From assembly GCA_019638615.1 (NCBI GenBank), contig JAHBTL010000005.1:62001-126000 (forward strand): a stretch of DNA of 64,000 nucleotides. The letters are read 5' to 3'. This DNA is from Chitinophagaceae bacterium (GTDB lineage: Bacteria > Bacteroidota > Bacteroidia > Chitinophagales > Chitinophagaceae). Positions within the stretch are counted from its first letter, which is position 1. Every line of letters begins with the position of its first letter. Shown in pieces: positions 1 to 64,000 of the stretch. The translations under genes and the position numbers were made by a program. The notes below the pieces were generated by a model. It had not been told where the DNA came from, made no database searches, and saw only the letters and a list, made by a program, of their open reading frames with translations.

Positions 1-1139
1 AAGAAATTGAATGGGTTGGTACTTATAATGAGCCGGATGAAGTGTACAGGAAAACGATGCTGGTAAACAATGTGTATATAAGGGATACCTGGCTGAATGG
101 ATATAAGGCGGTCAACATTTGCAATAATATACTTGCAGCGATCAACATTGTAGATGAAAATGACAGGGACAGAGTGCAGGGTGAAGCGCTTTTTTTGAGA
201 GGACAGGTTTATTTTGAGCTGGTAAAGCTGTTTGCGAAACCCTACAGCGCCGGAAATACTGCTGCAAATCCGGGTTTGCAACTGATCAGCGAACCCACCG
301 TTGGCGACATATCGGATGCAAACCGGGTTCCCCGCAGCTCGCTGGAAGATACCTATACTTTTATACTGGGCGACTTAACGCAGGCAAAGGAATTATTGCC
401 AGAGCCTGACCCTGATGACCCTACTGTATATGCCAATAAATATGTTGCGGCGGCAGTATTGTCGCGGGTGTACCTGCAAATGGGCGATTATCCGAACGCC
501 AGGGAGCAGGCCAACAAAGTGATCGAAAGCGGTTATTACAGTCTTACGGCTAATTATGCAGATGAATTCAATAATTCTTCCAATACTTCCGAAGATATTT
601 TCGCTTTACAGGTATCGCCCCAGCATGATGAAAATGATATGCATTTGTTTTGGTCTATCATAGATTATGGCGCCAGGGAAGGCGATGTGGCGATACTTCA
701 AAAGCACATTGATTTGTATACCGCGCAGGATAAAAGACACGCTCTTTTTTATATAGACGACCAGGATATTTACCGCAGCGGCAAATGGAAATTGCAGTAT
801 AAAAACATTCCCTATATACGCCTGGCGGAAATGTACCTTACAAGAGCAGAATGTAATTTTCGTTTGGGCGGCGACCTGGGCGCTACCCCCGATGAAGATA
901 TGAATGAAACCATCCGCGCGCGCGCGGGTGCAGATCCTGTGGCCGTTACATTGAGCAATATCCTGATGGAAAGGAGGCTGGAGCTGGCTCACGAAGGACA
1001 GCGCATTCACGATATTAAACGTTTGAAACAGCCGGTGGACGGATTTGAATATGATGCTAATAAATTAGTAATGCCTATACCCATCAGGGAAATAAACGCC
1101 GTTGGCGGGGACATATTGAAACAGAACGATGGATATTGA
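1..1139 (+). CDS. SusD/RagB-family nutrient-binding outer-membrane lipoprotein, 3' part
   Basis: The reading frame is open from the left window edge, so the 5' end, including the lipoprotein signal, lies outside; about 378 residues remain of a family that usually has 450-600. SusD proteins sit on the cell surface as lids on TonB-dependent SusC transporters and bind glycans or other oligomers. Support comes from the helical TPR-like segment AEALFLRGQVYFELVKLF-like near the start (here GEALFLRGQVYFELVKLF), the YLTRAECNFRLGG helix, the MERRLELAHEGQRIHDIKR segment and the typical C-terminal ending LKQNDGY. A susC gene is expected just upstream, outside the window. The substrate cannot be read from this part. 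No glycan-degrading enzyme follows; the next gene converges on it. Confidence 0.95.
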   Translation, partial: EIEWVGTYNEPDEVYRKTMLVNNVYIRDTWLNGYKAVNICNNILAAINIVDENDRDRVQGEALFLRGQVYFELVKLFAKPYSAGNTAANPGLQLISEPTVGDISDANRVPRSSLEDTYTFILGDLTQAKELLPEPDPDDPTVYANKYVAAAVLSRVYLQMGDYPNAREQANKVIESGYYSLTANYADEFNNSSNTSEDIFALQVSPQHDENDMHLFWSIIDYGAREGDVAILQKHIDLYTAQDKRHALFYIDDQDIYRSGKWKLQYKNIPYIRLAEMYLTRAECNFRLGGDLGATPDEDMNETIRARAGADPVAVTLSNILMERRLELAHEGQRIHDIKRLKQPVDGFEYDANKLVMPIPIREINAVGGDILKQNDGY

Positions 1140-1172
1140 GTGCAAAGAATGATTTATTAAAATATGCATCAG

Positions 1173-1209
1173 ATTAAAGCCCGGATCTGCAGAGAGTCCG
1201 GGCTTTAAT
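1173..1209. terminator. Bidirectional terminator between susD and the MBL-fold gene
   Basis: A perfect 13-bp inverted repeat (1173-1185 and 1197-1209) with an 11-nt loop lies between two converging genes. The A/T-rich outer ends of the arms give short U-tracts on both strands, as in a shared intrinsic terminator. Confidence 0.75.
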
Positions 1210-1216
1210 CTTACTG

Positions 1217-1978
1217 TTAAGAACTGTAATTTATTCTGTCTCCCCATACAGGAAGCTTCACATCGTGGTAAAATAAAAAAGTCCAGTGTTCCTCCTGTCC
1301 TTTTTGCCACCATTCCTGTCTTAGCTGCATACATTTTTTCCCGTCGTAATCGTATTTGGCGATAAACTTATTTTTCATTTGAGACAGTTGCGGCGCATCG
1401 TCGGCTCCAAAAAAAATAATTTCATTGTCTTCTTTTATTGTGTACACCTGGTGGTAAGGTGAATGTGCGCCGGTCAACTCATAATGGATATAGCCATCAA
1501 TAGTGCCATTACCATCTAAAAAAACAACATTGTCCGATTCGCCTAAGATCTCCACTTCTTCGGGTATATAGGAGGGAAAGCCTTTTTCCAATGCAAAATC
1601 CAGCTCTTTTTTTTGTACATAATACGTTGCCGAAGGGAAGCTGAGAAAATAGCGGTTCAGGATTTTATCTTTCATGCTCACTCCGCCGGCATGGTCTTTA
1701 TGCAAATGACTCATCAAAACTTTAGTGATGTCTGAAGGATTGACGCCATGGTCAATCAGGTGCTGATGAAGCTGTAATGTACCATCGGCATTGGTAAATC
1801 CCAACCCGGCATCGAGCAATAAAATATCTCTGGAAGTAATAACAACAAAAGGCTGTATTTCTACCAGCAGGCTTCCCCTGCTTCTTTCCTGTAAATGATC
1901 GTCGTTAAGATCAAATGGTATGAATTGTTTGGAATGGTCTATCGTAAATGTGCCTTCGCTCAGCGGGATAATTTTCAT
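1217..1978 (-). CDS. Metallo-beta-lactamase-fold metallohydrolase
   Basis: 253 residues with the zinc-binding signature HLHKDHAGG (His91, His93, Asp95, His96), a further His172 in GAHSPYHQ, Asp193 in GADD and His238 in FYHD, which together complete a two-metal MBL site. No signal peptide is visible, so a cytoplasmic enzyme is expected. The family covers lactonases, glyoxalase II-like thioesterases and phosphodiesterases; the layout resembles the lactonase/MBL-fold hydrolase group but the substrate cannot be told from sequence. It stands alone, facing susD through a shared terminator, and is separated from rodA by a repeat-rich spacer. Confidence 0.9.
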   Translation of the reverse strand: MKIIPLSEGTFTIDHSKQFIPFDLNDDHLQERSRGSLLVEIQPFVVITSRDILLLDAGLGFTNADGTLQLHQHLIDHGVNPSDITKVLMSHLHKDHAGGVSMKDKILNRYFLSFPSATYYVQKKELDFALEKGFPSYIPEEVEILGESDNVVFLDGNGTIDGYIHYELTGAHSPYHQVYTIKEDNEIIFFGADDAPQLSQMKNKFIAKYDYDGKKCMQLRQEWWQKGQEEHWTFLFYHDVKLPVWGDRINYSS

Positions 1979-1996
1979 GCAGCGAAGTTACGTTAA

Positions 1997-2131
1997 TAGC
2001 TTTTAGCTTTCAGTCGTCAGCTATCAGCCATTTATGGTTTCTTGTTTATAGTTGAGGAAATACGAATCAGAAACTGCAAACTATAACCCCGAAACTACAA
2101 ACATTTCAAATCTCAAATCAGAAATCAGCAA
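1997..2131. repeat. Word-like A/T-rich intergenic repeat, copy 1
   Basis: Spacer built of short recurring words. The 18-nt word TTTATGGTTTCTTGTTTA (2031-2048) recurs exactly at 61044-61061; CATTTCAAATCTCAAATC (2102-2119) recurs exactly at 23145-23162; CAGTCGTCAGCT (2011-2022) recurs at 61144-61155. No coding frame or hairpin explains it. Similar text occurs only in spacers in this window. Confidence 0.7.
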
Positions 2132-3475
2132 TCATCTTAATACCATCTGCCGGTCTTTATCCAAACGGAGGAGAATAAATATCATTATACTGAAAGTAAC
2201 CAGCGACAAGCCTCCATAGCTTACAAATGGAAGCGGGATACCGATCACAGGAGCCAGTCCCATTGTCATGCAAAGGTTAATGGTTATATGAAAGAACAGT
2301 ACAGAAGCAACGCCGTATGCATAACAGCGGCTGAAGGCGCTTCGCTGCCGCTCGGCAATGGTAACAATCCGGAAGAGCAATAAAACATAGATCATGATGA
2401 AAACAAAACTGCCTATAAAGCCAAAGCCCTCCCCAATGGTACAAAAAATGAAATCGGTGCGTTGTTCCGGCACAAAAGAATAACGGGTTTGTGTGCCTTT
2501 TAATAATCCCTTTCCGCGCAGCCCCCCGCTGCCAATAGCGATTTTACTTTGCTTTACATTGTAATCGCCATCCTGCTTTTTAGCAGCGGTATTTTTTTCA
2601 ATGTCCGCCGCCGCCGCCGCATCTTTAGGAATATAATCTTTACCAATGGTATCGTAAATACGCTTTACCTGGTAAGGTTGCAGTACATGATCAAATATGA
2701 AAGGCACGGCAAAGCGCTGGATACCTACACATATGGCCCAAATGCTAATGATCCAGAATAAAACAGATTTATGCCGTTTGATCTGCCTGCGCATGATATA
2801 GCTTACCAGGGCAGCTATACCTGTAAGAATGATTGCCAGTATATTGGGATCTACCAATAAAGTTGCCACCACCAGTATGGCAAATGAAAACCCGACCACC
2901 AGCACAATGGCGGGCAATCCTTCGCGGAACATTACCAGGAAGAATGAAAAATATACCAGCGCCAACCCGGTTTCGCTTTGCAAAATGGCTAATATAGCCG
3001 GGGCTATAACAATAGAAGCCGCAATAAGCTGCGAACGGAGTTTTGAAAAATCCGTTTCAACGCGCGAAATATACTTTGCAAGTGCAAGATTGGTAAATAC
3101 AATACACAGTTGTATCGGCTGCAATTGAAAGGCATCGCCAAACTTAATGATCGATTCAGTTCCTTTTACGTTGGAATGAAAGGGAAATACCAGCAAAAGC
3201 AGTATGATGCCGAACGTGTACCACAAATTGGCCGTAGCTGTAAAAAACTTGCTGTCGGTTAAAAGAACGGCCACTCCGGCTACAAGAGATATCCCAAAAA
3301 AGAAAGACTGTTTTCCATAATCTGTTCGAAAGGAAAGAAAACTTTTTACGATGTCATCTCCTTCCCGGTAGGTAGCGGCAAATATGCTGGTAATGCCTAT
3401 GATGCATAATATTACATACAGCCACAGGATCAACCCGTCTATTCCTTTTGATATTTCTGAGCTTCCTCCCCTCAT
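2132..3475 (-). CDS. rodA: Rod-shape peptidoglycan polymerase RodA (SEDS family)
   Basis: 447-residue polytopic inner-membrane SEDS glycosyltransferase that polymerises lipid II during lateral wall growth together with PBP2. The SEDS catalytic region is clear: KGLLKGTQTRYSFVPEQ followed by TDFIF, with Asp341 at the position of the essential Asp of E. coli RodA, and the C-terminal GIPLPFVSYGG segment. It is longer than typical RodA (about 370 aa), mainly because of a charged Ala/Lys-rich loop around residues 271-312. The start codon follows the stop of the PBP2 gene after a single base, so the pair is translationally coupled at the end of the mreBCD-mrdA-rodA operon. Confidence 0.95.
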   Translation of the reverse strand: MRGGSSEISKGIDGLILWLYVILCIIGITSIFAATYREGDDIVKSFLSFRTDYGKQSFFFGISLVAGVAVLLTDSKFFTATANLWYTFGIILLLLVFPFHSNVKGTESIIKFGDAFQLQPIQLCIVFTNLALAKYISRVETDFSKLRSQLIAASIVIAPAILAILQSETGLALVYFSFFLVMFREGLPAIVLVVGFSFAILVVATLLVDPNILAIILTGIAALVSYIMRRQIKRHKSVLFWIISIWAICVGIQRFAVPFIFDHVLQPYQVKRIYDTIGKDYIPKDAAAAADIEKNTAAKKQDGDYNVKQSKIAIGSGGLRGKGLLKGTQTRYSFVPEQRTDFIFCTIGEGFGFIGSFVFIMIYVLLLFRIVTIAERQRSAFSRCYAYGVASVLFFHITINLCMTMGLAPVIGIPLPFVSYGGLSLVTFSIMIFILLRLDKDRQMVLR

Positions 3476-3476
3476 G

Positions 3477-5654
3477 TTATCTGGCTTTTTTTAGGTGTTT
3501 ATCATCTGCTGCAATAGCAATATCCGCCCGCTTATACCGTGGTATTGTTTTATTGCTATTGCTTTTTTCATGGGTAATTGCCTCATTCAGCGGGAGGGTG
3601 GCATGCCCTGGCGCAAATACTATATTACCGGGAGAAGTTACCTTCTTTTTGTCTCCCGGCTTATTTTTAGTATCAGCGCCTGCTTTATAACCATGCAGGT
3701 ATTTCTTGATATAGCTGCTGTCTTTGCGAAGGTTAAAATAAAAATAGGCCCTCGTTGAATCGGCAATGAACTGTTTGCGTTTTAAATAGGAAGGCGTCAG
3801 GTTGGCGCTGGCGATGCGCTCCACGTCTTTCATGCGTTCTGTCCTGATAGAATCCGTCAGGTATTTTTCAATTAATATGGATGCAATAGGGGCAGCCCAG
3901 GTTGAGCCGAAGCCCGCGTTTTCTACAGCCACCGCAATGGCGATCTGCGGGTTTTCGCGGGGTGCAAAGCAAACGAACATGGAGTTATTAGGCAGCTTAA
4001 TGCGCTTTCCGTCTAACACCGTATATTTTTCCGCGGTACCTGTTTTGGCGCAGATGCTGATGCCCGGGATCCTGGCGCCGCGGGCTGTTCCGCTCTCCAC
4101 CACATCCTGCATTCCTGCATGAATGGCTTCATACGCCTCATCGGGTATATGCGTTAATGCTTCATGCTTTACCCTAAAATGTTTAAGTATGGTGTCTTTG
4201 GCTGTTTCATTGTCTATTTTTTCTACAAAATGGGGTGTATAATAGTAACCCTTATTGGCTATTACGCACATGGCGTTGGCAAGCTGCAAAGGGGTTACCT
4301 GCATTTTATCCTGGCCGATACCCAGGGTAACATTGGTACATGAATTCCATTGATTGCGGTATACCTTATTGTATAGTGTGGTATCCGGAATGCTGCCCGG
4401 CAGTTCATTGGGTAAATCAACACCCAGTCTTTCTCCCCATCCAAACGAGTTCATATAGTCTTCCCACCTTGCATATCCCTTTTTGGTGTTATTATCTTTA
4501 TTGTTATCAAGGGTCATGCGGTATATCTGTGAAAAGTAAGAGTTGCAGGAATTGGCCAGCGCCAGCCGTAAATTAGCGGCATGGCCGGGGTTATGGTGTT
4601 CGCATCTGATCACTTTGGAGCAGCCGTGGTAGGCGCCGGCACAGCCCATACCAAACGAAGGTGTGATCACTCCTAAGTCTAAAGCAACCAGTCCGCCAAT
4701 GGGTTTAAAAGTTGAACCGGGTTCGTACAGCCCCCTGGTGGCGCGGTTCATCAGCGGGGCGGAAACATCCAGCGCCATCCTGGCGTAATTTTTTTGGCGG
4801 TTCGCACCGGTAAGATCATTCGGGTTAATAATGGGCCCTGAAACCATGGTGAGGATGCCCCCGGTTTTAGGGTCAATCGCCACTACGCTTCCCACTTTAT
4901 TGGCCATCAGCTTTTCTGCCAGTTGTTGCAGTTCGATATCGAGGTAGGTGCGCAGGTTGCGGCCTGCGGTTGCCGAGGTGTCAAATCTTCCTTTTTCCCA
5001 TGAACCCTGTATGCGGTTCCTGTTGTCTTTAATGAGGTTTTGTACGCCTCTCTGCCCCATTAATACACTTTCATAATATTGTTCCATTCCCGATCGCCCC
5101 ACATAGTCGCCCATCTGGTAAAAATTATTGCTCCTGCGTATAATGGCGGTATCTACTTCACCAATATCGCCAAGCAGGTGCGCGCCCGCGCTGTACGGGT
5201 AAGTTCTGATAGGTCTTTCCACCAGTGTAAAACCAGGAAAGCGCCATATATTTTCTTCCAGCTTTGCCTGTAGCTCTATCGGTAATAATCCTTCAAAAAC
5301 CGAAGGACGATAACGTCCGTTCTTAAGAATAGCGGTAAGGATTCTTGATTTGAATTCGGCAGTATCAATATTCAACAAAGAGCACAGGTAGAAGGTATCT
5401 ACTTTTTTTACCTCGTAAGGTGTTACCGTTAAATCGTAAATAATGGTATTATTAAGGATGGCCTTGCCGTTACGGTCAAATATAATTCCCCGGTCGGGGT
5501 ATATTACTTTCCGGTATACGGCATTATCGAAAGCCTGCAACTTGTATTTATCTGAAAATATCTGTAAAATAAACAAGCGCACCACTATAATAAGAAATGT
5601 AGCGGCGAAAATGAGCTTTATTACGGTTTGGCGCGATTGGTTGAAAACAGGCAT
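3477..5654 (-). CDS. mrdA: Penicillin-binding protein 2, elongasome transpeptidase
   Basis: 725-residue class B PBP that cross-links peptidoglycan made by RodA. One N-terminal membrane anchor (about residues 11-32) is followed by the pedestal/dimerisation domain and the transpeptidase domain, with active-site motifs STFK (Ser314, Lys317), SCN (369-371) and KTGTAE (KTG at 537-539). After the catalytic domain (about residue 600) there is a basic, low-complexity C-terminal tail of roughly 110 residues that E. coli PBP2 lacks and that probably lies in the periplasm. It sits between mreD (12-bp gap) and rodA (1-bp gap) in the elongasome operon. Confidence 0.96.
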   Translation of the reverse strand: MPVFNQSRQTVIKLIFAATFLIIVVRLFILQIFSDKYKLQAFDNAVYRKVIYPDRGIIFDRNGKAILNNTIIYDLTVTPYEVKKVDTFYLCSLLNIDTAEFKSRILTAILKNGRYRPSVFEGLLPIELQAKLEENIWRFPGFTLVERPIRTYPYSAGAHLLGDIGEVDTAIIRRSNNFYQMGDYVGRSGMEQYYESVLMGQRGVQNLIKDNRNRIQGSWEKGRFDTSATAGRNLRTYLDIELQQLAEKLMANKVGSVVAIDPKTGGILTMVSGPIINPNDLTGANRQKNYARMALDVSAPLMNRATRGLYEPGSTFKPIGGLVALDLGVITPSFGMGCAGAYHGCSKVIRCEHHNPGHAANLRLALANSCNSYFSQIYRMTLDNNKDNNTKKGYARWEDYMNSFGWGERLGVDLPNELPGSIPDTTLYNKVYRNQWNSCTNVTLGIGQDKMQVTPLQLANAMCVIANKGYYYTPHFVEKIDNETAKDTILKHFRVKHEALTHIPDEAYEAIHAGMQDVVESGTARGARIPGISICAKTGTAEKYTVLDGKRIKLPNNSMFVCFAPRENPQIAIAVAVENAGFGSTWAAPIASILIEKYLTDSIRTERMKDVERIASANLTPSYLKRKQFIADSTRAYFYFNLRKDSSYIKKYLHGYKAGADTKNKPGDKKKVTSPGNIVFAPGHATLPLNEAITHEKSNSNKTIPRYKRADIAIAADDKHLKKAR

Positions 5655-5666
5655 ACGTAACCCTCC

Positions 5667-6197
5667 TTAGATATTTGTCCTGAACTTCTGTTTTCGGTAA
5701 AAAAGTACTTCAGTTATCATGATCAATAAAAAGCTAACGCCTGTAGTGGCAAGAATCTTGCCCGCGAGGTACCATAAATTATGAAGCTGCAGCCATTCTA
5801 AAAAAACCAGCCATGTGTTATGTACAAACGACATTACCAGCACGTATACCATATAAGGCGACCAGCCCATGCTGGAAGGCGCCGGCGCTACATAGTTATA
5901 GCCCGAATCTTCCTTGGGCGCCAGCATATTGATCATGAAAGGACGCAGGTAAGCCATCAGGGTACATGCCGCCGCATGCAGCCCCGGCGATTTCAGGAAA
6001 TAATCCAGGCATAAGCCGTATACAAAGCCAAGCAGCGTTAGTGAAAGCCTGGGTATTTTAAATGGCAGCCACAGCAGGTATAGAAAATACAGGTAGGGTG
6101 TAACGAACTGATGTAATGGAGGTATTTTATGAAGGATGAATACCTGTACCAGTATGAAGGCAAAAAAACGTATTATATTTTTTAATAGCTCACTCAT
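5667..6197 (-). CDS. mreD: Rod-shape-determining membrane protein MreD
   Basis: 176 residues, almost entirely hydrophobic, with about five membrane segments; length and position fit MreD. The sequence itself is weakly conserved, as usual for this family, so the call leans on its place between mreC (3-bp gap) and the PBP2 gene (12-bp gap). MreD works with MreC in the inner membrane to link the MreB filament to the wall synthases. Confidence 0.88.
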   Translation of the reverse strand: MSELLKNIIRFFAFILVQVFILHKIPPLHQFVTPYLYFLYLLWLPFKIPRLSLTLLGFVYGLCLDYFLKSPGLHAAACTLMAYLRPFMINMLAPKEDSGYNYVAPAPSSMGWSPYMVYVLVMSFVHNTWLVFLEWLQLHNLWYLAGKILATTGVSFLLIMITEVLFYRKQKFRTNI

Positions 6198-6200
6198 GTA

Positions 6201-7049
6201 TTATTCTTCGCTGAGGGTGATCTTTTCCAAAGCGTCCTGCTCTTCTTTCTGTAAATTTTTTACAACATATACAAACTGAATGTTAAAGAAGTTGGTAAGC
6301 GGCTTCAACTTCAGCAAATAAAAATTACTGCTTTGCTGTTCTTCTATATCGGTAATAATGCCCACCGGCTGCCCCGGAGGAAAGGTGGAGTAGCGGCTGG
6401 TGATCACCGTATCGCCTTTTTTGACCTGCGCACTTTTTGGAATATTTTTAAAGGTAATTACCTGGGGGTCTTTTCCATCCCATTCAACGCTTCCGGTTTC
6501 TCCACTCTTTTGCAGACTGGCGCTTACCTGGCTTTTTGAATGCAGCAGGCTCATTACCGTTGCCATGTTTTTGCTGACATGCACCACCTTGCCTACAATG
6601 CCGGTTGGGCTTACCACAGCCATATCCTTTGCAATGCCCTGGGCCGTGCCCCTGCTTAAAGTAATATAATTGTTTTGTAATGTAACGGAATTGTTTATCA
6701 CTTTTGCCGGGAAATATAAATATCGCCGGTATTGTTCCAGCGAATCAACTTTAATGGAATCTATCACCGTGCTGTAAGAAGTATCGGGTATAAGAAAGTC
6801 CTGCCTTAAAAGATTGCGCAACCTGTTGTTTTCTTCTACCAGCCCTGCGTTTGTTTTTTTAAGGTTGAAGTAATATTCTATGCTGTTGTATTGCTTGTTA
6901 ATCCTGCCGGTCACTTCACTGGCTACATCCATAAAAGCGGCTTCATGAAAGCGGTTAAAATGAAACAGCATATACAGGGCAATAAGCTGCAGTATCAGAA
7001 AAAAGAAGAAGTTGAAATTACGCCTGATAAATAGAAAGACATTACGCAC
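6201..7049 (-). CDS. mreC: Rod-shape-determining protein MreC
   Basis: 282-residue bitopic protein: a short cytoplasmic N terminus, a membrane segment at about residues 10-31, a coiled coil (about 60-110, with KKTNAGLVEENNRLRNLL), then the beta-rich MreC core with the family pattern GIVGKVVHVSKNMATVMSLL and the lipid/partner-binding region GDTVITSRYSTFPPGQPVG. MreC bridges MreB/MreD to PBP2 and activates it. The stop codon is 3 bp from the mreD start. Confidence 0.95.
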   Translation of the reverse strand: MRNVFLFIRRNFNFFFFLILQLIALYMLFHFNRFHEAAFMDVASEVTGRINKQYNSIEYYFNLKKTNAGLVEENNRLRNLLRQDFLIPDTSYSTVIDSIKVDSLEQYRRYLYFPAKVINNSVTLQNNYITLSRGTAQGIAKDMAVVSPTGIVGKVVHVSKNMATVMSLLHSKSQVSASLQKSGETGSVEWDGKDPQVITFKNIPKSAQVKKGDTVITSRYSTFPPGQPVGIITDIEEQQSSNFYLLKLKPLTNFFNIQFVYVVKNLQKEEQDALEKITLSEE

Positions 7050-7129
7050 TGGGTGTATTTTTACTGATTCTACAGGTTAAGAACAATCCGTCATCACATT
7101 TACATCTGAACGCACAACCAGGGGTAAGT

Positions 7130-8155
7130 TTATCGCATTACAAACGGGTAGCGCTGGTAATTTTTGAGAGCTATGCCTGTTCCTCTTACCACGCTTTTTA
7201 ACGGATCGTCGGCTACATGTACGGGCAATTTTATTTTCTGGCTTAATCTTTTGTCCAGTCCCCTCAGCAAGGCGCCGCCGCCTGTTATATAAATTCCTCT
7301 GCGGTATATGTCTGACGCCAGTTCGGGTGGGGTGGTTTCAAGCGCTTTCAGGATGGCTTCTTCAATTTTAAAGATGCTTTTATCCAGCGCCTCGGCCACT
7401 TCCTGGTAGCTCACCATAATTTGTTTGGGTATACCCGTTACCAGATCACGTCCGTTTACGGGAAGATCATCCGGCGGAGCGTCCAGGTCTTTCATGGCGG
7501 CTCCTATCTGTATCTTAATTTGTTCCGCGGTTCTTTCGCCAATTAAAAGGCTGTGATACCTGCGGAGCGCTTCCATAATATCGGCGGTAAACTCGTCGCC
7601 TGCTATGCGGATCGACTGGTCGCACACGATGCCTGCCAGCGCAATGACGGTTATGCCAGTAGTACCGCCGCCTATATCCACAATCATATTGCCTACAGGC
7701 TCTTCCACGTCAATGCCTATGCCCAGGGCGGCCGCCATCGGCTCGTGCAAAAGGTATACTTCCTTAGCCCCTGCCTGTTCCGAACTGTCCCGCACGGCCC
7801 TCTTCTCTACCTCGGTAATGCTGCTGGGTATACATATCATCATCCTCCAGCTTGGTGGAAACAACGGCTTTTTAGGATATATCATTTTGATCAGTTCCCT
7901 GATCATTAATTCTGCAGCGTTGAAATCCGCTATCACACCGTCTTTTAAAGGACGGATGGTACGAATGCTTTCATGGGTTTTTTCATGCATCATCAATGCC
8001 TTTTTGCCCACTGCAAGCACGTTTTTGGGGTTGTTCCTGTCTAAAGCTATGATGGAAGGTTCGTTTACTACAATCTCTTCGTTGTGAATAATAAGCGTGT
8101 TAGCCGTTCCCAGATCTATAGCTATTTCCTGCGTAAACCAATTAAAAAGACCCAT
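7130..8155 (-). CDS. mreB: Rod-shape-determining actin homologue MreB
   Basis: 341 residues, the family's normal length. The actin-type ATPase signatures are visible: phosphate-1 loop around Asp14 (IDLGTANT), phosphate-2 VDIGGGTTGITVIAL, and the C-terminal ITGGGALLRGLDKRL adenosine motif. The amphipathic N terminus (MGLFNWF) would attach filaments to the membrane. It is the first gene of the elongasome operon, 80 bp upstream of mreC. The 165-bp region before it is A/T-rich and is the likely operon promoter, although no perfect TAnnTTTG element is seen there. Confidence 0.97.
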   Translation of the reverse strand: MGLFNWFTQEIAIDLGTANTLIIHNEEIVVNEPSIIALDRNNPKNVLAVGKKALMMHEKTHESIRTIRPLKDGVIADFNAAELMIRELIKMIYPKKPLFPPSWRMMICIPSSITEVEKRAVRDSSEQAGAKEVYLLHEPMAAALGIGIDVEEPVGNMIVDIGGGTTGITVIALAGIVCDQSIRIAGDEFTADIMEALRRYHSLLIGERTAEQIKIQIGAAMKDLDAPPDDLPVNGRDLVTGIPKQIMVSYQEVAEALDKSIFKIEEAILKALETTPPELASDIYRRGIYITGGGALLRGLDKRLSQKIKLPVHVADDPLKSVVRGTGIALKNYQRYPFVMR

Positions 8156-8320
8156 AACTGATATTGGAAAAAGTTGTTCCGAAAATAATTTTGTAAAGTT
8201 GTTGTAAATAATTTGAAATACAACGGAAAACCTTGATTTTTATTGACTTTGGGATAAATATTTTTCTTCTATTATAACTTTTCATTCCGGGGTGTTACGA
8301 TAGCAGGTCCAATCATGTAT

Positions 8321-9607
8321 TCAGCTTTCATAAAACTCATAGCCAATATCGGTTCTGTAGTACATTCCGTCAAATTCAATGATCTGCAGGATGGCTTTTG
8401 ATTTTTCAGATGCTCTTTTAACGCTTTCGCCAAATGCTGTTACTGCCAGTACCCTTCCGCCGTTGGTAACAATATCATTGTCTTCGCGTTTGGTTCCTGC
8501 ATGAAATACCAGGATGTCATCTTCATTCAAAAGTTCGAGTCCGTCAATCCTGTTCCCTTTTTCGTATTCGCCGGGATATCCCCCGCTGACAGCTACTACT
8601 GTAACCGTCTTACGCGGGTCGGTCTCCATGCTAACCGTATCCAACTGCTGAGCGTCAGTTGCCTTAAAAAGTTCCACCAGGTCATTTTTCAGCCTGGGGA
8701 TCACTGCTTCTGTTTCCGGATCGCCCATCCGGCAGTTGTATTCAATTACGTATGGATCATCTCCTACCTTTATCAATCCAATGAAAATAAACCCTTTGTA
8801 CGTAATTTTTTCCTTTTTAAGTCCCTGTATGGTAGGTTCTACCACCCTGTCAATCACCTTTTTCATAAATGGTGCATCGGCAAAAGCAACCGGGCTTACG
8901 GCGCCCATTCCCCCCGTATTCAGACCTTTATCTCCCACGCCTATTCGTTTATAATCCTTTGCTTCGGGCAGCACCACGTAGCTTTTGCCATCTGTAAGCA
9001 CAAAAACGCTTAGTTCAATGCCCGACAAGAAATCTTCCACCACTACTTTTTTGCTGGCATCGCCGAATTTCGACTGCTGTATCATCAGCTCAAATTCTGC
9101 CACTGCTTCTACATGGTTCTGGCATATAATAACACCTTTGCCTGCCGCCAGCCCATCGGCTTTTAGCACAATAGGTGTTGCATGGGCATGAAGATAGACC
9201 AGCCCTTCCTCATAGTTTTCTGTATCAAATTCGCGATAGGCGGCAGTGGGAATGTTATATCGCTGCATGAATGCTTTTGCAAAGGCCTTGCTTCCTTCGA
9301 GTTGTGCGCCTTCCCTGGAAGGGCCTATAACCGCTATATGCTTCAGTGCATTGTCGGCTTTAAAGAAATCGTAAATGCCCTTAACCAGCGGTTCTTCCGG
9401 TCCAACCACCACCATTTCCACGTTATTGTCTTTGCAAAACTTTCCTATAGCATCAAAATCGGTTACTGCTATAGGTACGTTAGTGCCGCAGGCTTCTGTT
9501 CCCGCGTTTCCCGGGGCAATAAACAGTTGCGAACAAAGTGCACTCTGGCTCATCTTCCAGGCCAGCGCATGTTCTCTTCCTCCCGAGCCCAACAATAAAA
9601 TATTCAT
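8321..9607 (-). CDS. purD: Phosphoribosylamine-glycine ligase (GAR synthetase)
   Basis: 428 residues, full length for PurD, which joins phosphoribosylamine to glycine with ATP in purine synthesis. It has the N-terminal fold start MNILLLGSGGREHALAWK, the ATP-grasp segment IVLKADGLAAGKGVIIC and the family signature EYNCRMGDPETE. It is divergently transcribed from the first POT transporter and not linked to other pur genes in the window. The region upstream contains TAATTTCG, one base away from the phylum -7 consensus. Confidence 0.97.
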   Translation of the reverse strand: MNILLLGSGGREHALAWKMSQSALCSQLFIAPGNAGTEACGTNVPIAVTDFDAIGKFCKDNNVEMVVVGPEEPLVKGIYDFFKADNALKHIAVIGPSREGAQLEGSKAFAKAFMQRYNIPTAAYREFDTENYEEGLVYLHAHATPIVLKADGLAAGKGVIICQNHVEAVAEFELMIQQSKFGDASKKVVVEDFLSGIELSVFVLTDGKSYVVLPEAKDYKRIGVGDKGLNTGGMGAVSPVAFADAPFMKKVIDRVVEPTIQGLKKEKITYKGFIFIGLIKVGDDPYVIEYNCRMGDPETEAVIPRLKNDLVELFKATDAQQLDTVSMETDPRKTVTVVAVSGGYPGEYEKGNRIDGLELLNEDDILVFHAGTKREDNDIVTNGGRVLAVTAFGESVKRASEKSKAILQIIEFDGMYYRTDIGYEFYES

Positions 9608-9796
9608 ATAAAGTTCTTATTTAATAATGCGGTGCGAAATTAGGGATAAACATTTTTACCGGCTGCACTTTGTGCTGACCGGTATTTTAAGCTGTTAACA
9701 CCCGGAATCACCGGTAAGGTGAAAGATTTTTGAAAGCAGATATAATTAAATAATGTTTATTTTGAGTGCCTAATTTCTATTCACCAAAATAAATAT

Positions 9797-11458
9797 ATGA
9801 GCCAGGAGTCAACAGTAAAAGCCCGCCATCCCCGGGGGTTAGCCGTTTTGTTTTTTACCGAAATGTGGGAGCGTTTTGGATATTACCTGATGGTAGGCAT
9901 ATTGTTTCTATACCTGACAGATTCTGCTACCGGAGGAAAGGGGTTTAACAACAGGATGGGCGCCGATGTGGTAGGGTCGTTTATTGCGTTGGTGTATTTA
10001 ACGCCTTTTATCGGCGGACTGATCGCAGACCGGTACCTCGGGTATATTAAATCCGTGTTCCTCGGCGGATCGCTGATGGCGGCAGGTTATTTAGGCCTGG
10101 CTATCCCGGGGGATACGGCCATGTATGTATCGCTGGGGTTGATCATTATAGGGAATGGTTTTTTCAAACCCAATATCAGCACCCTACTTGGCAATATTTA
10201 TAACAAAGAAGAGCTGCGGCCTTTAAAGGACTCTGCCTATAATATATTTTATATGGGGATTAATATCGGCGCCCTGGTGTGCAATTTTGTAGCTGCCTAT
10301 TTAAGAAATAATTACGGCTGGGGATACGCGTTTTCGGCAGCCGGTGTAGGATTGATCATTGGTCTTATCTGGCTGTCAACGGGTTTAAAACATATACGTC
10401 ATGCCGATGAAAAAAAACCGGTGCAGGCCGGCGATATGCCCATGTCGAAGATCTTCCTGTCAGTATTTTTTCCGATGATCGTATTTGCAATTATCGGCTG
10501 GGTTTTACCTGGCAATTTGTTTGGGTCCGATTCAAACGACGCTTTCATTTTTGCCTGCCTGCCTGTAATATTTTTTTATGTGCAGTTGTGGCGAAAAGGA
10601 AATCATAATGATAAAAAAAGCATAGGCTCCCTGCTTTTTATCTTTACTATCTCCATTATATTCTGGACTATCTACAATCAAAACTCAACAGGATTAACAA
10701 TTTGGGCGGAAACGTATACCGACCGGCAGGTATCGCCTGCAATTGAAGAGCGGGTAAGCGGGCTTGACATGCTTCAGAAGGCAACTACCACGCCACGTGA
10801 AGTAAACAAGGTTGATGCCTTTCTGCGAACCGGATATGATGCAGAAGGTAATGCAATAAAAGTACAGGGCCCTGATCCTTACTTTAACAACCTGCCTAAA
10901 GAAAACTGGCCACCCGAAGGAAAGGAACTGAAGCTGATGAATGCCGAGTTGTTTCAATCGATCAACCCGTTTTTTATTGTTGTGCTTACACCACTTCTTG
11001 TCATGCTTTTTTCATACCTGCGCAGGCGTGGTAAAGAACCTTCAACTGCTGGAAAATTTGGGTACGCCCTGATCATTTCAGGGTTAAGCGCGCTGGTGAT
11101 GGTTTTTGCGATCATGTCTGTATCCAGTGTGTATACTCATAAAACTTCGCCTGGCTGGTTAGTATTAACCTATGGTGTGTTTACGGTAAGTGAAATCTGC
11201 CTGAGCCCTATCGGGCTTTCATTGGTATCAAAATTAGCTCCACAACGTCTGACCGCTTTGATGATGGGAGGCTGGTTTTTGTCTACTTCCCTGGGAGGAA
11301 AGGTAGCAGGCGTAATGGCAAGCTTCTGGGATAGTTTTCCTGATAAGAAGGTATTTTTTGGGATCATTGCATTGGCGGCGGTTTTGGGTGGCTTGCTGAT
11401 ATTCTCCCGGCTAAAATCACTCAACCAGGTTGTAAAAGAAAAAACGGGCTCAGCTTAA
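9797..11458 (+). CDS. POT-family proton-coupled oligopeptide transporter, copy 1
   Basis: 553-residue major-facilitator protein of the POT/PTR2 family, which imports di- and tripeptides with protons across the inner membrane. The proton-coupling motif ExxERFxYY is intact (EMWERFGYY, Glu22-Tyr30), as are the PTR2 signatures GLIADRYLGY and FYMGINIGALVCNF and the FKPNIST segment. About 14 membrane helices are expected, with a longer loop at about residues 300-380 that is variable between the two tandem copies. The next gene starts 10 bp downstream and is a clear paralogue, so the two are co-transcribed duplicates, perhaps with different peptide specificity. Confidence 0.93.
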   Translation: MSQESTVKARHPRGLAVLFFTEMWERFGYYLMVGILFLYLTDSATGGKGFNNRMGADVVGSFIALVYLTPFIGGLIADRYLGYIKSVFLGGSLMAAGYLGLAIPGDTAMYVSLGLIIIGNGFFKPNISTLLGNIYNKEELRPLKDSAYNIFYMGINIGALVCNFVAAYLRNNYGWGYAFSAAGVGLIIGLIWLSTGLKHIRHADEKKPVQAGDMPMSKIFLSVFFPMIVFAIIGWVLPGNLFGSDSNDAFIFACLPVIFFYVQLWRKGNHNDKKSIGSLLFIFTISIIFWTIYNQNSTGLTIWAETYTDRQVSPAIEERVSGLDMLQKATTTPREVNKVDAFLRTGYDAEGNAIKVQGPDPYFNNLPKENWPPEGKELKLMNAELFQSINPFFIVVLTPLLVMLFSYLRRRGKEPSTAGKFGYALIISGLSALVMVFAIMSVSSVYTHKTSPGWLVLTYGVFTVSEICLSPIGLSLVSKLAPQRLTALMMGGWFLSTSLGGKVAGVMASFWDSFPDKKVFFGIIALAAVLGGLLIFSRLKSLNQVVKEKTGSA

Positions 11459-11468
11459 TCGTAAATAC

Positions 11469-13115
11469 ATGTGGAAAAAACATCCTAAAGCGCTTCCTTT
11501 TTTATTCTTTTCCGAAATGTGGGAACGGTTTGGCTACTATCTCATGATCGGCATTTTTACCCTGTACCTGAAAGATGTAAAAGCAGGGTATGCCATGACG
11601 GAAGCGGAGTCCGCCGACCTCTACGGCACTTTTATAGCGCTTGTTTTTTTAACGCCGTTTGTAGGTGGGTTGATAGCAGACCGCTACTGGGGCTACCGTA
11701 AATCTATTATAACCGGCGGGCTGATGATGGGCATTGGATACTGCCTGATGGCCATACACAATATTGCCATGCTGTACATTTCGATGACGCTGGTCATTGC
11801 AGGAAACGGTTTTTTCAAACCCAATATCTCCACGCTTCTCGGAAATGTGTACTCAACGCCTCAGCACAAAGCGCAGAAAGATGAAGGGTACAATATCTTT
11901 TACATGGGCATAAACATTGGCGCCTTTATCTGTAATTTTTTTGGTGCCGCATTGTATGTAATGCTGGGATGGAGTTATGCATTCATTGCGGCCGGCATAG
12001 GCATGCTGCTGGGTGTATTTATTTTTTTAAGCGGCACCCGCCACTATGCCGCATACGATGTTAAAAAAGGCGTGCAGCCGGGCGATATGCCATTTACCAA
12101 GATTTGCCTGCTGATATTCCTGCCATCTGTTGTTGCCGGCGTTTTAGGATGGGTATTGCCGGAACAGCTACTGGGTAGCAGCCTGTTCGGCTCCGCTTCT
12201 ACCGATGCTTTTATTTTCGCCTGTATTCCTGTCATCTGGTTTTATATCTCTTTGTATAAAAAAGCGGCCGGCGAAGAAAAAAGACCGGTACTTGCGCTCC
12301 TGTCTATTTTCGCTGTAGTGATTTTATTCTGGGCGGTATTCAAGCAAAACGGTACAGCGCTCAATACCTGGGCAGATCGATATACCGACCGGCAGGTAAC
12401 CGGCAGAACCGAAAAAGTGTTTGAATCGCTGAAATTTTCGCAATCGCTTGTTTATAAAAAAGATTCCGTTCCCTTGTACGATGATCAGTTCAGGCTTCAG
12501 AAAAAAGAAGGAGCTGTTGTTAAAATATGGGATTATCCACCCTATTTTAAAAATGTAGCTGCAGAAAAGCTTCCCGCCGAAAACAGCGCTATCAGTGTGT
12601 GGGCCACCAATCTCAGCCAGTCTATCAATCCCGGCTGGGTGATCTTTCTTACGCCGCTGATAGTAGCTTTTTTTACCTGGCTGAGAAGCAAAGGCCGCGA
12701 GCCTACTACCGCTACCAAAATTGCATTGGGCTTATTTATTTCCGGGCTTTCGGCGCTCGTAATGGTAGCTGCTGTATATGCAGGTAACAATGGAGCAGAG
12801 AAATCAAGTGTATGGTGGCTGATCATGAGCTATGGTGTGATTACGATAGGAGAGCTTTTTTTGAGCCCGATGGGATTGTCTATCGTGTCAAAATTGAGTC
12901 CTGCGCGTATCACTGCTTTAATGATGGGCGGATGGTTTGTAGCCACTTCTATTGGAAATAAATTGTCGGGTGTGCTGGCAACCATGTGGGACAATTACGA
13001 CCACAAAGCCGGCTACTTCCGGCTCAACTTTATTTTACTGATGATAGCGGCAGCTTTGTGCTTTGGCATGCTGCGCTGGCTTAATAAAATTTTAAGGGAG
13101 AAAGGTGTGAACTAA
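11469..13115 (+). CDS. POT-family proton-coupled oligopeptide transporter, copy 2
   Basis: 548-residue paralogue of the preceding gene, with the same EMWERFGYY motif (Glu16 onwards), GLIADRYWGY and FYMGINIGAFICNF signatures and C-terminal LSPMGLSIVSKLSPARITALMMGGWF. The middle loop (about residues 285-385) and the C-terminal ends differ most between the copies, so the duplication is not recent. Uptake of short peptides by proton symport is the expected role. Confidence 0.93.
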   Translation: MWKKHPKALPFLFFSEMWERFGYYLMIGIFTLYLKDVKAGYAMTEAESADLYGTFIALVFLTPFVGGLIADRYWGYRKSIITGGLMMGIGYCLMAIHNIAMLYISMTLVIAGNGFFKPNISTLLGNVYSTPQHKAQKDEGYNIFYMGINIGAFICNFFGAALYVMLGWSYAFIAAGIGMLLGVFIFLSGTRHYAAYDVKKGVQPGDMPFTKICLLIFLPSVVAGVLGWVLPEQLLGSSLFGSASTDAFIFACIPVIWFYISLYKKAAGEEKRPVLALLSIFAVVILFWAVFKQNGTALNTWADRYTDRQVTGRTEKVFESLKFSQSLVYKKDSVPLYDDQFRLQKKEGAVVKIWDYPPYFKNVAAEKLPAENSAISVWATNLSQSINPGWVIFLTPLIVAFFTWLRSKGREPTTATKIALGLFISGLSALVMVAAVYAGNNGAEKSSVWWLIMSYGVITIGELFLSPMGLSIVSKLSPARITALMMGGWFVATSIGNKLSGVLATMWDNYDHKAGYFRLNFILLMIAAALCFGMLRWLNKILREKGVN

Positions 13116-13128
13116 TACGCATAAGAAA

Positions 13129-13151
13129 GCCGGCGCGTAGTATGCGCCGGC
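13129..13151 (-). terminator. Terminator of the LTxxQ-like periplasmic protein gene
   Basis: Perfect 8-bp G+C-rich arms GCCGGCGC / GCGCCGGC with a 7-nt loop. On the minus strand the hairpin is followed by TTTCTT, fitting the gene at 13176-13832; on the plus strand it is followed by A residues, so it is a poor terminator for the POT pair. Confidence 0.6.
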
Positions 13152-13175
13152 AAAAAACCATGTCTCTCTAAAAAG

Positions 13176-13832
13176 CTATTTTGTCATTTTACGTGGATAA
13201 GCTTTTCTGCCGTTTTCCAACTTTTTCATTTGTTCAGGAGTCAATATTGATTTCATATCCTCATGTTGCTGTTTAAAAGCTGCCATTACCTGTTGTTTCT
13301 TTTCCTGGTCTGTTAGCGATGCGTCTTCCTTAATGGCTTTTACCTTTTTACCGGTCGCTTCACGCAAAGTCTTCATTTTTGCAGACTGGTCGTTTGACAA
13401 TCCCAGGTCGGCTTTCATTTTTTGATGCCTGTTTTTGGCAGAGCTGTCAAATTTAGACTTTCTTTCCGCCCTCATTTTTGCCAACTGGTCTTTCTGCTCC
13501 GGTGTAAAAATATTTTGTACCTGTTCGTGGCGTTTTTTGTTCAATGCCTGCATCTGTTCCTTATAATCTTTTACGGTAGTGGTCGCTTCTTTTTTGCGCA
13601 GCTCCGTCATGCTGTTCCTGTAATCCTGGTTTATTTTTACCAGCGCATCCTGCTGCTCTTTAGAGAGGTTCAGCTTTGAATAATCCGCGTGGGGCCCTTT
13701 CCTCATTTTCCCGGGATGATGATCCATTGCGTGCGCTTTTCTCTGCTTAAAGCTGCTGTCTGTTTTTTCCTGGGCATATATACCGGTAAATGTGATTGCA
13801 ATTGCCAGTATGGATAAACTCATTTTTTTCAT
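13176..13832 (-). CDS. Secreted LTxxQ/Spy-like helical protein
   Basis: 218 residues with an N-terminal signal peptide (MKKMSLSILAIAITFTGIYAQ) and a very Lys/Gln/Met-rich helical body. Three LTxxQ-type repeats can be seen: LSKEQQDALVKI, FTPEQKDQLAKMRAERK and LTPEQMKKLENGRK, plus LGLSNDQSAKMKTL. Such repeats occur in CpxP/Spy periplasmic chaperones and in related Bacteroidota proteins. A role in envelope stress or protein folding is inferred only from this resemblance. It has its own terminator and no functional neighbours. Confidence 0.7.
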   Translation of the reverse strand: MKKMSLSILAIAITFTGIYAQEKTDSSFKQRKAHAMDHHPGKMRKGPHADYSKLNLSKEQQDALVKINQDYRNSMTELRKKEATTTVKDYKEQMQALNKKRHEQVQNIFTPEQKDQLAKMRAERKSKFDSSAKNRHQKMKADLGLSNDQSAKMKTLREATGKKVKAIKEDASLTDQEKKQQVMAAFKQQHEDMKSILTPEQMKKLENGRKAYPRKMTK

Positions 13833-14051
13833 GTGTTATTTTTTTAAATTTTTAGTACGTGATAGATAGACACATTACCCTTTTCGAAGTTTAATTTGGT
13901 AGCAGGAAGCGGCTTGTATAGAATTGATTTTAAAGCAGAAAAGGGTTGAACTATTAACCTTGTTTAACAAATCGGCACGGCGGTTAACCTGTTTTTAAAC
14001 TGTTCCTGCCCCGAGGATTGGTTATCTTCGGTTAACCATAACAAAATTTCA

Positions 14052-14762
14052 ATGAACACAGCAGCAGGGAAAGTATACCTGATTCCTACCATGATAGATG
14101 AAAATGCGCCGGAAACCATTCCTCCCTATATCACAGAAGCTGTAAAACAATGCAACGTTTTTTTTGTAGAGAACGAAAGAACAGCACGGAGGTTTTTAAA
14201 AAGTATATGGAAGGAAATGGTAATAGACGATTATGAGTGGCATACTATTCACAAAGCCGAAGCCGAAGTAAAAGCAGAATTCACCGGCTTGCTTTTAAGC
14301 GGCAGGAACATTGGTATCATCAGCGAAGCGGGTTGCCCCGGCATAGCAGATCCAGGGCAAATACTGGTGCAGGCTGCCCAGCAGGCCGGAGCAATTGTTA
14401 AACCATTGGTTGGCCCCAGCTCTATACTGCTTGCATTAATGGCAAGCGGAATGAACGGTCAGCACTTCCGCTTTTCGGGCTATTTGCCTATTGACAATGC
14501 GCAAAGAATAAAAGCCATCAAGGCTCTTGAAGCAGAAATTATTAAAACCAATTGCACACAAATTTTTATAGAAACGCCTTACCGCAACAACCAGTTGCTG
14601 GAGGTTATACTTAAAACCTGCACCCCTTCATTACGTTTATGTATAGCCGCATCTGTTACTTCTCCCGCTGAATTCATAAAAACCTTATCTGTCGGTGAAT
14701 GGAAAAAGCAAACACCTGACCTGCATAAAACACCTGTTATCTTTTTATTGGGAGGTAGTTAG
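14052..14762 (+). CDS. SAM-dependent methyltransferase, RsmI/tetrapyrrole methylase family
   Basis: 236 residues. The RsmI-type motifs are clear: AGCPGIADPG (residues 93-102), VKPLVGPSSILLALMASG (117-133) and FSGYLPID (141-148). RsmI 2'-O-methylates C1402 of 16S rRNA. Many Bacteroidota carry both a standard RsmI and a second, shorter homologue of this type. The N terminus (GKVYLIPTMIDENAPETIP) lacks the usual GTLYvVaTPIGNLxD text and fits the second group, so the rRNA target is not certain. It is a single gene with its own upstream region. Confidence 0.82.
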   Translation: MNTAAGKVYLIPTMIDENAPETIPPYITEAVKQCNVFFVENERTARRFLKSIWKEMVIDDYEWHTIHKAEAEVKAEFTGLLLSGRNIGIISEAGCPGIADPGQILVQAAQQAGAIVKPLVGPSSILLALMASGMNGQHFRFSGYLPIDNAQRIKAIKALEAEIIKTNCTQIFIETPYRNNQLLEVILKTCTPSLRLCIAASVTSPAEFIKTLSVGEWKKQTPDLHKTPVIFLLGGS

Positions 14763-14770
14763 TGTAACTA

Positions 14771-15163
14771 TTATCTTATCAATGTTCCTGTTCCGGGATC
14801 TTTTATGGCCACAATGCTGTCTACCACGTATTTGCTGAAGCCACGCCAGGGCAGGGCACCGTTGTATTCCGTGTAGTGCAGATCGAACATTTTGCCCGAA
14901 TTGGACATTAATGTTTGGGCTACCTGCTCATTTGATACCGAAAACTCAAAATCATAAGACTGGATGGTATTGGGAGAGATGGACCTGATACCTGTTTGTA
15001 TTAATTTGCCTTCATAGGTTTTAAACAGGTATCCTTTTTTTACACAATAATTCAATTCGCCGGATTTAACGCCATAACCCAAAGGAAAGTAATACCGGAA
15101 GTAAATAAATCCGGCTAAAACCAACACCAGGACAAGCAAAAAAATACGGAAGAACTTTTTCAT
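14771..15163 (-). CDS. Conserved membrane-anchored protein of unknown function
   Basis: 130 residues from the ATG at 15163 (MKKFFRI), preferred over a TTG seven codons further upstream. A single hydrophobic helix (about residues 5-23) precedes a soluble domain of about 105 residues with GYGVKSGELNYCVKKGYLFKTY and a C-terminal VVDSIVAIKD. I recall close relatives in Bacteroidota being labelled 6-phosphogluconate dehydrogenase; nothing here (no Rossmann motif, far too short) supports that name. It converges on the methyltransferase gene with only 8 bp between stop codons. Function unknown. Confidence 0.75.
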   Translation of the reverse strand: MKKFFRIFLLVLVLVLAGFIYFRYYFPLGYGVKSGELNYCVKKGYLFKTYEGKLIQTGIRSISPNTIQSYDFEFSVSNEQVAQTLMSNSGKMFDLHYTEYNGALPWRGFSKYVVDSIVAIKDPGTGTLIR

Positions 15164-15235
15164 AAGTATATTTTGAAAAGCCAAATTAAGAAATGTAGAT
15201 GATTATTAACTAAAAATTACACGTTTCAGCCAATG

Positions 15236-15410
15236 AGGTGCATTTCAAATTTTCACAGGCGGGTGTCACTACCCTCCTGTAGAGCCAATTGCCGTAAACC
15301 TGTCTGCCGTAGGCAGATGCGCAGATTTAATCTGTGCATCTGCGGCTAAAAAATCCGGAGTATATCCTATGTTTTGCGGGCCCGCCCGCGGGGCTAATTT
15401 GAAATGCACC
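15236..15410. mobile_element. MITE-like element with target-site duplication, family member A
   Basis: A 175-bp non-coding insertion bounded by perfect 14-bp inverted repeats (GGTGCATTTCAAAT at 15237-15250 and its complement at 15397-15410). It is flanked by a 9-bp direct repeat CAGCCAATG (15227-15235 and 15410-15418), as expected of a target-site duplication. Inside are a hairpin starting CAGGCGGGTG (15256-15279), a 15-bp near-perfect palindrome (15312-15342) and a G+C-rich palindrome. There is no transposase; a related but larger element lies at 48743-49059. It fills most of the 311-bp gap before bshA. Confidence 0.72.
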
Positions 15411-15474
15411 AGCCAATGTTTTCGCCCCCGTTTTAATGCCTACCTTCGCAATTCAAAATTAAACCAGGTTAGAT

Positions 15475-16629
15475 ATGAATATAGGTATCGTTTGTTATCC
15501 GACTTTTGGCGGAAGTGGCGTTTTGGCTACAGAGCTGGGAAAGGCTTTGGCAGATAAAGAGCACAATGTACATTTTATAACCTACCGGCAGCCGGTAAGG
15601 CTTACAGGATTCAGTGCCAATATTTTTTATCATGAGGTTCGGGTGCCAACCTATCCGTTGTTCGACTACCCTCCATACGAATCGGCTTTGGCCAGCACAA
15701 TGGTGGATGTTGTGAAAAACAACAATCTTGATCTGTTGCATGTGCATTACGCTATTCCGCATGCGTCATCGGCGTACATGGCTAAGCAGATCTTAAAAAA
15801 GGAGAACAAATATGTACCTGTTATAACCACGCTTCATGGCACTGACATAACGCTGGTTGGCAGGGATAAAACCTATTCGCCGGTAGTAGCCTTCTCTATT
15901 AACCAGAGTGATGCCATAACCGCTGTATCGGAAAACCTGAAAGAAGAAACCCTTCGCACTTTCAGTATTGAAAAAGATATACAGGTCATACATAATTTTG
16001 TAGACGTGCAGAGGTTCACTAAAAAACCCATTGACGCTTTCAGGAAAGTAATTGCGCCCAGCAACGAAAAAATCGTCCTGCATGCGTCCAACTTCAGGAA
16101 AATCAAGCGCATAGCAGATGTCGTGTACATATTCCAAAAGCTGAATGAAGTTATTCCTTCCAAATTGTTGTTTGTAGGAGATGGTCCTGAAAGACCCATG
16201 GCGGAGGAATTGTGCCGTGAGCTCGACCTTTGCGATGACATTCGTTTTGTAGGCAAACAGCAGGATATGGAAGAGATATTTGCCATTGCGGATCTTTTTT
16301 TACTGCCTTCCGAGTATGAGAGCTTTGGTTTATCGGCACTGGAAGCCATGGCAGGAGGAGCGCCGGTGGTTGCCACCAACGTGGGGGGGCTACCCGAAAT
16401 TATTATCCAGGGTGTTAACGGATATATGGGCAAAGTGGGCGATATTGAACAGATGGGCAAATATGCCATTGATATATTGAAAGACGAAGAAACTTTCCAG
16501 CGTTTTAAAACCAATGCCAGGGCGCAGGCAGAAAAATTCGATATTACCAATATAGTGCCGCAGTATGAAAAATTATATGAAGGACTGTATGAAGGGTTTT
16601 GCAGGAAGGCTGCAAAAGTTTGTGATTAA
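15475..16629 (+). CDS. bshA: N-acetyl-alpha-D-glucosaminyl L-malate synthase BshA
   Basis: 384-residue GT4 retaining glycosyltransferase that joins UDP-GlcNAc to L-malate, the first step of bacillithiol synthesis in the cytoplasm. The N terminus MNIGIVCYPTFGGSGVLATE is characteristic of BshA, and the GT4 E-x7-E motif is ESFGLSALE followed by AMAGGAPVVATNVGG. Later bacillithiol genes (bshB, bshC) are not in the window. TACCTTCG, one base from the -7 consensus, lies about 30 bp upstream of the start and right after the MITE-like insertion. tatD and ansA follow closely and probably share the transcript. Confidence 0.93.
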   Translation: MNIGIVCYPTFGGSGVLATELGKALADKEHNVHFITYRQPVRLTGFSANIFYHEVRVPTYPLFDYPPYESALASTMVDVVKNNNLDLLHVHYAIPHASSAYMAKQILKKENKYVPVITTLHGTDITLVGRDKTYSPVVAFSINQSDAITAVSENLKEETLRTFSIEKDIQVIHNFVDVQRFTKKPIDAFRKVIAPSNEKIVLHASNFRKIKRIADVVYIFQKLNEVIPSKLLFVGDGPERPMAEELCRELDLCDDIRFVGKQQDMEEIFAIADLFLLPSEYESFGLSALEAMAGGAPVVATNVGGLPEIIIQGVNGYMGKVGDIEQMGKYAIDILKDEETFQRFKTNARAQAEKFDITNIVPQYEKLYEGLYEGFCRKAAKVCD

Positions 16630-16660
16630 CTGAAATTGCATTAAGAAAGCATTGTTGGAT

Positions 16661-17434
16661 ATGATGATCATAGATACGCATTGCCACCTGTATTCAGACG
16701 AGTTTGATAAGGACAGAAATGAAATGATAGCGCGGGCGCAGGCGGAAGGCGTTCAAAAGTTTTACCTGCCCAATATTGACAGTACTTCTATAGAAGGGAT
16801 GCTGCAGCTAGAAAAAGGGTACCCGGGCGTTTGTATTCCGATGATGGGTCTACATCCCTGTTACGTAAAAGAGAATTATAAAGAGGAGCTGAAGCTGGTG
16901 GAAGGATGGTTGCAGAAAAGGCGTTTTGCTGCGGTTGGAGAAATAGGACTGGATTTTTACTGGGACAAAACGTATACCTCTCAACAGTATACAGCATTTC
17001 ACCAGCAGATAGTATGGGCGAAAGCGTATAAGTTGCCCATTGTAATTCATACACGGGAAGCTATGCAGCAAACCATCGATGTGGTAAAAGAACATGCCGG
17101 TGAAGGGCTGTGCGGTATTTTTCATTGTTTTGGAGGAAACCTTGATGAGGCTGAACAAATTATTGCAATGGGTTTCTTGCTGGGCATAGGCGGGGTAGTT
17201 ACGTATAAAAAGTCCGGTTTAAAAGAAGTACTCAAGAATATTGGACTGGAGCACATTGTATTGGAAACAGATGCGCCCTATTTAACGCCTGTACCATTCA
17301 GGGGCAAACGCAACGAAAGCGCCTATTTAAAATATGTGGTGGAAGTATTAGCAGAAGTAAAAAATGTAGGGATAGAAGAAATTGCACGTGTCACTACTAC
17401 AAATGCTAATTTAGTTTTCGAAAAAAAGAACTAA
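16661..17434 (+). CDS. tatD: TatD-family metal-dependent deoxyribonuclease
   Basis: About 257 residues from the ATG at 16661 (an upstream TTG at 16652 is less likely). This TIM-barrel amidohydrolase-type nuclease has the metal-binding motifs IDTHCHLY at the N terminus, Glu in GEIGLDFYWD, HTREA, HCFGG and the terminal ETDAPYL. TatD proteins act as 3'-5' DNA exonucleases in repair and DNA breakdown; other members have unknown targets. The stop codon is 2 bp before the ansA start. Confidence 0.9.
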   Translation: MMIIDTHCHLYSDEFDKDRNEMIARAQAEGVQKFYLPNIDSTSIEGMLQLEKGYPGVCIPMMGLHPCYVKENYKEELKLVEGWLQKRRFAAVGEIGLDFYWDKTYTSQQYTAFHQQIVWAKAYKLPIVIHTREAMQQTIDVVKEHAGEGLCGIFHCFGGNLDEAEQIIAMGFLLGIGGVVTYKKSGLKEVLKNIGLEHIVLETDAPYLTPVPFRGKRNESAYLKYVVEVLAEVKNVGIEEIARVTTTNANLVFEKKN

Positions 17435-17436
17435 GC

Positions 17437-18477
17437 ATGCCAAAGCCTTCTTCTCCTGCCAGGCTTTTCATCATTTATACCGGTGGTACCATTGGCATGG
17501 CCTATAACAACAGCTCCGGCTCGCTGGTGCCAATGAGCTTTAAGGAAATAAAATATCATATTCCCGAAATAGCAACGCTGGGATATGAATTTGACATGTT
17601 TGCGTTTACGCCGCCAATAGATTCCTCCAATATGTGCCCGGAAATATGGGTTGAGCTGGCAGAGATCATTCATGGAAAATACGATGCATATGATGGATTT
17701 ATTATCCTTCATGGTTCCGATACGATGGCTTTTACAGCTTCTGCATTGAGCTTTATGCTGCAAAATCTTGCAAAGCCTGTAATTCTCACCGGATCACAGT
17801 TACCTATAGGCGAAATAAGAACCGATGCCAAAGAAAATATCATCACTACAATGGAAATAGCCGGCGCAAGAAAAAACGGGTTGGCTGCAGTGCCTGAAGT
17901 ATGTATCTATTTTGATTATTTTTTGTTCAGGGGTAACCGGACCAAAAAGTTCAATACCGAAACATTTGAAGCGTTCCGTTCTATCAATTATCCTCCTTTG
18001 GCGGAGGCCGGAATAGATATTAAATACAATGACAAATTTATTTTCCCTGTTCCGGAAGGAGCATTTCATATCAATACAAAATTGTGCACAGACATCGCGG
18101 TGCTAAAGATATTTCCCGGCATTTCGCGCAATACCGTGGAGGCGGTTTTGAATACCCCCGGACTAAAGGCGGTAATTATGGAAACTTTTGGCAATGGCAA
18201 TGCTCCTACAACGCCCTGGTTTGTTAAATGCCTGGATAATGCCATTCAAAGTGGGGTTATTGTGCTGGACAGAACCCAGTGTGACGGAGGATCGGTAGAA
18301 CTGGGCAGGTATGAAACCAGCGCTTACCTGCAGCAGATCGGAGTTACGAGTGGCAGGGATTTGACTTTTGAAGCCGCGGTAACGAAGCTCATGTTCCTGC
18401 TTGGGCAAAATTACCAGGTAGCAGAGGTCAAAAAGCTGCTGCAAACCTCGTTGAAAGGGGAGCTAACGGAAAAATAA
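17437..18477 (+). CDS. ansA: Type I L-asparaginase
   Basis: 346 residues, cytoplasmic (no signal peptide), matching type I asparaginases that hydrolyse L-asparagine to aspartate and ammonia. Both catalytic threonine motifs are present: IIYTGGTIGMAY (Thr15 region) and LHGSDTMAFTASALSFML, followed by the conserved TGSQLPIGEIRTDAKENI. It follows tatD after 2 bp. Glutaminase side activity cannot be judged from sequence. Confidence 0.94.
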   Translation: MPKPSSPARLFIIYTGGTIGMAYNNSSGSLVPMSFKEIKYHIPEIATLGYEFDMFAFTPPIDSSNMCPEIWVELAEIIHGKYDAYDGFIILHGSDTMAFTASALSFMLQNLAKPVILTGSQLPIGEIRTDAKENIITTMEIAGARKNGLAAVPEVCIYFDYFLFRGNRTKKFNTETFEAFRSINYPPLAEAGIDIKYNDKFIFPVPEGAFHINTKLCTDIAVLKIFPGISRNTVEAVLNTPGLKAVIMETFGNGNAPTTPWFVKCLDNAIQSGVIVLDRTQCDGGSVELGRYETSAYLQQIGVTSGRDLTFEAAVTKLMFLLGQNYQVAEVKKLLQTSLKGELTEK

Positions 18478-18509
18478 ATAGTTTATTCCCACCCAATACC
18501 GAATAATCT

Positions 18510-18517
18510 TATTTTTG
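18510..18517 (+). promoter_or_regulatory. -7 promoter element of tRNA-Ser
   Basis: TATTTTTG matches the Bacteroidota TAnnTTTG element and lies 17 bp before the mature tRNA 5' end. A TTG -33 element at the expected distance is not evident. Confidence 0.55.
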
Positions 18518-18534
18518 CAGTCCTTTAATAATCA

Positions 18535-18621
18535 GGAGACGTGTCCGAGTGGTTGAAGGAGCACGCCTGGAAAGTGTGTATACGGGAAACCGTATCGCGA
18601 GTTCGAATCTCGCCGTCTCCG
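18535..18621 (+). tRNA. tRNA-Ser, anticodon GGA
   Basis: 87-nt type II tRNA. The acceptor stem pairs GGAGACG (18535-18541) with CGTCTCC (18614-18620), with discriminator G18621. The anticodon loop CTGGAAA (18567-18573) gives anticodon GGA at 18569-18571, reading UCC/UCU. The long variable arm folds as ATACGG-GAAA-CCGTAT, and the T loop GTTCGAATC is intact. No CCA is encoded. The GIY-YIG gene starts 16 bp later. Confidence 0.96.
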
Positions 18622-18636
18622 CTGAAATTGTTGCCT

Positions 18637-18909
18637 ATGCCTGTCACCACGGAAATATTTTACGTATACATCCTTCAAAGTATGAAGGATTTTTCTTTTT
18701 ACGTGGGGCAATGTGCTGATCTTGACGTACGCATGTCCAAACATTTTGATGGAATGAGCAAGTACACAGCTTCCAAAAGACCATGGCGGCTGGTTTATTT
18801 TGAACTGTTTAAAACAAGAAGTGCGGCATTAAAAAGAGAGCGGCATATTAAAAGGCAAAAAAAGCCACAGGTATATCAATATGCTGATAGAAAGCTGGTG
18901 CTATTTTGA
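18637..18909 (+). CDS. GIY-YIG domain protein (UPF0213-like)
   Basis: 90 residues from the ATG at 18637; the same frame stays open back through the tRNA, but that part is tRNA, not protein. The GIY-YIG core is FYVYILQS...[16 protein letters not shown], followed by [14 protein letters not shown] and a basic helix [13 protein letters not shown] typical of the YhbQ/UPF0213 group. These are small nuclease-fold proteins; some bind or cut DNA, most are uncharacterised. It lies 15 bp behind tRNA-Ser and is probably read through from the tRNA promoter, since no other promoter fits in the gap. Confidence 0.85.
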
Positions 18910-19088
18910 GAAATGAGCTACTCTTGAATGCCTTTTTACAACTTTTTTTACTTATCCATTCCTTTTTTGAAGGCCTTCTCCCGCTCTAATTTCTTTATAG
19001 GTTAGGATACCTATAGTATTTTGCTTCCCTGTTAATGTATTCTCGTGCTTTTTATCAATGATTTGGCTACTGTAAGCCGTTGCCGGGT

Positions 19089-19931
19089 CTAAAAATTTAT
19101 CCCCCCAATATTAACCTCACTGATATACCAGTAACCCAAACGATTGTCCAGCTTCATCGTTACTTTCCAACTGCCGGTGATGGTGAACGTATCAATATTG
19201 GTTGTTGCCTCTATACGGTAGGAGCCCGTTGCTACACTGTCTGAGCCCTGCACCGTACATGAAGCACAGTCAATGGCTCTTATTTCAAGTGTATTATAAC
19301 TGGATTTATAGTTTTGAACAAGCTGGCTGAATTGTTCAATCGTAACAGGAAAGTGTTCGTTCAGCCTTAAATTTTCTTCATAATAAAAGCTTGTCCATTC
19401 CAGCGGTTGATCATTCAATATCAGCTTTATACAGTCTTCTGTTGCCATCCGTTCATTATCATATACCGTGTCTGGATGAAATTCGTCATAAATGAAATTG
19501 GTTGTCATCCCGGGCACGTTCATGTCATGCATCTCATGATCAAATAATTCTTCGGTGGTAAACCTGTACAATTCTCTTAGTGAGATATTGGGGCTGCATA
19601 CATCCAGGGTTATGTGGTACTTACATAAATAGTCCTGCAATTTTTCCCATTCTGCCGCTATCTCCGCTTCGGGTATTTCCGCAACCGGTTTAAAAAAACC
19701 GGGGCGTTCTATCCTGTCAAATACTTTTATATATTTTGGATTCTTTGATTGTTCCTCGAATGCCATCACATAGTTAAGAAAATCATTTTCCATTTGCGGT
19801 GGCAGAGGCGGTTGAGAAGAGTCACTTTCCGAAAACTTAGCGTCGTGCTCCAGCATAAGCTTCATTTTCAAAAAGTCATTTTCTGCTTTTAAACGTTCTT
19901 CTTCGCTGAGGTGAGAAAAATTGTCTGACAT
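19089..19931 (-). CDS. Uncharacterised cytoplasmic protein
   Basis: 280 residues, acidic, without signal peptide or membrane helix. An N-terminal helix (SHLSEEERLKAENDFLKMKL) leads into a Pro-rich linker; the C-terminal third (about 190-280) is beta-rich, ending in GSWKVTMKLDNRLGYWYISEV, a pattern reminiscent of NTF2-like folds. I do not recognise a named family. It is a single gene between the GIY-YIG gene (convergent) and the radical SAM gene (same strand, 172-bp gap). Confidence 0.7.
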   Translation of the reverse strand: MSDNFSHLSEEERLKAENDFLKMKLMLEHDAKFSESDSSQPPLPPQMENDFLNYVMAFEEQSKNPKYIKVFDRIERPGFFKPVAEIPEAEIAAEWEKLQDYLCKYHITLDVCSPNISLRELYRFTTEELFDHEMHDMNVPGMTTNFIYDEFHPDTVYDNERMATEDCIKLILNDQPLEWTSFYYEENLRLNEHFPVTIEQFSQLVQNYKSSYNTLEIRAIDCASCTVQGSDSVATGSYRIEATTNIDTFTITGSWKVTMKLDNRLGYWYISEVNIGGINF

Positions 19932-20103
19932 AGGTAGCGTTTTTAATAATGATGAATGGTGTTAAATAGCGTGTGATAAAGAACTGTAATAAAGATATGA
20001 ATTATTCTTTGTATAATGTTTCCTCAGGGCAAACACATCTTTCTTCGGTGAGCGTGTCTTGTTAACAATAAGGCTTCGTGTCCATAGGTGCTACCTTTCT
20101 ATT

Positions 20104-21213
20104 TCAGAACAACCTCCCCTGCTCTCCCGGTCTCTTGAAAATGGTGGTATCCAATCCCTGCCTTCCCTCATTCATATGATAGAGCTTGCCGTATTTTTTA
20201 TACTGCTGCGTGATGATCTGCGCGATCGCTCCTTCGCCGCGCATGCGCAACCCCCAGCGTGTATCGTTTACTTTGCCGTCATGACTTTGCTCTATCAGAT
20301 GCCAGACCTTATCCGCCCGGTCGGGGAAATTTTTGTATAGCCAGTCGTGAAACAAAAGCTTGATAGCGCCATTCAATCGGATAAATGTGTACGCGGTAAA
20401 GGTCGCCCCGGCATCTGCCGCGGATTTCATGATGCGTTGCATTTCATGATCATTCAACCCGGGGATCATCGGGCCCATCATAATCCCCATTTTAATGCCG
20501 GCATTGCTTAGCTCTTCAATAACACGCAACCGTTGTGTAGCGGTGGCAGTTCGTGGTTCCATCACCCGGCGCAGCTCTTCATTGAATGAAGTGATAGATA
20601 CCATTGCGGTTACCAGTCTTTTTTGTGCAAGTTCCTGCAGTAGGTCCTTGTCTTTAATGATCCATGCGTTTTTGGTGAGGATGCCTACCGGATGATTGAA
20701 TTCATTGCAAACCTGCAATAATCCTCTTGTTAAACGGTATTTCTGTTCTGCCGGCTGATAGCAATCGGTATTGCCGCTTACCATTATCGGCATTACCTCC
20801 CATTTGGGATGCATGAGCTGTTTGCGCAGCAATTGAGGCGCGTTCATTTTTACAATGATCTTTCTTTCAAAGTCAAGCCCTGCGCTGTAACCCCAGTATT
20901 CATGCACGTTGCGGGCATAGCAATATATGCATCCGTGCTCACAACCTGCATAAGCGTTCATGCTGTAAGCCATACCTACATCAGGACTGTCTACCTTATT
21001 TACAATGGTTTTGCTTTGCTGTTCTATATATTGTGTAGGAACATTGGGGTCTGTCCAGTCGTCAATGCCTTCTATATGTTCCCGGGTAATTTCATCTTTT
21101 AAAAATTTGTTTTTGGTATTGAACTGTGCACCGCGTCCATGCAGGTATTGCTCAGCGTCTTCTTTATTTCTTGCAGATACTTTATAGTGATCCTGTTGTA
21201 ATTTGTTGGGCAT
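20104..21213 (-). CDS. Radical SAM protein (PA0069/SplB-like family)
   Basis: 369 residues from the ATG at 21213 (MPNKLQQ). A longer frame starts at 21258, but those codons fall inside the inverted-repeat end of the neighbouring element and are unlikely to be coding. The [4Fe-4S]-binding motif CEHGCIYCYARNVHEY (CxxxCxxC) follows GMAYSMNAYAG, which marks the PA0069 group of radical SAM enzymes related to spore photoproduct lyase. Their reaction is not established as far as I know. A DNA-repair role is sometimes suggested but unproven. Confidence 0.85.
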   Translation of the reverse strand: MPNKLQQDHYKVSARNKEDAEQYLHGRGAQFNTKNKFLKDEITREHIEGIDDWTDPNVPTQYIEQQSKTIVNKVDSPDVGMAYSMNAYAGCEHGCIYCYARNVHEYWGYSAGLDFERKIIVKMNAPQLLRKQLMHPKWEVMPIMVSGNTDCYQPAEQKYRLTRGLLQVCNEFNHPVGILTKNAWIIKDKDLLQELAQKRLVTAMVSITSFNEELRRVMEPRTATATQRLRVIEELSNAGIKMGIMMGPMIPGLNDHEMQRIMKSAADAGATFTAYTFIRLNGAIKLLFHDWLYKNFPDRADKVWHLIEQSHDGKVNDTRWGLRMRGEGAIAQIITQQYKKYGKLYHMNEGRQGLDTTIFKRPGEQGRLF

Positions 21214-21223
21214 AGTCTTTTTT

Positions 21224-21808
21224 TTGAACCACAAAGACACAAGGACACAATGCTTCACAAAGGAAATATTGCATCGTGCAACTTGCGGTAAGGTTATAGT
21301 ATCATTCTTTTAATTCCATCTTTCATCAGGGGAACATGAAAGTTGAAAATGAAGCCAAGACGGTTATTTGTTAACTTCAGATAGCTGAGTAATTGTGCTT
21401 CCCAAACAGGATGATAATTTTCCTGTGCTTTCAGTTCAACAATTATTGCATCGTTAACCAGAATATCAATTCGCAGCCCTTCACCAATGACCGCCCCATC
21501 GTAAATTATTTCAACTAACTGCTGTCTTGCAAAGGGTATATTCCTTTTGCGTAATTCATGGCAAAAACATTTTTCGTATACGCTGTCTAACAACCCGGGG
21601 CCCAGTGTTTTATGAATAGTGAAAGCAATATTTACAAGTTGTTTTCCGAGAAGTTCTTCTTCATTTGATAGTGCCTGATAAGTGTTCATAGTATTTAATA
21701 TTCTTTTTGAACCCAGCTTAACGGCAACCAGGCGACAAGACACGATGACACCATGTATCACTAAGATGATATTGTGCCCCTTTGTGTCCTTGTGCCTTTG
21801 TGGTTCAA
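21224..21808. mobile_element. GxxExxY gene unit bounded by 27-bp inverted repeats
   Basis: The ends 21224-21250 and 21782-21808 are inverted copies of a 27-nt sequence that match at 26 of 27 positions (core TTGTGTCCTTGTG...TTTGTGGTTCAA). The 585-bp unit carries one gene, the GxxExxY protein. No target-site duplication is evident, and the unit sits exactly between the radical SAM and 2H phosphoesterase genes. This looks like a repeat-bounded cassette; whether it moves is not shown. Confidence 0.65.
21294..21689 (-). CDS. GxxExxY protein (PD-(D/E)XK nuclease-like)
   Basis: 131 residues from the ATG at 21689 (MNTYQAL); an upstream in-frame extension to 21761 runs into the repeat end. The family signature appears as GLLDSVYEKC, with Asp in place of the name-giving Glu, followed by CFCHELRKRNIPFARQQ. 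A PD-(D/E)XK-like core, RIDILVNDAIIVELKAQE, suggests a nuclease fold. These proteins are common and often multi-copy in Bacteroidota, but their role is unknown. The gene occupies most of the inverted-repeat-bounded unit. Confidence 0.85.
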   Translation of the reverse strand: MNTYQALSNEEELLGKQLVNIAFTIHKTLGPGLLDSVYEKCFCHELRKRNIPFARQQLVEIIYDGAVIGEGLRIDILVNDAIIVELKAQENYHPVWEAQLLSYLKLTNNRLGFIFNFHVPLMKDGIKRMIL

Positions 21809-21814
21809 GTGATT

Positions 21815-22429
21815 TTAAAACAATTCGCCCTGCCTCGTCAGCACCGGTAAATTCTGGAACTCAAAGCGTTCGGCAATCTGGTATGCCTTTTTACCCACGC
21901 GCCGCTTGAGCAGCAGCATCGCATCTGCAATAAAGCGCCCGGTGAAGTGCCGGTTACTGTATTCCTGCCATGCCTTTTCATATTGCCAGGGCACAAGTTT
22001 TCTTGCGATGGTAAGATGCGGCTCCAGCATGAAATGCGGCTTATGATCGTCATCCAGCTTCATCAGCCGTTGTGCTTCGGCCCGTATTTCCTTCACCAGG
22101 TTTTGCACCGGTATTTTCGACAGCACATTTATATATATGGTGTGTGATGGAAAGCTTCCGTAATCTTTCAGTTCCAGCTTAAATTTGGGAGAACCCATCG
22201 CTACCGTTTTCACCCGGCTGATAATTCTTTGTTCCATCATCTCGTACTGCACAAAATTCACGAGGGTTATGTGCGGTTTCCCCCACCGGGCAATGTCTGT
22301 TTTGTATTTATCCGCAAACCCTTCCTTTATTTTCATTATTCTATGCCATAACTCCTCCGGCGGACTGAGCACCAGCAGGTATTCATTTACATTATAGCCG
22401 GGAAGTGAATGCATGCTATCTGTTTTCAT
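21815..22429 (-). CDS. 2H phosphoesterase (2'-5' RNA ligase-like)
   Basis: 204 residues with the two HxT motifs of the 2H superfamily: KPHITLVNF (His53, Thr55) and EPHLTIARKL (His138, Thr140). Members handle 2',3'-cyclic phosphates or 2'-5' linkages in RNA or small nucleotides. The typical 2H length is about 170-200. The substrate cannot be assigned. Its stop lies 6 bp from the repeat end of the GxxExxY unit, so the unit borders it directly. Confidence 0.85.
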   Translation of the reverse strand: MKTDSMHSLPGYNVNEYLLVLSPPEELWHRIMKIKEGFADKYKTDIARWGKPHITLVNFVQYEMMEQRIISRVKTVAMGSPKFKLELKDYGSFPSHTIYINVLSKIPVQNLVKEIRAEAQRLMKLDDDHKPHFMLEPHLTIARKLVPWQYEKAWQEYSNRHFTGRFIADAMLLLKRRVGKKAYQIAERFEFQNLPVLTRQGELF

Positions 22430-22537
22430 TGTATAAGTTTAAAATTTGAATAAATATTATTTTGAATACGATTTCCTCTTTTGCTCCGGGTTGTTCATGC
22501 CTGTAAATTTTGCTGTAAAAATTTTATAAGCCAAATA

Positions 22538-22570
22538 TTTTAGTATAAATTTACTAAATAATTTAGTAAA
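22538..22570 (+). promoter_or_regulatory. Palindromic operator-like site upstream of the UmuD homologue
   Basis: Perfect inverted repeat TTTACTAAA (22550-22558) and TTTAGTAAA (22562-22570) with spacer TAA, ending 9 bp before the start codon. A third half-site TTTAGTA lies at 22538-22544, giving regular spacing of about 12 bp. TAATTTAG at 22559-22566 is one base from the -7 consensus, so a bound repressor would cover the promoter. The regulator is unknown. Confidence 0.6.
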
Positions 22571-22579
22571 ACAAAAAAT

Positions 22580-23014
22580 ATGGATAGGGAAATTTTTTAT
22601 AAAAGCAGCTATAACGGAACAAAAAAATTCAGTCAGTGGGATGTAGCACATTCAGATGCTACAGGCTTTGGTGCAGCAGCAGATGATTATATGGAACGCG
22701 GCATAGATCTGAACGAGCAACTGATCCGCAATAAACCTGCCACTTTTATTATGCGTGTAGGCGGAGATGCGATGATTGACGCGGGCATTTCCAGTGGCGA
22801 CATCGTAATAGTTGACCGCTCCGTAAAGGCGGTGAACGGTAAAATTGTAATTGCTACCCTGAATGGCGAAATGCTGATACGGCGGTTGGAAAAAGCGTTT
22901 AACAAAACAAGGCTGATACCGGAGTGCAAAAACCTTTCACCCATAGATGTTGATATATCAGGCGCTGATTTTTCGGTGTGGGGAGTGGTGACGTATTGTA
23001 TACATGCGTTTTGA
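22580..23014 (+). CDS. UmuD-like S24-family protein lacking the catalytic dyad
   Basis: 144 residues that align without gaps to E. coli UmuD from its cleavage site to its C terminus (ADDYMERGIDLN, GDAMIDAGISSGDIVIVDR, VNGKIVIATLNGE, WGVVTYCI). UmuD normally cuts itself after RecA activation and then works in DNA polymerase V. Here the nucleophile Ser of GDSM is Ala64 (GDAM), the general-base Lys is Arg101 (MLIRRLE), and the Cys-Gly cleavage site is Thr28-Gly29. Self-cleavage should be impossible. No umuC follows; the next gene is a convergent peptidase. An alternative role as a binding partner or decoy is inference. Confidence 0.85.
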   Translation: MDREIFYKSSYNGTKKFSQWDVAHSDATGFGAAADDYMERGIDLNEQLIRNKPATFIMRVGGDAMIDAGISSGDIVIVDRSVKAVNGKIVIATLNGEMLIRRLEKAFNKTRLIPECKNLSPIDVDISGADFSVWGVVTYCIHAF

Positions 23015-23196
23015 GCTGTTAGCGGTCGGCTATGGGCTATGGGCAGAGAGGTAATGGACAATGGATGGTGGACAATGGACAATGAAAATCATTGTACCTG
23101 AAACCTGTCATCCGCAATGAGGTGTCAGGTATGAGGTATCAGCTCATTTCAAATCTCAAATCTCACATCCCAGTAACCCGCAACCCCAAACCTTTC
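23015..23196. repeat. Word-like intergenic repeat, copy 2
   Basis: 182-bp spacer made of repeated short words: GGACAATGGA-type words at about 23053-23082, AGGTGTCAGGTATGAGGTAT, and CATTTCAAATCTCAAATC (23145-23162), which is identical to 2102-2119. No coding potential or clear terminator. Confidence 0.6.
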
Positions 23197-25344
23197 CTAT
23201 CTCAACATAACATCCGGCATGTCTTTGCGTAAAAGGTTGCGATAAATAAACCCGTTGTTCTCGTTCTGGGAATGACGCGCCTGGTTACCTCCCCAGCCAT
23301 GTAATCCCCCGGGATATACCATAAACTCAAAGTGCTTTTTTGCTTCCTGCAGCTTTTTTACCAGTTGTAAACTATTCTGCAGGTGCACATTATCGTCCAT
23401 GCTTCCATGGTAAATACGCAGCAGCCCTTTGTATTTATTAACGTGTGTAAGCACCGAACTGCTTTTATAACCTTCCGGGTTTTCTTTGGGTGTATCCATA
23501 TAGCGCTCCGTATAATGCGAATCATACAGGCTCCAGTCGGTTACACTTCCGCCCGCTAATCCATATTTAAAATAGTCAGCGCCATAGGTGAGGGCATAAC
23601 AGGTAATATATCCTCCATAGCTGAATCCGCTGATCGCTATACGGTCCTTATCCGCTCCACGGTCAATCAGCCAGTTTACACACTGTATCCAGTCTTTCAT
23701 TTCCCAGTAACCCAGGTTGCGGTGCATATAATTCACCCCTTCCTTGCCAAAATGCCCGCTGGCCCGGTGATCCATTGCCACCTGTATCAATCCTTCTTTT
23801 GCCCACCACTGCTGTTGCCCGTTGAATGAGTATACGTCGTATACCGTGCCCGCTTTAGGTCCGCCATAAATACTGATCAGTACCGGGTATTTTTTTGAAG
23901 GATCATAATCCAGCGGCCAGGTGATTTTCATTGGCAGATCATATTTCCCGTCTTCGGATCTTACCCGGATCAATTCTGTTTTAGCAAGCTTATATTCATA
24001 GAATGAGCTACCTTTTTCGCTGCCAAGGAGCTTTTTAATATTTCCTTTGTTATCTGAGAGCGCCATTTGCTGTGGCTCATTTATGTTAGAGTACGTAGTA
24101 ATAAAATAAGAGCCGGCCGGCGAAACATCCACCTCGTGGGTGTATTCGCCAAAGCTCAATCGCTTCAATCCGTCGCCGTTGAATTTTACTTTATACAAAT
24201 CGTAACGTGCCGAATTGTCTTTGCGGCATGTAAAATAAATTACCTGGTTTTTTTCATCAATGTAATTGATCTCAGTTACGGTATATTGTCCTGTTGTTAC
24301 AGCGTTTATCAGCCTGCCATTCATATCGTGCAGGTAAAGCATATTCCAGCCGGTTTTATCGCTTTGCAGTATGAATCGTTTTCCGTCTTTTAAGAAGCTG
24401 ATCCTTTCACCCATGTCGTCCAGTTCAATCCAGGTTTTCTGTGTTTCGGCATATATTTCTTTTTTTGCTCCTGTTGTTATATCTGTTTCATATACCACCA
24501 GTGTATCCTGCCCCCTGTTCATCCATTGCACCCACAATGCACCGCCATCAGGTCGCCAGTAAGGCAGGCCAAAATACTGGTCGCGCTCCTGGTTAAAATC
24601 ACTCCATACAATATTACCGCCGCCGGGTGTAACGATCCCCACTTTTACCTTTGGATTAGGATCGCCGGCTTTGGGGTAACGTTCGCGTATCAACGTTCCG
24701 TGCGCGCCTTCTTCACCCACGATATTAAAAAGCGGTACTTCGCTGTCATCTGTCCTGAAAAAGGCGAGATGTTTACTATCAGGACTCCACCAGAAAGCGC
24801 GATAGCGGCTCGCCCTTCCAAGAATTTCCTCCATATATACCCACGAAGCGTAGCCATTCAGTATCACATCGCTGCCATCGTTCGTAAGCCTGATCTCTTT
24901 GCTATTCTCAATATCGTATGTATACAAATCGTTATCGCGGGTAAATGCTATGTATTTATTGTCCGGCGACAATACCGGGTTGGATATTTTTCCCGTAATG
25001 CCGGTAATTCTTTTTTCTGAGCCATCAACCTCCGTAAGATAAATATCTCCAGACCTCATATATACTGTTCTTGTTGCCCGGGCATTTTCATCGGAAACAA
25101 CTGTTTCCTTCCCGGTTTTACAATCCACTTTTACCGTAACAAACGGGGAGTCGGGGTGCAGGCGTTTGCTCAGCAGGAAATGCGTATCGTCTGTCCAGCC
25201 TTTCATTACAGGCAGGGGCTGTGTAATACCGGAGGGTTTTCCTTTCAGCATTTGCAGGGTATCCAGCTCCCTCTCCTGGGTATATCCTTTTATGGAAATA
25301 AGCAAACCAATGCCCGCAAGCAATACAACATGTCTCATGGTCAT
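23197..25344 (-). CDS. S9B dipeptidyl peptidase IV-type serine peptidase
   Basis: 715 residues with an N-terminal signal peptide (VVLLAGIGLLISIKGYTQ), so periplasmic or surface-exposed. An eight-bladed propeller region is followed by an alpha/beta-hydrolase domain with Ser575 (GFSYGGY), Asp650 (HGSMDDNVH) and His682 (GGLHGWGG). The DPP IV substrate-anchoring glutamates are seen in WVYMEE (Glu172, Glu173). Such enzymes remove Xaa-Pro dipeptides from peptides, which suits an organism with tandem peptide transporters elsewhere in the window. An alternative start is the Met three codons in (25338). It converges on the UmuD-like gene. Confidence 0.92.
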   Translation of the reverse strand: MTMRHVVLLAGIGLLISIKGYTQERELDTLQMLKGKPSGITQPLPVMKGWTDDTHFLLSKRLHPDSPFVTVKVDCKTGKETVVSDENARATRTVYMRSGDIYLTEVDGSEKRITGITGKISNPVLSPDNKYIAFTRDNDLYTYDIENSKEIRLTNDGSDVILNGYASWVYMEEILGRASRYRAFWWSPDSKHLAFFRTDDSEVPLFNIVGEEGAHGTLIRERYPKAGDPNPKVKVGIVTPGGGNIVWSDFNQERDQYFGLPYWRPDGGALWVQWMNRGQDTLVVYETDITTGAKKEIYAETQKTWIELDDMGERISFLKDGKRFILQSDKTGWNMLYLHDMNGRLINAVTTGQYTVTEINYIDEKNQVIYFTCRKDNSARYDLYKVKFNGDGLKRLSFGEYTHEVDVSPAGSYFITTYSNINEPQQMALSDNKGNIKKLLGSEKGSSFYEYKLAKTELIRVRSEDGKYDLPMKITWPLDYDPSKKYPVLISIYGGPKAGTVYDVYSFNGQQQWWAKEGLIQVAMDHRASGHFGKEGVNYMHRNLGYWEMKDWIQCVNWLIDRGADKDRIAISGFSYGGYITCYALTYGADYFKYGLAGGSVTDWSLYDSHYTERYMDTPKENPEGYKSSSVLTHVNKYKGLLRIYHGSMDDNVHLQNSLQLVKKLQEAKKHFEFMVYPGGLHGWGGNQARHSQNENNGFIYRNLLRKDMPDVMLR

Positions 25345-25627
25345 GATGGTGATTTTGATTGGTAAATGTAAAATTTGTAAGGTAACAAAAAGAGAAACCG
25401 GTTGCTTTATTCAGGCAGATATAAAAATAACTTATGCAGGATATTTGTTTTGAGCTATATTCATACTACATTTAACATCGGATTACATCCCTCCTTTTTA
25501 GTCCTGATATTCTGCGGAACTCCTGCCGCCTTACAAATACCATCTTAGCCCATACCTTATAAAATCTTAACAGGTTGAAAATTTTTGCCTGCTAAGCACC
25601 CATCCCGGAAAGAATAAAAGCACAACT

Positions 25628-26953
25628 ATGTTTAACAATGCTGCTTTGGATATAGCCATTGGCCTTATATTCATTTTTGTACTCTACAGTTTGCTGGCTA
25701 CAGCCATCCACGAATTCATAGCCACCCTGTTCGCGTATCGCCACCGTATGCTGGATATTGCATTGGAACAAATGCTGGATGGCAGGCATTACAGTTATTA
25801 CTGGTGGAATAAAATAGGGAATATTTTCTGGTGGCTGTTTGCCCGGTTCATCCGGAAAAAAAAGCCGGCGACATTTATTGATGCGGGTGGCGATACGATG
25901 CTGAAGTTTACAGACTTTACAGCCAAGCAAAACTTAACAGAGCAACAGATCAAAACTTTACAGACGGCAGGTATACGCAGGAATGTTTTAAATAAAAAAG
26001 CGGCGTTGTTTGCTGCCAATATTACCGAACATCCGCTGTACAAAAGATCAGCTGAGAATTCTGTTTTTTATAAAAAGCCCGCTTATCTCTCCGCTGATGT
26101 TTTTTCAGATATGCTAATAGACGTGCTGGGCAAAAAAGCGTCTGCCCCTGTGCTGTTGAAAGACATAAAAAATAACCTGGATGATCTTGATGAAAGAGGG
26201 ATGAACCCGGAGTTGAAAAACATTCTAACGATCTATATCAACCAGGCAAACGGAGATATGGTGCGGTTTAAAGGATTGATAGAAGATTGGTATAATCAGC
26301 AGATGGACCGGGTGAAAGGATGGTATAAAAGACAAACCAGCCGCATTTTACTCGTGATCGGTTTTGCTTTAGCCATTGCGTTTAATGTAAACACCATACA
26401 AATAGCCGGGAAACTGGCTGAAAATGATAAAGCGAGAGATAAGCTCGCACAACAGGCAACTGAGTGGGTGAAAGCCAACCCTTCCATACCGGCATCGGCT
26501 AACCTGATCGATTCAACATTGAGTGACTCGGCGTTTAAAGTAGCCAAACAAAATTTCCTCAAAGCATCGGCAGCGTATCAAAAGGAAATTGATTCGGCAA
26601 CCAACCTGCTGGGAATGGGTTGGGGAAGCGGGGTGCTTGACAGGGAAATAAGCTACCGGCAGCTTTGTTGGATCGAGTATCCCGTAAAGCTTGTATTTGA
26701 TTTTATTATTCCTGACGCAGCGCTAAGCGTTTATTATGAAATAACAAGAAACCCCGCTATCCTCATCGGGTTCCTGATCACCGCATTTGCTGTTTCGTTT
26801 GGGGCGCCTTTCTGGTTCGATCTGCTGAATAAAGTTGTAAACATAAGAAGCGCTGGTAAAAATCCCAATGAGAAAAGCGGGACAGCCACCACCCCTGCTC
26901 CTTCAAAAACGCCTTTGTTAAACAAACATCCCGACTCAGATTCATTTGGGTAG
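25628..26953 (+). CDS. Cassette gene 1: conserved membrane protein of unknown function
   Basis: 441 residues. An N-terminal membrane helix (IAIGLIFIFVLYSLLATAIHEFI, residues 9-31) is followed by a cytoplasmic-looking domain (about 75-230), a helix at about 239-256, a Ser/Ala/Lys-rich stretch (about 257-335), and a last hydrophobic region (about 376-405) ending in SFGAPFWFDLLNKVVNIRSAGK. The paired N- and C-terminal motifs belong to a widespread bacterial membrane protein family that I recognise only as uncharacterised. It starts the four-gene cassette: the subtilase gene begins 3 bp after its stop. The 283-bp region upstream shows no recognisable regulatory element. Confidence 0.75.
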   Translation: MFNNAALDIAIGLIFIFVLYSLLATAIHEFIATLFAYRHRMLDIALEQMLDGRHYSYYWWNKIGNIFWWLFARFIRKKKPATFIDAGGDTMLKFTDFTAKQNLTEQQIKTLQTAGIRRNVLNKKAALFAANITEHPLYKRSAENSVFYKKPAYLSADVFSDMLIDVLGKKASAPVLLKDIKNNLDDLDERGMNPELKNILTIYINQANGDMVRFKGLIEDWYNQQMDRVKGWYKRQTSRILLVIGFALAIAFNVNTIQIAGKLAENDKARDKLAQQATEWVKANPSIPASANLIDSTLSDSAFKVAKQNFLKASAAYQKEIDSATNLLGMGWGSGVLDREISYRQLCWIEYPVKLVFDFIIPDAALSVYYEITRNPAILIGFLITAFAVSFGAPFWFDLLNKVVNIRSAGKNPNEKSGTATTPAPSKTPLLNKHPDSDSFG

Positions 26954-26956
26954 TAT

Positions 26957-28141
26957 ATGAGAAAGTATGTTGTAATAAAGGACAAGCTTAACATCAGGAA
27001 CAGGCCGCTGGTGCAGGATGAATATTATATAGGATTTGCCAGGCAGGGAGAAGAATTGTGGCTTGATGATGCCAGCCTGGTAGAAGGCGATGCCCCACCC
27101 GGCACACAGGATAATTTTTGGATGCCGGATGTGAACGGAAACCTTGTTTCGAGAGCCGGTGTAAGACGGCAGAACTATGAAGAAAAGAAAATGGATTTCA
27201 TCAGGGAGCCGTTTTCTGCGCAATTTGTAGACGAAACTGACAGCGCCGATGAATCTAAATGGAAGATCAGTTGGGGACATGTGGATATGGAGGTTTGGAA
27301 ATTATGGCAGAAGGGATGCAGGGGGCATAATGTACGTGTTGCAGTACTCGATTCCGGAGTAGACAATAATCATACTGACTTATTGCATATAGAAGGTATA
27401 AGGTTTAAGGTAGAAGGCAACGGGGTAATTATACTTACCGATAAATTCCAGGACCTGGATGGACATGGTACCCATTGCTGTGGTTTGGTAGGAGCGAACG
27501 GCAATGGCTTTTATTCGGGAATTGCCCCGGCAAGCAATGTGGCGGCCTTCAAGTTATACAACGAATCATTTCCATCAAACAAAAAAGAAATTTTCTTGCT
27601 TTTGGCAAAAGCTTTCGATACGATCATTGAAGCGAACCAGGGTCATGGATATTTTGATTTTGTTTCCATGAGCTTTTCACTGACTGAAAGCGATCTGGAT
27701 GGCACAGATGATGCGACCGGTAAAAAATGGCTGACCATACTACAGGAAAAAATAGACATTATTTCGAAAAAGAGCTTTATTGTTTGTTCTGCCGGTGAAT
27801 TTGAAAATGCGTATCCTGCTTCTTTCAGAAACGTGTTTGCCGTTGAAGCAGCCAATAAAATGAAAGAAACAAAAGCTTCGGCAACAGATAAGTCCAGGCT
27901 CATTTATGCGCCTGCAGGCGATGATCTTAAAACCACTACGCTCAGCAGCATCCACCCTCCCTACCTGGCCAACTTTACAGACAGCAGCGCAGCAACGGCT
28001 TTTACCGCCGGCTATTTTGCACTTTGTTATTCAGCCATTAAAGATGGCAGCGAAAGCAAAAGAAAATTTTTTTCAAACGCCGTAACAGCTATGATCCGGG
28101 AAAACAATAATTACCTGGGAGCATTCAATTTTATACTATGA
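26957..28141 (+). CDS. Cassette gene 2: atypical S8 subtilisin-like peptidase with SH3-like N terminus
   Basis: 394 residues without a signal peptide, so predicted cytoplasmic. Residues 1-75 resemble a bacterial SH3 domain (VIKDKLNIRNRPLV...IGFARQGEELWLDD). The S8 domain has Asp132 (AVLDSGVD), His170 (DGHGTHCCG) and Ser344 (DSSAATAFTAG). Two family features are missing: the Pro of the usual TSMATPHVAG block, and the oxyanion-hole Asn (AAGN is SAGE here, Glu281). Activity may be altered or conditional. It is 3 bp behind gene 1, and its stop overlaps the start of gene 3 by 4 bases (ATGA), so translation is coupled. Confidence 0.85.
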   Translation: MRKYVVIKDKLNIRNRPLVQDEYYIGFARQGEELWLDDASLVEGDAPPGTQDNFWMPDVNGNLVSRAGVRRQNYEEKKMDFIREPFSAQFVDETDSADESKWKISWGHVDMEVWKLWQKGCRGHNVRVAVLDSGVDNNHTDLLHIEGIRFKVEGNGVIILTDKFQDLDGHGTHCCGLVGANGNGFYSGIAPASNVAAFKLYNESFPSNKKEIFLLLAKAFDTIIEANQGHGYFDFVSMSFSLTESDLDGTDDATGKKWLTILQEKIDIISKKSFIVCSAGEFENAYPASFRNVFAVEAANKMKETKASATDKSRLIYAPAGDDLKTTTLSSIHPPYLANFTDSSAATAFTAGYFALCYSAIKDGSESKRKFFSNAVTAMIRENNNYLGAFNFIL

Positions 28142-30225
28142 AACAAGTACTGATATCAATAACAGTTTTTCTTTTCAGCCTGCTGAAAGGATCTGCTCAA
28201 AATACTTATTACGATGCGGTGCAGTTGAGCAATATATTAACGCAGATAGATTCGCTTGAGAATGTGGAAACAGCAGAAGCCATCCGGTTGAAAAAAGAAA
28301 AGCGGTTACTTTTTTACCAGTTGCTGATGCCGTATGTAAAAAATACCTGTGCAGGCGCCACGCCGGATAGCATACGGAGCTGCCTCCTGGCGAAAAGAAA
28401 CCCGTTTTTCTCTACCGCTTTTTTGCCATCATCCTCGGGCGATATGTCTGTTTCGCTGAAGGCGTTGCGGGGCCTGGCAGGCGCCGTGGGCAACCTGGAT
28501 GTAACCAGCTTTGCAGATGGGCTGGCCCAGTTCCTGGTAGAAAGAACAAAAGAAGAACTGAATGTGGCCTTTTTCCAGAAATTCTCCGATTTCCTGGAAA
28601 ATTATCCTGAGTTCAGGATCCTCTTTCCTAATACGAATACATTTATTGCTTACCTGAATATTGGCGATTATGCCAATACGCTTAATACATTAAAAGAGGC
28701 TTTTGATAAAGACCTGAAAGCGTTGCTCCCGAACGCGATCCGTTTAAGCCATCTTGATACAACCGCCTGTTCATCTGCCTATGCTGAAGACCGGAATAAA
28801 TGTGTGCTGAGAATAGACGCGATCCAAAATTTTTTTAATTCCAATAATGGGCTGTTGGTAAGGTCGGCCCTGCAAATAGGTAACGGAATAATGCAACAGG
28901 CAAAGATTCCTGATATGCTTGATTCAATTATCCGGCCGGCATACCTTGCCGGCTATGCGCCATTTACTAATGAACAGGACAATACAAACCTGTCGAACGG
29001 GTTGCAGTTAATACGCATTATCAGCAGCGGCATACGGAGTATGGATCCTGCAAGCAATTACATTTCGGAGCAGGAGTTGGCGCTGTTAAAAAGTGACGAA
29101 AAGCTGCGCGCTGTCTTCTTCGGGTTGTTATATGAAGAAATAAACGGCAATAACATTGTTATTAATAACCTGCCTGTTACCGCTGTTTTGCAGCCGGGCA
29201 GGGTGGCATCTTTTATAACCTATATGGAAGGGTTGCTGAACGAGGCTAAAGCCATACAGGCAGCATGGAGTGATCTAAAAGTCACGAAAAGCATGGCAGA
29301 GGCGGAATTAAGCAAACAGTATGGTGCTGTTTTTGAACACTTCCGTTCTTTACTGCTGTATGCTGCCAACCTGCAGGTCATAGACCAGCAACTGCTGCTG
29401 CCGCCGGTTTTTACACACACGCTTACCAAAACCGCGGGCGTATTTGAAATCGCCCACGATATTTCTGTAAAAAATTACAATGCGGCTGTGCTGGGCTTTC
29501 TAAAGCTGTTGTCGGTAGAAGCACCTGCTTTTAACAACCGCGATACCATGAACCAGTTCCTGCGGGCCTTTCTTAAATACGGATCGTTTGCCGCCAACGT
29601 GGTTACTGCCAAAGATCCGGCGGAAGTGAAAGCCGCCATAAAAGCGGTGGCGTTGCCGGCGGGGAGCGCTGCGTTAAAAAAGCAATCCTCTTTCAGCATT
29701 ACGGTAAATGCCTACGTGGGATTGGTTACCGGCTATAACCAGCCCTTTGCAAAAACATTTACCAGTAAAGATCCTGCCGGAAATATAGTTACTGCCAGGT
29801 TGCATGGAAGCGTGCCGGTATCATTGTTTGCCCCGGTGGGCTTTGCGTTTAACTGGAGTACAGCCGGCAAAAAGAATGGGTTGGAAAGAAAATATCCCGG
29901 TGCTGTGTCTGCTTTTGTTTCGGTAATCGATGTGGGCGCGCTGGTAGGCTTTCGCTTTATGCAGGACAGCGGCCTGGTGAGTGACAAAATGAAAGTAAAG
30001 CTGGCCAATATTTTTGCTCCAGGCGTAAATTTTATGTATGGCTTTCCCAAAGCACCTTTGTCTGTTGGTATAGGAGTGCAATGGGTACCCTCGCTTCAAA
30101 GGAATGCCGAAAGCAATGAATTTTTCGTGCTTACTGAATCAGGTATACGGTATCAATTGCACTTTGCCTTGGATATACCCATGTTCAGTTTGCGCACATC
30201 GAGGAAATCGTATTTATATCCCTGA
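28138..30225 (+). CDS. Cassette gene 3: large secreted protein, probable C-terminal barrel
   Basis: 695 residues with a signal peptide (MKQVLISITVFLFSLLKGSAQ, then NTYYD). Residues about 25-480 are mainly helical with many Leu-rich amphipathic segments. From about 500 onwards alternating polar/hydrophobic strands appear (FSITVNAYVGLVTGYNQ, VPVSLFAPVGFAFNWS, LSVGIGVQWVPSL, GIRYQLHFALDIPMF), the pattern of an outer-membrane barrel or beta domain. I do not recognise a named family. It overlaps gene 2 by 4 bases; gene 4 begins 29 bp later. Its predicted export contrasts with the predicted cytoplasmic location of genes 2 and 4. Confidence 0.75.
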   Translation: MKQVLISITVFLFSLLKGSAQNTYYDAVQLSNILTQIDSLENVETAEAIRLKKEKRLLFYQLLMPYVKNTCAGATPDSIRSCLLAKRNPFFSTAFLPSSSGDMSVSLKALRGLAGAVGNLDVTSFADGLAQFLVERTKEELNVAFFQKFSDFLENYPEFRILFPNTNTFIAYLNIGDYANTLNTLKEAFDKDLKALLPNAIRLSHLDTTACSSAYAEDRNKCVLRIDAIQNFFNSNNGLLVRSALQIGNGIMQQAKIPDMLDSIIRPAYLAGYAPFTNEQDNTNLSNGLQLIRIISSGIRSMDPASNYISEQELALLKSDEKLRAVFFGLLYEEINGNNIVINNLPVTAVLQPGRVASFITYMEGLLNEAKAIQAAWSDLKVTKSMAEAELSKQYGAVFEHFRSLLLYAANLQVIDQQLLLPPVFTHTLTKTAGVFEIAHDISVKNYNAAVLGFLKLLSVEAPAFNNRDTMNQFLRAFLKYGSFAANVVTAKDPAEVKAAIKAVALPAGSAALKKQSSFSITVNAYVGLVTGYNQPFAKTFTSKDPAGNIVTARLHGSVPVSLFAPVGFAFNWSTAGKKNGLERKYPGAVSAFVSVIDVGALVGFRFMQDSGLVSDKMKVKLANIFAPGVNFMYGFPKAPLSVGIGVQWVPSLQRNAESNEFFVLTESGIRYQLHFALDIPMFSLRTSRKSYLYP

Positions 30226-30254
30226 GCCAGTCACCAAACAGTAAACCTAATGGT

Positions 30255-31073
30255 ATGATAAAGCAACACTATCTCAAAGAACTTACTATCAGCGCAAGCC
30301 AATCGCGCGATAACACTGCCAATAAAAAGGCGGATGTAATGAAAATACAATCCTGGCTGAATTTATTCGCAACAGCGCAACCCAGCGATGCGGTGTCTAT
30401 TGCTATTGACGGAGACTTTGGCCGGGCTACAGAAAAGGCGGTAAAAAACTTTCAAAAACTAAAAGGGTTGCCACAGTCCGGTATAGTGAATGCTGCAGTC
30501 TTCTCAAAACTATCGGAACCTATGCAGAACGCTTTTGAAACCAAAGGAAGGAATACCGATCTGCGAAAATTAGTGGTTGAAATTGCAAAAAACCACCTTT
30601 CAAATAATCCTTATGAGCTGGTTATTCAAAATAAGGACAATAGCGGTCCGTGGGTAAGAGCTTATATGGACGGGCATGAGGGCGATGCCTGGTTTTGGTG
30701 TATGGGTTTTGTACAAGCCATAATAGACCAGGCCTGTTCACAATTGAATAAAGATTTCCGCACATTGATGCCGCTCACCTACAGTTGCGATACGGTGGGC
30801 AGTAAGGGGCTGGAAAAAAAGATCCTTTCACGGTATACAACAGTAAGGAATAACCCTTCCGTAGTAAAACCAGGCGATATTTTCCTGTTGCAAAAATCGA
30901 CGTTCGACTGGACGCATACAGGAATTATTACGGCTATAGACAATGATACTTTTGAAACGATTGAAGGAAATACAAATACGGGAGGCTCGCGCAATGGCAA
31001 CGCGGTACTGAGACGTGTACGTAATTTCAGGCTGTCGAAACTGGATGTATTTTCAATAGAGCCGCTTGTATAA
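30255..31073 (+). CDS. Cassette gene 4: peptidoglycan-binding and CHAP-type amidohydrolase
   Basis: 272 residues. Residues 25-88 form a PG_binding_1 domain (DVMKIQSWLNLF...AIDGDFGRATEKAVKNFQ). Residues about 105-272 form a CHAP/NlpC-like cysteine domain with Cys149 (WFWCMGFVQ), His221 (WTHTGIITAID) and Glu237 (TIEGNTN) as probable catalytic residues. These enzymes cut peptide bonds in peptidoglycan. No signal peptide is visible (MIKQHYLKELTIS), so release would need another route or cell lysis. Downstream it converges on the first GT-C gene with a 5-bp gap. Confidence 0.85.
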   Translation: MIKQHYLKELTISASQSRDNTANKKADVMKIQSWLNLFATAQPSDAVSIAIDGDFGRATEKAVKNFQKLKGLPQSGIVNAAVFSKLSEPMQNAFETKGRNTDLRKLVVEIAKNHLSNNPYELVIQNKDNSGPWVRAYMDGHEGDAWFWCMGFVQAIIDQACSQLNKDFRTLMPLTYSCDTVGSKGLEKKILSRYTTVRNNPSVVKPGDIFLLQKSTFDWTHTGIITAIDNDTFETIEGNTNTGGSRNGNAVLRRVRNFRLSKLDVFSIEPLV

Positions 31074-31078
31074 AAATG

Positions 31079-32629
31079 TCATTTCACTTCTATTAAAAGA
31101 TGGGAATGACGTACATGGTCTATGGGTTCATATTGTTGTACCCATTCAAGTTCTTTCGCTCCAAAGCCATTTTCATAATTGCTTACAGATAAGATAAACT
31201 TTCCTTTTTGAGGGAAAGGGGGTATAAGAAGAACATCAGGATGATCTTTCATGTATTGCAAAGCCGACGTTCCGCCCTGCCCGAAATCGAGGTTGGCGTT
31301 TCCTACCTTTTTATACGCGAACTTTTTATCATGGATAAATTCATTGGTATATGAAATAAAACAATTCCGGTAGCTGAATACGGAAATCAGCATCCAGGCA
31401 CATCCTGCTCCTGTCAGGAGCGCGTGTTTTCTTTTAAGCGGGTTGGTTACAATTTTACCACACAGTATAAAAATACCGGCATACAAAAAAAGGATATGCC
31501 GTTCACCAGCCTGGATATTATTCAGCAGGCTCATTACCACGAGAAAATAAACAACAGGCGCTAACAATAAAATTTCATTCTTTGCAAAAAAAGATTTGTT
31601 ATTGCCTGAAAAAATTTTGATCAGTGTCCATATAAAAAACAGCGAAACCGGAATAGGGATTTTATAAAATAGGGTAACGAGGTAGTAATACCAGTATGAT
31701 GCGCCGGGTTGCTTATGCCCGAGAATGGATACTACAGAAAAAGTACTGTCACGGAAACCGCCTCCCAATTCATCGAAATATTTTACGGTATCCATACCCG
31801 AGAGGTAAGGTTCGGGAAGCGGAAGCGGCATGTTCCCGATAAAGCTGAAGGTTTGCTGAAATGCCTGGAACATTCTGCTTACGAATACATATTCCTGCAA
31901 AGTATGCCCGGTTTTGTAGAATAAAAAGCCGGCGTTGATGATGAACAGGTTGATGAAGGCAAGCGCCACCAGTTTTATGAACACTGGTCTCCAATGAATT
32001 TTTCGTTTATTAACTTTAGCATATACAAACAGCAGCAGCGGAATGCAGATATACAGATGAACGAAAGTTTGTTTAACAAGTTGTGCTATACCCAGGCTTA
32101 CGGCAAACAACAAAAAGCATTTCCATGAATAACAGGTAAGATATTTCCATAAGCAATAAACAACCAGGAGAAAGATAGTTACGCTGTACGCATCGGTCGT
32201 TACCAGTCCGCTATGCCCCAGCCATCCGGGACAAAAGGCCAGCAATCCCATGGAAAACAAGCCGGCATGTGCGCCATACCATTCACTTGTCCAACGAAAA
32301 ACCAGGAACAATGTAAAAAAAGAAACTATAAAAGTAATGTATCGGCCCTTCTTTGTGTCGTCCCGGCCATAATCAGGCTTGTTAAGCCCGGGATGTAAAA
32401 CCTGTTCTACGGCCCTGGGTAATGCGTTCAAAGCGGATACCGGCATTTTACTGTCGTCTGTGGTACAGGATCGCTTAGAGGGATCGCCTTTCAGTATTTT
32501 TACCCCATACAGGTGGTGTACTCCTTCATCGGCTGTTAAATCGGAGCTGGATATAAAAGACAGCTCAGTTATGCTATACAGTAAAAGGATTAAGCAGAAA
32601 ATGGTCCGTATAGTATTTTGCCTGTTCAA
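31079..32629 (-). CDS. GT-C fold membrane glycosyltransferase-like protein, copy 1
   Basis: 516 residues with about 11 membrane segments. The first periplasmic loop carries the acidic pair in DLTADEGVHHLYG, the place where ArnT/PMT-type GT-C enzymes hold their catalytic Asp/Glu, so a lipid-linked sugar transferase of the GT39/ArnT superfamily is likely; donor and acceptor are unknown. The start appears to be TTG (32629), since no ATG is available before the first helix. It is a tandem paralogue of the next gene, sharing KRSCT-DDSKMPVSALNALPRAVEQ in the first loop and the end HVRHSHLLIEVK. Confidence 0.82.
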   Translation of the reverse strand: MNRQNTIRTIFCLILLLYSITELSFISSSDLTADEGVHHLYGVKILKGDPSKRSCTTDDSKMPVSALNALPRAVEQVLHPGLNKPDYGRDDTKKGRYITFIVSFFTLFLVFRWTSEWYGAHAGLFSMGLLAFCPGWLGHSGLVTTDAYSVTIFLLVVYCLWKYLTCYSWKCFLLFAVSLGIAQLVKQTFVHLYICIPLLLFVYAKVNKRKIHWRPVFIKLVALAFINLFIINAGFLFYKTGHTLQEYVFVSRMFQAFQQTFSFIGNMPLPLPEPYLSGMDTVKYFDELGGGFRDSTFSVVSILGHKQPGASYWYYYLVTLFYKIPIPVSLFFIWTLIKIFSGNNKSFFAKNEILLLAPVVYFLVVMSLLNNIQAGERHILFLYAGIFILCGKIVTNPLKRKHALLTGAGCAWMLISVFSYRNCFISYTNEFIHDKKFAYKKVGNANLDFGQGGTSALQYMKDHPDVLLIPPFPQKGKFILSVSNYENGFGAKELEWVQQYEPIDHVRHSHLLIEVK

Positions 32630-32678
32630 AATGGTAAGATAAAGCTGTAAATTAAAAATATAAAATACCGCTTTGTTT

Positions 32679-34253
32679 TCATTTTACTTCAATTAATAGA
32701 TAGCTGTGTCTTACGTGACCGTAGGGCGGATACTTCCGGATCCAATTATAAGTTTGCCTGCCGAAAATATCTTCATAAAGCCCGACAGCGATTATAAACT
32801 TTCCTTTTGCCGGTTCTGTTCCTGCAAATCGGACATCGGGATGGAGCTGGATATATTTTTGAGCGAATGAATACCCCTGACCAAAATCAAGATTTGTGGT
32901 TCCCACTTTTTTATATGCCAGTTTTTTGTCTGTAATAAATTCATTCGTATAGGGTATGTAGTTGTTTGCATAGCCGGCAACCGAAACGATCAGCCAGGCA
33001 CAACAACAGGCAATGGCTGCTTTTGATATACGGGACTGAAGATGAAGAAAGATCTTGCCGCAGAGAATATACAACAATGGGTACAGGAAAAGGATATGCC
33101 GGACACCCGTTTGAATGTTGTTGAAAAAGCTCATAATGATAAGAAAGAACACGATCGGTATAACGAGTATCAATTCATTCTTAATAAAAAAGGAACGATT
33201 GCTTTTTTGAAAAACATAGAAAAAAACAGGTAAAAAGAAGAGAAGTGTAGGTATGGGGGTTTTAAAAAAAATGGTAACGATATAATAGAACCAGTATGAT
33301 TTGCCCTGCTCGCGAAAGCCCAGGATGGAGACAACAGGGAAAGACCCTTCAGGATAGCCTCCGCCTGTTTCATCAACATATTTTACAGAATCCATACCCA
33401 ATAAGAACGGAGAAGGGAGAGGTATCGGAATGTTACCTAAAAAACTCAACTCCTGTTGTATGTTGCTGAACATTTTGCTTACAAATACATATTCCTGCAG
33501 GGGTTGGCCGGTTTGGTAAAAAAGAAATCCTGCATTGATAATGAATGTGTTGATGCCGGTAAAAATCAGGATATTGCCCAATGCCTTTTTTACCTGAAAA
33601 GGCGACTTCGTGAGAGGATAATAAATGACAAGAAATAACGGTATTAATATGTACAGGTAAAAAAATGTTTGTTTTGTAATTTGAGCAATGCCGGTGCAAA
33701 TACAAAACAGGATAAAATACTTCCCCGAATGAGTATTGAGATATTTCCAAAATGTGTATAATACCAATAAAACAACTAAAACACTGTAAGCGTCCGTGGT
33801 AACAAGCCCGCTATGTGCAAGGAATGTGGGGCAAAAGGCGGTAAGCCCCATTGAAAACAAGCCGGCTTTTTCCCCATACCATTCGGAAGACCATTTAAAA
33901 ACCATATACAGGCTGACCAGGGAGAACAGAAAGGTAATGTATCTCCCCAGCCTGGTATCGGAATCGCCACCATCGCTTTTTTTCAGCCCGGGATTCAATG
34001 CCTGTTCAACAGCTCTGGGCAGGGCATTGAGTGCCGACACCGGCATTTTGCTGTCATCCAGTGTGCACGACCTTTTATAGGACATCCCTTTCACGATTTT
34101 TGCGCCGTATGTTAAATGGGCTGTTTCGTCGGCCGTAAGATCTTCGGTGCTGCAAAAACTGAGTTCGGTGATTGCGTAAGCCACCAGTATGCACCAAAAT
34201 ATTACTTTAATGTTGGCAGAAACATTGCTTTTAAAGGATAAAGCCTTCAACAT
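32679..34253 (-). CDS. GT-C fold membrane glycosyltransferase-like protein, copy 2
   Basis: 524-residue paralogue of the gene 49 bp downstream of it, with the same topology, first-loop motif DLTADETAHLTYG and C-terminal HVRHSYLLIEVK. The soluble parts are more alike than many of the membrane helices. Both genes face the same way and probably share a transcript. Role by analogy: transfer of a sugar from a polyprenyl-phosphate donor to an envelope component. It starts 52 bp from lysS, which is on the same strand upstream. Confidence 0.82.
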   Translation of the reverse strand: MLKALSFKSNVSANIKVIFWCILVAYAITELSFCSTEDLTADETAHLTYGAKIVKGMSYKRSCTLDDSKMPVSALNALPRAVEQALNPGLKKSDGGDSDTRLGRYITFLFSLVSLYMVFKWSSEWYGEKAGLFSMGLTAFCPTFLAHSGLVTTDAYSVLVVLLVLYTFWKYLNTHSGKYFILFCICTGIAQITKQTFFYLYILIPLFLVIYYPLTKSPFQVKKALGNILIFTGINTFIINAGFLFYQTGQPLQEYVFVSKMFSNIQQELSFLGNIPIPLPSPFLLGMDSVKYVDETGGGYPEGSFPVVSILGFREQGKSYWFYYIVTIFFKTPIPTLLFFLPVFFYVFQKSNRSFFIKNELILVIPIVFFLIIMSFFNNIQTGVRHILFLYPLLYILCGKIFLHLQSRISKAAIACCCAWLIVSVAGYANNYIPYTNEFITDKKLAYKKVGTTNLDFGQGYSFAQKYIQLHPDVRFAGTEPAKGKFIIAVGLYEDIFGRQTYNWIRKYPPYGHVRHSYLLIEVK

Positions 34254-34304
34254 ACATTGTAATTTCTGGCATTATTGGCAATTACAGAAATAAAGTGGGC
34301 CTGT

Positions 34305-35858
34305 TTATTGTTCGAGTTTATCCTCTACTCCTTCGCGTTTTTCCGGCCGCATTTGCGGAAAGAAAAGCACATCCTGTATAGAGGACTGGTTGGTAAGCAG
34401 CATGCAAAGCCTGTCAATACCAATGCCAATGCCCGATGTGGGCGGCATGCCGTATTCAAGCGCGCGTAAAAAATCGTAATCAATGAACATGGCTTCGTCA
34501 TCGCCCCGCTCCATCAGCTTTACCTGGTCTTCAAATCGTTCACGCTGGTCAACCGGGTCGTTCAGCTCGCTGTAAGCGTTGGCTATTTCCTTGCCATTGA
34601 TCATTAGCTCAAAACGCTCTACCAGTCCGGGTTTGCTGCGGTGTTTTTTAGTGAGCGGACTCATCTCAACCGGGTAATCAATAATAAAAGTAGGTTGTAT
34701 ATAATGATGCTCGCATTTGCTTCCGAATATTTCATCAATCAGCTTACCGCGTCCCATACTGGGCGTGGTCTCAATGTGCAGCTTCCTGCATACTTCTCTT
34801 AAGCCATCTTCGTCCATTGCCGATATATCGAACCCGGTATGTTCCTGTATGGCTTCGTAAATAGAAACGCGTTTAAAGGGTGTTTTAAAGCTGATGGTCT
34901 TATCACCTACAGGTACATCTGTAGTATTGTGCATGGCAACAGCTACCTGCTCCAGCAGGTTTTCAGTGGTGTTCATCATCCAGAAATAATCCTGGTAAGC
35001 CACGTAAAATTCAAGTATGGTGAATTCAGGATTGTGCGTACGGTCCATTCCCTCGTTGCGAAAGTTGCGGCTGAACTCATATACCCAGTTAAAGCCGCCA
35101 ACCACCAGGCGTTTTAAATACAATTCATTCGCAATGCGCAGGTACAAGGGAATATCCAGGGCATTGTGATGCGTGATAAAAGGCCGTGCGGCCGCTCCGC
35201 CCGGAATGCTTTGTAAAACGGGGGTATCTACTTCCAACGCGCCATGCTTATTCAAAAACTCGCGGATGGCGTTGATCATCACGGTGCGTTTTATGAATGT
35301 ATTTTTCAGTTGCGGGTTAATGATCAGGTCTGCATAACGCTGCCTGTATTTGAACTCCGGGTCGGTTACGGCGTCGAAGCTCTGTCCTTCTGCTTCTTTT
35401 ACAACAGGCAAAGGCTTAAGCGACTTGGTAAGGAGCGTAAGCTCCTTTACATGAACAGAGGTTTCGCCGGTTTTGGTGATGAAGCCATATCCTTTTACAC
35501 CGATGATATCGCCGATATCCATCAGCTTTTTCCAAACCACATTGTACAATGTTTTATCTTCTTCCGGGCAGAGGTCATCGCGCTTTACATAAAGTTGTAT
35601 CCTGCCTGAATGATCCTGCAATACGGCGAATGAAGCCTTACCCATATCGCGGATGCTCATAATGCGGCCGGCAATGCTGATCTCACTATAGGCTTCTTTA
35701 TTCTCTTCGGAAAAACTTGCTTTGATATCGGCGGCGGTATGTGTAATGGGGAAGGCGGCTGCAGGGTAAGGATCAATGCCCAGCTTTTCCAGCTCCAGCC
35801 TCTTTTCTCTCCTGATCATTTCCTGCTCGGAAAAATGTTGCGTGTTCTGTGTGTTCAT
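34305..35858 (-). CDS. lysS: Lysyl-tRNA synthetase, class II
   Basis: 517 residues from the ATG at 35858 (MNTQNTQHF), preferred over a 9-codon upstream extension. The N-terminal OB-fold anticodon-binding domain (ISIAGRIMSIRDMGKASFAVLQD) is followed by the class II core, with motif 2 FRNEGMDRTHNPEFT and motif 3 GIGIGIDRLCMLLT. It charges tRNA-Lys in the cytoplasm. Length fits bacterial LysS. No T-box or leader hairpin is visible upstream. Confidence 0.96.
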   Translation of the reverse strand: MNTQNTQHFSEQEMIRREKRLELEKLGIDPYPAAAFPITHTAADIKASFSEENKEAYSEISIAGRIMSIRDMGKASFAVLQDHSGRIQLYVKRDDLCPEEDKTLYNVVWKKLMDIGDIIGVKGYGFITKTGETSVHVKELTLLTKSLKPLPVVKEAEGQSFDAVTDPEFKYRQRYADLIINPQLKNTFIKRTVMINAIREFLNKHGALEVDTPVLQSIPGGAAARPFITHHNALDIPLYLRIANELYLKRLVVGGFNWVYEFSRNFRNEGMDRTHNPEFTILEFYVAYQDYFWMMNTTENLLEQVAVAMHNTTDVPVGDKTISFKTPFKRVSIYEAIQEHTGFDISAMDEDGLREVCRKLHIETTPSMGRGKLIDEIFGSKCEHHYIQPTFIIDYPVEMSPLTKKHRSKPGLVERFELMINGKEIANAYSELNDPVDQRERFEDQVKLMERGDDEAMFIDYDFLRALEYGMPPTSGIGIGIDRLCMLLTNQSSIQDVLFFPQMRPEKREGVEDKLEQ

Positions 35859-35937
35859 TACGTCACTTTTAAAAAAGTGGAGCAAAGGTACTGGTTAGCG
35901 TTTAGCCTGCAAAGCGTAAGATTGGAGCGGGCAATCC

Positions 35938-38676
35938 TTATTCTTCATGATCCGTTTCCTGTTCCTGTGCTGCCATCGCCGCTTCGGAAGCAAGATCGGT
36001 TTTGCCATTGTTGCTGTGGTATAGCTCGTTGATCAGTTCCGCTACCAGTGATGTCCAGCCGGTTTGATGAGAAGCGCCCAATCCCCGTCCCGTATCGCCA
36101 TGAAAATATTCATAAAAGAGAACAAGGTGTTCGTTGCCTGGCTGTTTGTAAAACCAGTTGTATTTGCCATACAGTCCACGGTTCCCTTTTTCATCTTTTT
36201 TGAACAGGCTTATCACGCGTTCCGTAAGTCCGTCGGCTACTTCATCCAGCGTTAAGAAGTTGCCGGACTTTGCAGGATACTCTACCTTCAGGGCATCGCC
36301 GTAAAACGATCCGTATTTGCGGATGGATTGAATGATGAGGTAATTGATAGGCATCCATACCGGGCCGCGCCAGTTGGAATTGCCTCCAAAAAGATCGGAG
36401 GTTGAATCGCCGGGATCGTATTGGGCGGTATAAGATATTCCGTTGATTGTAACCGAATAGGGATTTTTTTCATGATGTTTTGACAAAGCCCTTATCCCGC
36501 CGTCAGATAAAAATTCCTCCTCATTCAGCAATCGCTCCAGCAGGTATACCAATCGTTCCTTGGGCAGTAATGACAGCAGGATTGATTCTCCGTCGCTTTT
36601 TTCTTCATTTGGCCAAAACAGCTTATTGCGCTTGCGGTAGTTTTCGAACCAGGTGATGCGCTTTTTAAAATCGCTTAATTTGTCGAGTGTCTTTTTTTCT
36701 ATGGTCGATACGGCGAATAACGTAGTAAGTCCCACTATGGATTGTATGCGTAGCTGCAAAGGGGTAGATCCTGCTATGGAAAGTGTATCATAAAAAAACT
36801 TATCTTCTTCATTCCACAAGCCATGCTCATTTAAGGCTTCGGCGATCAGCACAAACTGTTCAAAAAACTTGGTGGCGGTGTCTTCGAATGCAATATCGTG
36901 AACCGCAATTTCCAGTGCCATTTCCAGCATATTCAAAGCGTACATGGCCATCCAGCTTGTACCGTCTGCCTGTTCCAGTTGCATATTGCTGCCCAGCGAG
37001 GTACTGCGGTTAAAAACCCCGATATTATCCAGTCCCAGGAAGCCGCCTTCGAACAGATTGTTGCCGCTTACGTCTTTCCGGTTTAACCACCAGGTAAAAT
37101 TGATGAGCAGTTTTTGAAAAGCCTTTTTCAAAAAAATGATATCACCCCTGCCTGCTTTCTTTTTTTCTATATAATATACCTGCAAAGCAGCCCACCCCTG
37201 TACCGGAGGATTTACATCGCTGAAATTCCATTCATATGCCGGAAGCTGTCCATCGGGTTTCATATACCATTCACGCATAATGAGCAGCAACTGGTTCTTT
37301 GCAAAACAAGGATCGGCCACCGCCATGGAAATGCAATGGAAGGCAAGATCCCAGGCGGCATACCAGGGATACTCCCATTTATCGGGCATCGCAATGATAT
37401 CCTGGTTTTTCAGGTGACCCCAATCGTGGTTGCGTCCGGTGAGCCTGTTTGTATCGGGGGGATTGTTCCCATCTCCGTTTTTAAGCCATCTTTCTACATC
37501 AAAATGGTAGTATTGCTTGCTCCACAGCAACCCTGCCAGTGCCTGGCGTTGTATCCGGGCCATGTCGGCATCCATGCCGGCGGGCAATATAGCCGCGTAG
37601 AAATCATTGGCTTCCTCTTTTCGTATGGTAAAGACCTTTTCAAAGCCTGCTATGAAGGCGTTCTCCACCCATTTATTACTCAGCCTGCAATAAATGGTTT
37701 TGGTGGCTCCTGCAGGTACTTTTAACTTATATACCGGCGAAAATTTGGTGCCGCTTTTATTCTGCCGCAGTTCAGTAACGTTTTTCTCTTCAATAACAGC
37801 ATCGTGAAACGCATCTTTTACGAAAATGGATTGGTTAGGCTTGCCCGAGATTCTTTCCGTATTGGTTTCATTTTCGGTTAAAAAGCAATCATCGGGTTTC
37901 TGAAAATAAAAGTAGTAATTGCCCAACCGGTGATGGCTGGCTTTAACCGTTGTTTTATTGAGATAGACGATTTCAGGTTTTTTATCGGTGCCTATATAGC
38001 TCCACCTGTTATAAAACCAGAGGGTGGGCAGTATTGTGAGGGGAGCGGTTTTGTCGGAACGGTTGGTTATATCAATCTTAATAAGGATATCCTGCGGGCT
38101 TTTTTTGGCATAAGTAACCAATACGTCAAAGTATTCGTTGTTATCAAATACGCCGGTATCCAGTATTTCGTATTCCGGGTCGAGCTTTGAGCGCTCCCTG
38201 TTTTTCTGTAAAAGATCCTCGTAAGGGAAAGCCTGTTGAGGATATTTATACAAATACTCCATGTAATAATGGGTGGGAACATTGTCGAGATGATGATAAA
38301 GTTCTTTTACATCTTCTCCGTGATTGCCCTCTCCATTTCCCAGTCCGAATAATCTTTCTTTGAGTATTTTATCTTTACCATTCCATAGTGCGATGGCAAA
38401 ACACAGGTTTCCAAAAAAATCACATATGCCGGCCAGCCCATCCTCGCCCCATTTGTAAGCGCGGCTATGCGCATGGTTAAAAGGGAAATAATTCCAGGCA
38501 TCTCCGTACGTGCTATAGTCTTCTCTAACGGTTCCCCATTGCCTTTCGCTTAAATACGGTCCCCATTGTTCCAGTGGTATCTTCCTTGATGTATTGACTG
38601 AAAGCCTTTGATGTTCTGCTGTCATGTAGTGGTACTGTGTTTGATGAGATGCCTTATAACCGCTGCGTAACATCAT
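35938..38676 (-). CDS. GH63-like (MGH1-type) glucosidase
   Basis: 912 residues without a clear signal peptide. The family is recognised from the N-terminal LSERQWGTVREDYSTYGDAWNYFPFNHAHSRAYKWGEDG-type block and the (alpha/alpha)6-barrel segments DKWEYPWYAAWDLAFHCI, GWAALQVYYIEKK, YDPGDSTSDLFGGNSNWRGP and FYEYFHGDTGRGLGASHQTGW. Bacterial members of GH63 act on alpha-glucosides or on glucosyl- or mannosylglycerate; the substrate here is open. The start is uncertain: ATG at 38676 or 17 codons later at 38625 (MTAEHQRL). It faces coaX across a 233-bp divergent spacer. Confidence 0.85.
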   Translation of the reverse strand: MMLRSGYKASHQTQYHYMTAEHQRLSVNTSRKIPLEQWGPYLSERQWGTVREDYSTYGDAWNYFPFNHAHSRAYKWGEDGLAGICDFFGNLCFAIALWNGKDKILKERLFGLGNGEGNHGEDVKELYHHLDNVPTHYYMEYLYKYPQQAFPYEDLLQKNRERSKLDPEYEILDTGVFDNNEYFDVLVTYAKKSPQDILIKIDITNRSDKTAPLTILPTLWFYNRWSYIGTDKKPEIVYLNKTTVKASHHRLGNYYFYFQKPDDCFLTENETNTERISGKPNQSIFVKDAFHDAVIEEKNVTELRQNKSGTKFSPVYKLKVPAGATKTIYCRLSNKWVENAFIAGFEKVFTIRKEEANDFYAAILPAGMDADMARIQRQALAGLLWSKQYYHFDVERWLKNGDGNNPPDTNRLTGRNHDWGHLKNQDIIAMPDKWEYPWYAAWDLAFHCISMAVADPCFAKNQLLLIMREWYMKPDGQLPAYEWNFSDVNPPVQGWAALQVYYIEKKKAGRGDIIFLKKAFQKLLINFTWWLNRKDVSGNNLFEGGFLGLDNIGVFNRSTSLGSNMQLEQADGTSWMAMYALNMLEMALEIAVHDIAFEDTATKFFEQFVLIAEALNEHGLWNEEDKFFYDTLSIAGSTPLQLRIQSIVGLTTLFAVSTIEKKTLDKLSDFKKRITWFENYRKRNKLFWPNEEKSDGESILLSLLPKERLVYLLERLLNEEEFLSDGGIRALSKHHEKNPYSVTINGISYTAQYDPGDSTSDLFGGNSNWRGPVWMPINYLIIQSIRKYGSFYGDALKVEYPAKSGNFLTLDEVADGLTERVISLFKKDEKGNRGLYGKYNWFYKQPGNEHLVLFYEYFHGDTGRGLGASHQTGWTSLVAELINELYHSNNGKTDLASEAAMAAQEQETDHEE

Positions 38677-38909
38677 CCTGCATTCACACGCATCTCCGCG
38701 ATAAACAAATCAATTAGAAGCAAATAATCATTCGATAAACATGTTTACGGAAGCCCGCAATTGTGCAAAATTAAGGCATACCGGCGAAACGATCCCATTA
38801 AAGGGTTTTGCGTTCGCGCTTTGCAGAAATAAACAAATTGCCGGGAAGTAAATAAATTGTCTCATTTTTAGCAGGAAAAGGTTAACAACTTTGCATTCAA
38901 ATTTTAATA

Positions 38910-39632
38910 ATGGTAACGCTTTGTTTCGATTTTGGCAATACACGTCTTAAATACGCGGTTTTCAATAACAGGGAAATGCTGTATGAAAAAGTGCTTCATG
39001 AGGCTTCTCCGCAGTCCATACAGGAACTGTTGCAATCGGTACATCCGGATAAAAGCATTCTTTCTTCCGTAATAGATCACGACAAAAAAATAGAAGCGTT
39101 ACTGGCTGAACAATCCAGCTTTCACCAGCTGAGCAATACAACCCGCCTGCCTTTTACAGCGCCGGTTTCAAAACCCGAAACAATAGGAGCAGACCGGCTG
39201 GCAATATCGGCTGCGGCGGTTGAATTTTTCCCGGGTAAGCACAACCTGGTAATTGGACTGGGTACCTGCATTACCTACAATTTCATTAACAGGCAAAACC
39301 AGTTTTTGGGAGGGGGAATTTCACCAGGTATGGAAATGAGGCTGAAGTCGTTACGCGATTATACCGCCAAATTACCTTTGGTAAAAGCCGACTGGAATTT
39401 TCCTTTGATAGGCTATGACACACGGACGAACATAACCAGCGGAGTGATACTGGGTATGGCAAAAGAAATTGATGGTATAATCGACGCATATTCAGAGCGA
39501 TACGGCAATTTTAACGTGCTTTTAACCGGGGGAGATTCACTCTATTTTGCCCAACTGCTGAAAAATAAGATATTTGCAGACCCTCATTTAATCTATAAAG
39601 GCTTGTATGCTATCAGTGAGTATAATAACTAA
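38910..39632 (+). CDS. coaX: Type III pantothenate kinase
   Basis: 240 residues, ASKHA fold. It phosphorylates pantothenate in the first step of CoA synthesis. Motifs are the N-terminal CFDFGNTRLKYAVF, then GADRLAISAAAVEFFPG, the GLGTCITYNFI phosphate loop and GGGISPGMEMRLKSL. The length is normal for CoaX. It overlaps the following outer-membrane protein gene by 26 bp; the order coaX - OMP - lptC is a familiar Bacteroidota arrangement. Confidence 0.95.
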   Translation: MVTLCFDFGNTRLKYAVFNNREMLYEKVLHEASPQSIQELLQSVHPDKSILSSVIDHDKKIEALLAEQSSFHQLSNTTRLPFTAPVSKPETIGADRLAISAAAVEFFPGKHNLVIGLGTCITYNFINRQNQFLGGGISPGMEMRLKSLRDYTAKLPLVKADWNFPLIGYDTRTNITSGVILGMAKEIDGIIDAYSERYGNFNVLLTGGDSLYFAQLLKNKIFADPHLIYKGLYAISEYNN

Positions 39633-40920
39633 CTGCAGGAAAATATTTTTATTCAGCTTGGTTCTTTCGGTAAAAATAAATTTGGTTTCTGCTCAGGAAA
39701 ATTCTCCTTATTCCCGTTATGGGTTGGGCGATGTTGTGCCCAGCCAGAATGTTGTTACCCGTGCAATGGGAGGGGCATCGGCGGCATTTTACGATGCGGT
39801 TACCGTAAATTTTATCAACCCTGCTTCTTATGCCAGGTTAAAGTATACAACTTTTGATGTTGGAGTAGATTATACCGGACGTACACTTAAGGCTACCAAT
39901 CCTGTACGGTCTTTAAATTCGGGGTATTTGATCCCTTCGTACATACAGGTAGGTCTGCCATTGATGCGTTCAAAGAACTGGGGTATGAATTTTGGCATCA
40001 GGCCGCTTACCCGCATCAATTACTCGCTTCAGCAAAGTTCCAGGCTGTCGGGTATTGACAGCGTTTCTACCTCCTATATGGGCGATGGCGGAGCTTACCA
40101 GGTATACGCAGGCACCGGAATAGGGAGCAAACACTTTACGGTTGGTGTAAATGCAGGATATTCTTTCGGCAGTAAAAACTACGTAACAGAACGGGTTTTC
40201 ATGAATGACAGTGTAATATATGAAAAAGGCAAATGGGCAGATAGTACGCATTTTGGCGGATTTTTTGTTCATGCCGGAGCGCAGTATTCAACCCGGATAA
40301 GCAAAACCGTTACACTTAAGCTGGGAGCATTTGCCCAGTTTAAAAGCAACCTGAATGCTACAAGAGATGTTACCAGGGGAACTTTTGTGTATTCAGCCAC
40401 CGCAGGCGAAGTATTAAAAGACAGCGTGTATGCCTCTTCGGGAAACAAAGGAAAGATCGTATCACCAGGTACATACGGCTTTGGTATCAGTATCGATAAA
40501 GATCTCGCCTGGTCTGTGAATGCCGAATACAGCCTTACCCAATGGACAGACTACCGGTACTATGACGAAAAGGACCAGGTAAAAGACACCTGGCTTTTGC
40601 GTTTGGGCGGATCCTTCATTCCGAATTATAAAAGCACGGGTTATTGGGGGCAGGTACAATACCGTGCAGGATTTTATATCGGGCCGGATTATATCACGGT
40701 AAATAATAACCTGCCCATGTATGCCTTCAGCTTTGGAGCCGGGTTCCCCGTTCGCAAATATGGTTATAGCGTATATTCAGGACAATATACAACCATTAAC
40801 ACCGCATTTGAAATTGGAGCCCGCGGCAACAAAAGCAATTCCCTCCGCGAAAGTTTTTACAGGATATCTATTGGGTTATCTTTAAGTGATATATGGTTCC
40901 GCAAAGTGCAATACAATTAA
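39607..40920 (+). CDS. Outer-membrane beta-barrel protein (FadL/UPF0164-like)
   Basis: 437 residues with a signal peptide ending at SAQEN. Then comes the typical Bacteroidota start NSPYSRYGLGDV, MGGASAAFYDAVTVNFINPASYA, which resembles the N terminus of FadL-type barrels (asymmetric Asn-Pro-Ala loop), and many amphipathic strands up to the C terminus. Its location between coaX and lptC, overlapping both (26 bp with coaX; TAATG with lptC), suggests an envelope role, but the transported or bound ligand is unknown. Confidence 0.82.
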   Translation: MLSVSIITNCRKIFLFSLVLSVKINLVSAQENSPYSRYGLGDVVPSQNVVTRAMGGASAAFYDAVTVNFINPASYARLKYTTFDVGVDYTGRTLKATNPVRSLNSGYLIPSYIQVGLPLMRSKNWGMNFGIRPLTRINYSLQQSSRLSGIDSVSTSYMGDGGAYQVYAGTGIGSKHFTVGVNAGYSFGSKNYVTERVFMNDSVIYEKGKWADSTHFGGFFVHAGAQYSTRISKTVTLKLGAFAQFKSNLNATRDVTRGTFVYSATAGEVLKDSVYASSGNKGKIVSPGTYGFGISIDKDLAWSVNAEYSLTQWTDYRYYDEKDQVKDTWLLRLGGSFIPNYKSTGYWGQVQYRAGFYIGPDYITVNNNLPMYAFSFGAGFPVRKYGYSVYSGQYTTINTAFEIGARGNKSNSLRESFYRISIGLSLSDIWFRKVQYN

Positions 40921-41576
40921 TGGCAGGTAGAAGTTTATTAAGGAGCAGCTATTTGGCAATTGTATTCTTTGCTCTTCTTTCTTTATTAAGCGCCTGCGAA
41001 AACAGTGAGGAAGAGATACGGGAACGGGCGCGGAGAAAAATGGGGGTTGATGAAGCCAAGGACATAGAAACCTATTTTAGCCAGGCGGGAAAAGTAAAGG
41101 CAAAGCTTACTTCTGTACTGATGCTTCGTTACCAGGATCACCAGGATACGCCGCGCGTGGAATTCCCTGACAAGCTGCATGTTGACTTTTACAATGATTC
41201 CTTACAGGTAGAGAGTGTGCTGGACGCCCTGTATGGCAAATATCTGGAAGGTCAAAACAAAATGTATCTCCGCGATAGTGTGGTAGTCATTCAAAAATTT
41301 AACCAGGATACGCTCAGGTGTGAAGAGCTGTGGTGGGATCAGAACAAACAGAAATTTTACAGCGATAAGCCGATCAGGATTACCAAAAAAGACGGAACGG
41401 TGATGCCCGGGAAAGGACTGGTGGCGTCTCAGGATTTCAGGAATATTGAAATTCTTAACCCGGCAGACGGGGTTATGTTTTTTGAAGAATCTGAATTTCC
41501 CGGCTCAACAGCTGCTCCCGACAGCAGCGGCATTCAACCGGATTCGCCGAAAGTGCCGTCTGCTCCACAGCCTTAA
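40920..41576 (+). CDS. lptC: LPS-export periplasmic lipoprotein LptC
   Basis: 218 residues from the ATG at 40920 that overlaps the previous stop (TAATG). A lipoprotein signal LLSLLSAC places it at a membrane. The LptC jellyroll is read from ETYFSQAGKVKAKLTSVLMLRYQD, VEFPDKLHVDFYNDSLQVES, DTLRCEELWWDQNKQKFYS and PGKGLVASQDFRNIEI, typical for Bacteroidota LptC. It passes lipopolysaccharide from the LptBFG ABC transporter to the LptA bridge. The C-terminal tail is Pro/Ser-rich. It converges on cvpA with a 4-bp overlap of the ends. Confidence 0.9.
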   Translation: MAGRSLLRSSYLAIVFFALLSLLSACENSEEEIRERARRKMGVDEAKDIETYFSQAGKVKAKLTSVLMLRYQDHQDTPRVEFPDKLHVDFYNDSLQVESVLDALYGKYLEGQNKMYLRDSVVVIQKFNQDTLRCEELWWDQNKQKFYSDKPIRITKKDGTVMPGKGLVASQDFRNIEILNPADGVMFFEESEFPGSTAAPDSSGIQPDSPKVPSAPQP

Positions 41577-42109
41577 GATATTTTCTTTCCGGCGGTTTCA
41601 AAAAAATCTTCCAGTTGATGAAAAGTTTCCTTTAGTGCAGGGATCAATGCTCCTATACCTTCAATAATTGCAGGAGCCAATCCTGCAGTGGCTTTGTATA
41701 CCCGGCTTGCTGCCAGGGTATCTTCATTTATCAAATGCATTTTGTCGGCATAAAACAAAATAATGCTGAAGATAAGCGTGTAAATACCTGCATACAGCAA
41801 AGCACCTCCCAGCCTGTTTACCCAGCCCAGCAGGCTCAGCTTAAGAATACCCTCGAGCGCTTTGCCCGCCCATTGTACCAGCAACACCACCAGTACAAAA
41901 ACAAGCAGGAAGGAAAGCAGGGGCAGCCATCTGGCATCAATGTTTGTATGATCCTGCAAATAAACAGCCACCACAGCCGAAAGCTTTAAAGCTGCTGCCA
42001 GCCCGATGAACCAGCCAATAAAAGAGAACAGGGCCAGCACGATGCCCCGTATAGCGCCTTTTATTACAGCAACTATCAATACCAGTAAGAACAGTAGGTC
42101 AACCCACAT
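41573..42109 (-). CDS. cvpA: CvpA-family inner-membrane protein
   Basis: 178 residues with four membrane segments and the CvpA pattern (MWVDLLFLLVLIVAVIKGAI, GIVLALFSFIGWFIGLAAAL, NRLGGALLYAGIYTLIFSI). CvpA is named for its need in colicin V production and contributes to envelope tolerance; its molecular activity is not settled. It is followed on the same strand upstream by yqeY (14-bp gap) and gldC, which may form one transcript. Confidence 0.88.
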   Translation of the reverse strand: MWVDLLFLLVLIVAVIKGAIRGIVLALFSFIGWFIGLAAALKLSAVVAVYLQDHTNIDARWLPLLSFLLVFVLVVLLVQWAGKALEGILKLSLLGWVNRLGGALLYAGIYTLIFSIILFYADKMHLINEDTLAASRVYKATAGLAPAIIEGIGALIPALKETFHQLEDFFETAGKKIS

Positions 42110-42123
42110 ACTTTTAATGAGGT

Positions 42124-42576
42124 TTACGCCGACAGTAAAGATTTAACTACGGCACTGATGGTTTTTCCATCTGCCTGGCCCGCCAGTTGTTTGGTTGCGG
42201 CGGCCATTACTTTTCCCATATCGGCTACAGAAGCGGCTCCGGTTTCTTTAATAATACCTGCTACTATTTCTTTCAGCTCGGCTTCTCCTAATTGTTTCGG
42301 CAAAAAGCTTTCTATCACGGTAATTTCTTCCTGCTCTTTTTGAGCCAGGTCTTCCCTGTTCTGCTTTTTATAAATTTCAAGGGAGTCTTTGCGCGATTTA
42401 ACCAGCTTCTGCAGCAGCTTTACTTCGTCTGCTTCTGCAAGCTGTCCTCCCGCTCCTTCGCTTGTTTTGGCAAGAATGATAGCAGCCTTTATTGCTCTTA
42501 ACCCGCGGAGTGTAGCCTGGTCTTTTGCAAGCATGGCCGTTTTAATTGCATCGTTAATGGTTTGTTCCAGTGCCAT
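42124..42576 (-). CDS. yqeY: GatB/YqeY domain protein
   Basis: 150 residues, the usual size of stand-alone YqeY proteins, with the pattern LRGLRAIKAAIILAKTSE, KLVKSRKDSLEIYKKQNREDLAQKEQEEI and FLPKQLGEAELKEIV. The domain is the tRNA-contacting tail of amidotransferase GatB. The free-standing protein is assumed to bind tRNA, but no reaction is known. It lies 14 bp from cvpA and 29 bp from gldC. Confidence 0.9.
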   Translation of the reverse strand: MALEQTINDAIKTAMLAKDQATLRGLRAIKAAIILAKTSEGAGGQLAEADEVKLLQKLVKSRKDSLEIYKKQNREDLAQKEQEEITVIESFLPKQLGEAELKEIVAGIIKETGAASVADMGKVMAAATKQLAGQADGKTISAVVKSLLSA

Positions 42577-42605
42577 AGTCGTGATTTTTTTATAGTGTAT
42601 TCAAA

Positions 42606-42944
42606 TCAGCTTTTTTGCAGCAATTCTCTTGATTTTTTATAAAAGTCCTCGGCAAATTTTTGTATATCCTGTACAAGGGCGGTTTGTTTGGTTGCACGGT
42701 TATACGTATTTGCCATGGTCATAAGTGTTTGATAAAAAAAATCGCCCATTTCATCTACCATCATTTCCTTGGTCCAGAGTTCTATGTGCATGGCTGATTT
42801 TTCCTGCCCGTCCCACAAAGCCAGCATCATGGCTTTTGCTTTCTGTGTGTCGTCGGCAGCGCTGCCGCTTGCATTCCACGAAATCTCCTGCACCATTTTG
42901 TTGGGGTCCAGCGTTACATCGATCGTTATTGTTGATTTTTGCAT
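42606..42944 (-). CDS. gldC: Gliding motility protein GldC
   Basis: 112 residues from the ATG at 42944 (MQKSTITIDV); a longer frame up to 43031 looks like spacer translation. GldC is recognised from the N-terminal TITIDVTLDPNK, then ISWNASG, AMMLALWDGQEKSAMHIELW, TKEMMVDEMGDFFYQTLMTM and ANTYNRAT. GldC is a small cytoplasmic protein that improves gliding in Flavobacterium and is widespread in Bacteroidota, including non-gliders. It is the first gene of the gldC-yqeY-cvpA group on this strand. Confidence 0.9.
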   Translation of the reverse strand: MQKSTITIDVTLDPNKMVQEISWNASGSAADDTQKAKAMMLALWDGQEKSAMHIELWTKEMMVDEMGDFFYQTLMTMANTYNRATKQTALVQDIQKFAEDFYKKSRELLQKS

Positions 42945-43129
42945 GCCTGATAAAATAATAATAGGCGCAAAGGTAAGGAGTCGATACAATTTTGGCGTCA
43001 TTTCGATTAAACCATTAGTGTGCTCAATCATTGAGCCGTGACATGTCGTATTCGTATTTTTCAGTTCTTATATATGTCCAGTTCGGAGAAAATGTATCAG
43101 GGCCTGTAGCTGAGTTCACAGTAGTACAA

Positions 43130-43272
43130 AAGCTTAATCGATCCCGCTTTTTGCAGGACCCGAAATCGGCCGTAGTCCCAGCCTGCCGGCTGGCAGGGAT
43201 TTCGGGCGCCCGCCCGAACGACGTTCAAGTCGGGCGGGGCTTTTTGGTTACTTTTTTCCGCAAAAAAGTAAC
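43130..43272. repeat. Intergenic hairpin cluster (repeat region) between gldC and GT4
   Basis: Part of a 410-bp gap without genes. It holds nested inverted repeats: CCCGAAATC with GATTTCGGG enclosing a CAGCCTGCCGGCTG palindrome, CGCCCGA with TCGGGCG enclosing GAACGACGTTC, and a perfect 11-bp hairpin GTTACTTTTTT / AAAAAAGTAAC (43247-43257, 43262-43272) with loop CCGC. The last hairpin, read on the minus strand, is of a type I recall as common in Bacteroidota spacers. A small palindrome GCTCAATCATTGAGC lies at 43022-43036. Confidence 0.65.
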
Positions 43273-43354
43273 AAAGAAACCAGCACCAGGCTTTGTGGTT
43301 GAAAAGAAAGCGAGTTTTATGGGCAATGAAGAAGCAATTCTTTCCTGAAGATCA

Positions 43355-44431
43355 TTACTGGTTGTTTTGCGATGATACCTGTTGTATAACAGCCCACAAT
43401 TGCTCTGCCGCCCGGTTATTGCTACAGGCGGCTGCTTTTTCTGCGATCCTGCTCATTAACCGGGTTCTCAACTTTTCGTCGCGGTATATCTTTTTCATTT
43501 TGTCGGCTATATCTTCAATGTTTTCCCCATTGCAATATAAAGCGGCATCTCCTGTGGTTTCGGCAATCGCGCCAATAGCATGCGTAATAACAGCCACCTG
43601 TGCCTGTATGCATTCCAGCAAGGGCAAGCCCGTACTATCATATTCCGGGAAATACAAAACACACATGGCGCATGCTGTGACCAACGCCCTTTCTTCTTCG
43701 TCTGCCGCATCCTGAATAATGACGTGTTCCCTGTATTTATAGGTGTCAAGCGATTTTTTCCACCTGGAAGATGCAGAAGCTTCTTCGGCATATATTAATA
43801 AACGGGTATTGCTTTTTTGCCATTTTTTGAACAGGGAAAAAGCTTTCAGCACATTCAATGCCTGCCCGTTCGACGTGTTATGGACGGAGAAGAAAAAATA
43901 TTCTGTGCCCGCTGTATATTTTTTCTTTACGGATTCCCTTGTGTCCCACACTGCTGATAAAAAAAGCTCTGAAGCTTTCGGGCGGATTACATGGACGTTC
44001 TCGGAATGATGTCCCCTTTCAATCAATCGTTGTTGCAGAAAGGCAGAGAGTGTAATGACATGCATATCTGCCGGAAATGTATGGGCAGGTTTATTGTTGT
44101 CCTGGGTCACCAGTATGCATTGAGGAATATGGGTTGGGATTTTTTTGCCATTTATACAGAAAACGCAGGAGGGTTGTTCTGTTTTGATGACCGAAGCTAT
44201 CTGCCTGTTGAACCACATTTGTTTCCATAAGCTGGTAAAAACGGGCTGCTTTAACAGGACGTGCTTTGCGGCTTCAATTTTTAATGAAGCATCGGCGTTA
44301 TCATATGATAACCATATAAACCCGTGTTCAGCCTGCGTTTTACACATTTCAGTTATTGTGCCGGAAATAAAACTATTAAGTGTTTTGTCTTTTGTTAAAA
44401 AACCATTCCCTTGATGTATGATTACTTTCAT
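43355..44431 (-). CDS. GT4-like glycosyltransferase
   Basis: 358 residues from the ATG at 44431 (MKVIIHQGNGF); a TTG three codons upstream is less likely. The C-terminal half has the GT4/GT-B nucleotide-sugar domain pattern LYFPEYDSTGLPLLECIQAQVAVITH, a variant of the E-x7-E motif, followed by AIAETTGDAALYCNGENIED. The N-terminal half is less conserved and lacks the usual glycine loop of GT4 enzymes. Donor and acceptor are unknown. No other polysaccharide genes are adjacent. Confidence 0.8.
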   Translation of the reverse strand: MKVIIHQGNGFLTKDKTLNSFISGTITEMCKTQAEHGFIWLSYDNADASLKIEAAKHVLLKQPVFTSLWKQMWFNRQIASVIKTEQPSCVFCINGKKIPTHIPQCILVTQDNNKPAHTFPADMHVITLSAFLQQRLIERGHHSENVHVIRPKASELFLSAVWDTRESVKKKYTAGTEYFFFSVHNTSNGQALNVLKAFSLFKKWQKSNTRLLIYAEEASASSRWKKSLDTYKYREHVIIQDAADEEERALVTACAMCVLYFPEYDSTGLPLLECIQAQVAVITHAIGAIAETTGDAALYCNGENIEDIADKMKKIYRDEKLRTRLMSRIAEKAAACSNNRAAEQLWAVIQQVSSQNNQ

Positions 44432-44646
44432 GAAAGACAATTGATTAAAGAAAAACCTGTTTGAAAGTACCTGCTTTTACGAAGAACGGGTAAAATTATT
44501 CGGTGAGCAGGACGTTATTATAGTTGAATGAATATAAAGGTAAATCTGTTGTTTATAAGGTTAAACACCTACTGTAAAAGTACAACCTGGTAAATAAAGG
44601 ATTTACAACTGTTATCCAAACCTATTGTAAACTTAAATATTTACCT

Positions 44647-45891
44647 ATGGGGCTAAAAATTTTACGCACCTTATTAATTCTTTACGGTTTATTAAGCCTG
44701 AACGAACAGGGTTACGCGCAATGCCCTGGAGGGGTACCTCCCCAGCAAATAGCGCAAACAACGGTCGCCTCTATTGACGGAGATATGGAGAGCTTTCCAT
44801 TTGACCAGTTTGACCCCTCTTTGGGCACATTAATAGGTGTAGATATTCACGCAAATGTTACGGGATTGATTGCGATGACGGTGATTAACTATAATACAGC
44901 TCCACGGTCATATAATGTAGGAGTAACACGAACGGATTCATTAAAGTCTCCGGGGTTGGGTGTTGAGCTGGTAATTGACACAACTGTTGATTATACTACC
45001 CCGGTTTTGCCGGGAAGTATGCATCCGGGTACACCGCCAGCGTATTTCGACCGATTCCCGAATAATGTTGCCGGGGGAGAGCCCAAGAACTGGGATTCAA
45101 GATTTGTAGATGCGCCTGTTGACAAAGACATTTATCAGACTATTACCGATCCAGGCTTACTGGCAGGATATACAGGGCTGGGCGCAATTGAAATTGAATA
45201 TGTGCTGGACCCGGGATTTTCGTTATATGGGGGCGCCAGCCAGGCACAGGGTATTATTACTACCTATGCCACCAATATAGAATTAACGGTTACCTATACT
45301 TATTGCCCGCTGTCCATATTGCCGGGTCGTAAATTAAGTTTCCAGGCCAGCAAAAAAAGCGATCGCAATGTGCTGCTCACCTGGATCAAGGAAAACGAGG
45401 AAAGCAATATAATTTATACCCCGGAGGTGAGCTTTGACGGGCAGGATTTTGCAGCCGCAGGTACGATGTACAGTCAAAAGCCTGAAAACGACGCGACTGT
45501 AGTAAAATATGAGTTTGGATACGATGTGCCGGCAAGCACCAGTGGAAAGCTGTATTTCAGGTTAAAGCAGGTAAACGCTTTAGGAGAGGTTAGTTATTCG
45601 GGCGTAAAAATTGTGAATATTAGCAATGTTGATAAGCAGGCGCTGAGCTTATATCCCAACCCTGCCGGCAAAGCGGTTGAGCTAAGATTTAATACGCCGC
45701 AAAAACAAAGGCTGCAGGTAGATGTGATCAACAGTGTGGGGCAGGTGGCAGAGTCGAGGGCAATTAGCCTTAACGGAGCCCGGCAACATACATTCATATT
45801 CAGCCGCGCTCACCAGCCGGGAGTTTATTTTATGAGGGTGCTCAATCCTTCTACGAAGGAACAGCAGGTGGTACGACTGGTGATACAATAG
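44647..45891 (+). CDS. Secreted protein with type IX secretion sorting domain
   Basis: 414 residues. An N-terminal signal peptide (ILRTLLILYGLLSLNEQGYAQ) and a C-terminal type A sorting domain (about 330-414: LSLYPNPAGKAVELRF, LQVDVINSVGQ, PGVYFMRVLN, VVRLVIQ) show export by T9SS to the cell surface or medium. The central part (about 25-225) has no family that I recognise; residues about 235-325 look like a fibronectin-like spacer (KKSDRNVLLTWIKENEES...FYFRLKQVNALGEVSYSG-type). PorT, a part of this secretion system, is encoded at 62.0 kb. Confidence 0.88.
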   Translation: MGLKILRTLLILYGLLSLNEQGYAQCPGGVPPQQIAQTTVASIDGDMESFPFDQFDPSLGTLIGVDIHANVTGLIAMTVINYNTAPRSYNVGVTRTDSLKSPGLGVELVIDTTVDYTTPVLPGSMHPGTPPAYFDRFPNNVAGGEPKNWDSRFVDAPVDKDIYQTITDPGLLAGYTGLGAIEIEYVLDPGFSLYGGASQAQGIITTYATNIELTVTYTYCPLSILPGRKLSFQASKKSDRNVLLTWIKENEESNIIYTPEVSFDGQDFAAAGTMYSQKPENDATVVKYEFGYDVPASTSGKLYFRLKQVNALGEVSYSGVKIVNISNVDKQALSLYPNPAGKAVELRFNTPQKQRLQVDVINSVGQVAESRAISLNGARQHTFIFSRAHQPGVYFMRVLNPSTKEQQVVRLVIQ

Positions 45892-45951
45892 ACGAAAGGC
45901 TGATAATAGTTAAAATATTTATGTAAAAAAGAGTTGGCGTGCATAAACCAC

Positions 45952-45981
45952 TTGTCAACTCTTTTTGTTTTTGTATTTTTG
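45952..45981 (+). promoter_or_regulatory. Bacteroidota promoter of the DUF4290 gene
   Basis: TTG at 45952-45954, a 19-bp spacer and TATTTTTG at 45974-45981 match the TTG / TAnnTTTG consensus exactly. The start codon lies 19 bp after the -7 element. Confidence 0.75.
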
Positions 45982-46000
45982 TCTCTACTATACATCTTAC

Positions 46001-46672
46001 ATGGAATATAATACCACCAGGAATCATCTCATCATGCGCGAATATGGCAGGCATATTCAAAAGATGATAGATTACGTAATAACGATTGAAGACAGGGAAA
46101 GAAGGCAGAAAAATGCGCAGGCGCTGATTGAGCTCATGGGCTTCCTGAATCCTCATCTTAAAAATGTAGAAGACTTCCGTCATAAATTATGGGATCATCT
46201 TTTTTTAATATCCGATTTTAAGCTGGATGTTGATAGTCCGTATCCTATTCCCACCCGGGAAACCCTTAAAGCAAAGCCGGAGACATTGCCCTATCCCAAA
46301 AAGTATCCGAAATATTCTCATCTCGGTAAGAACCTGGAGCTTGTTATTCAAAAAGCATTGAAAGAAGAAAGTCCTGAAAAACGTTCGGGGTTTGCCAACT
46401 CCATTGCTTATTATATGAAGCTGGCGTACAATACCTGGCATAAAGAACTGGTGCACGACGATGCCATACGAAGCGAGTTGAACGCCATTACCGATGGACA
46501 ACTTGAATTTACCAATACGCCTTTTGTAAAAGCATACAGGGAAAGAGACAACAGGGACAGCAACCGTTTTCAACGCGGAGGAAAGAATTTTCAGCAACGC
46601 AACGGCGGCGGAAATCGTAGCGACCGGAATGGAAAAAGCGGCGGCAAGCACTTTAAAAAGCGATTTAAGTAA
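46001..46672 (+). CDS. DUF4290 domain protein
   Basis: 223 residues from the ATG at 46001 (MEYNTTRNHLIMREYGRHIQ), placed just behind a good promoter. The DUF4290 body (about 1-175) is helical and highly conserved in Bacteroidota; the last 35 residues are Arg/Gly/Asn-rich (RFQRGGKNFQQRNGGGNRSD), an RGG-like tail that often binds RNA. A role in RNA or ribosome biology is inference from that tail only. An intrinsic terminator follows. Confidence 0.85.
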   Translation: MEYNTTRNHLIMREYGRHIQKMIDYVITIEDRERRQKNAQALIELMGFLNPHLKNVEDFRHKLWDHLFLISDFKLDVDSPYPIPTRETLKAKPETLPYPKKYPKYSHLGKNLELVIQKALKEESPEKRSGFANSIAYYMKLAYNTWHKELVHDDAIRSELNAITDGQLEFTNTPFVKAYRERDNRDSNRFQRGGKNFQQRNGGGNRSDRNGKSGGKHFKKRFK

Positions 46673-46694
46673 GCATTGGCTGTATAAAATAAGT

Positions 46695-46728
46695 AACCCC
46701 GGCTGTAGGTATACAATGCCGGGGTTTT
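46695..46728 (+). terminator. Intrinsic terminator after the DUF4290 gene
   Basis: Perfect 9-bp arms AACCCCGGC (46695-46703) and GCCGGGGTT (46718-46726), followed by TT. The hairpin runs directly into the murA -7 element. Confidence 0.75.
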
Positions 46729-46735
46729 ATATTTG
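46728..46735 (+). promoter_or_regulatory. -7 promoter element of murA-gmk
   Basis: TATATTTG fits TAnnTTTG exactly and ends 20 bp before the murA start. The matching upstream region overlaps the terminator hairpin of the previous gene; no clear TTG is seen there. Confidence 0.6.
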
Positions 46736-46755
46736 CACACATTCATTTTACTACT

Positions 46756-48060
46756 ATGCATTCGTTTGAAGTTACAGGTGGCAAAAAGCTGAAAGGTGAA
46801 ATTGTTCCCCAGGGAGCAAAAAATGAAGCCCTTCAGATCATTAGCGCGGTACTGCTTACTCCCGAAAAGGTTACTATTAACAATATACCCGACATACTGG
46901 ATGTAAACCTGCTGATCGAATTGCTGGGGGAAATGAATGTAAAAACAGAAAGGCACAGCAGGCATTCCTGCACCTTCAGGGCAGATAATGTAGATATTGA
47001 TTATTTACGCGGTGACGCTTATAAAAAGAAGAGCGGGCGTTTAAGGGGGTCTGTTATGCTGGCGGGCCCGTTGCTTGCCCGTTACCGGAAAGCGTTTATT
47101 CCCAAACCGGGAGGTGATAAAATAGGGAGAAGGCGACTGGATACTCATATCGTTGGCTTTGAAAAGCTCGGCGCTCAATTTACTTATCATAATGAAGATG
47201 GCTTTTTTCACCTTGCCGCCCCCGAGCTGAAAGGCGCTTATATGCTGCTGGATGAACCTTCGGTTACGGGTACTGCCAATATTGTGATGGCGGCGGTAAT
47301 GGCAAAAGGCACCACCACCATTTACAATGCGGCCTGCGAACCGTACCTGCAGCAATTGTGTAAAATGCTGAGTCGCATGGGCGCCAATATCCGGGGGATA
47401 GGTTCCAACATGCTTACTATAACAGGAGTAGATTATTTGGGGGGAACAGAACACAGCATGTTGCCCGACATGATCGAAGTGGGTTCTTTTATTGGACTTG
47501 CGGCGATGACACAAAGTGAAATTATCATCAAAAACGCGGGCATTGAGCACCTGGGGCAGATCCCCGATAAATTCAGACAGCTCGGTATTCAATTACAATT
47601 CCGGGGCGATGATATTTATATTCCCGAACAGGAGGTATACGAAATCCAGACTTTCCTGGATGGATCTGTAATGACCATTTACGATCATCCCTGGCCCGGC
47701 TTCACGCCCGACCTGTTAAGCATTGTGCTGGTAGTGGCAACGCAGGCAAAAGGTTCCGTGCTGGTACACCAGAAAATGTTTGAAAGCAGGTTGTTTTTTG
47801 TTGATAAACTGATAGACATGGGCGCACAGATCATTTTGTGCGACCCGCACCGGGCGGCGGTGATAGGTCTGGGGCGTGAGCAAAACCTTCGCGGTATTAC
47901 AATGAGCAGTCCCGATATACGTGCAGGTGTTTCATTGTTAATTGCCGCATTGAGCGCGGAGGGAAAAAGCGTGATACAAAATATAGAACAAATAGACAGG
48001 GGTTATCAATACATTGATGAAAGATTAAAGCAACTCGGCGCCCAAATTGAACGTGTATAA
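46756..48060 (+). CDS. murA: UDP-N-acetylglucosamine 1-carboxyvinyltransferase MurA, Asp variant
   Basis: 434 residues; transfers enolpyruvate from PEP to UDP-GlcNAc, the first committed step of peptidoglycan synthesis. Motifs are GGKKLKGEIVPQGAKNEALQII at the N terminus (substrate Lys-Asn), RGSVMLAGPLLAR and PKPGGDKIGRRRLDTH. The catalytic loop residue that is Cys115 in E. coli is Asp121 here (GGDKIG). This substitution is known in other species to keep activity but prevent fosfomycin alkylation. gmk follows after 24 bp on the same strand. Confidence 0.95.
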   Translation: MHSFEVTGGKKLKGEIVPQGAKNEALQIISAVLLTPEKVTINNIPDILDVNLLIELLGEMNVKTERHSRHSCTFRADNVDIDYLRGDAYKKKSGRLRGSVMLAGPLLARYRKAFIPKPGGDKIGRRRLDTHIVGFEKLGAQFTYHNEDGFFHLAAPELKGAYMLLDEPSVTGTANIVMAAVMAKGTTTIYNAACEPYLQQLCKMLSRMGANIRGIGSNMLTITGVDYLGGTEHSMLPDMIEVGSFIGLAAMTQSEIIIKNAGIEHLGQIPDKFRQLGIQLQFRGDDIYIPEQEVYEIQTFLDGSVMTIYDHPWPGFTPDLLSIVLVVATQAKGSVLVHQKMFESRLFFVDKLIDMGAQIILCDPHRAAVIGLGREQNLRGITMSSPDIRAGVSLLIAALSAEGKSVIQNIEQIDRGYQYIDERLKQLGAQIERV

Positions 48061-48084
48061 TTTCATTGAAAAGCATTATCAGCA

Positions 48085-48660
48085 ATGCCTCAACAAAATA
48101 AAATCATCATCATAACTGCCCCCTCGGGCGCCGGCAAAACTTCCATTGTTCATTACCTGTTGCAGAAATATCCCGGGTTGCTGGCTTTTTCCGTTTCGGC
48201 AACTACGCGCAAAGCAAGAGCTGCAGAAACAGATGGCAAGGACTATTATTTTATTTCGGAAGAAGATTTCAGGCAAAAAATACAGCAGAATGAGTTTGTA
48301 GAATGGGAAATGGTATATGAAGGAAAATATTACGGTACGCTGCTGCAGGAACTGGAAAGAATATGGCAACAGGGAAAAACCCCCGTACTTGATATAGACG
48401 TAAAGGGAGCCTTGCGCATCCAGGAGCGGTTTCCGGACGCTTCGCTGTCTCTTTTCATCGAGCCGCCTTCTGTAGCGGAACTGCAAAAAAGGCTGGAAAG
48501 CCGTGGTACGGAAACCGCCGAAACATTAGCCGCCCGTGTCAACAAAGCATCGTACGAACTTTCATTCAAACATCACTTTAATTATACCATCATCAACAAA
48601 GAGCTGAATGAAGCCTGTGCCGAAGCAGACCGGCTGATTACAAATTACCTTGCTCATTAA
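48085..48660 (+). CDS. gmk: Guanylate kinase
   Basis: 191 residues; phosphorylates GMP to GDP with ATP. The P-loop APSGAGKTSIVHYLL is near the N terminus, followed by VSATTRKAR (GMP-binding), GKDYYFISEEDF and VLDIDVKGALRIQERFP. The length is normal. It is 24 bp behind murA and probably co-transcribed, linking wall precursor and nucleotide supply. Confidence 0.95.
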   Translation: MPQQNKIIIITAPSGAGKTSIVHYLLQKYPGLLAFSVSATTRKARAAETDGKDYYFISEEDFRQKIQQNEFVEWEMVYEGKYYGTLLQELERIWQQGKTPVLDIDVKGALRIQERFPDASLSLFIEPPSVAELQKRLESRGTETAETLAARVNKASYELSFKHHFNYTIINKELNEACAEADRLITNYLAH

Positions 48661-48742
48661 TACTATATCGTACTCCGGTCCGTTACAATAGCCGGAACAT
48701 TTAAACCTGTGTAAGCGCCTGCCATTCAGTAAAATAAACCGG

Positions 48743-49059
48743 GGGGCATTTTTCGCAGGCGGGTGGTGACACCCGCCTGTAGGAGCGTCTACCGGTCGGT
48801 GTCTCACTATAGCCGTCAACTTAGGAAATCTGGCGCTTAAATACCCCGAATGGGGTTTAATTTGAATAGCCATCGGTGTAACCGGTGGTATATTTGCGAC
48901 AATTTTACATTGAACCCCGTAGGGGTTCAACAAAACTTCGGCATTGCTGTCCCCCAACTTTGTTGGAGGCTATTCAAATTCAAGCCCTTCGGGCTTAAAT
49001 TGACGGCTATGGTGTCTCACCGACCGGAAAATTTAGCACGAAAAATTCGAAATGCACCC
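48743..49059. repeat. Large palindromic repeat element, family member B
   Basis: Fills most of a 452-bp gene-free gap. The ends (about GGGGCATTTTTCG and CGAAATGCACCC) resemble the inverted ends of the MITE-like element at 15236-15410, and both copies begin with a CAGGCGGGTG hairpin (here perfect, 48756-48765 with 48770-48779). Inside lies a nested palindrome: outer arms 48792-48823 and 48996-49027 match at 27 of 32 positions, and inner arms AATTTGAATAGCC (48859-48871) and its exact complement (48968-48980) match perfectly. Small hairpins CCCCGAATGGGG, GAACCCCGTAGGGGTTC and AAGCCCTTCGGGCTT sit between. No transposase and no clean target duplication. Confidence 0.65.
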
Positions 49060-49112
49060 AAAGCCGGTAACCAGTTCTCTTTACGGCTTCAATTTATTAT
49101 TTTTGACAACAT

Positions 49113-50396
49113 ATGACAGCAGATATAGGAATATTGGTCGGTATCATACTTATTCTTTTGTTGGTAGGCTTGTTCGCGGGTATTGAAGCGGCCTTTGTAT
49201 CTGCCAATAAGTTTTCGTTTGAATTAAAAAGAAAGCAGGGGCTGAGAAGCGGCAGGATATTGTCTGATCTTCTTGAAAATCCTTCCCGTTTTATTGGTTC
49301 CATTATCGTGGGACTTGTTTTAACCGTTGTAGTATACGGACTGCTGGTAGGTTCTATTTTTGCCCCGGTGTGGAACTGGATCGAAAACAATTTTGGCACA
49401 TCGTATTCGTATATAAAATACCTCCGCCTGATTTTTGAGACCCTGGTTTCGGCTACGCTTTTGATTTTTGTGCAGCTTTCTTTCAGGGCTTTTTTCCGGG
49501 CGAAAAGCGACTCGGTTTTATCGGTGCTGGCCCAATTGGGCGTGCTGGGGTTTATTCATACGGTTTTTTACCCGATCGCTTCTTTATTTATAGGAATAGC
49601 AGAATGGATACTGAAATACCTGTTCGATGTCAAGCTGTCTGACCAAAAGCCCACCATAGCGCCTGTAGACATAGAAACTTTTATCCAGCAGAACAAAGAT
49701 CAGTCGGACAACGACCAGGATATCAATACCCGGCTGTTTGAAAACGCGCTGCAACTGCCCTCTATTAAAATACGGCAATGCCTTATTCCGCGTAAAGAAA
49801 TTGAAGCTGTGGATATCAATACGTCCATTGAAATGGTAAAGCAAAAGTTTATTGATACAAAGCTTAGCAGGCTCATTATTTATGAGAACAATATTGACAA
49901 TATACTTGGCTATATCCACCAGATTGAACTTTTCAAGAACCCAACAGAAATAAGATCGGTCATGCTTCCTATACCTGCCGTGCCGGAAAGCATGAGCGCT
50001 ACCGACCTGATCAGCAAATTCACGAAAGAACACAAAAGCATTGCCTGGGTGGTGGATGAGTTTGGCGGTACTGCTGGTATCATCACCATGGAAGACCTGC
50101 TGGAAGAAATTTTTGGAGAGATCAGGGATGAATATGATACGGATCGGTTTGTTGAAAAGCAGATTTCTGAGAATGAATATATTTTTTCGGGAAGGCTTGA
50201 AATTGATTACCTGAACCAGAAATATGGCTTCGGGTTTAAAGAAACCGCCTCCGAAACATTATCAGGCTATATCATTCACAATTATGAAATGATCCCTAAG
50301 ATCAAAGAGCGCATCATTATTGATAATTACGAGTTTGATGTTATTAATGTGAGCGATACCCGCATTGAAATGGTAAAGGTTAAAAAGCTGAAGTAA
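49113..50396 (+). CDS. CNNM/CBS-domain membrane protein (hemolysin-C family)
   Basis: 427 residues: an N-terminal CNNM membrane domain with about four helices (residues 1-150, starting VGIILILLLVGLFAGIEAAFVSA), a CBS pair (about 195-330, with CLIPRKEIEAVDIN and SIAWVVDEFGGTAGIITMEDLLEEIFG) and a C-terminal CorC/HlyC domain. Such proteins are linked to Mg2+/Co2+ efflux or metal resistance; the old hemolysin name has little support. The gliding protein GldE belongs to the same superfamily, but nothing here marks this copy as GldE. Confidence 0.87.
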   Translation: MTADIGILVGIILILLLVGLFAGIEAAFVSANKFSFELKRKQGLRSGRILSDLLENPSRFIGSIIVGLVLTVVVYGLLVGSIFAPVWNWIENNFGTSYSYIKYLRLIFETLVSATLLIFVQLSFRAFFRAKSDSVLSVLAQLGVLGFIHTVFYPIASLFIGIAEWILKYLFDVKLSDQKPTIAPVDIETFIQQNKDQSDNDQDINTRLFENALQLPSIKIRQCLIPRKEIEAVDINTSIEMVKQKFIDTKLSRLIIYENNIDNILGYIHQIELFKNPTEIRSVMLPIPAVPESMSATDLISKFTKEHKSIAWVVDEFGGTAGIITMEDLLEEIFGEIRDEYDTDRFVEKQISENEYIFSGRLEIDYLNQKYGFGFKETASETLSGYIIHNYEMIPKIKERIIIDNYEFDVINVSDTRIEMVKVKKLK

Positions 50397-50422
50397 CGCC
50401 TCAAAAAATATTTTTTTCTTTT

Positions 50423-50453
50423 TTGGAAGAATCCAAAGCCCTGATTACCTTTG
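50423..50453 (+). promoter_or_regulatory. Bacteroidota promoter of the asd leader
   Basis: TTG at 50423-50425, a 20-bp spacer and TACCTTTG at 50446-50453 match the consensus. The leader-peptide ATG begins only 8 bp after the -7 element, so the 5' leader before it should be nearly absent. Confidence 0.7.
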
Positions 50454-50461
50454 CCCGCGCA

Positions 50462-50524
50462 ATGATAAAAATGATCAAGCATACTAAGAACACAAAGAAA
50501 CAGTTCCTTACCGGGAAAGGTTAA
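50462..50524 (+). CDS. Candidate asd leader peptide, rich in aspartate-family residues
   Basis: A 20-codon frame, MIKMIKHTKN-TKKQFLTGKG, opens right behind the promoter. It contains two Met, two Ile, three Thr and six Lys, exactly the four amino acids made from aspartate semialdehyde, with the dense block KHTKNTKK in the middle. Its last codons (ACC GGG AAA GG) form the 5' arm of an antiterminator. This is the layout of thrL/trpL-type leader peptides. It would have no function as a protein; translation is the signal. A second in-frame ATG at codon 4 is an alternative start. Confidence 0.75.
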   Translation: MIKMIKHTKNTKKQFLTGKG

Positions 50525-50588
50525 AGAGTGTATTGTATGACTGAATATATTCAAGGCCTTTCCGGAAGCGGGAAGGCTTTTTACTTTT
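50511..50588 (+). promoter_or_regulatory. Attenuator (antiterminator/terminator) upstream of asd
   Basis: Terminator: GCCTTTCCG (50556-50564), loop GAAG, CGGGAAGGC (50569-50577), nine pairs with one G-U, then TTTTTACTTTT. Antiterminator: CCGGGAAAGG (50511-50520) can pair with CCTTTCCGG (50557-50565), nine pairs with one bulged G. The two structures exclude each other. The 5' antiterminator arm is inside the last codons of the leader peptide. A ribosome stalled at the Lys/Thr block leaves the arm free, so asd is read; a ribosome that reaches the stop codon covers it, so transcription ends. Confidence 0.8.
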
Positions 50589-50626
50589 AAAACCATCAAT
50601 CATTAAAACAATAAAAACCAACCAAA

Positions 50627-51634
50627 ATGAAAGTTGCGGTAGTAGGAGCCACCGGATTGGTAGGCTCTAAAATGTTACAGGTGCTTGCAGAAAGAAATTT
50701 CCCGGTTACGGAATTGATCCCTGTTGCTTCGGAAAAATCAATCGGAAAGGAAGTGGAATTCAAGGGTAAGAAGTACAAGGTGGTGAGTGCGGCAGATGCT
50801 ATCGCAACCAAACCTGCTGTAGCTATCTTTTCCGCAGGCGGAAGCACTTCGCTGGCGCTTGCACCTCAATTTGCCGCTGCAGGTATAACAGTTATTGATA
50901 ATTCCTCTGCATGGCGCATGGATCCTGCCAAAAAACTGGTGGTACCGGAAATCAATGCCGATGCTTTGACCAAAGACGATAAAATAATTGCCAACCCCAA
51001 TTGCTCCACTATACAGATGGTGGTGGCATTGAATCCATTGCATAAGAAATACGGGATAAAAAGAATCGTGGTAAGTACCTACCAGAGTGTTACTGGTACC
51101 GGCGTAAAAGCGGTTGAGCAACTGCATGGTGAAAGGAATAAATCGGTAAAAGGAGAGAACGGCGAATACCCTATGGCATACAAATACCCGATTGACCTAA
51201 ATGTTATTCCGCAGATAGATGTGTTTGTTGACAACGGTTATACCAAAGAAGAAATGAAAATGGTGAACGAAACCAAAAAGATCATGCGGGATGATAACAT
51301 ACGTGTAACCGCTACTACGGTTCGTATACCGGTAATGGGCGGCCACAGCGAAAGCGTGAACGTGGAGTTTGAAAAAGATTTTGAACTGGCTGATGTAAAA
51401 GGCCTGCTGGAAAAAGCGCCCGGGGTAATTGTGGTTGATGATCCTGCCAACGCGGTATATCCCATGCCGAAAGATGCGCATGAAAAAGATGAAGTGTTTG
51501 TAGGCAGGTTGAGAAGGGATGAGACGCAGCCCAATACGTTGAACATGTGGATCGTGAGCGACAACCTCCGCAAAGGCGCGGCTACCAACGCGGTACAGAT
51601 CGCCGAGTATCTGGTGGCCAATAAGCTGTTGTAA
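50627..51634 (+). CDS. asd: Aspartate-semialdehyde dehydrogenase
   Basis: 335 residues; reduces aspartyl phosphate to aspartate semialdehyde with NADPH, the branch point to Lys, diaminopimelate, Thr, Met and Ile. The nucleotide-binding GATGLVGSKML is at residues 7-17 and the catalytic Cys126 lies in NPNCSTIQ. The later segments VPVMGGHSESVNVEF-type (here RIPVMGGHSESVNVEF) and GRLRRDETQPNTLNMWIVSDNL are typical. It is preceded by a leader peptide and attenuator, and it starts 38 bp after the terminator T-run. It also feeds peptidoglycan synthesis through diaminopimelate. Confidence 0.96.
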   Translation: MKVAVVGATGLVGSKMLQVLAERNFPVTELIPVASEKSIGKEVEFKGKKYKVVSAADAIATKPAVAIFSAGGSTSLALAPQFAAAGITVIDNSSAWRMDPAKKLVVPEINADALTKDDKIIANPNCSTIQMVVALNPLHKKYGIKRIVVSTYQSVTGTGVKAVEQLHGERNKSVKGENGEYPMAYKYPIDLNVIPQIDVFVDNGYTKEEMKMVNETKKIMRDDNIRVTATTVRIPVMGGHSESVNVEFEKDFELADVKGLLEKAPGVIVVDDPANAVYPMPKDAHEKDEVFVGRLRRDETQPNTLNMWIVSDNLRKGAATNAVQIAEYLVANKLL

Positions 51635-51661
51635 CAATTCCAGGGAATTTTATTGAAGGCG

Positions 51662-51700
51662 GCCTGGGTTTCCAACCTTCCAAGGGTTGGAAACCCAGGC
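51662..51700. terminator. 16-bp perfect hairpin after asd
   Basis: Arms GCCTGGGTTTCCAACC (51662-51677) and its exact complement (51685-51700), loop TTCCAAG, 27 bp after the asd stop. There is no long T-run (ATTATTATATCC follows), so it may be a terminator, an mRNA-stabilising stem or a repeat unit. It is unusually long for an intrinsic terminator. Confidence 0.55.
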
Positions 51701-51843
51701 ATTATTATATCCGGCAATACCTCATAACGCTTCTTCATAAGTAATAGTAACCACTCATACATCAAACCGGTTGCAGTGCAACGCCGGACCAAAGAGCCGT
51801 GTCATCTCGTCGGGTGGTTCATTTATTATTTAAAAAGAAAGCA

Positions 51844-52503
51844 ATGAAAATTAAAAGTTTGATTTTGGCCGCCGGAATGCTGGCGTTGTTCAGTTCCTGC
51901 GAAAAGGATACTATTATAGGTGGGGGTACTGTAAAAACAGAAGACCGGGAAGTAAGCGATTTTACTAAAGTAGCTGTTGAAGGTTCTACCAACATCCATA
52001 TTACAAAGGGAAGTTCTTTTGATCTATCGGTAAAGGCGTATCAAAATCTTCTGCCCTATTTAAAGACCCGTGTGGAGAATAACACGTTGATCGTTAAATA
52101 TGAAAACAGTACGAGTGTAGGAAATGACAATTCGCAGGTGTTTATTACCATGCCTGTGCTGGAAGGGTTAAGCGCTACAGGAAGCGGAGATATAGATGTA
52201 AAGGGCGTTTTTGAGCATACGCCGGACTTTGACGCGCACATCAGCGGGTCGTCGGACATCAGTATTGAGCATGCCCGGGCTGAAAACCTTGTGCTATCCA
52301 TTTCAGGCAGCGGCGATTTTAAAAGTTTTGGACTTTCTATTGAAGAAGCAAATGTTTCTATATCGGGCAGCGGAGAGGTTGAAATAACTGTGAATAAAAA
52401 ATTAAAAGCGAATATCAGCGGCAGTGGTAATGTCTTTTACAAAGGGAACCCCATTATGATAGACAACAATATCAGCGGCAGCGGCAAAGTAATAAAGAAG
52501 TAG
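51844..52503 (+). CDS. DUF2807 (GIN domain) lipoprotein
   Basis: 219 residues from the ATG at 51844 (MKIKSLILAAG), preferred over an upstream extension into spacer. The lipobox region LALFSSC gives a lipidated N terminus, so the protein sits in the envelope. The body is a right-handed beta-helix-like domain with recurring GSG turns (SATGSGDIDVKG, SISGSGDFKSFG, SISGSGEVEITV, NISGSGNVFYKG, NISGSGKV), the hallmark of DUF2807. Function unknown; a structural or adhesive surface role is inference. Confidence 0.88.
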   Translation: MKIKSLILAAGMLALFSSCEKDTIIGGGTVKTEDREVSDFTKVAVEGSTNIHITKGSSFDLSVKAYQNLLPYLKTRVENNTLIVKYENSTSVGNDNSQVFITMPVLEGLSATGSGDIDVKGVFEHTPDFDAHISGSSDISIEHARAENLVLSISGSGDFKSFGLSIEEANVSISGSGEVEITVNKKLKANISGSGNVFYKGNPIMIDNNISGSGKVIKK

Positions 52504-52579
52504 ATATAAGCCGCGGCTGCTTTATCCTGGCAGATAGCTGACGTTCTTACCTACGAAAATATTGTGGTGCAACAACAGG

Positions 52580-53251
52580 TTATTCCGGCTCCACCGCCCT
52601 GTTGAGAAAATAAATAAGTGGCTGGATAGTTTTGAAAGCCTCCACCGTATCCTTTACCAGGCTTGTTGATGACAGTTCAGCATCGCGTACTTCCTTCATG
52701 GCGATCCAGCTTTTTAGTTTAAGAAATGGCGCTGCCGGGTTGTCCTTTTCATAACCCTTTGGTACATTGGTTAAACTGATTTCAGCTTCTCTGTCGAGCT
52801 CTTTATACGTCGCAATAAATTTTTTTGAGCCCACAATTTTTTTAAACTCATCGAGTGAATAATCTATCTCCTGTCTTATTTTTTGCATTTCTCCCGGCAT
52901 TGGCATCCATATCCCACCTCCCACAAAAGTATTACCAGGCTCCAGATGAAAATAATAGCCCGCATAAATAGATTTCTTTCCCCCGCGGTTTATACTCGCT
53001 GCAAAATTTTTTTTGTAAGGCGTTTTGTCTTTACTGAAACGGATATCGCGGTTAATGCGGAACATACATGCCTTTGCAGTTAAAGAAGCGATGGATGGAT
53101 CGGATTTTGCAAACCCGTTGATTACATTTTGTATGAACACTTCAAAATCTGCCCTTGCTTTTTCATATTCCTTTCTGTTCGCGTCGAACCAGGGTTTGTT
53201 GTTATTTTTTGACAGCTTTTTTAAAAACTGGATAGTGCCGGACTGAATCAT
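52580..53251 (-). CDS. DUF2461 domain protein
   Basis: 223 residues, recognised from FLKKLSKNNNKPWFDANRKEYEKAR, MFRINRDIRFSKDKTPYKKNF and YYFHLEPGNTFVGGGIWMP, which define DUF2461. It appears cytoplasmic, without a membrane segment. No reaction is known. It is followed on the same strand upstream-side by a spacer and the HNH gene, with no obvious link. Confidence 0.88.
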   Translation of the reverse strand: MIQSGTIQFLKKLSKNNNKPWFDANRKEYEKARADFEVFIQNVINGFAKSDPSIASLTAKACMFRINRDIRFSKDKTPYKKNFAASINRGGKKSIYAGYYFHLEPGNTFVGGGIWMPMPGEMQKIRQEIDYSLDEFKKIVGSKKFIATYKELDREAEISLTNVPKGYEKDNPAAPFLKLKSWIAMKEVRDAELSSTSLVKDTVEAFKTIQPLIYFLNRAVEPE

Positions 53252-53380
53252 GTTACTGGTTTAAAAAATGGAGGTTCCTGAATTTATCAATAAAAATAGA
53301 ACAGAATGCTCAAAGTTAATCTGCGCATCTGCGTCAGATGGGCCTTCGGCAATTTCTTCATGAAGGAAACTATAATTGTA

Positions 53381-53944
53381 TTACTTTATTCTTCCCCAGT
53401 TTTCCCCGCTCCTGATCCTGTAAAGTGTCATTTCACTTACATTGTATTTTTCTGCAAGTTGCCTGTAAGTGAGCTTGCGTTTGGGGTCTGCTATTGTTTT
53501 TTTAATGGCACTTACCTGGCCGGCGTTCAGCTTAAGTCCCGAAGACCGGTTTGCCTGGATTTTTTTATAAGCTACTTTAGCCGGGCTTTTTTGCTGGTGA
53601 CGGCCTACTTCACTTAAAGTAGCCCATTGAAGGTTGGAGGCTTTGTTATCCGTTTTATTATAGTTGATATGAATGACGAACTGGTGTTTGGGCGAAGGTT
53701 TTTTACAAAACAGGCGGGCAATTTCCCTGTGAATGTACAGGGTCCCTTTGTGGTCGGGGCGATGCAGGTTCAGGCTCCTGTAGCCGGTGGTCAATGATCC
53801 GCTGAGCAAGTGACCGTCTTCATGAATGTTGCTGCTGAAGCTGGCTACACGTCCAAGACTGGATACCGCATATTTTTTCCTGAGTTGCTTCCATCCTGAA
53901 AACTGAAGTGGTTTCCATGTTTCGCCCGGGATTTTTTTAATCAT
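53381..53944 (-). CDS. NUMOD4-HNH endonuclease-like protein
   Basis: 187 residues with three parts: an N-terminal NUMOD4 motif (GETWKPLQF...YAVSSLGRVASF, about 6-50), an HNH core (YIHREIARLFC...FVIHINYNKTDNKASNLQWAT, about 68-108), and a C-terminal helix-turn-helix (LTYRQLAEKYNVSEMTLYRIRSG, about 157-182). This is the layout of free-standing HNH homing endonucleases found in phages and in Bacteroidota chromosomes. No intron or intein is seen nearby, so it may act as a selfish gene or as a domesticated DNA-binding protein. Confidence 0.85.
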   Translation of the reverse strand: MIKKIPGETWKPLQFSGWKQLRKKYAVSSLGRVASFSSNIHEDGHLLSGSLTTGYRSLNLHRPDHKGTLYIHREIARLFCKKPSPKHQFVIHINYNKTDNKASNLQWATLSEVGRHQQKSPAKVAYKKIQANRSSGLKLNAGQVSAIKKTIADPKRKLTYRQLAEKYNVSEMTLYRIRSGENWGRIK

Positions 53945-54033
53945 AGCTGATGTTTTTAGGTTTCTAAATGTACTAAATTACCATTACTTTATATATTTAT
54001 TTTTTGTAAAACAAAAAGCATTGTTTTTTACTA

Positions 54034-56145
54034 TTAAGATACTTCTCCTTTTTCTGTCATAGTAAGAAATTCCTCTTCAGATATTATTTTAATGGTATTT
54101 ATTTTTTTAGCCTTTTCAAGTTTCGAACCCGCGTCTTCACCCACTACCAGGTAGTTCAGCTTGCTGCTGACGCCACTTACAATGCTTCCCCCGTTTTCTT
54201 CTACCATCGCTTCTGCCTGGCTCCTTTTAAGCTTGTTAAGGGTACCTGTAAATAAAAAAGTTTGCCCTGCCAGGTTACTGCCTGTATGCAGGTTTTTTTT
54301 CTCGTTCTTCAGTTGTAACCCTTCTGCTTCCAGTTGCTTCAGCAGATCCATATTCTGATCATTATGAAAAAACTGGCAGATGCTTCCTGCCACTTTGGGG
54401 CCGATATCTTCCAGTTCCTGCAATCGTTCCTGTGAATATTCTTTTAAATCGAAAAGATGGTTTATGGCATTGGCCAGCACTTTGGCCGTGGTTTCGCCTA
54501 CAAAGCGAATCCCCAGGGCATATATTAACCGGTGCAGCGGTTGTTTTTTAGATGCTTCGATGGCAGACTGCAGGTTGGTAACACTTTTTTCTCCGAATCC
54601 TTCCAGTTGTCTTATTTTATCGAAAGGAAGACGATAGATGTCTGGTATATCATTAAGGAATCCCAGCGCATAAAATTTTCTCACGATAGCATCTCCCAGG
54701 CCGCGAATGTCCATCGCATCTTTGCTGTTAAAATGAACAATGCGTTCCACTATCTGGGCTTCGCAGTTATTGCTGTTATTGCATCTCCACACGGCTTCAT
54801 CCGGCAGCTTTACTAACGGGTAACCGCAAACGGGACAGTGCGTAGGAAAATGAATGCTCTTTTCCTCTCCTGTACGCAATTCGGGAAATGATTTTACTAC
54901 CTGCGGTATTACATCGCCGGAACGTTCAATTAAAACGGTATCGCCCAATTGCAGGTTTTTTTCTTTTATATACTCTTCGTTGTGAACCGAAATGCTTGAA
55001 ACCGTTACCCCTCCCACTGATACAGGATCGATTTTTGCAACGGGCGTTACTGCGCCGGTTCTGCCTACCTGGAACTCTACCGATCTCAACTTGCTTGTTC
55101 CCTGGCGGGCTTTGAATTTATAAGCCATGGCCCAGCGCGGATGATGCGTGGTCATTCCCAACTGTTCCTGCATATCCAGGTGGTTTACTTTTATTACCAT
55201 GCCATCTATTTCGTAGGGCAGATCGTCGCGTTGTTTTTCAAATGCTTCACAATAATCAATCACAGCCTGTATGTTTTTCATCACTCTTTTTTCCTTTGCA
55301 GGACTTCTGAAGCCCAGGTCCCACAACATTTGTAAAGTTGCGCTGTGCGTGTCCAACTCCTTCGGCTGGTCTTTTTTGGGCTCAAGGGTAACATCGCTCA
55401 CATGGTATATAAATGCTTCCAGGTTCCTGCGCGCCACTTCTTTGGGATCTTTTATGCGAAGCGATCCTGCCGCCGCATTCCGTGGATTTGCCAGCCTGTC
55501 AAGTCCCTGTTCTTCCAGCGCATCGTTGTAGGCCTTGAAGTTATTTTTATTCATCAGCACCTCTCCCCTGATCTCGATTTGCCGGATGCCGTATTGCGAG
55601 AATTTTGCAGACAAAGGAACCGACCTGATCTGGCGGATGTTGGTGGTAATATCATCCCCGGTAACACCGTCTCCACGCGTGGATCCGCGCAGCAAAAAAT
55701 CATCTTCGTAAATAAGTGAAATACTCGCGCCGTCAAATTTAGGCTCTACACAATATTCTATTTCGGCAAGCCCGCTCAATTCTTTTGCCTTCCTGTCAAA
55801 ATCAACCAGGTCTTCTGCATTATAGGAATTGTCCAGCGAAAGCATTGGCACAAGATGCTGTACTTTAGGAAAGTCTTTGGTCAATCCTTTTGAGACACGC
55901 TGCGTGGGAGAATCGGGAGTGATCTGTTCGGGGTGAGCCGCTTCCATTTTTTCCAGCGCTTTGTACAATTGGTCGTACTCGCCATCGGCAATCAACGGGT
56001 CGTTTAATATGTAATAGCGGTATTCGTGAAAGCGCAGCACATCGCGCAGTATGGGAATGTTAATACCTTCCGCGTTGTCTTTTACCTGCTGTAATAAAGC
56101 AGTGGTTTCCGATTGTAAATACTGAGTTTGTTCCTTATTATACAT
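54034..56145 (-). CDS. ligA: NAD-dependent DNA ligase
   Basis: 703 residues; seals nicks in replication and repair. The adenylation Lys136 lies in CVEPKFDGAS (KxDG). Then come the OB fold, a four-Cys zinc finger (CPVCGYPL...CNNSNNCEAQ), HhH repeats (DIRGLGDAIVRKF, LEGFGEKSV, LEDIGPKVA) and a C-terminal BRCT domain (LAGQTFLFTGTLNKLKRSQAE). Full length for LigA (650-700). It stands alone. Confidence 0.97.
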   Translation of the reverse strand: MYNKEQTQYLQSETTALLQQVKDNAEGINIPILRDVLRFHEYRYYILNDPLIADGEYDQLYKALEKMEAAHPEQITPDSPTQRVSKGLTKDFPKVQHLVPMLSLDNSYNAEDLVDFDRKAKELSGLAEIEYCVEPKFDGASISLIYEDDFLLRGSTRGDGVTGDDITTNIRQIRSVPLSAKFSQYGIRQIEIRGEVLMNKNNFKAYNDALEEQGLDRLANPRNAAAGSLRIKDPKEVARRNLEAFIYHVSDVTLEPKKDQPKELDTHSATLQMLWDLGFRSPAKEKRVMKNIQAVIDYCEAFEKQRDDLPYEIDGMVIKVNHLDMQEQLGMTTHHPRWAMAYKFKARQGTSKLRSVEFQVGRTGAVTPVAKIDPVSVGGVTVSSISVHNEEYIKEKNLQLGDTVLIERSGDVIPQVVKSFPELRTGEEKSIHFPTHCPVCGYPLVKLPDEAVWRCNNSNNCEAQIVERIVHFNSKDAMDIRGLGDAIVRKFYALGFLNDIPDIYRLPFDKIRQLEGFGEKSVTNLQSAIEASKKQPLHRLIYALGIRFVGETTAKVLANAINHLFDLKEYSQERLQELEDIGPKVAGSICQFFHNDQNMDLLKQLEAEGLQLKNEKKNLHTGSNLAGQTFLFTGTLNKLKRSQAEAMVEENGGSIVSGVSSKLNYLVVGEDAGSKLEKAKKINTIKIISEEEFLTMTEKGEVS

Positions 56146-56208
56146 CCAGGCAATTTTGAGCTGTAAATGTATAATAAAGCTTTGGCGTGGTAAACTTTAC
56201 ATCTGCAA

Positions 56209-57300
56209 TTAAGCTACCTGCAACTGATCGGTGGGGCGTTGCCCTAGTTGTTTCATAAACCGGTAATGAGAAGCGATAGCGCCGCCAAGCGTAGGGAAAT
56301 AGTTATACCTGAGCCCAAATTCATTACAGGTTCTTTCAACGATCTTGCTGATCTCCGGGTAATGTATATGGCTGATACGCGGGAACAGGTGATGCTCGAT
56401 CTGAAAGTTCAGCCCGCCTACAAACCAGGACAGCAATTTGCTTTTGGCAGCAAAGTCGGCGGTGGTTTTTACCTGGTGGATGGCCCATTCGTTTTCAATC
56501 TTTTTGGGCTCTATGCCTGCTACGTCAAACTCGGCGTGTTCTACCACGTGCGCCAGTTGAAACACCAATGCCAGTGTTAACCCCAGCACAAAGTGCATTA
56601 CCAAAAAGCCTACCAGCCAGGGTTTCCAGCCCAGTACCATTATGGGAAGTACAATGGTAAAGCCAACGTACAACGCCTTTGATATCCAGAACACCAAGTG
56701 TTCTTTTAAATCCATCGGCTTAAGCGGGGTGGTGTATACTTTTTTGGTTACATATTTTATGTAATCGGTTATGAACAGTAAAAACAGGGAGGTAAATCCA
56801 TAAAGAAAGAACATATAATTGTGCTGGTATTTATGAATAGGATACCATTTTTGGCTGGAGCACTCTCTCATGAAAGGCTTGTTGTTGATGTCATCATCAA
56901 TGCCGTCTATGTTGGTATAGGTGTGATGAACAATATTGTGCTTAAGTTTCCAGAAAAAAGCGTTGCCGCCCAGCGCGTTCATGCTCAGGCCCATCACTTC
57001 ATTTACCCATCCTTTGGTTGAATAACTGCCATGGCAGGCGTCGTGCATTACATTAAAGCCGATGCTTGCCAGGGTAAACCCAAACAGCCCGCTCAGAAAA
57101 ATACCGATCGCAGGGTGCATCGGCACAAAAAGCAAAGACAGGTAAATAAGTACCGCAGCCGGGATAAGAACAATAGATTTAACATACAGTTTCCAGTTAC
57201 CTGTTTTTTTCAGGTTGTTATCGGCAAAATACTGGTCTACATTTGCCTTTAAAGCATTAAAAAAAGCTCTATTCTTGTTGTTGAAGGTAACTTTATACAT
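56209..57300 (-). CDS. Membrane fatty acid desaturase (acyl-CoA/acyl-lipid type)
   Basis: 363 residues with about four membrane helices and the three histidine boxes that bind the di-iron centre: HDACH (86-90), HNIVHH (121-126) and QIEHH (300-304). The Q in the third box places it with front-end type (delta-5/delta-6-like) desaturases, although without a fused cytochrome b5 domain. The reaction is introduction of a double bond into membrane acyl chains. The regiospecificity is not readable. Cold or fluidity control is typical for such genes. Confidence 0.88.
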   Translation of the reverse strand: MYKVTFNNKNRAFFNALKANVDQYFADNNLKKTGNWKLYVKSIVLIPAAVLIYLSLLFVPMHPAIGIFLSGLFGFTLASIGFNVMHDACHGSYSTKGWVNEVMGLSMNALGGNAFFWKLKHNIVHHTYTNIDGIDDDINNKPFMRECSSQKWYPIHKYQHNYMFFLYGFTSLFLLFITDYIKYVTKKVYTTPLKPMDLKEHLVFWISKALYVGFTIVLPIMVLGWKPWLVGFLVMHFVLGLTLALVFQLAHVVEHAEFDVAGIEPKKIENEWAIHQVKTTADFAAKSKLLSWFVGGLNFQIEHHLFPRISHIHYPEISKIVERTCNEFGLRYNYFPTLGGAIASHYRFMKQLGQRPTDQLQVA

Positions 57301-57532
57301 GTAAGCTGGTCTGTTTAAGGCATAGCCAATCGCTGTAATGCCATGCTGAAAAATAATAAACGATTATCCGGGATTTTAATTTCAGTACTCCTCAATAGTT
57401 TTCTTGCCTGAATACTCTTTTTGCAACGGACAGGCGAAGATAGCACATAAAGGGGAAATAAATATGTTAAGAATCAATGATATTCGTCAGGTATTTGTTG
57501 TTTTAAATGAAGAAAATGGCGGGATGAACAGA

Positions 57533-57919
57533 TCAGTTCATTTTAAAGGGAACGATCATATCAAAAACAGGAATTTTTACTTCGAACTGCTTTTTTGAAG
57601 CAATATTTTCCATAGCATAGGTGCCATACATTTTACCCATTTCGGTACGCAGGTTGCAGCCGCTTACATACTGGTATTGCTCGCCGGGATTGATTTGAGG
57701 CTGTACACCTACTACTCCTTCGCCTTCTACCTCACGTTGGGTGCCGTTGCTGTCAAATATATACCAGTGCCTGCGTAATAATCTTACCGGGAAGGAATTG
57801 TTGTTTTGCAATGTGATACGGTATGCAAACATAAACTCACCACTCACCGGGTTGCTGTAATCCGGCTGGTAGAAAGTTTCTACAGTTACTGTTACCCCTT
57901 CCGTTACTTTTGACGCCAT
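57533..57919 (-). CDS. apaG: ApaG domain protein
   Basis: 128 residues from the ATG at 57919 (MASKVTEGVTVTVETFYQPDY). The open frame continues upstream but overlaps the divergent icd promoter and gene, so it is rejected. ApaG is recognised from FMFAYRITLQNNNSFPVRLLRRHWYIFD, GEGVVGVQPQINPGEQYQY and MYGTYAM. It has a fibronectin-III-like fold; it is linked to Co2+/Mg2+ tolerance and diadenosine tetraphosphate phenotypes in enterics, but its molecular role is open. Divergent from icd. Confidence 0.92.
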   Translation of the reverse strand: MASKVTEGVTVTVETFYQPDYSNPVSGEFMFAYRITLQNNNSFPVRLLRRHWYIFDSNGTQREVEGEGVVGVQPQINPGEQYQYVSGCNLRTEMGKMYGTYAMENIASKKQFEVKIPVFDMIVPFKMN

Positions 57920-58011
57920 CGCCCTAGCCAAGTTTGGCTTAAAAATAGCAAAAAACCATGACAGGGAGCGGTAAATCTTTATAAATTTTAGATTCTGTAA
58001 TCGATCCCTTT

Positions 58012-58019
58012 TACCTTTG
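58012..58019 (+). promoter_or_regulatory. -7 promoter element of icd
   Basis: TACCTTTG matches TAnnTTTG exactly, 54 bp before the icd start and in the divergent spacer with apaG. The -33 region has no clear TTG. Confidence 0.55.
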
Positions 58020-58073
58020 CAGTCCAAATTCATAACATTTTTACCTGCTTTCTTTTTATAAAATAATCCCGAT

Positions 58074-59525
58074 ATGAAAATAGCCGTAGCCAAAGGTGAT
58101 GGCATAGGCCCGGAAATAATGGGTGCCACCCTTCGCATTTTTGAAGCCAATAAGGTACCGCTTGAATATGAGTTCGTGGACATGGGTAAATGGGTATTTG
58201 ACAAGGGGTTTTCGAATGGAATGACCCCCGAAGCCCAGATAGCTATTGAAAACCTGGGTTTGTTGTTTAAAGGACCCATGGAAACCCCCAAAGGAAAGGG
58301 AGTTAAAAGTATCAACGTAACCGCCCGTAAAACTTGGAATACCTATGCCAATAAACGTGTATTTCAGTCGCTGCACGGCGTTGATACTGTTTTCTCAAAA
58401 GCCGGGATACCCATCGACATTACGATCGTACGCGAAAATATTGAAGATACATACGGCGGCATTGAACATATGATCACCCACGATGTGGCGCTGAGCCGCC
58501 GGTTTATCACCAAACCCGGCAGCTTACAGGTGATCCGCTACGCGTTCGAAATGGCAAAACAAAAAAATGCCCGGCGCATCAGTTGCGGACACAAAGCCAA
58601 CATCATGAAAATAACCGATGGGCTTTTCCTGGAGTGTTTTTATGAAGTGGCAAAAGAATATCCTGAACTGAAGGCAGACGATATTATTGTAGATGACCTG
58701 TGTATGAAACTGGTTACCCGGCCCGATACATTTGATGTGGTGGTATTGACCAACCTGCAGGGCGATATTGTGTCGGATCTTTGCGCCGGTTTGGTAGGCG
58801 GGCTGGGATTTGCTCCGTCAGCCAATATAGGCGATCATATTTCCATTTTTGAGGCGGTGCACGGAACAGCGCCTGATATTGCGGGCAAGAATATAGCCAA
58901 CCCTACCGCGCTTTTGTTAAGCGGTATATCCATGTTGCGTCATGTGGGATTAACAGAGAACGCCGCTGTTATAGAGAACGCCTTGTTGTATACGCTGGAA
59001 AGCGGTGTGCATACCGGCGATTTTGGCGATAAGGCGAAGCCCTCGGTAAATACAACCCAGTTTGCCGATGCGGTGATCAGCAATTTTGGCAGGCAGCCGC
59101 AATCGAACCCCAAACCGGTAATACCAAATAAGCCGGGAACTCCTACTCCGTTCAGGCTGCTGCAAAATGCCATGATGGAGTCGGTAGAGATCGGAAATGA
59201 AGATATAGTAGGTGTAGACCTTTTTATTGAAAGCAACGAACAACCCCATTCAATTGCCGTAAAATGCCAGCGCCATGCGGGCGTTAAGTTCAAGCTGATC
59301 AATATCAGCAACCGCGGCACCCAGGTTTGGCCAACCGGATCGGTATATACCAACCTGGTAAATGCTTATAATGTTCGTTTTGAATCGTTAGACGATCAGC
59401 CGCTTAACCAGCAGGATATACTGGGGCTTTACATCAGCATGAGCGGTAATTTTAAAATCTGCTCTTCGGAATTGCTGAACAGGTGGGGCGATAAAAAAGG
59501 GTATAGTCTTGCCCAGGGACAATAA
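58074..59525 (+). CDS. icd: NADP-dependent isocitrate dehydrogenase, Thermus type
   Basis: 483 residues; oxidises isocitrate to 2-oxoglutarate in the TCA cycle. The beta-decarboxylating dehydrogenase signature is seen in NLQGDIVSDLCAGLVGGLGFAPSANIGD and FEAVHGTAPDIAGKNIANPTALLL; the N terminus is AVAKGDGIGPEIM. The C-terminal extension of about 130 residues after the catalytic core is the feature of the longer T. thermophilus-type IDH and separates it from 3-isopropylmalate dehydrogenase (about 360 aa). Stand-alone gene. Confidence 0.9.
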   Translation: MKIAVAKGDGIGPEIMGATLRIFEANKVPLEYEFVDMGKWVFDKGFSNGMTPEAQIAIENLGLLFKGPMETPKGKGVKSINVTARKTWNTYANKRVFQSLHGVDTVFSKAGIPIDITIVRENIEDTYGGIEHMITHDVALSRRFITKPGSLQVIRYAFEMAKQKNARRISCGHKANIMKITDGLFLECFYEVAKEYPELKADDIIVDDLCMKLVTRPDTFDVVVLTNLQGDIVSDLCAGLVGGLGFAPSANIGDHISIFEAVHGTAPDIAGKNIANPTALLLSGISMLRHVGLTENAAVIENALLYTLESGVHTGDFGDKAKPSVNTTQFADAVISNFGRQPQSNPKPVIPNKPGTPTPFRLLQNAMMESVEIGNEDIVGVDLFIESNEQPHSIAVKCQRHAGVKFKLINISNRGTQVWPTGSVYTNLVNAYNVRFESLDDQPLNQQDILGLYISMSGNFKICSSELLNRWGDKKGYSLAQGQ

Positions 59526-59563
59526 AATGCGCTGTTGTATTTATTGTGAAAAGAGGAAAATTG

Positions 59564-60322
59564 TTATTCTTCTTTTTGCTGGTACAGGCTCAACGTGGCG
59601 GCAATGACCGCATATGCAGGAGCCAGTATCCAGCCTATGCCTATGATGGCATGCATTAAATAAAATACCAGCCCGTTGCCAATGGCAAGCCCCCTGTGTT
59701 TGCCGATAAATTCAATGCTTTGTAAAGGGGAAAGCTTCTGGCGTTCGCAACTGTAATCCAGCATGGAAAATCCATAATAGTAACATTCTACGAACAGGGC
59801 TACCAATGGGGTTATCCACCCCAGCACAGGAACAAAAGAAAGAACCAGCAAGGTAAAAGTGTATACCGTTTGCCACAAGGCATTGCGCAGGGCAAGCCGC
59901 ACTCCTCTTACTATATCTTTCAATAGTTGCTTAAAGTTGAAGGGATATTCTTTTCCTTCTATAATAGATTCTGTTTTTTCACTGAGATATCCAAAAACGG
60001 GTGAGCCTACGATCAGCCAGATGTATTTGAACCATGAAAAATACATCAGCATCAGGATCAGCCAGATCATAATCCCCCCCAGCGCGAAAAAAAATCCTAC
60101 CAGGCTGCTTTGCATTTTATCTACCCAGGCCTTCAACCCGGTTTTTATGCTCAGCATTTCGATTACATAACTGGCGCTTTTACCAAAAAAGTACATGCTC
60201 ACCAAAAAAAGCAGGGCATATATCAATCCCGGAATAATGATCCACTTCCACAATCGATGGGCACGGATGAACTGATGGGCTTTAAAATATGATTGTACGG
60301 CTATAATAATCTCTTTGAGCAA
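59564..60322 (-). CDS. EI24-domain (CysZ-like) membrane protein
   Basis: 252 residues with four to five membrane helices and the EI24/CysZ pattern: PVFGYLSEKTESIIEG, LKDIVRGVRLALRNALWQTV, FVPVLGWITPLVALFVECYYYGFSMLDYSCER, and the final SIEFIGKHRGLAIGNGLVFYLM. CysZ of enterics imports sulfate; members in Bacteroidota are not tied to cysteine genes, and no sulfur genes are near this one. The transported substance is therefore open. Confidence 0.85.
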   Translation of the reverse strand: MLKEIIIAVQSYFKAHQFIRAHRLWKWIIIPGLIYALLFLVSMYFFGKSASYVIEMLSIKTGLKAWVDKMQSSLVGFFFALGGIMIWLILMLMYFSWFKYIWLIVGSPVFGYLSEKTESIIEGKEYPFNFKQLLKDIVRGVRLALRNALWQTVYTFTLLVLSFVPVLGWITPLVALFVECYYYGFSMLDYSCERQKLSPLQSIEFIGKHRGLAIGNGLVFYLMHAIIGIGWILAPAYAVIAATLSLYQQKEE

Positions 60323-60413
60323 ATGTGTTTATTTGAATGGTTTTAGTAAACTTGTCCTGGCAAAATAGGCGTTCTCTTTTCAAACATAATAAAATTCTTC
60401 GGGTTAACTTGAA

Positions 60414-61043
60414 TTGATGATTAAACTTGGGTACAATTTTTACAATCGGGCCAATGTAGTTACCATAGCACGGGAGTTACTGGGTAAAGTACTGGTTTCA
60501 CAATGGGCCGGAATTACCACTTCGGGGCGTATTGTTGAAACGGAAGCATATTATGGGGCAGTAGACAGAGCATCTCATGCATGGAATGGCAGGCGTACCG
60601 CCAGAACAGAGATTATGTTTGGTGATGCCGGCAGGGCATATGTCTATCTTTGCTATGGCATTCACCATTTGTTCAATATAGTTACCAATGCCAAAGATAC
60701 GCCGCATGCGGTTTTGATCAGGGCGCTGGAGCCTGTTGCCGGGATAGATACCATGCTGAAACGCACCGGCAAAAAAAAGCCGGACCGCACGCTGGCTTCC
60801 GGCCCCGGGAATGTATCAAAAGCATTGGGTATAATTACAAAGCATACCGGGATCAACCTGCTTGAAGACATGCTTTTTATCGCGGATGATGGTTTTAAGG
60901 TGAAGAATAAAGATATTTTGGCTACGCCCAGGATAGGTGTTGATTATGCAGGCGAAGACGCGTTGTTGCCTTACCGGTTTATTTTGAAGGGTAATATATA
61001 TGTAAGCGGCGGCAAAAAATGGAATGCTGTCAGCAATTTATAG
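60414..61043 (+). CDS. DNA-3-methyladenine glycosylase (AAG/MPG family)
   Basis: 209 residues; removes alkylated purines from DNA in base excision repair. The family motif RIVETEAYYG supplies the catalytic Glu, followed by DRASHAWNGRRTARTEIMFG and the DNA-inserting segment AYVYLCYGIHHLFNIVT with the conserved Tyr. The length is normal. The start may be ATG at 60414 or the adjacent one at 60417. It is followed by a word-like repeat spacer. Confidence 0.95.
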   Translation: MMIKLGYNFYNRANVVTIARELLGKVLVSQWAGITTSGRIVETEAYYGAVDRASHAWNGRRTARTEIMFGDAGRAYVYLCYGIHHLFNIVTNAKDTPHAVLIRALEPVAGIDTMLKRTGKKKPDRTLASGPGNVSKALGIITKHTGINLLEDMLFIADDGFKVKNKDILATPRIGVDYAGEDALLPYRFILKGNIYVSGGKKWNAVSNL

Positions 61044-61295
61044 TTTATGGTTTCTTGTTTAAAGTTATAAACCACAAACTAAAAACTATAAGCCCTGCAA
61101 CCTGCAACAAAGGTGTAAGGCGGAAGGTATAGGGTATAGCTATCAGTCGTCAGCTCTTAGCCTTCAGCAATCCGTATTCAAAATCAAAAATCTCAAAATC
61201 AGAAATCGGCAATCTCCTGTAACCTGCAACTTGTAACCTGCAACCTGCAATAGCCATTAAATCTCAAATTTCAAATTTCAAATCCACAATCTCTC
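61044..61295. repeat. Word-like intergenic repeat, copy 3
   Basis: About 250 bp between the glycosylase gene and ubiE made of repeated short words: TTTATGGTTTCTTGTTTA (identical to 2031-2048), CAGTCGTCAGCT, ACCTGCAACTTGTAACCTGC-type repeats (about 61219-61250), and runs of CAAATTTCAAATTTCAAAT (61265-61283). It runs up to the ubiE promoter. No coding frame. Confidence 0.7.
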
Positions 61296-61297
61296 TT

Positions 61298-61305
61298 TAC
61301 TTTTG
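61298..61305 (+). promoter_or_regulatory. -7 promoter element of ubiE, near-leaderless
   Basis: TACTTTTG fits TAnnTTTG and ends only 5 bp before the ubiE ATG, so the transcript should start at or next to the start codon. The -33 region lies in the repeat words and has no TTG. Confidence 0.5.
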
Positions 61306-61310
61306 CGCCG

Positions 61311-62054
61311 ATGGCTAAATACGATCATGATACTGTTGTTCCGTACCAGGATTCTGAGCTGACAAAAAAGCAACAGGTGGCGGATATGTTTAATCGCATC
61401 GCTTTCCGGTACGATTTCATGAATCGGTTTCTTTCGGCAGGGATTGACGTGCAGTGGCGGAAAAAGGCTTTGCGGCAATTGTCAAAAGAAAAGCCTAAAA
61501 CTATACTGGATGTTGCCACCGGAACAGGCGATGTAGCCATCATGGCATATGAATTGCTCAAACCGGATAGCATTACAGGCATCGATATTTCGGACAAAAT
61601 GCTGGAACTGGGCAGGGAGAAAGTGTTAAAGTTGGGGTTTGAAAAGCAAATTCACCTGCAAAGTGGTGATAGTGAGGCAATAAACTTTCCCGATGGTTCG
61701 TTTGATGCCGTAACTGTAGCTTTCGGTGTGCGCAATTTTGAATATCTTGAAAAAGGATTATCAGAAATACGAAGGGTACTGAAGAAAGACGGCAAACTCG
61801 TTATACTTGAATTTTCAAAACCTAAAATAGCAGGCATAGCTCAACTTTACAATTTGTACATGGGAATCGTTGCTCCGCAGATGGCTTCTATGGTTTCCCG
61901 GAACAGGAAAGCATACCAGTATCTTAATAAATCGGTGCGGGAATTTCCGGAGGGAAAAGATTTTGTGAATATTTTAAACAATGTAGGATTTCGAGACACG
62001 TCATGCAAAAGATTAAGCCTGGGCATCTGCAGCATATACTGCGGTGTAAAATAA
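61311..62054 (+). CDS. ubiE: Demethylmenaquinone methyltransferase UbiE/MenG
   Basis: 247 residues; methylates demethylmenaquinone with SAM in quinone synthesis. Class I methyltransferase motifs: FNRIAFRYDFMNRFLSAGID (UbiE signature), LDVATGTGDVAIMA (motif I), GIDISDKMLELGREK, and the second signature RVLKKDGKLVILEFSKP. Menaquinone is the only quinone expected in this phylum. The C terminus overlaps the start of porT by 52 bp. Confidence 0.95.
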   Translation: MAKYDHDTVVPYQDSELTKKQQVADMFNRIAFRYDFMNRFLSAGIDVQWRKKALRQLSKEKPKTILDVATGTGDVAIMAYELLKPDSITGIDISDKMLELGREKVLKLGFEKQIHLQSGDSEAINFPDGSFDAVTVAFGVRNFEYLEKGLSEIRRVLKKDGKLVILEFSKPKIAGIAQLYNLYMGIVAPQMASMVSRNRKAYQYLNKSVREFPEGKDFVNILNNVGFRDTSCKRLSLGICSIYCGVK

Positions 62055-62773
62055 ATGCAATCGTACTGTTGATAGCAGTATTGGGTTTTGTTAATCATTC
62101 CAATGCGCAGCTTCGCGACAACTTTAACCTGCCCAACCACGACGAAAAGCCTTATTACTTCGGGATTGTCCTGGGATATAATACCTCTCATTACCACATA
62201 TCGCATTCTCCTTATTTTCTTGCGCAGGATAGCATACAGGGGGTAAACGGGTTAAACAGCGGGCGCATTCACCTGGGCATTATGGCCAACCTGCAGCTTT
62301 CAAAGCGTTGGGACATTCGTTTTTACCCGCTGAATCTTATTTTCAGTGAAAAGCGATTCCAGTACGACCTTAAATATCCCGATCATGGAAGTGAATTGCA
62401 AAGAACCCAGAAAGTAGAATCCATTGTCATGAGCTTTCCCCTGCAGGTAAGGTTAAAGAGCGACCGGATTAAAAACTTCAGGGTATATACGCTGGCAGGT
62501 ATTAAATACGATTATGACCTCGCTTCCAATAAAGGAACATTCAACTCGGAAAATCTCATAAAAGTAAACAAAACAGATTGGGGCGTAGAGGCGGGAATAG
62601 GCTTTCAGTTCTTCAATAAATATGTGATCGTATCACCCGAAATTAAAGTCAGCCAGGGGCTGGGCAATGTGCATGTCAAGGACCCTACGCTGAAATATTC
62701 AAATATTATTGACAGGATGAGCTCCAGGATGATCCTGTTTTCCCTGCATTTTGAAGGAGGAGGGTTGCTGTAG
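62003..62773 (+). CDS. porT: Type IX secretion protein PorT
   Basis: 256 residues with a signal peptide (INAIVLLIAVLGFVNHSNAQ) after a basic N terminus, then an eight-strand barrel-like body (YYFGIVLGYNTSHYHISHS, GIMANLQLSKRWDIRFYP, VMSFPLQVRLKS, YTLAGIKYDYDL, WGVEAGIGFQFF, ILFSLHFEGG). PorT is an outer-membrane protein needed for T9SS in Porphyromonas, and the ubiE-porT neighbourhood is conserved in Bacteroidota. The start overlaps ubiE by 52 bp in another frame. A T9SS cargo is encoded at 44.6 kb. Confidence 0.85.
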   Translation: MQKIKPGHLQHILRCKINAIVLLIAVLGFVNHSNAQLRDNFNLPNHDEKPYYFGIVLGYNTSHYHISHSPYFLAQDSIQGVNGLNSGRIHLGIMANLQLSKRWDIRFYPLNLIFSEKRFQYDLKYPDHGSELQRTQKVESIVMSFPLQVRLKSDRIKNFRVYTLAGIKYDYDLASNKGTFNSENLIKVNKTDWGVEAGIGFQFFNKYVIVSPEIKVSQGLGNVHVKDPTLKYSNIIDRMSSRMILFSLHFEGGGLL

Positions 62774-62808
62774 CCAACCCCGGCTACAACAACGCCCTGT
62801 GGTTAATT

Positions 62809-63012
62809 TTACCAGCCTTGTTTGGCGGTTCCGGCATTAATGGCCGCAAGCGCTTTTGCTTCGCCCAGTAAAGTAGTAAGCTTATTTCCTTTCCCATCGT
62901 GTCCCTGGGCCATATAGGCGCCTTTGGAAGTTTTGGTGATAACAGCATCCTGGATGGGTACATTCTTTTCTTTTGTTTTTACGTTGTATGCGGTTAATGT
63001 TGTGTCTGACAT
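62809..63012 (-). CDS. Small conserved protein of unknown function
   Basis: 67 residues, soluble, without Cys. The body (SDTTLTAYNVKTKEKNVPIQDAV...GAYMAQGHDGKGNKL) looks like a compact beta fold and ends in a helix (GEAKALAAINAGTAKQGW). A good ATG start and codon use like its neighbours support a real gene. I recognise it only as a small protein type seen in Bacteroidota. It is 105 bp downstream of gyrB on the same strand. Confidence 0.65.
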   Translation of the reverse strand: MSDTTLTAYNVKTKEKNVPIQDAVITKTSKGAYMAQGHDGKGNKLTTLLGEAKALAAINAGTAKQGW

Positions 63013-63117
63013 GATAAATACATTTAATGATTAGTAAATTAACAGTTTACAATTGATGAAAAACACCTATCATCATTCTAAGATAGTAATTATTCCCAAG
63101 GGGAAATGCTAAAATTA

Positions 63118-64000
<883 letters not shown>

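Follow-up and report, generated by a model that had tools for sequence, protein, structure and literature searches.

The window analyzed here is a 64,000-nucleotide stretch of a Chitinophagaceae genome, and all coordinates below count from its first base. The family comprises bacteria of soil and water. The window carries asd, the gene for aspartate-semialdehyde dehydrogenase, which catalyzes a shared step of lysine, threonine, and methionine synthesis; its product scores 440 bits against the NCBIfam model asd_B (TIGR01296; cut-off, 324 bits) and has a single match in its own genome at an E value of ≤0.001. Read 5′ to 3′, the locus consists of a Bacteroidota-type promoter, a 20-codon frame, an intrinsic terminator, and asd. 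The features, including the RNA segments A to G discussed below, are as follows.

50422–50453, plus strand: promoter, with a −33-like TTTG (50422–50425), 20 bp, and a −7 box, TACCTTTG (50446–50453)
50462–50524, plus strand: leader peptide frame MIKMIKHTKNTKKQFLTGKG, ATG at 50462 and TAA at 50522–50524, starting some 4 nt into the predicted RNA
50480–50493, plus strand: segment A, in leader codons HTKNT, 5′ arm of the protector helix (fold, covariation)
50504–50508, plus strand: segment B, 5′ arm of a small hairpin inside the protector, with its 3′ arm at 50513–50517 (fold)
50511–50522, plus strand: segment C, CCGGGAAAGGTT, 5′ arm of the antiterminator (fold, covariation)
50528–50539, plus strand: segment D, GTGTATTGTATG, pairing with A as the 3′ arm of the protector, or with E as the 5′ arm of a hairpin (fold, covariation)
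50544–50552, plus strand: segment E, AATATATTC, pairing with D within the antiterminator (fold)
50553–50564, plus strand: segment F, pairing with C (antiterminator) or G (terminator) (fold, covariation)
50569–50582, plus strand: segment G (50569–50580) and T-run (50578–50582), 3′ arm of the intrinsic terminator
50627–51634, plus strand: asd, the putative regulated gene

A preliminary description of this DNA had claimed a consensus promoter and a 20-codon frame holding two Met, two Ile, three Thr, and six Lys codons; the promoter is present as listed, and the composition of the frame is as claimed. We take the TTTG at 50422 to 50425 to be the −33 element. Passages of a study of Flavobacterium psychrophilum place a TAnnTTTG consensus at −12 to −5 and report Shine-Dalgarno sequences to be absent from that organism (PMC9723704). 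With the box placed at −12 to −5 by this rule, transcription is predicted to start near 50458, which would put only some 4 nt of untranslated RNA before the leader frame. A pattern script located the promoter box 4 to 10 nt 5′ of the leader ATG in 80 of 97 collected copies of the element, the other 17 having a different box-to-ATG distance or no box that the script's pattern recognizes.

Two further features border on or overlap the element. On the minus strand, a 90-amino-acid open frame (50327–50599) overlaps the attenuator region, and nothing marks it as a gene. Just 3′ of asd, positions 51662 to 51700 form a long, near-perfect inverted repeat, GCCTGGGTTTCCAACC...GGTTGGAAACCCAGGC, which draws a weak, spurious Rfam microRNA match and may represent a repeat element or else the terminator of asd.

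Alternative structures of the leader RNA

The predicted transcript from 50459 to 50586 folds at −35.5 kcal/mol (z = −4.59), a stability equaled by none of 200 dinucleotide shuffles. In this full-length fold, A pairs with D around the B:C hairpin, and F pairs with G to form the terminator. When A is removed, D is predicted to pair with E instead, and the stretch from 50505 to 50565, folded alone, adopts the antiterminator, C:F around D:E. Segment C shares bases with the arm that pairs with B in the small hairpin and also with the final leader codons. The antiterminator arm previously placed at 50511 to 50520 was found there (CCGGGAAAGG), and a hairpin followed by a T-run does exist as described; its stem, given earlier as 9 bp, has 12 pairs in the predicted fold (50553–50564 with 50569–50580). 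The preliminary description had recognized C, F, and G and had overlooked the protector, A (50480–50493) with D (50528–50539) around the hairpin at 50504 to 50517.

The same arrangement recurs among 39 single-sequence folds. F:G forms in all 39, in each case between the leader frame and asd, and A:D forms with at least 6 pairs in 38, the one exception (L007) having four A:D pairs only. Folded alone, the stretch from C to F gives at least 8 C:F pairs in 39 of 39. As controls, shuffling D still yielded at least 9 A:D pairs in 32% of cases, and shuffling C still yielded at least 8 C:F pairs in 19%. In all 39, the stop codon has its first base between −6 and +15 nt relative to the start of C, a statement of geometry only; on that geometry, a ribosome terminating at the stop codon would cover C.

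Because RNAalifold on a plain MAFFT alignment (A1) returned almost no structure (−0.74 kcal/mol), probably a consequence of helix arms shifting register, covariation was assessed by swapping partners and on alignments fitted to the model. Among 54 dereplicated copies, own partners paired more favorably than swapped ones (in kcal/mol, −10.8 versus −7.5 for A:D, −12.2 versus −11.3 for C:F, and −16.9 versus −13.9 for F:G), and none of 10,000 permutations was as good for any of these three helices. The smaller set of 29 dereplicated copies behaved likewise (−12.9 versus −9.4, −14.7 versus −12.9, and −18.5 versus −15.9, respectively; 0 of 10,000 permutations each), with B:C at −7.7 versus −6.7 and 7 of 10,000 permutations as good; these permutation tests take no account of relatedness among copies. 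In an alignment of 97 sequences, which was fitted to the structure and hence is biased towards it, two-sided changes occur in 23 of the 26 pairs of the OFF structure, and 90.5% of the cells pair, compared with 78.3% after shuffling, a level reached by 0 of 500 shuffles. The covarying alternative pairings anticipated for close relatives are therefore present, own partners outdoing swapped ones for A:D, C:F, and F:G. As judged from these comparisons, the antiterminator would exclude the terminator, the protector would exclude the antiterminator, and the helices appear to be conserved by covariation.

Distribution of the element

The unit lies 5′ of asd in 74 of 84 Chitinophagaceae genomes examined, which are part of a family set (asd in 184 of 195 genomes) and are weighted towards the more similar ones. 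A first set comprised the 39 genomes with the most similar Asd proteins, 12 of the same genus (our own included) and 27 others of the family, and all 39 carry the unit. Built on 11 of the 12 sequences of that genus, the covariance model R1 recovered each of the remaining 28 copies in this set at E values of ≤5e−5. The second set, 40 loci hand-picked down the match list (L175–L214) plus L147, L148, L150, L154, and L215 (L146 is from the same genome as L193), yielded the unit in 35 of 45 further family genomes. It was absent at asd in ten (G017, G025, G041, G051, G055, G100, G103, G116, G123, and G190).

Outside the family, none of 38 asd upstream regions matched at an E value of ≤0.1; these came from nearer relatives (L149, L151–L153, L155–L174, L216–L228, and L234), and a strongly diverged version could escape such a search. 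Scans of whole genomes, run with stricter filters at which weak matches are lost, gave matches at E values of ≤0.001 in 18 of 395 genomes drawn from the phylum (11 within the family and 7 outside) and in 64 of 298 genomes of the order (55 within the family and 9 outside, the latter at 5.5e−5 to 9.2e−4). All matches below 1e−4 in the phylum scan fall in Chitinophagaceae.

Among 80 asd loci from named organisms or labeled metagenome-assembled genomes, one of which (L294) ends 84 bases upstream of asd, 26 have the unit. The carriers include Niastella yeongjuensis, Niabella ginsengisoli, Limnovirga soli, and Sediminibacterium roseum, as well as metagenome-assembled genomes labeled Flavihumibacter, Parafilimonas, Filimonas, and Chitinophaga pinensis. 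Niabella ginsengisoli (now Paraniabella) is a member of Chitinophagaceae, to which we also assign the other carrier genera; these named relatives support Chitinophagaceae as the family. Within this 80-locus set, no match was found at the asd loci of Mucilaginibacter, Pedobacter, Sphingobacterium, Spirosoma, Hymenobacter, and Flavobacterium or at four loci with Chitinophagaceae-like labels (L313, L316, L322, and L332).

Intergenic terminators are common, and our scans also gave weak matches at unrelated places, as might be expected if a constitutive terminator stood beside a chance frame with no regulatory role. Such a coincidence is hardly credible here: the helices covary, the frame is open across the family, and the unit stays with asd even though the DNA further upstream varies among members of the genus.

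Codon content of the leader peptide

An open frame, 13 to 23 codons long, is present in all 97 collected copies, bearing out the expectation of a leader frame in relatives. When a copy offered more than one, the script selected the frame with the highest Lys plus Thr content; the frame used was the one set by the alignment in 94 of 97 copies and a different one in 3. Every leader has at least 3 Lys codons; Thr occurs in 92 and is lacking in 5.

In 63 dereplicated leaders compared with shuffles of their own bases (a later ATG being used for L014 and L189, here and in the alignment-frame count), Lys was strongly enriched (285 versus 159; z = 14.8) and Thr less so (138 versus 98; z = 4.8). Also enriched were Met (48 versus 18; z = 7.4), His (70 versus 34; z = 6.2), Phe (z = 4.5), and Gly (z = 4.2), and Arg (z = −3.4), Asn, Glu, Tyr, and Asp were depleted. 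The His, Gly, and Phe enrichment may stem from the pairing that segments A and C undergo. Ile was not enriched (89 versus 83; z = 0.8, or 0.0 in the alignment frame only). Restricting the count to the alignment frame (60 dereplicated leaders) left z values of 13.9 for Lys and 4.2 for Thr. The original proposal that the leader senses the aspartate family of amino acids therefore narrows, with Met enriched and Ile not, to Lys and probably Thr.

An alternative is that lysine alone is sensed and that the Thr codons are kept mainly for A:D pairing, a view that fits the presence of at least 3 Lys codons in 97 of 97 leaders, yet no Thr in 5. The fourth core codon, located in 85 leaders, reads ACN in 48 of them, Ile in 14, Asn in 6, Lys in 5, Ser in 5, and others in 7, and the third base of the ACN codons takes all four values (A, 23; C, 10; G, 10; T, 5). 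Such synonymous variation suggests selection for Thr itself. No pair of the model includes this codon, but 23 of 37 single folds, that of the window included, pair one or more of its bases (in L024, if not in others, the script put the codon in the wrong place), so that pairing may share in its conservation. We regard sensing of lysine alone as rather unlikely on this evidence.

Conservation of the core invites a different explanation, in which the nascent peptide KHTKRTKK stalls the ribosome itself and senses something besides charged tRNA. In 44 core-bearing leaders, His is found at one core position in 34 and Arg at another in 25 (the position table selects leaders by Lys at two positions, and Lys there is no evidence). 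However, divergent leaders such as MNTIIIIKSKKMIS, MIQHTTIIKKHMIKRSGQEG, and MINFTNTTIKTIKGFPRGKA keep the composition and not the sequence, and the codons for the core residues fall in an RNA segment that is itself paired. An arrest peptide is accordingly very improbable, and the codon content as a whole is best read as a sensor of charged tRNA-Lys and probably also of charged tRNA-Thr, with Lys being the more constant sensor codon.

Related leaders at dapA, hisG, and other genes

Close copies of the asd attenuator precede a second gene in six genomes (L073, L076, L086, L087, L090, and L091). From its sequence, we take this gene to be dapA, encoding the first enzyme of the lysine branch. The six were found among 36 dapA upstream regions, a nonrandom set that includes 30 chosen as the closest to an element-bearing dapA and two taken for their match; dapA of our own genome (L229) has no leader. 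The dapA leaders (e.g., MQLIKKHTKRVKKHSVYREG) have 3 to 5 Lys codons each and one or two Thr codons outside the fourth core codon. That Lys is kept at dapA is consistent with sensing of lysine alone, but where a genome has both copies (six cases), the fourth core codon reads Val or Ser at every dapA and Thr at five of the six asd loci, a difference resting on few, related cases and accompanied by other Thr codons that remain at dapA.

A further version precedes hisG within the same genus. By eye, 11 of 12 loci (L235–L246) have a leader with a run of His codons and, after it, a C/F/G arrangement that is similar in layout but made of other bases, the remaining locus (L245) being one that could not be placed; our own genome's hisG leader (L238, G000:C34 near 75300) reads MIITTHHHHHILPSR. 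The model R2 recognizes 7 of the 12 hisG loci, mostly weakly. It appears from these sequences that the organism uses the leader-attenuator class elsewhere too, hisG being one example.

Thirteen places from the order scan were inspected, namely, eight second matches in family genomes and five of the nine outside the family. Five precede dapA, one precedes hisG, and the other seven (L079–L085) were dismissed as chance or ambiguous, by sequence alone. One of these seven (L084, positions 701 to 825; G370, same order, other family) is a weak match in which a Lys/Thr-rich frame that starts MNIIIKHKTKT stands before a terminator, with no long frame following on the same strand. Within our own genome, the best further match to the RNA model, on C23 (E = 0.004), was rejected as lying between two unrelated genes, and the other two lie on C4 and C36, with E values of 0.39 and 0.86.

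Separately, a frame of about 820 amino acids that we take to encode a fused aspartokinase-homoserine dehydrogenase has a Thr/Ile-rich leader of its own, which reads MVLLSSITLSSLAAGIAGRSTIITTTTITTLV in our own genome (L120, G000:C19 near 34700, minus strand) and is seen also at L117–L119, L121–L124, and L126. A conserved GAGGGT...TGGGC stretch follows this leader, and no T-run terminator was seen by eye. The out-of-family matches inspected from the phylum scan comprise eight rows from seven genomes (L254–L260 and L262). Two of these weak matches resemble leader attenuators of other kinds, one with an Ile/Val-rich frame before what is presumably an ilvD-like gene (L257, G615) and one with a Cys-rich frame before a presumed cobA/cysG-like gene (L256, G755); the rest look like plain terminators or are ambiguous.

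Comparison with known regulatory systems

The thrL attenuator of the Escherichia coli thr operon senses threonine and isoleucine, two amino acids at once. Like thrL and the trpL, hisL, and ilvL attenuators, the asd element has a short leader frame with codons for amino acids of the pathway, and it resembles thrL-type attenuators further in its mutually exclusive protector, antiterminator, and terminator, in the intrinsic terminator before the first structural gene, and in the proposed sensing of more than one amino acid. It differs in that the most constant sensor codon is Lys, together with Thr; in that the target is asd, ahead of the branch to lysine, threonine, and methionine; in that the leader follows a TAnnTTTG promoter and starts some 4 nt into the predicted transcript; and in that, among the genomes examined, the unit is found at asd only in Chitinophagaceae.

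The lysine riboswitch, or L-box, controls lysine-pathway genes through transcription termination, the kind of control predicted for the asd element. A conserved, structured RNA with a terminator before a lysine-pathway gene could be a small-molecule riboswitch, for lysine for instance, in which the frame is incidental. A search of positions 48500 to 52000 with Rfam release 15, which includes the Thr leader and the lysine riboswitch, left the element unmatched up to an E value of 5; the three matches obtained at that limit all lie 3′ of asd and below their gathering scores. The frame, moreover, is open in 97 of 97 copies and contains a synonymously varying Thr codon, and hisG has a similar layout with His codons. 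A riboswitch is on these grounds highly improbable, and the proposed sensing by codons, rather than by an aptamer, sets the asd element apart from the L-box. Passages of one paper treat the L-box as the means of lysine control outside Actinobacteria and describe no conserved RNA structure before the lysine or threonine operons of Actinobacteria (PMC1262725).

Within the phylum, leader-peptide attenuation has been suggested before amino acid biosynthesis operons in parts of the F. psychrophilum study, where pheA and hisG have conserved, structured 5′ elements without Rfam hits (PMC9723704). Those elements share both the phylum and the type of operon with ours. The main text of that study has no occurrence of "lysine" or "threonine," and its parts on attenuation do not name asd (PMC9723704). 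Our search of the open literature found no description of an asd leader-peptide attenuator, of a leader attenuator with Lys codons, or of the control of lysine or threonine synthesis in Chitinophagaceae. The principle of attenuation is classical; the target, asd, the Lys/Thr sensor, and the bacterial group appear to be new.

Model and implications

The features of the attenuator class found at this locus are a leader with its own start and stop codons, codons for end products of the pathway, a terminator, mutually exclusive helices, and the geometry of the stop codon. We consider it very probable, from this combination, that the asd element is a ribosome-mediated transcription attenuator; it most likely responds to the charging of tRNA-Lys and probably of tRNA-Thr.

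We infer that the element is transcribed, its leader translated, and transcription terminated, with ribosome stalling as the response to Lys and Thr supply, along the following lines. RNA polymerase would start near 50458, and a ribosome would begin at 50462, only a few nucleotides into the transcript. With ample Lys-tRNA and Thr-tRNA, the ribosome would get to the stop codon and cover C; the F:G terminator would then form, and asd would not be transcribed. A ribosome waiting at Lys or Thr codons would instead cover A and so block the protector formed by A:D and B:C, in which case C:F would form around D:E, prevent the terminator, and allow transcription of asd. If the leader were not translated at all, A:D and B:C would form and the terminator with them.

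A broader reading, which we advance tentatively and judge to be close to evenly balanced, is that Chitinophagaceae have a single platform that is reprogrammed by the codons in its paired segment, with Lys and Thr, the end products of two branches, at asd, mainly Lys at dapA, and His at hisG. On that reading, asd would have a two-input gate at the branch point, and the element would be the first leader-peptide attenuator with lysine codons.

The asd element merits an entry in Rfam. About a hundred natural variants, together with the codon changes at dapA and the His version at hisG, make the sensing of tRNA charge testable in this phylum, and the element would add lysine to the amino acids that are sensed by leader peptides.
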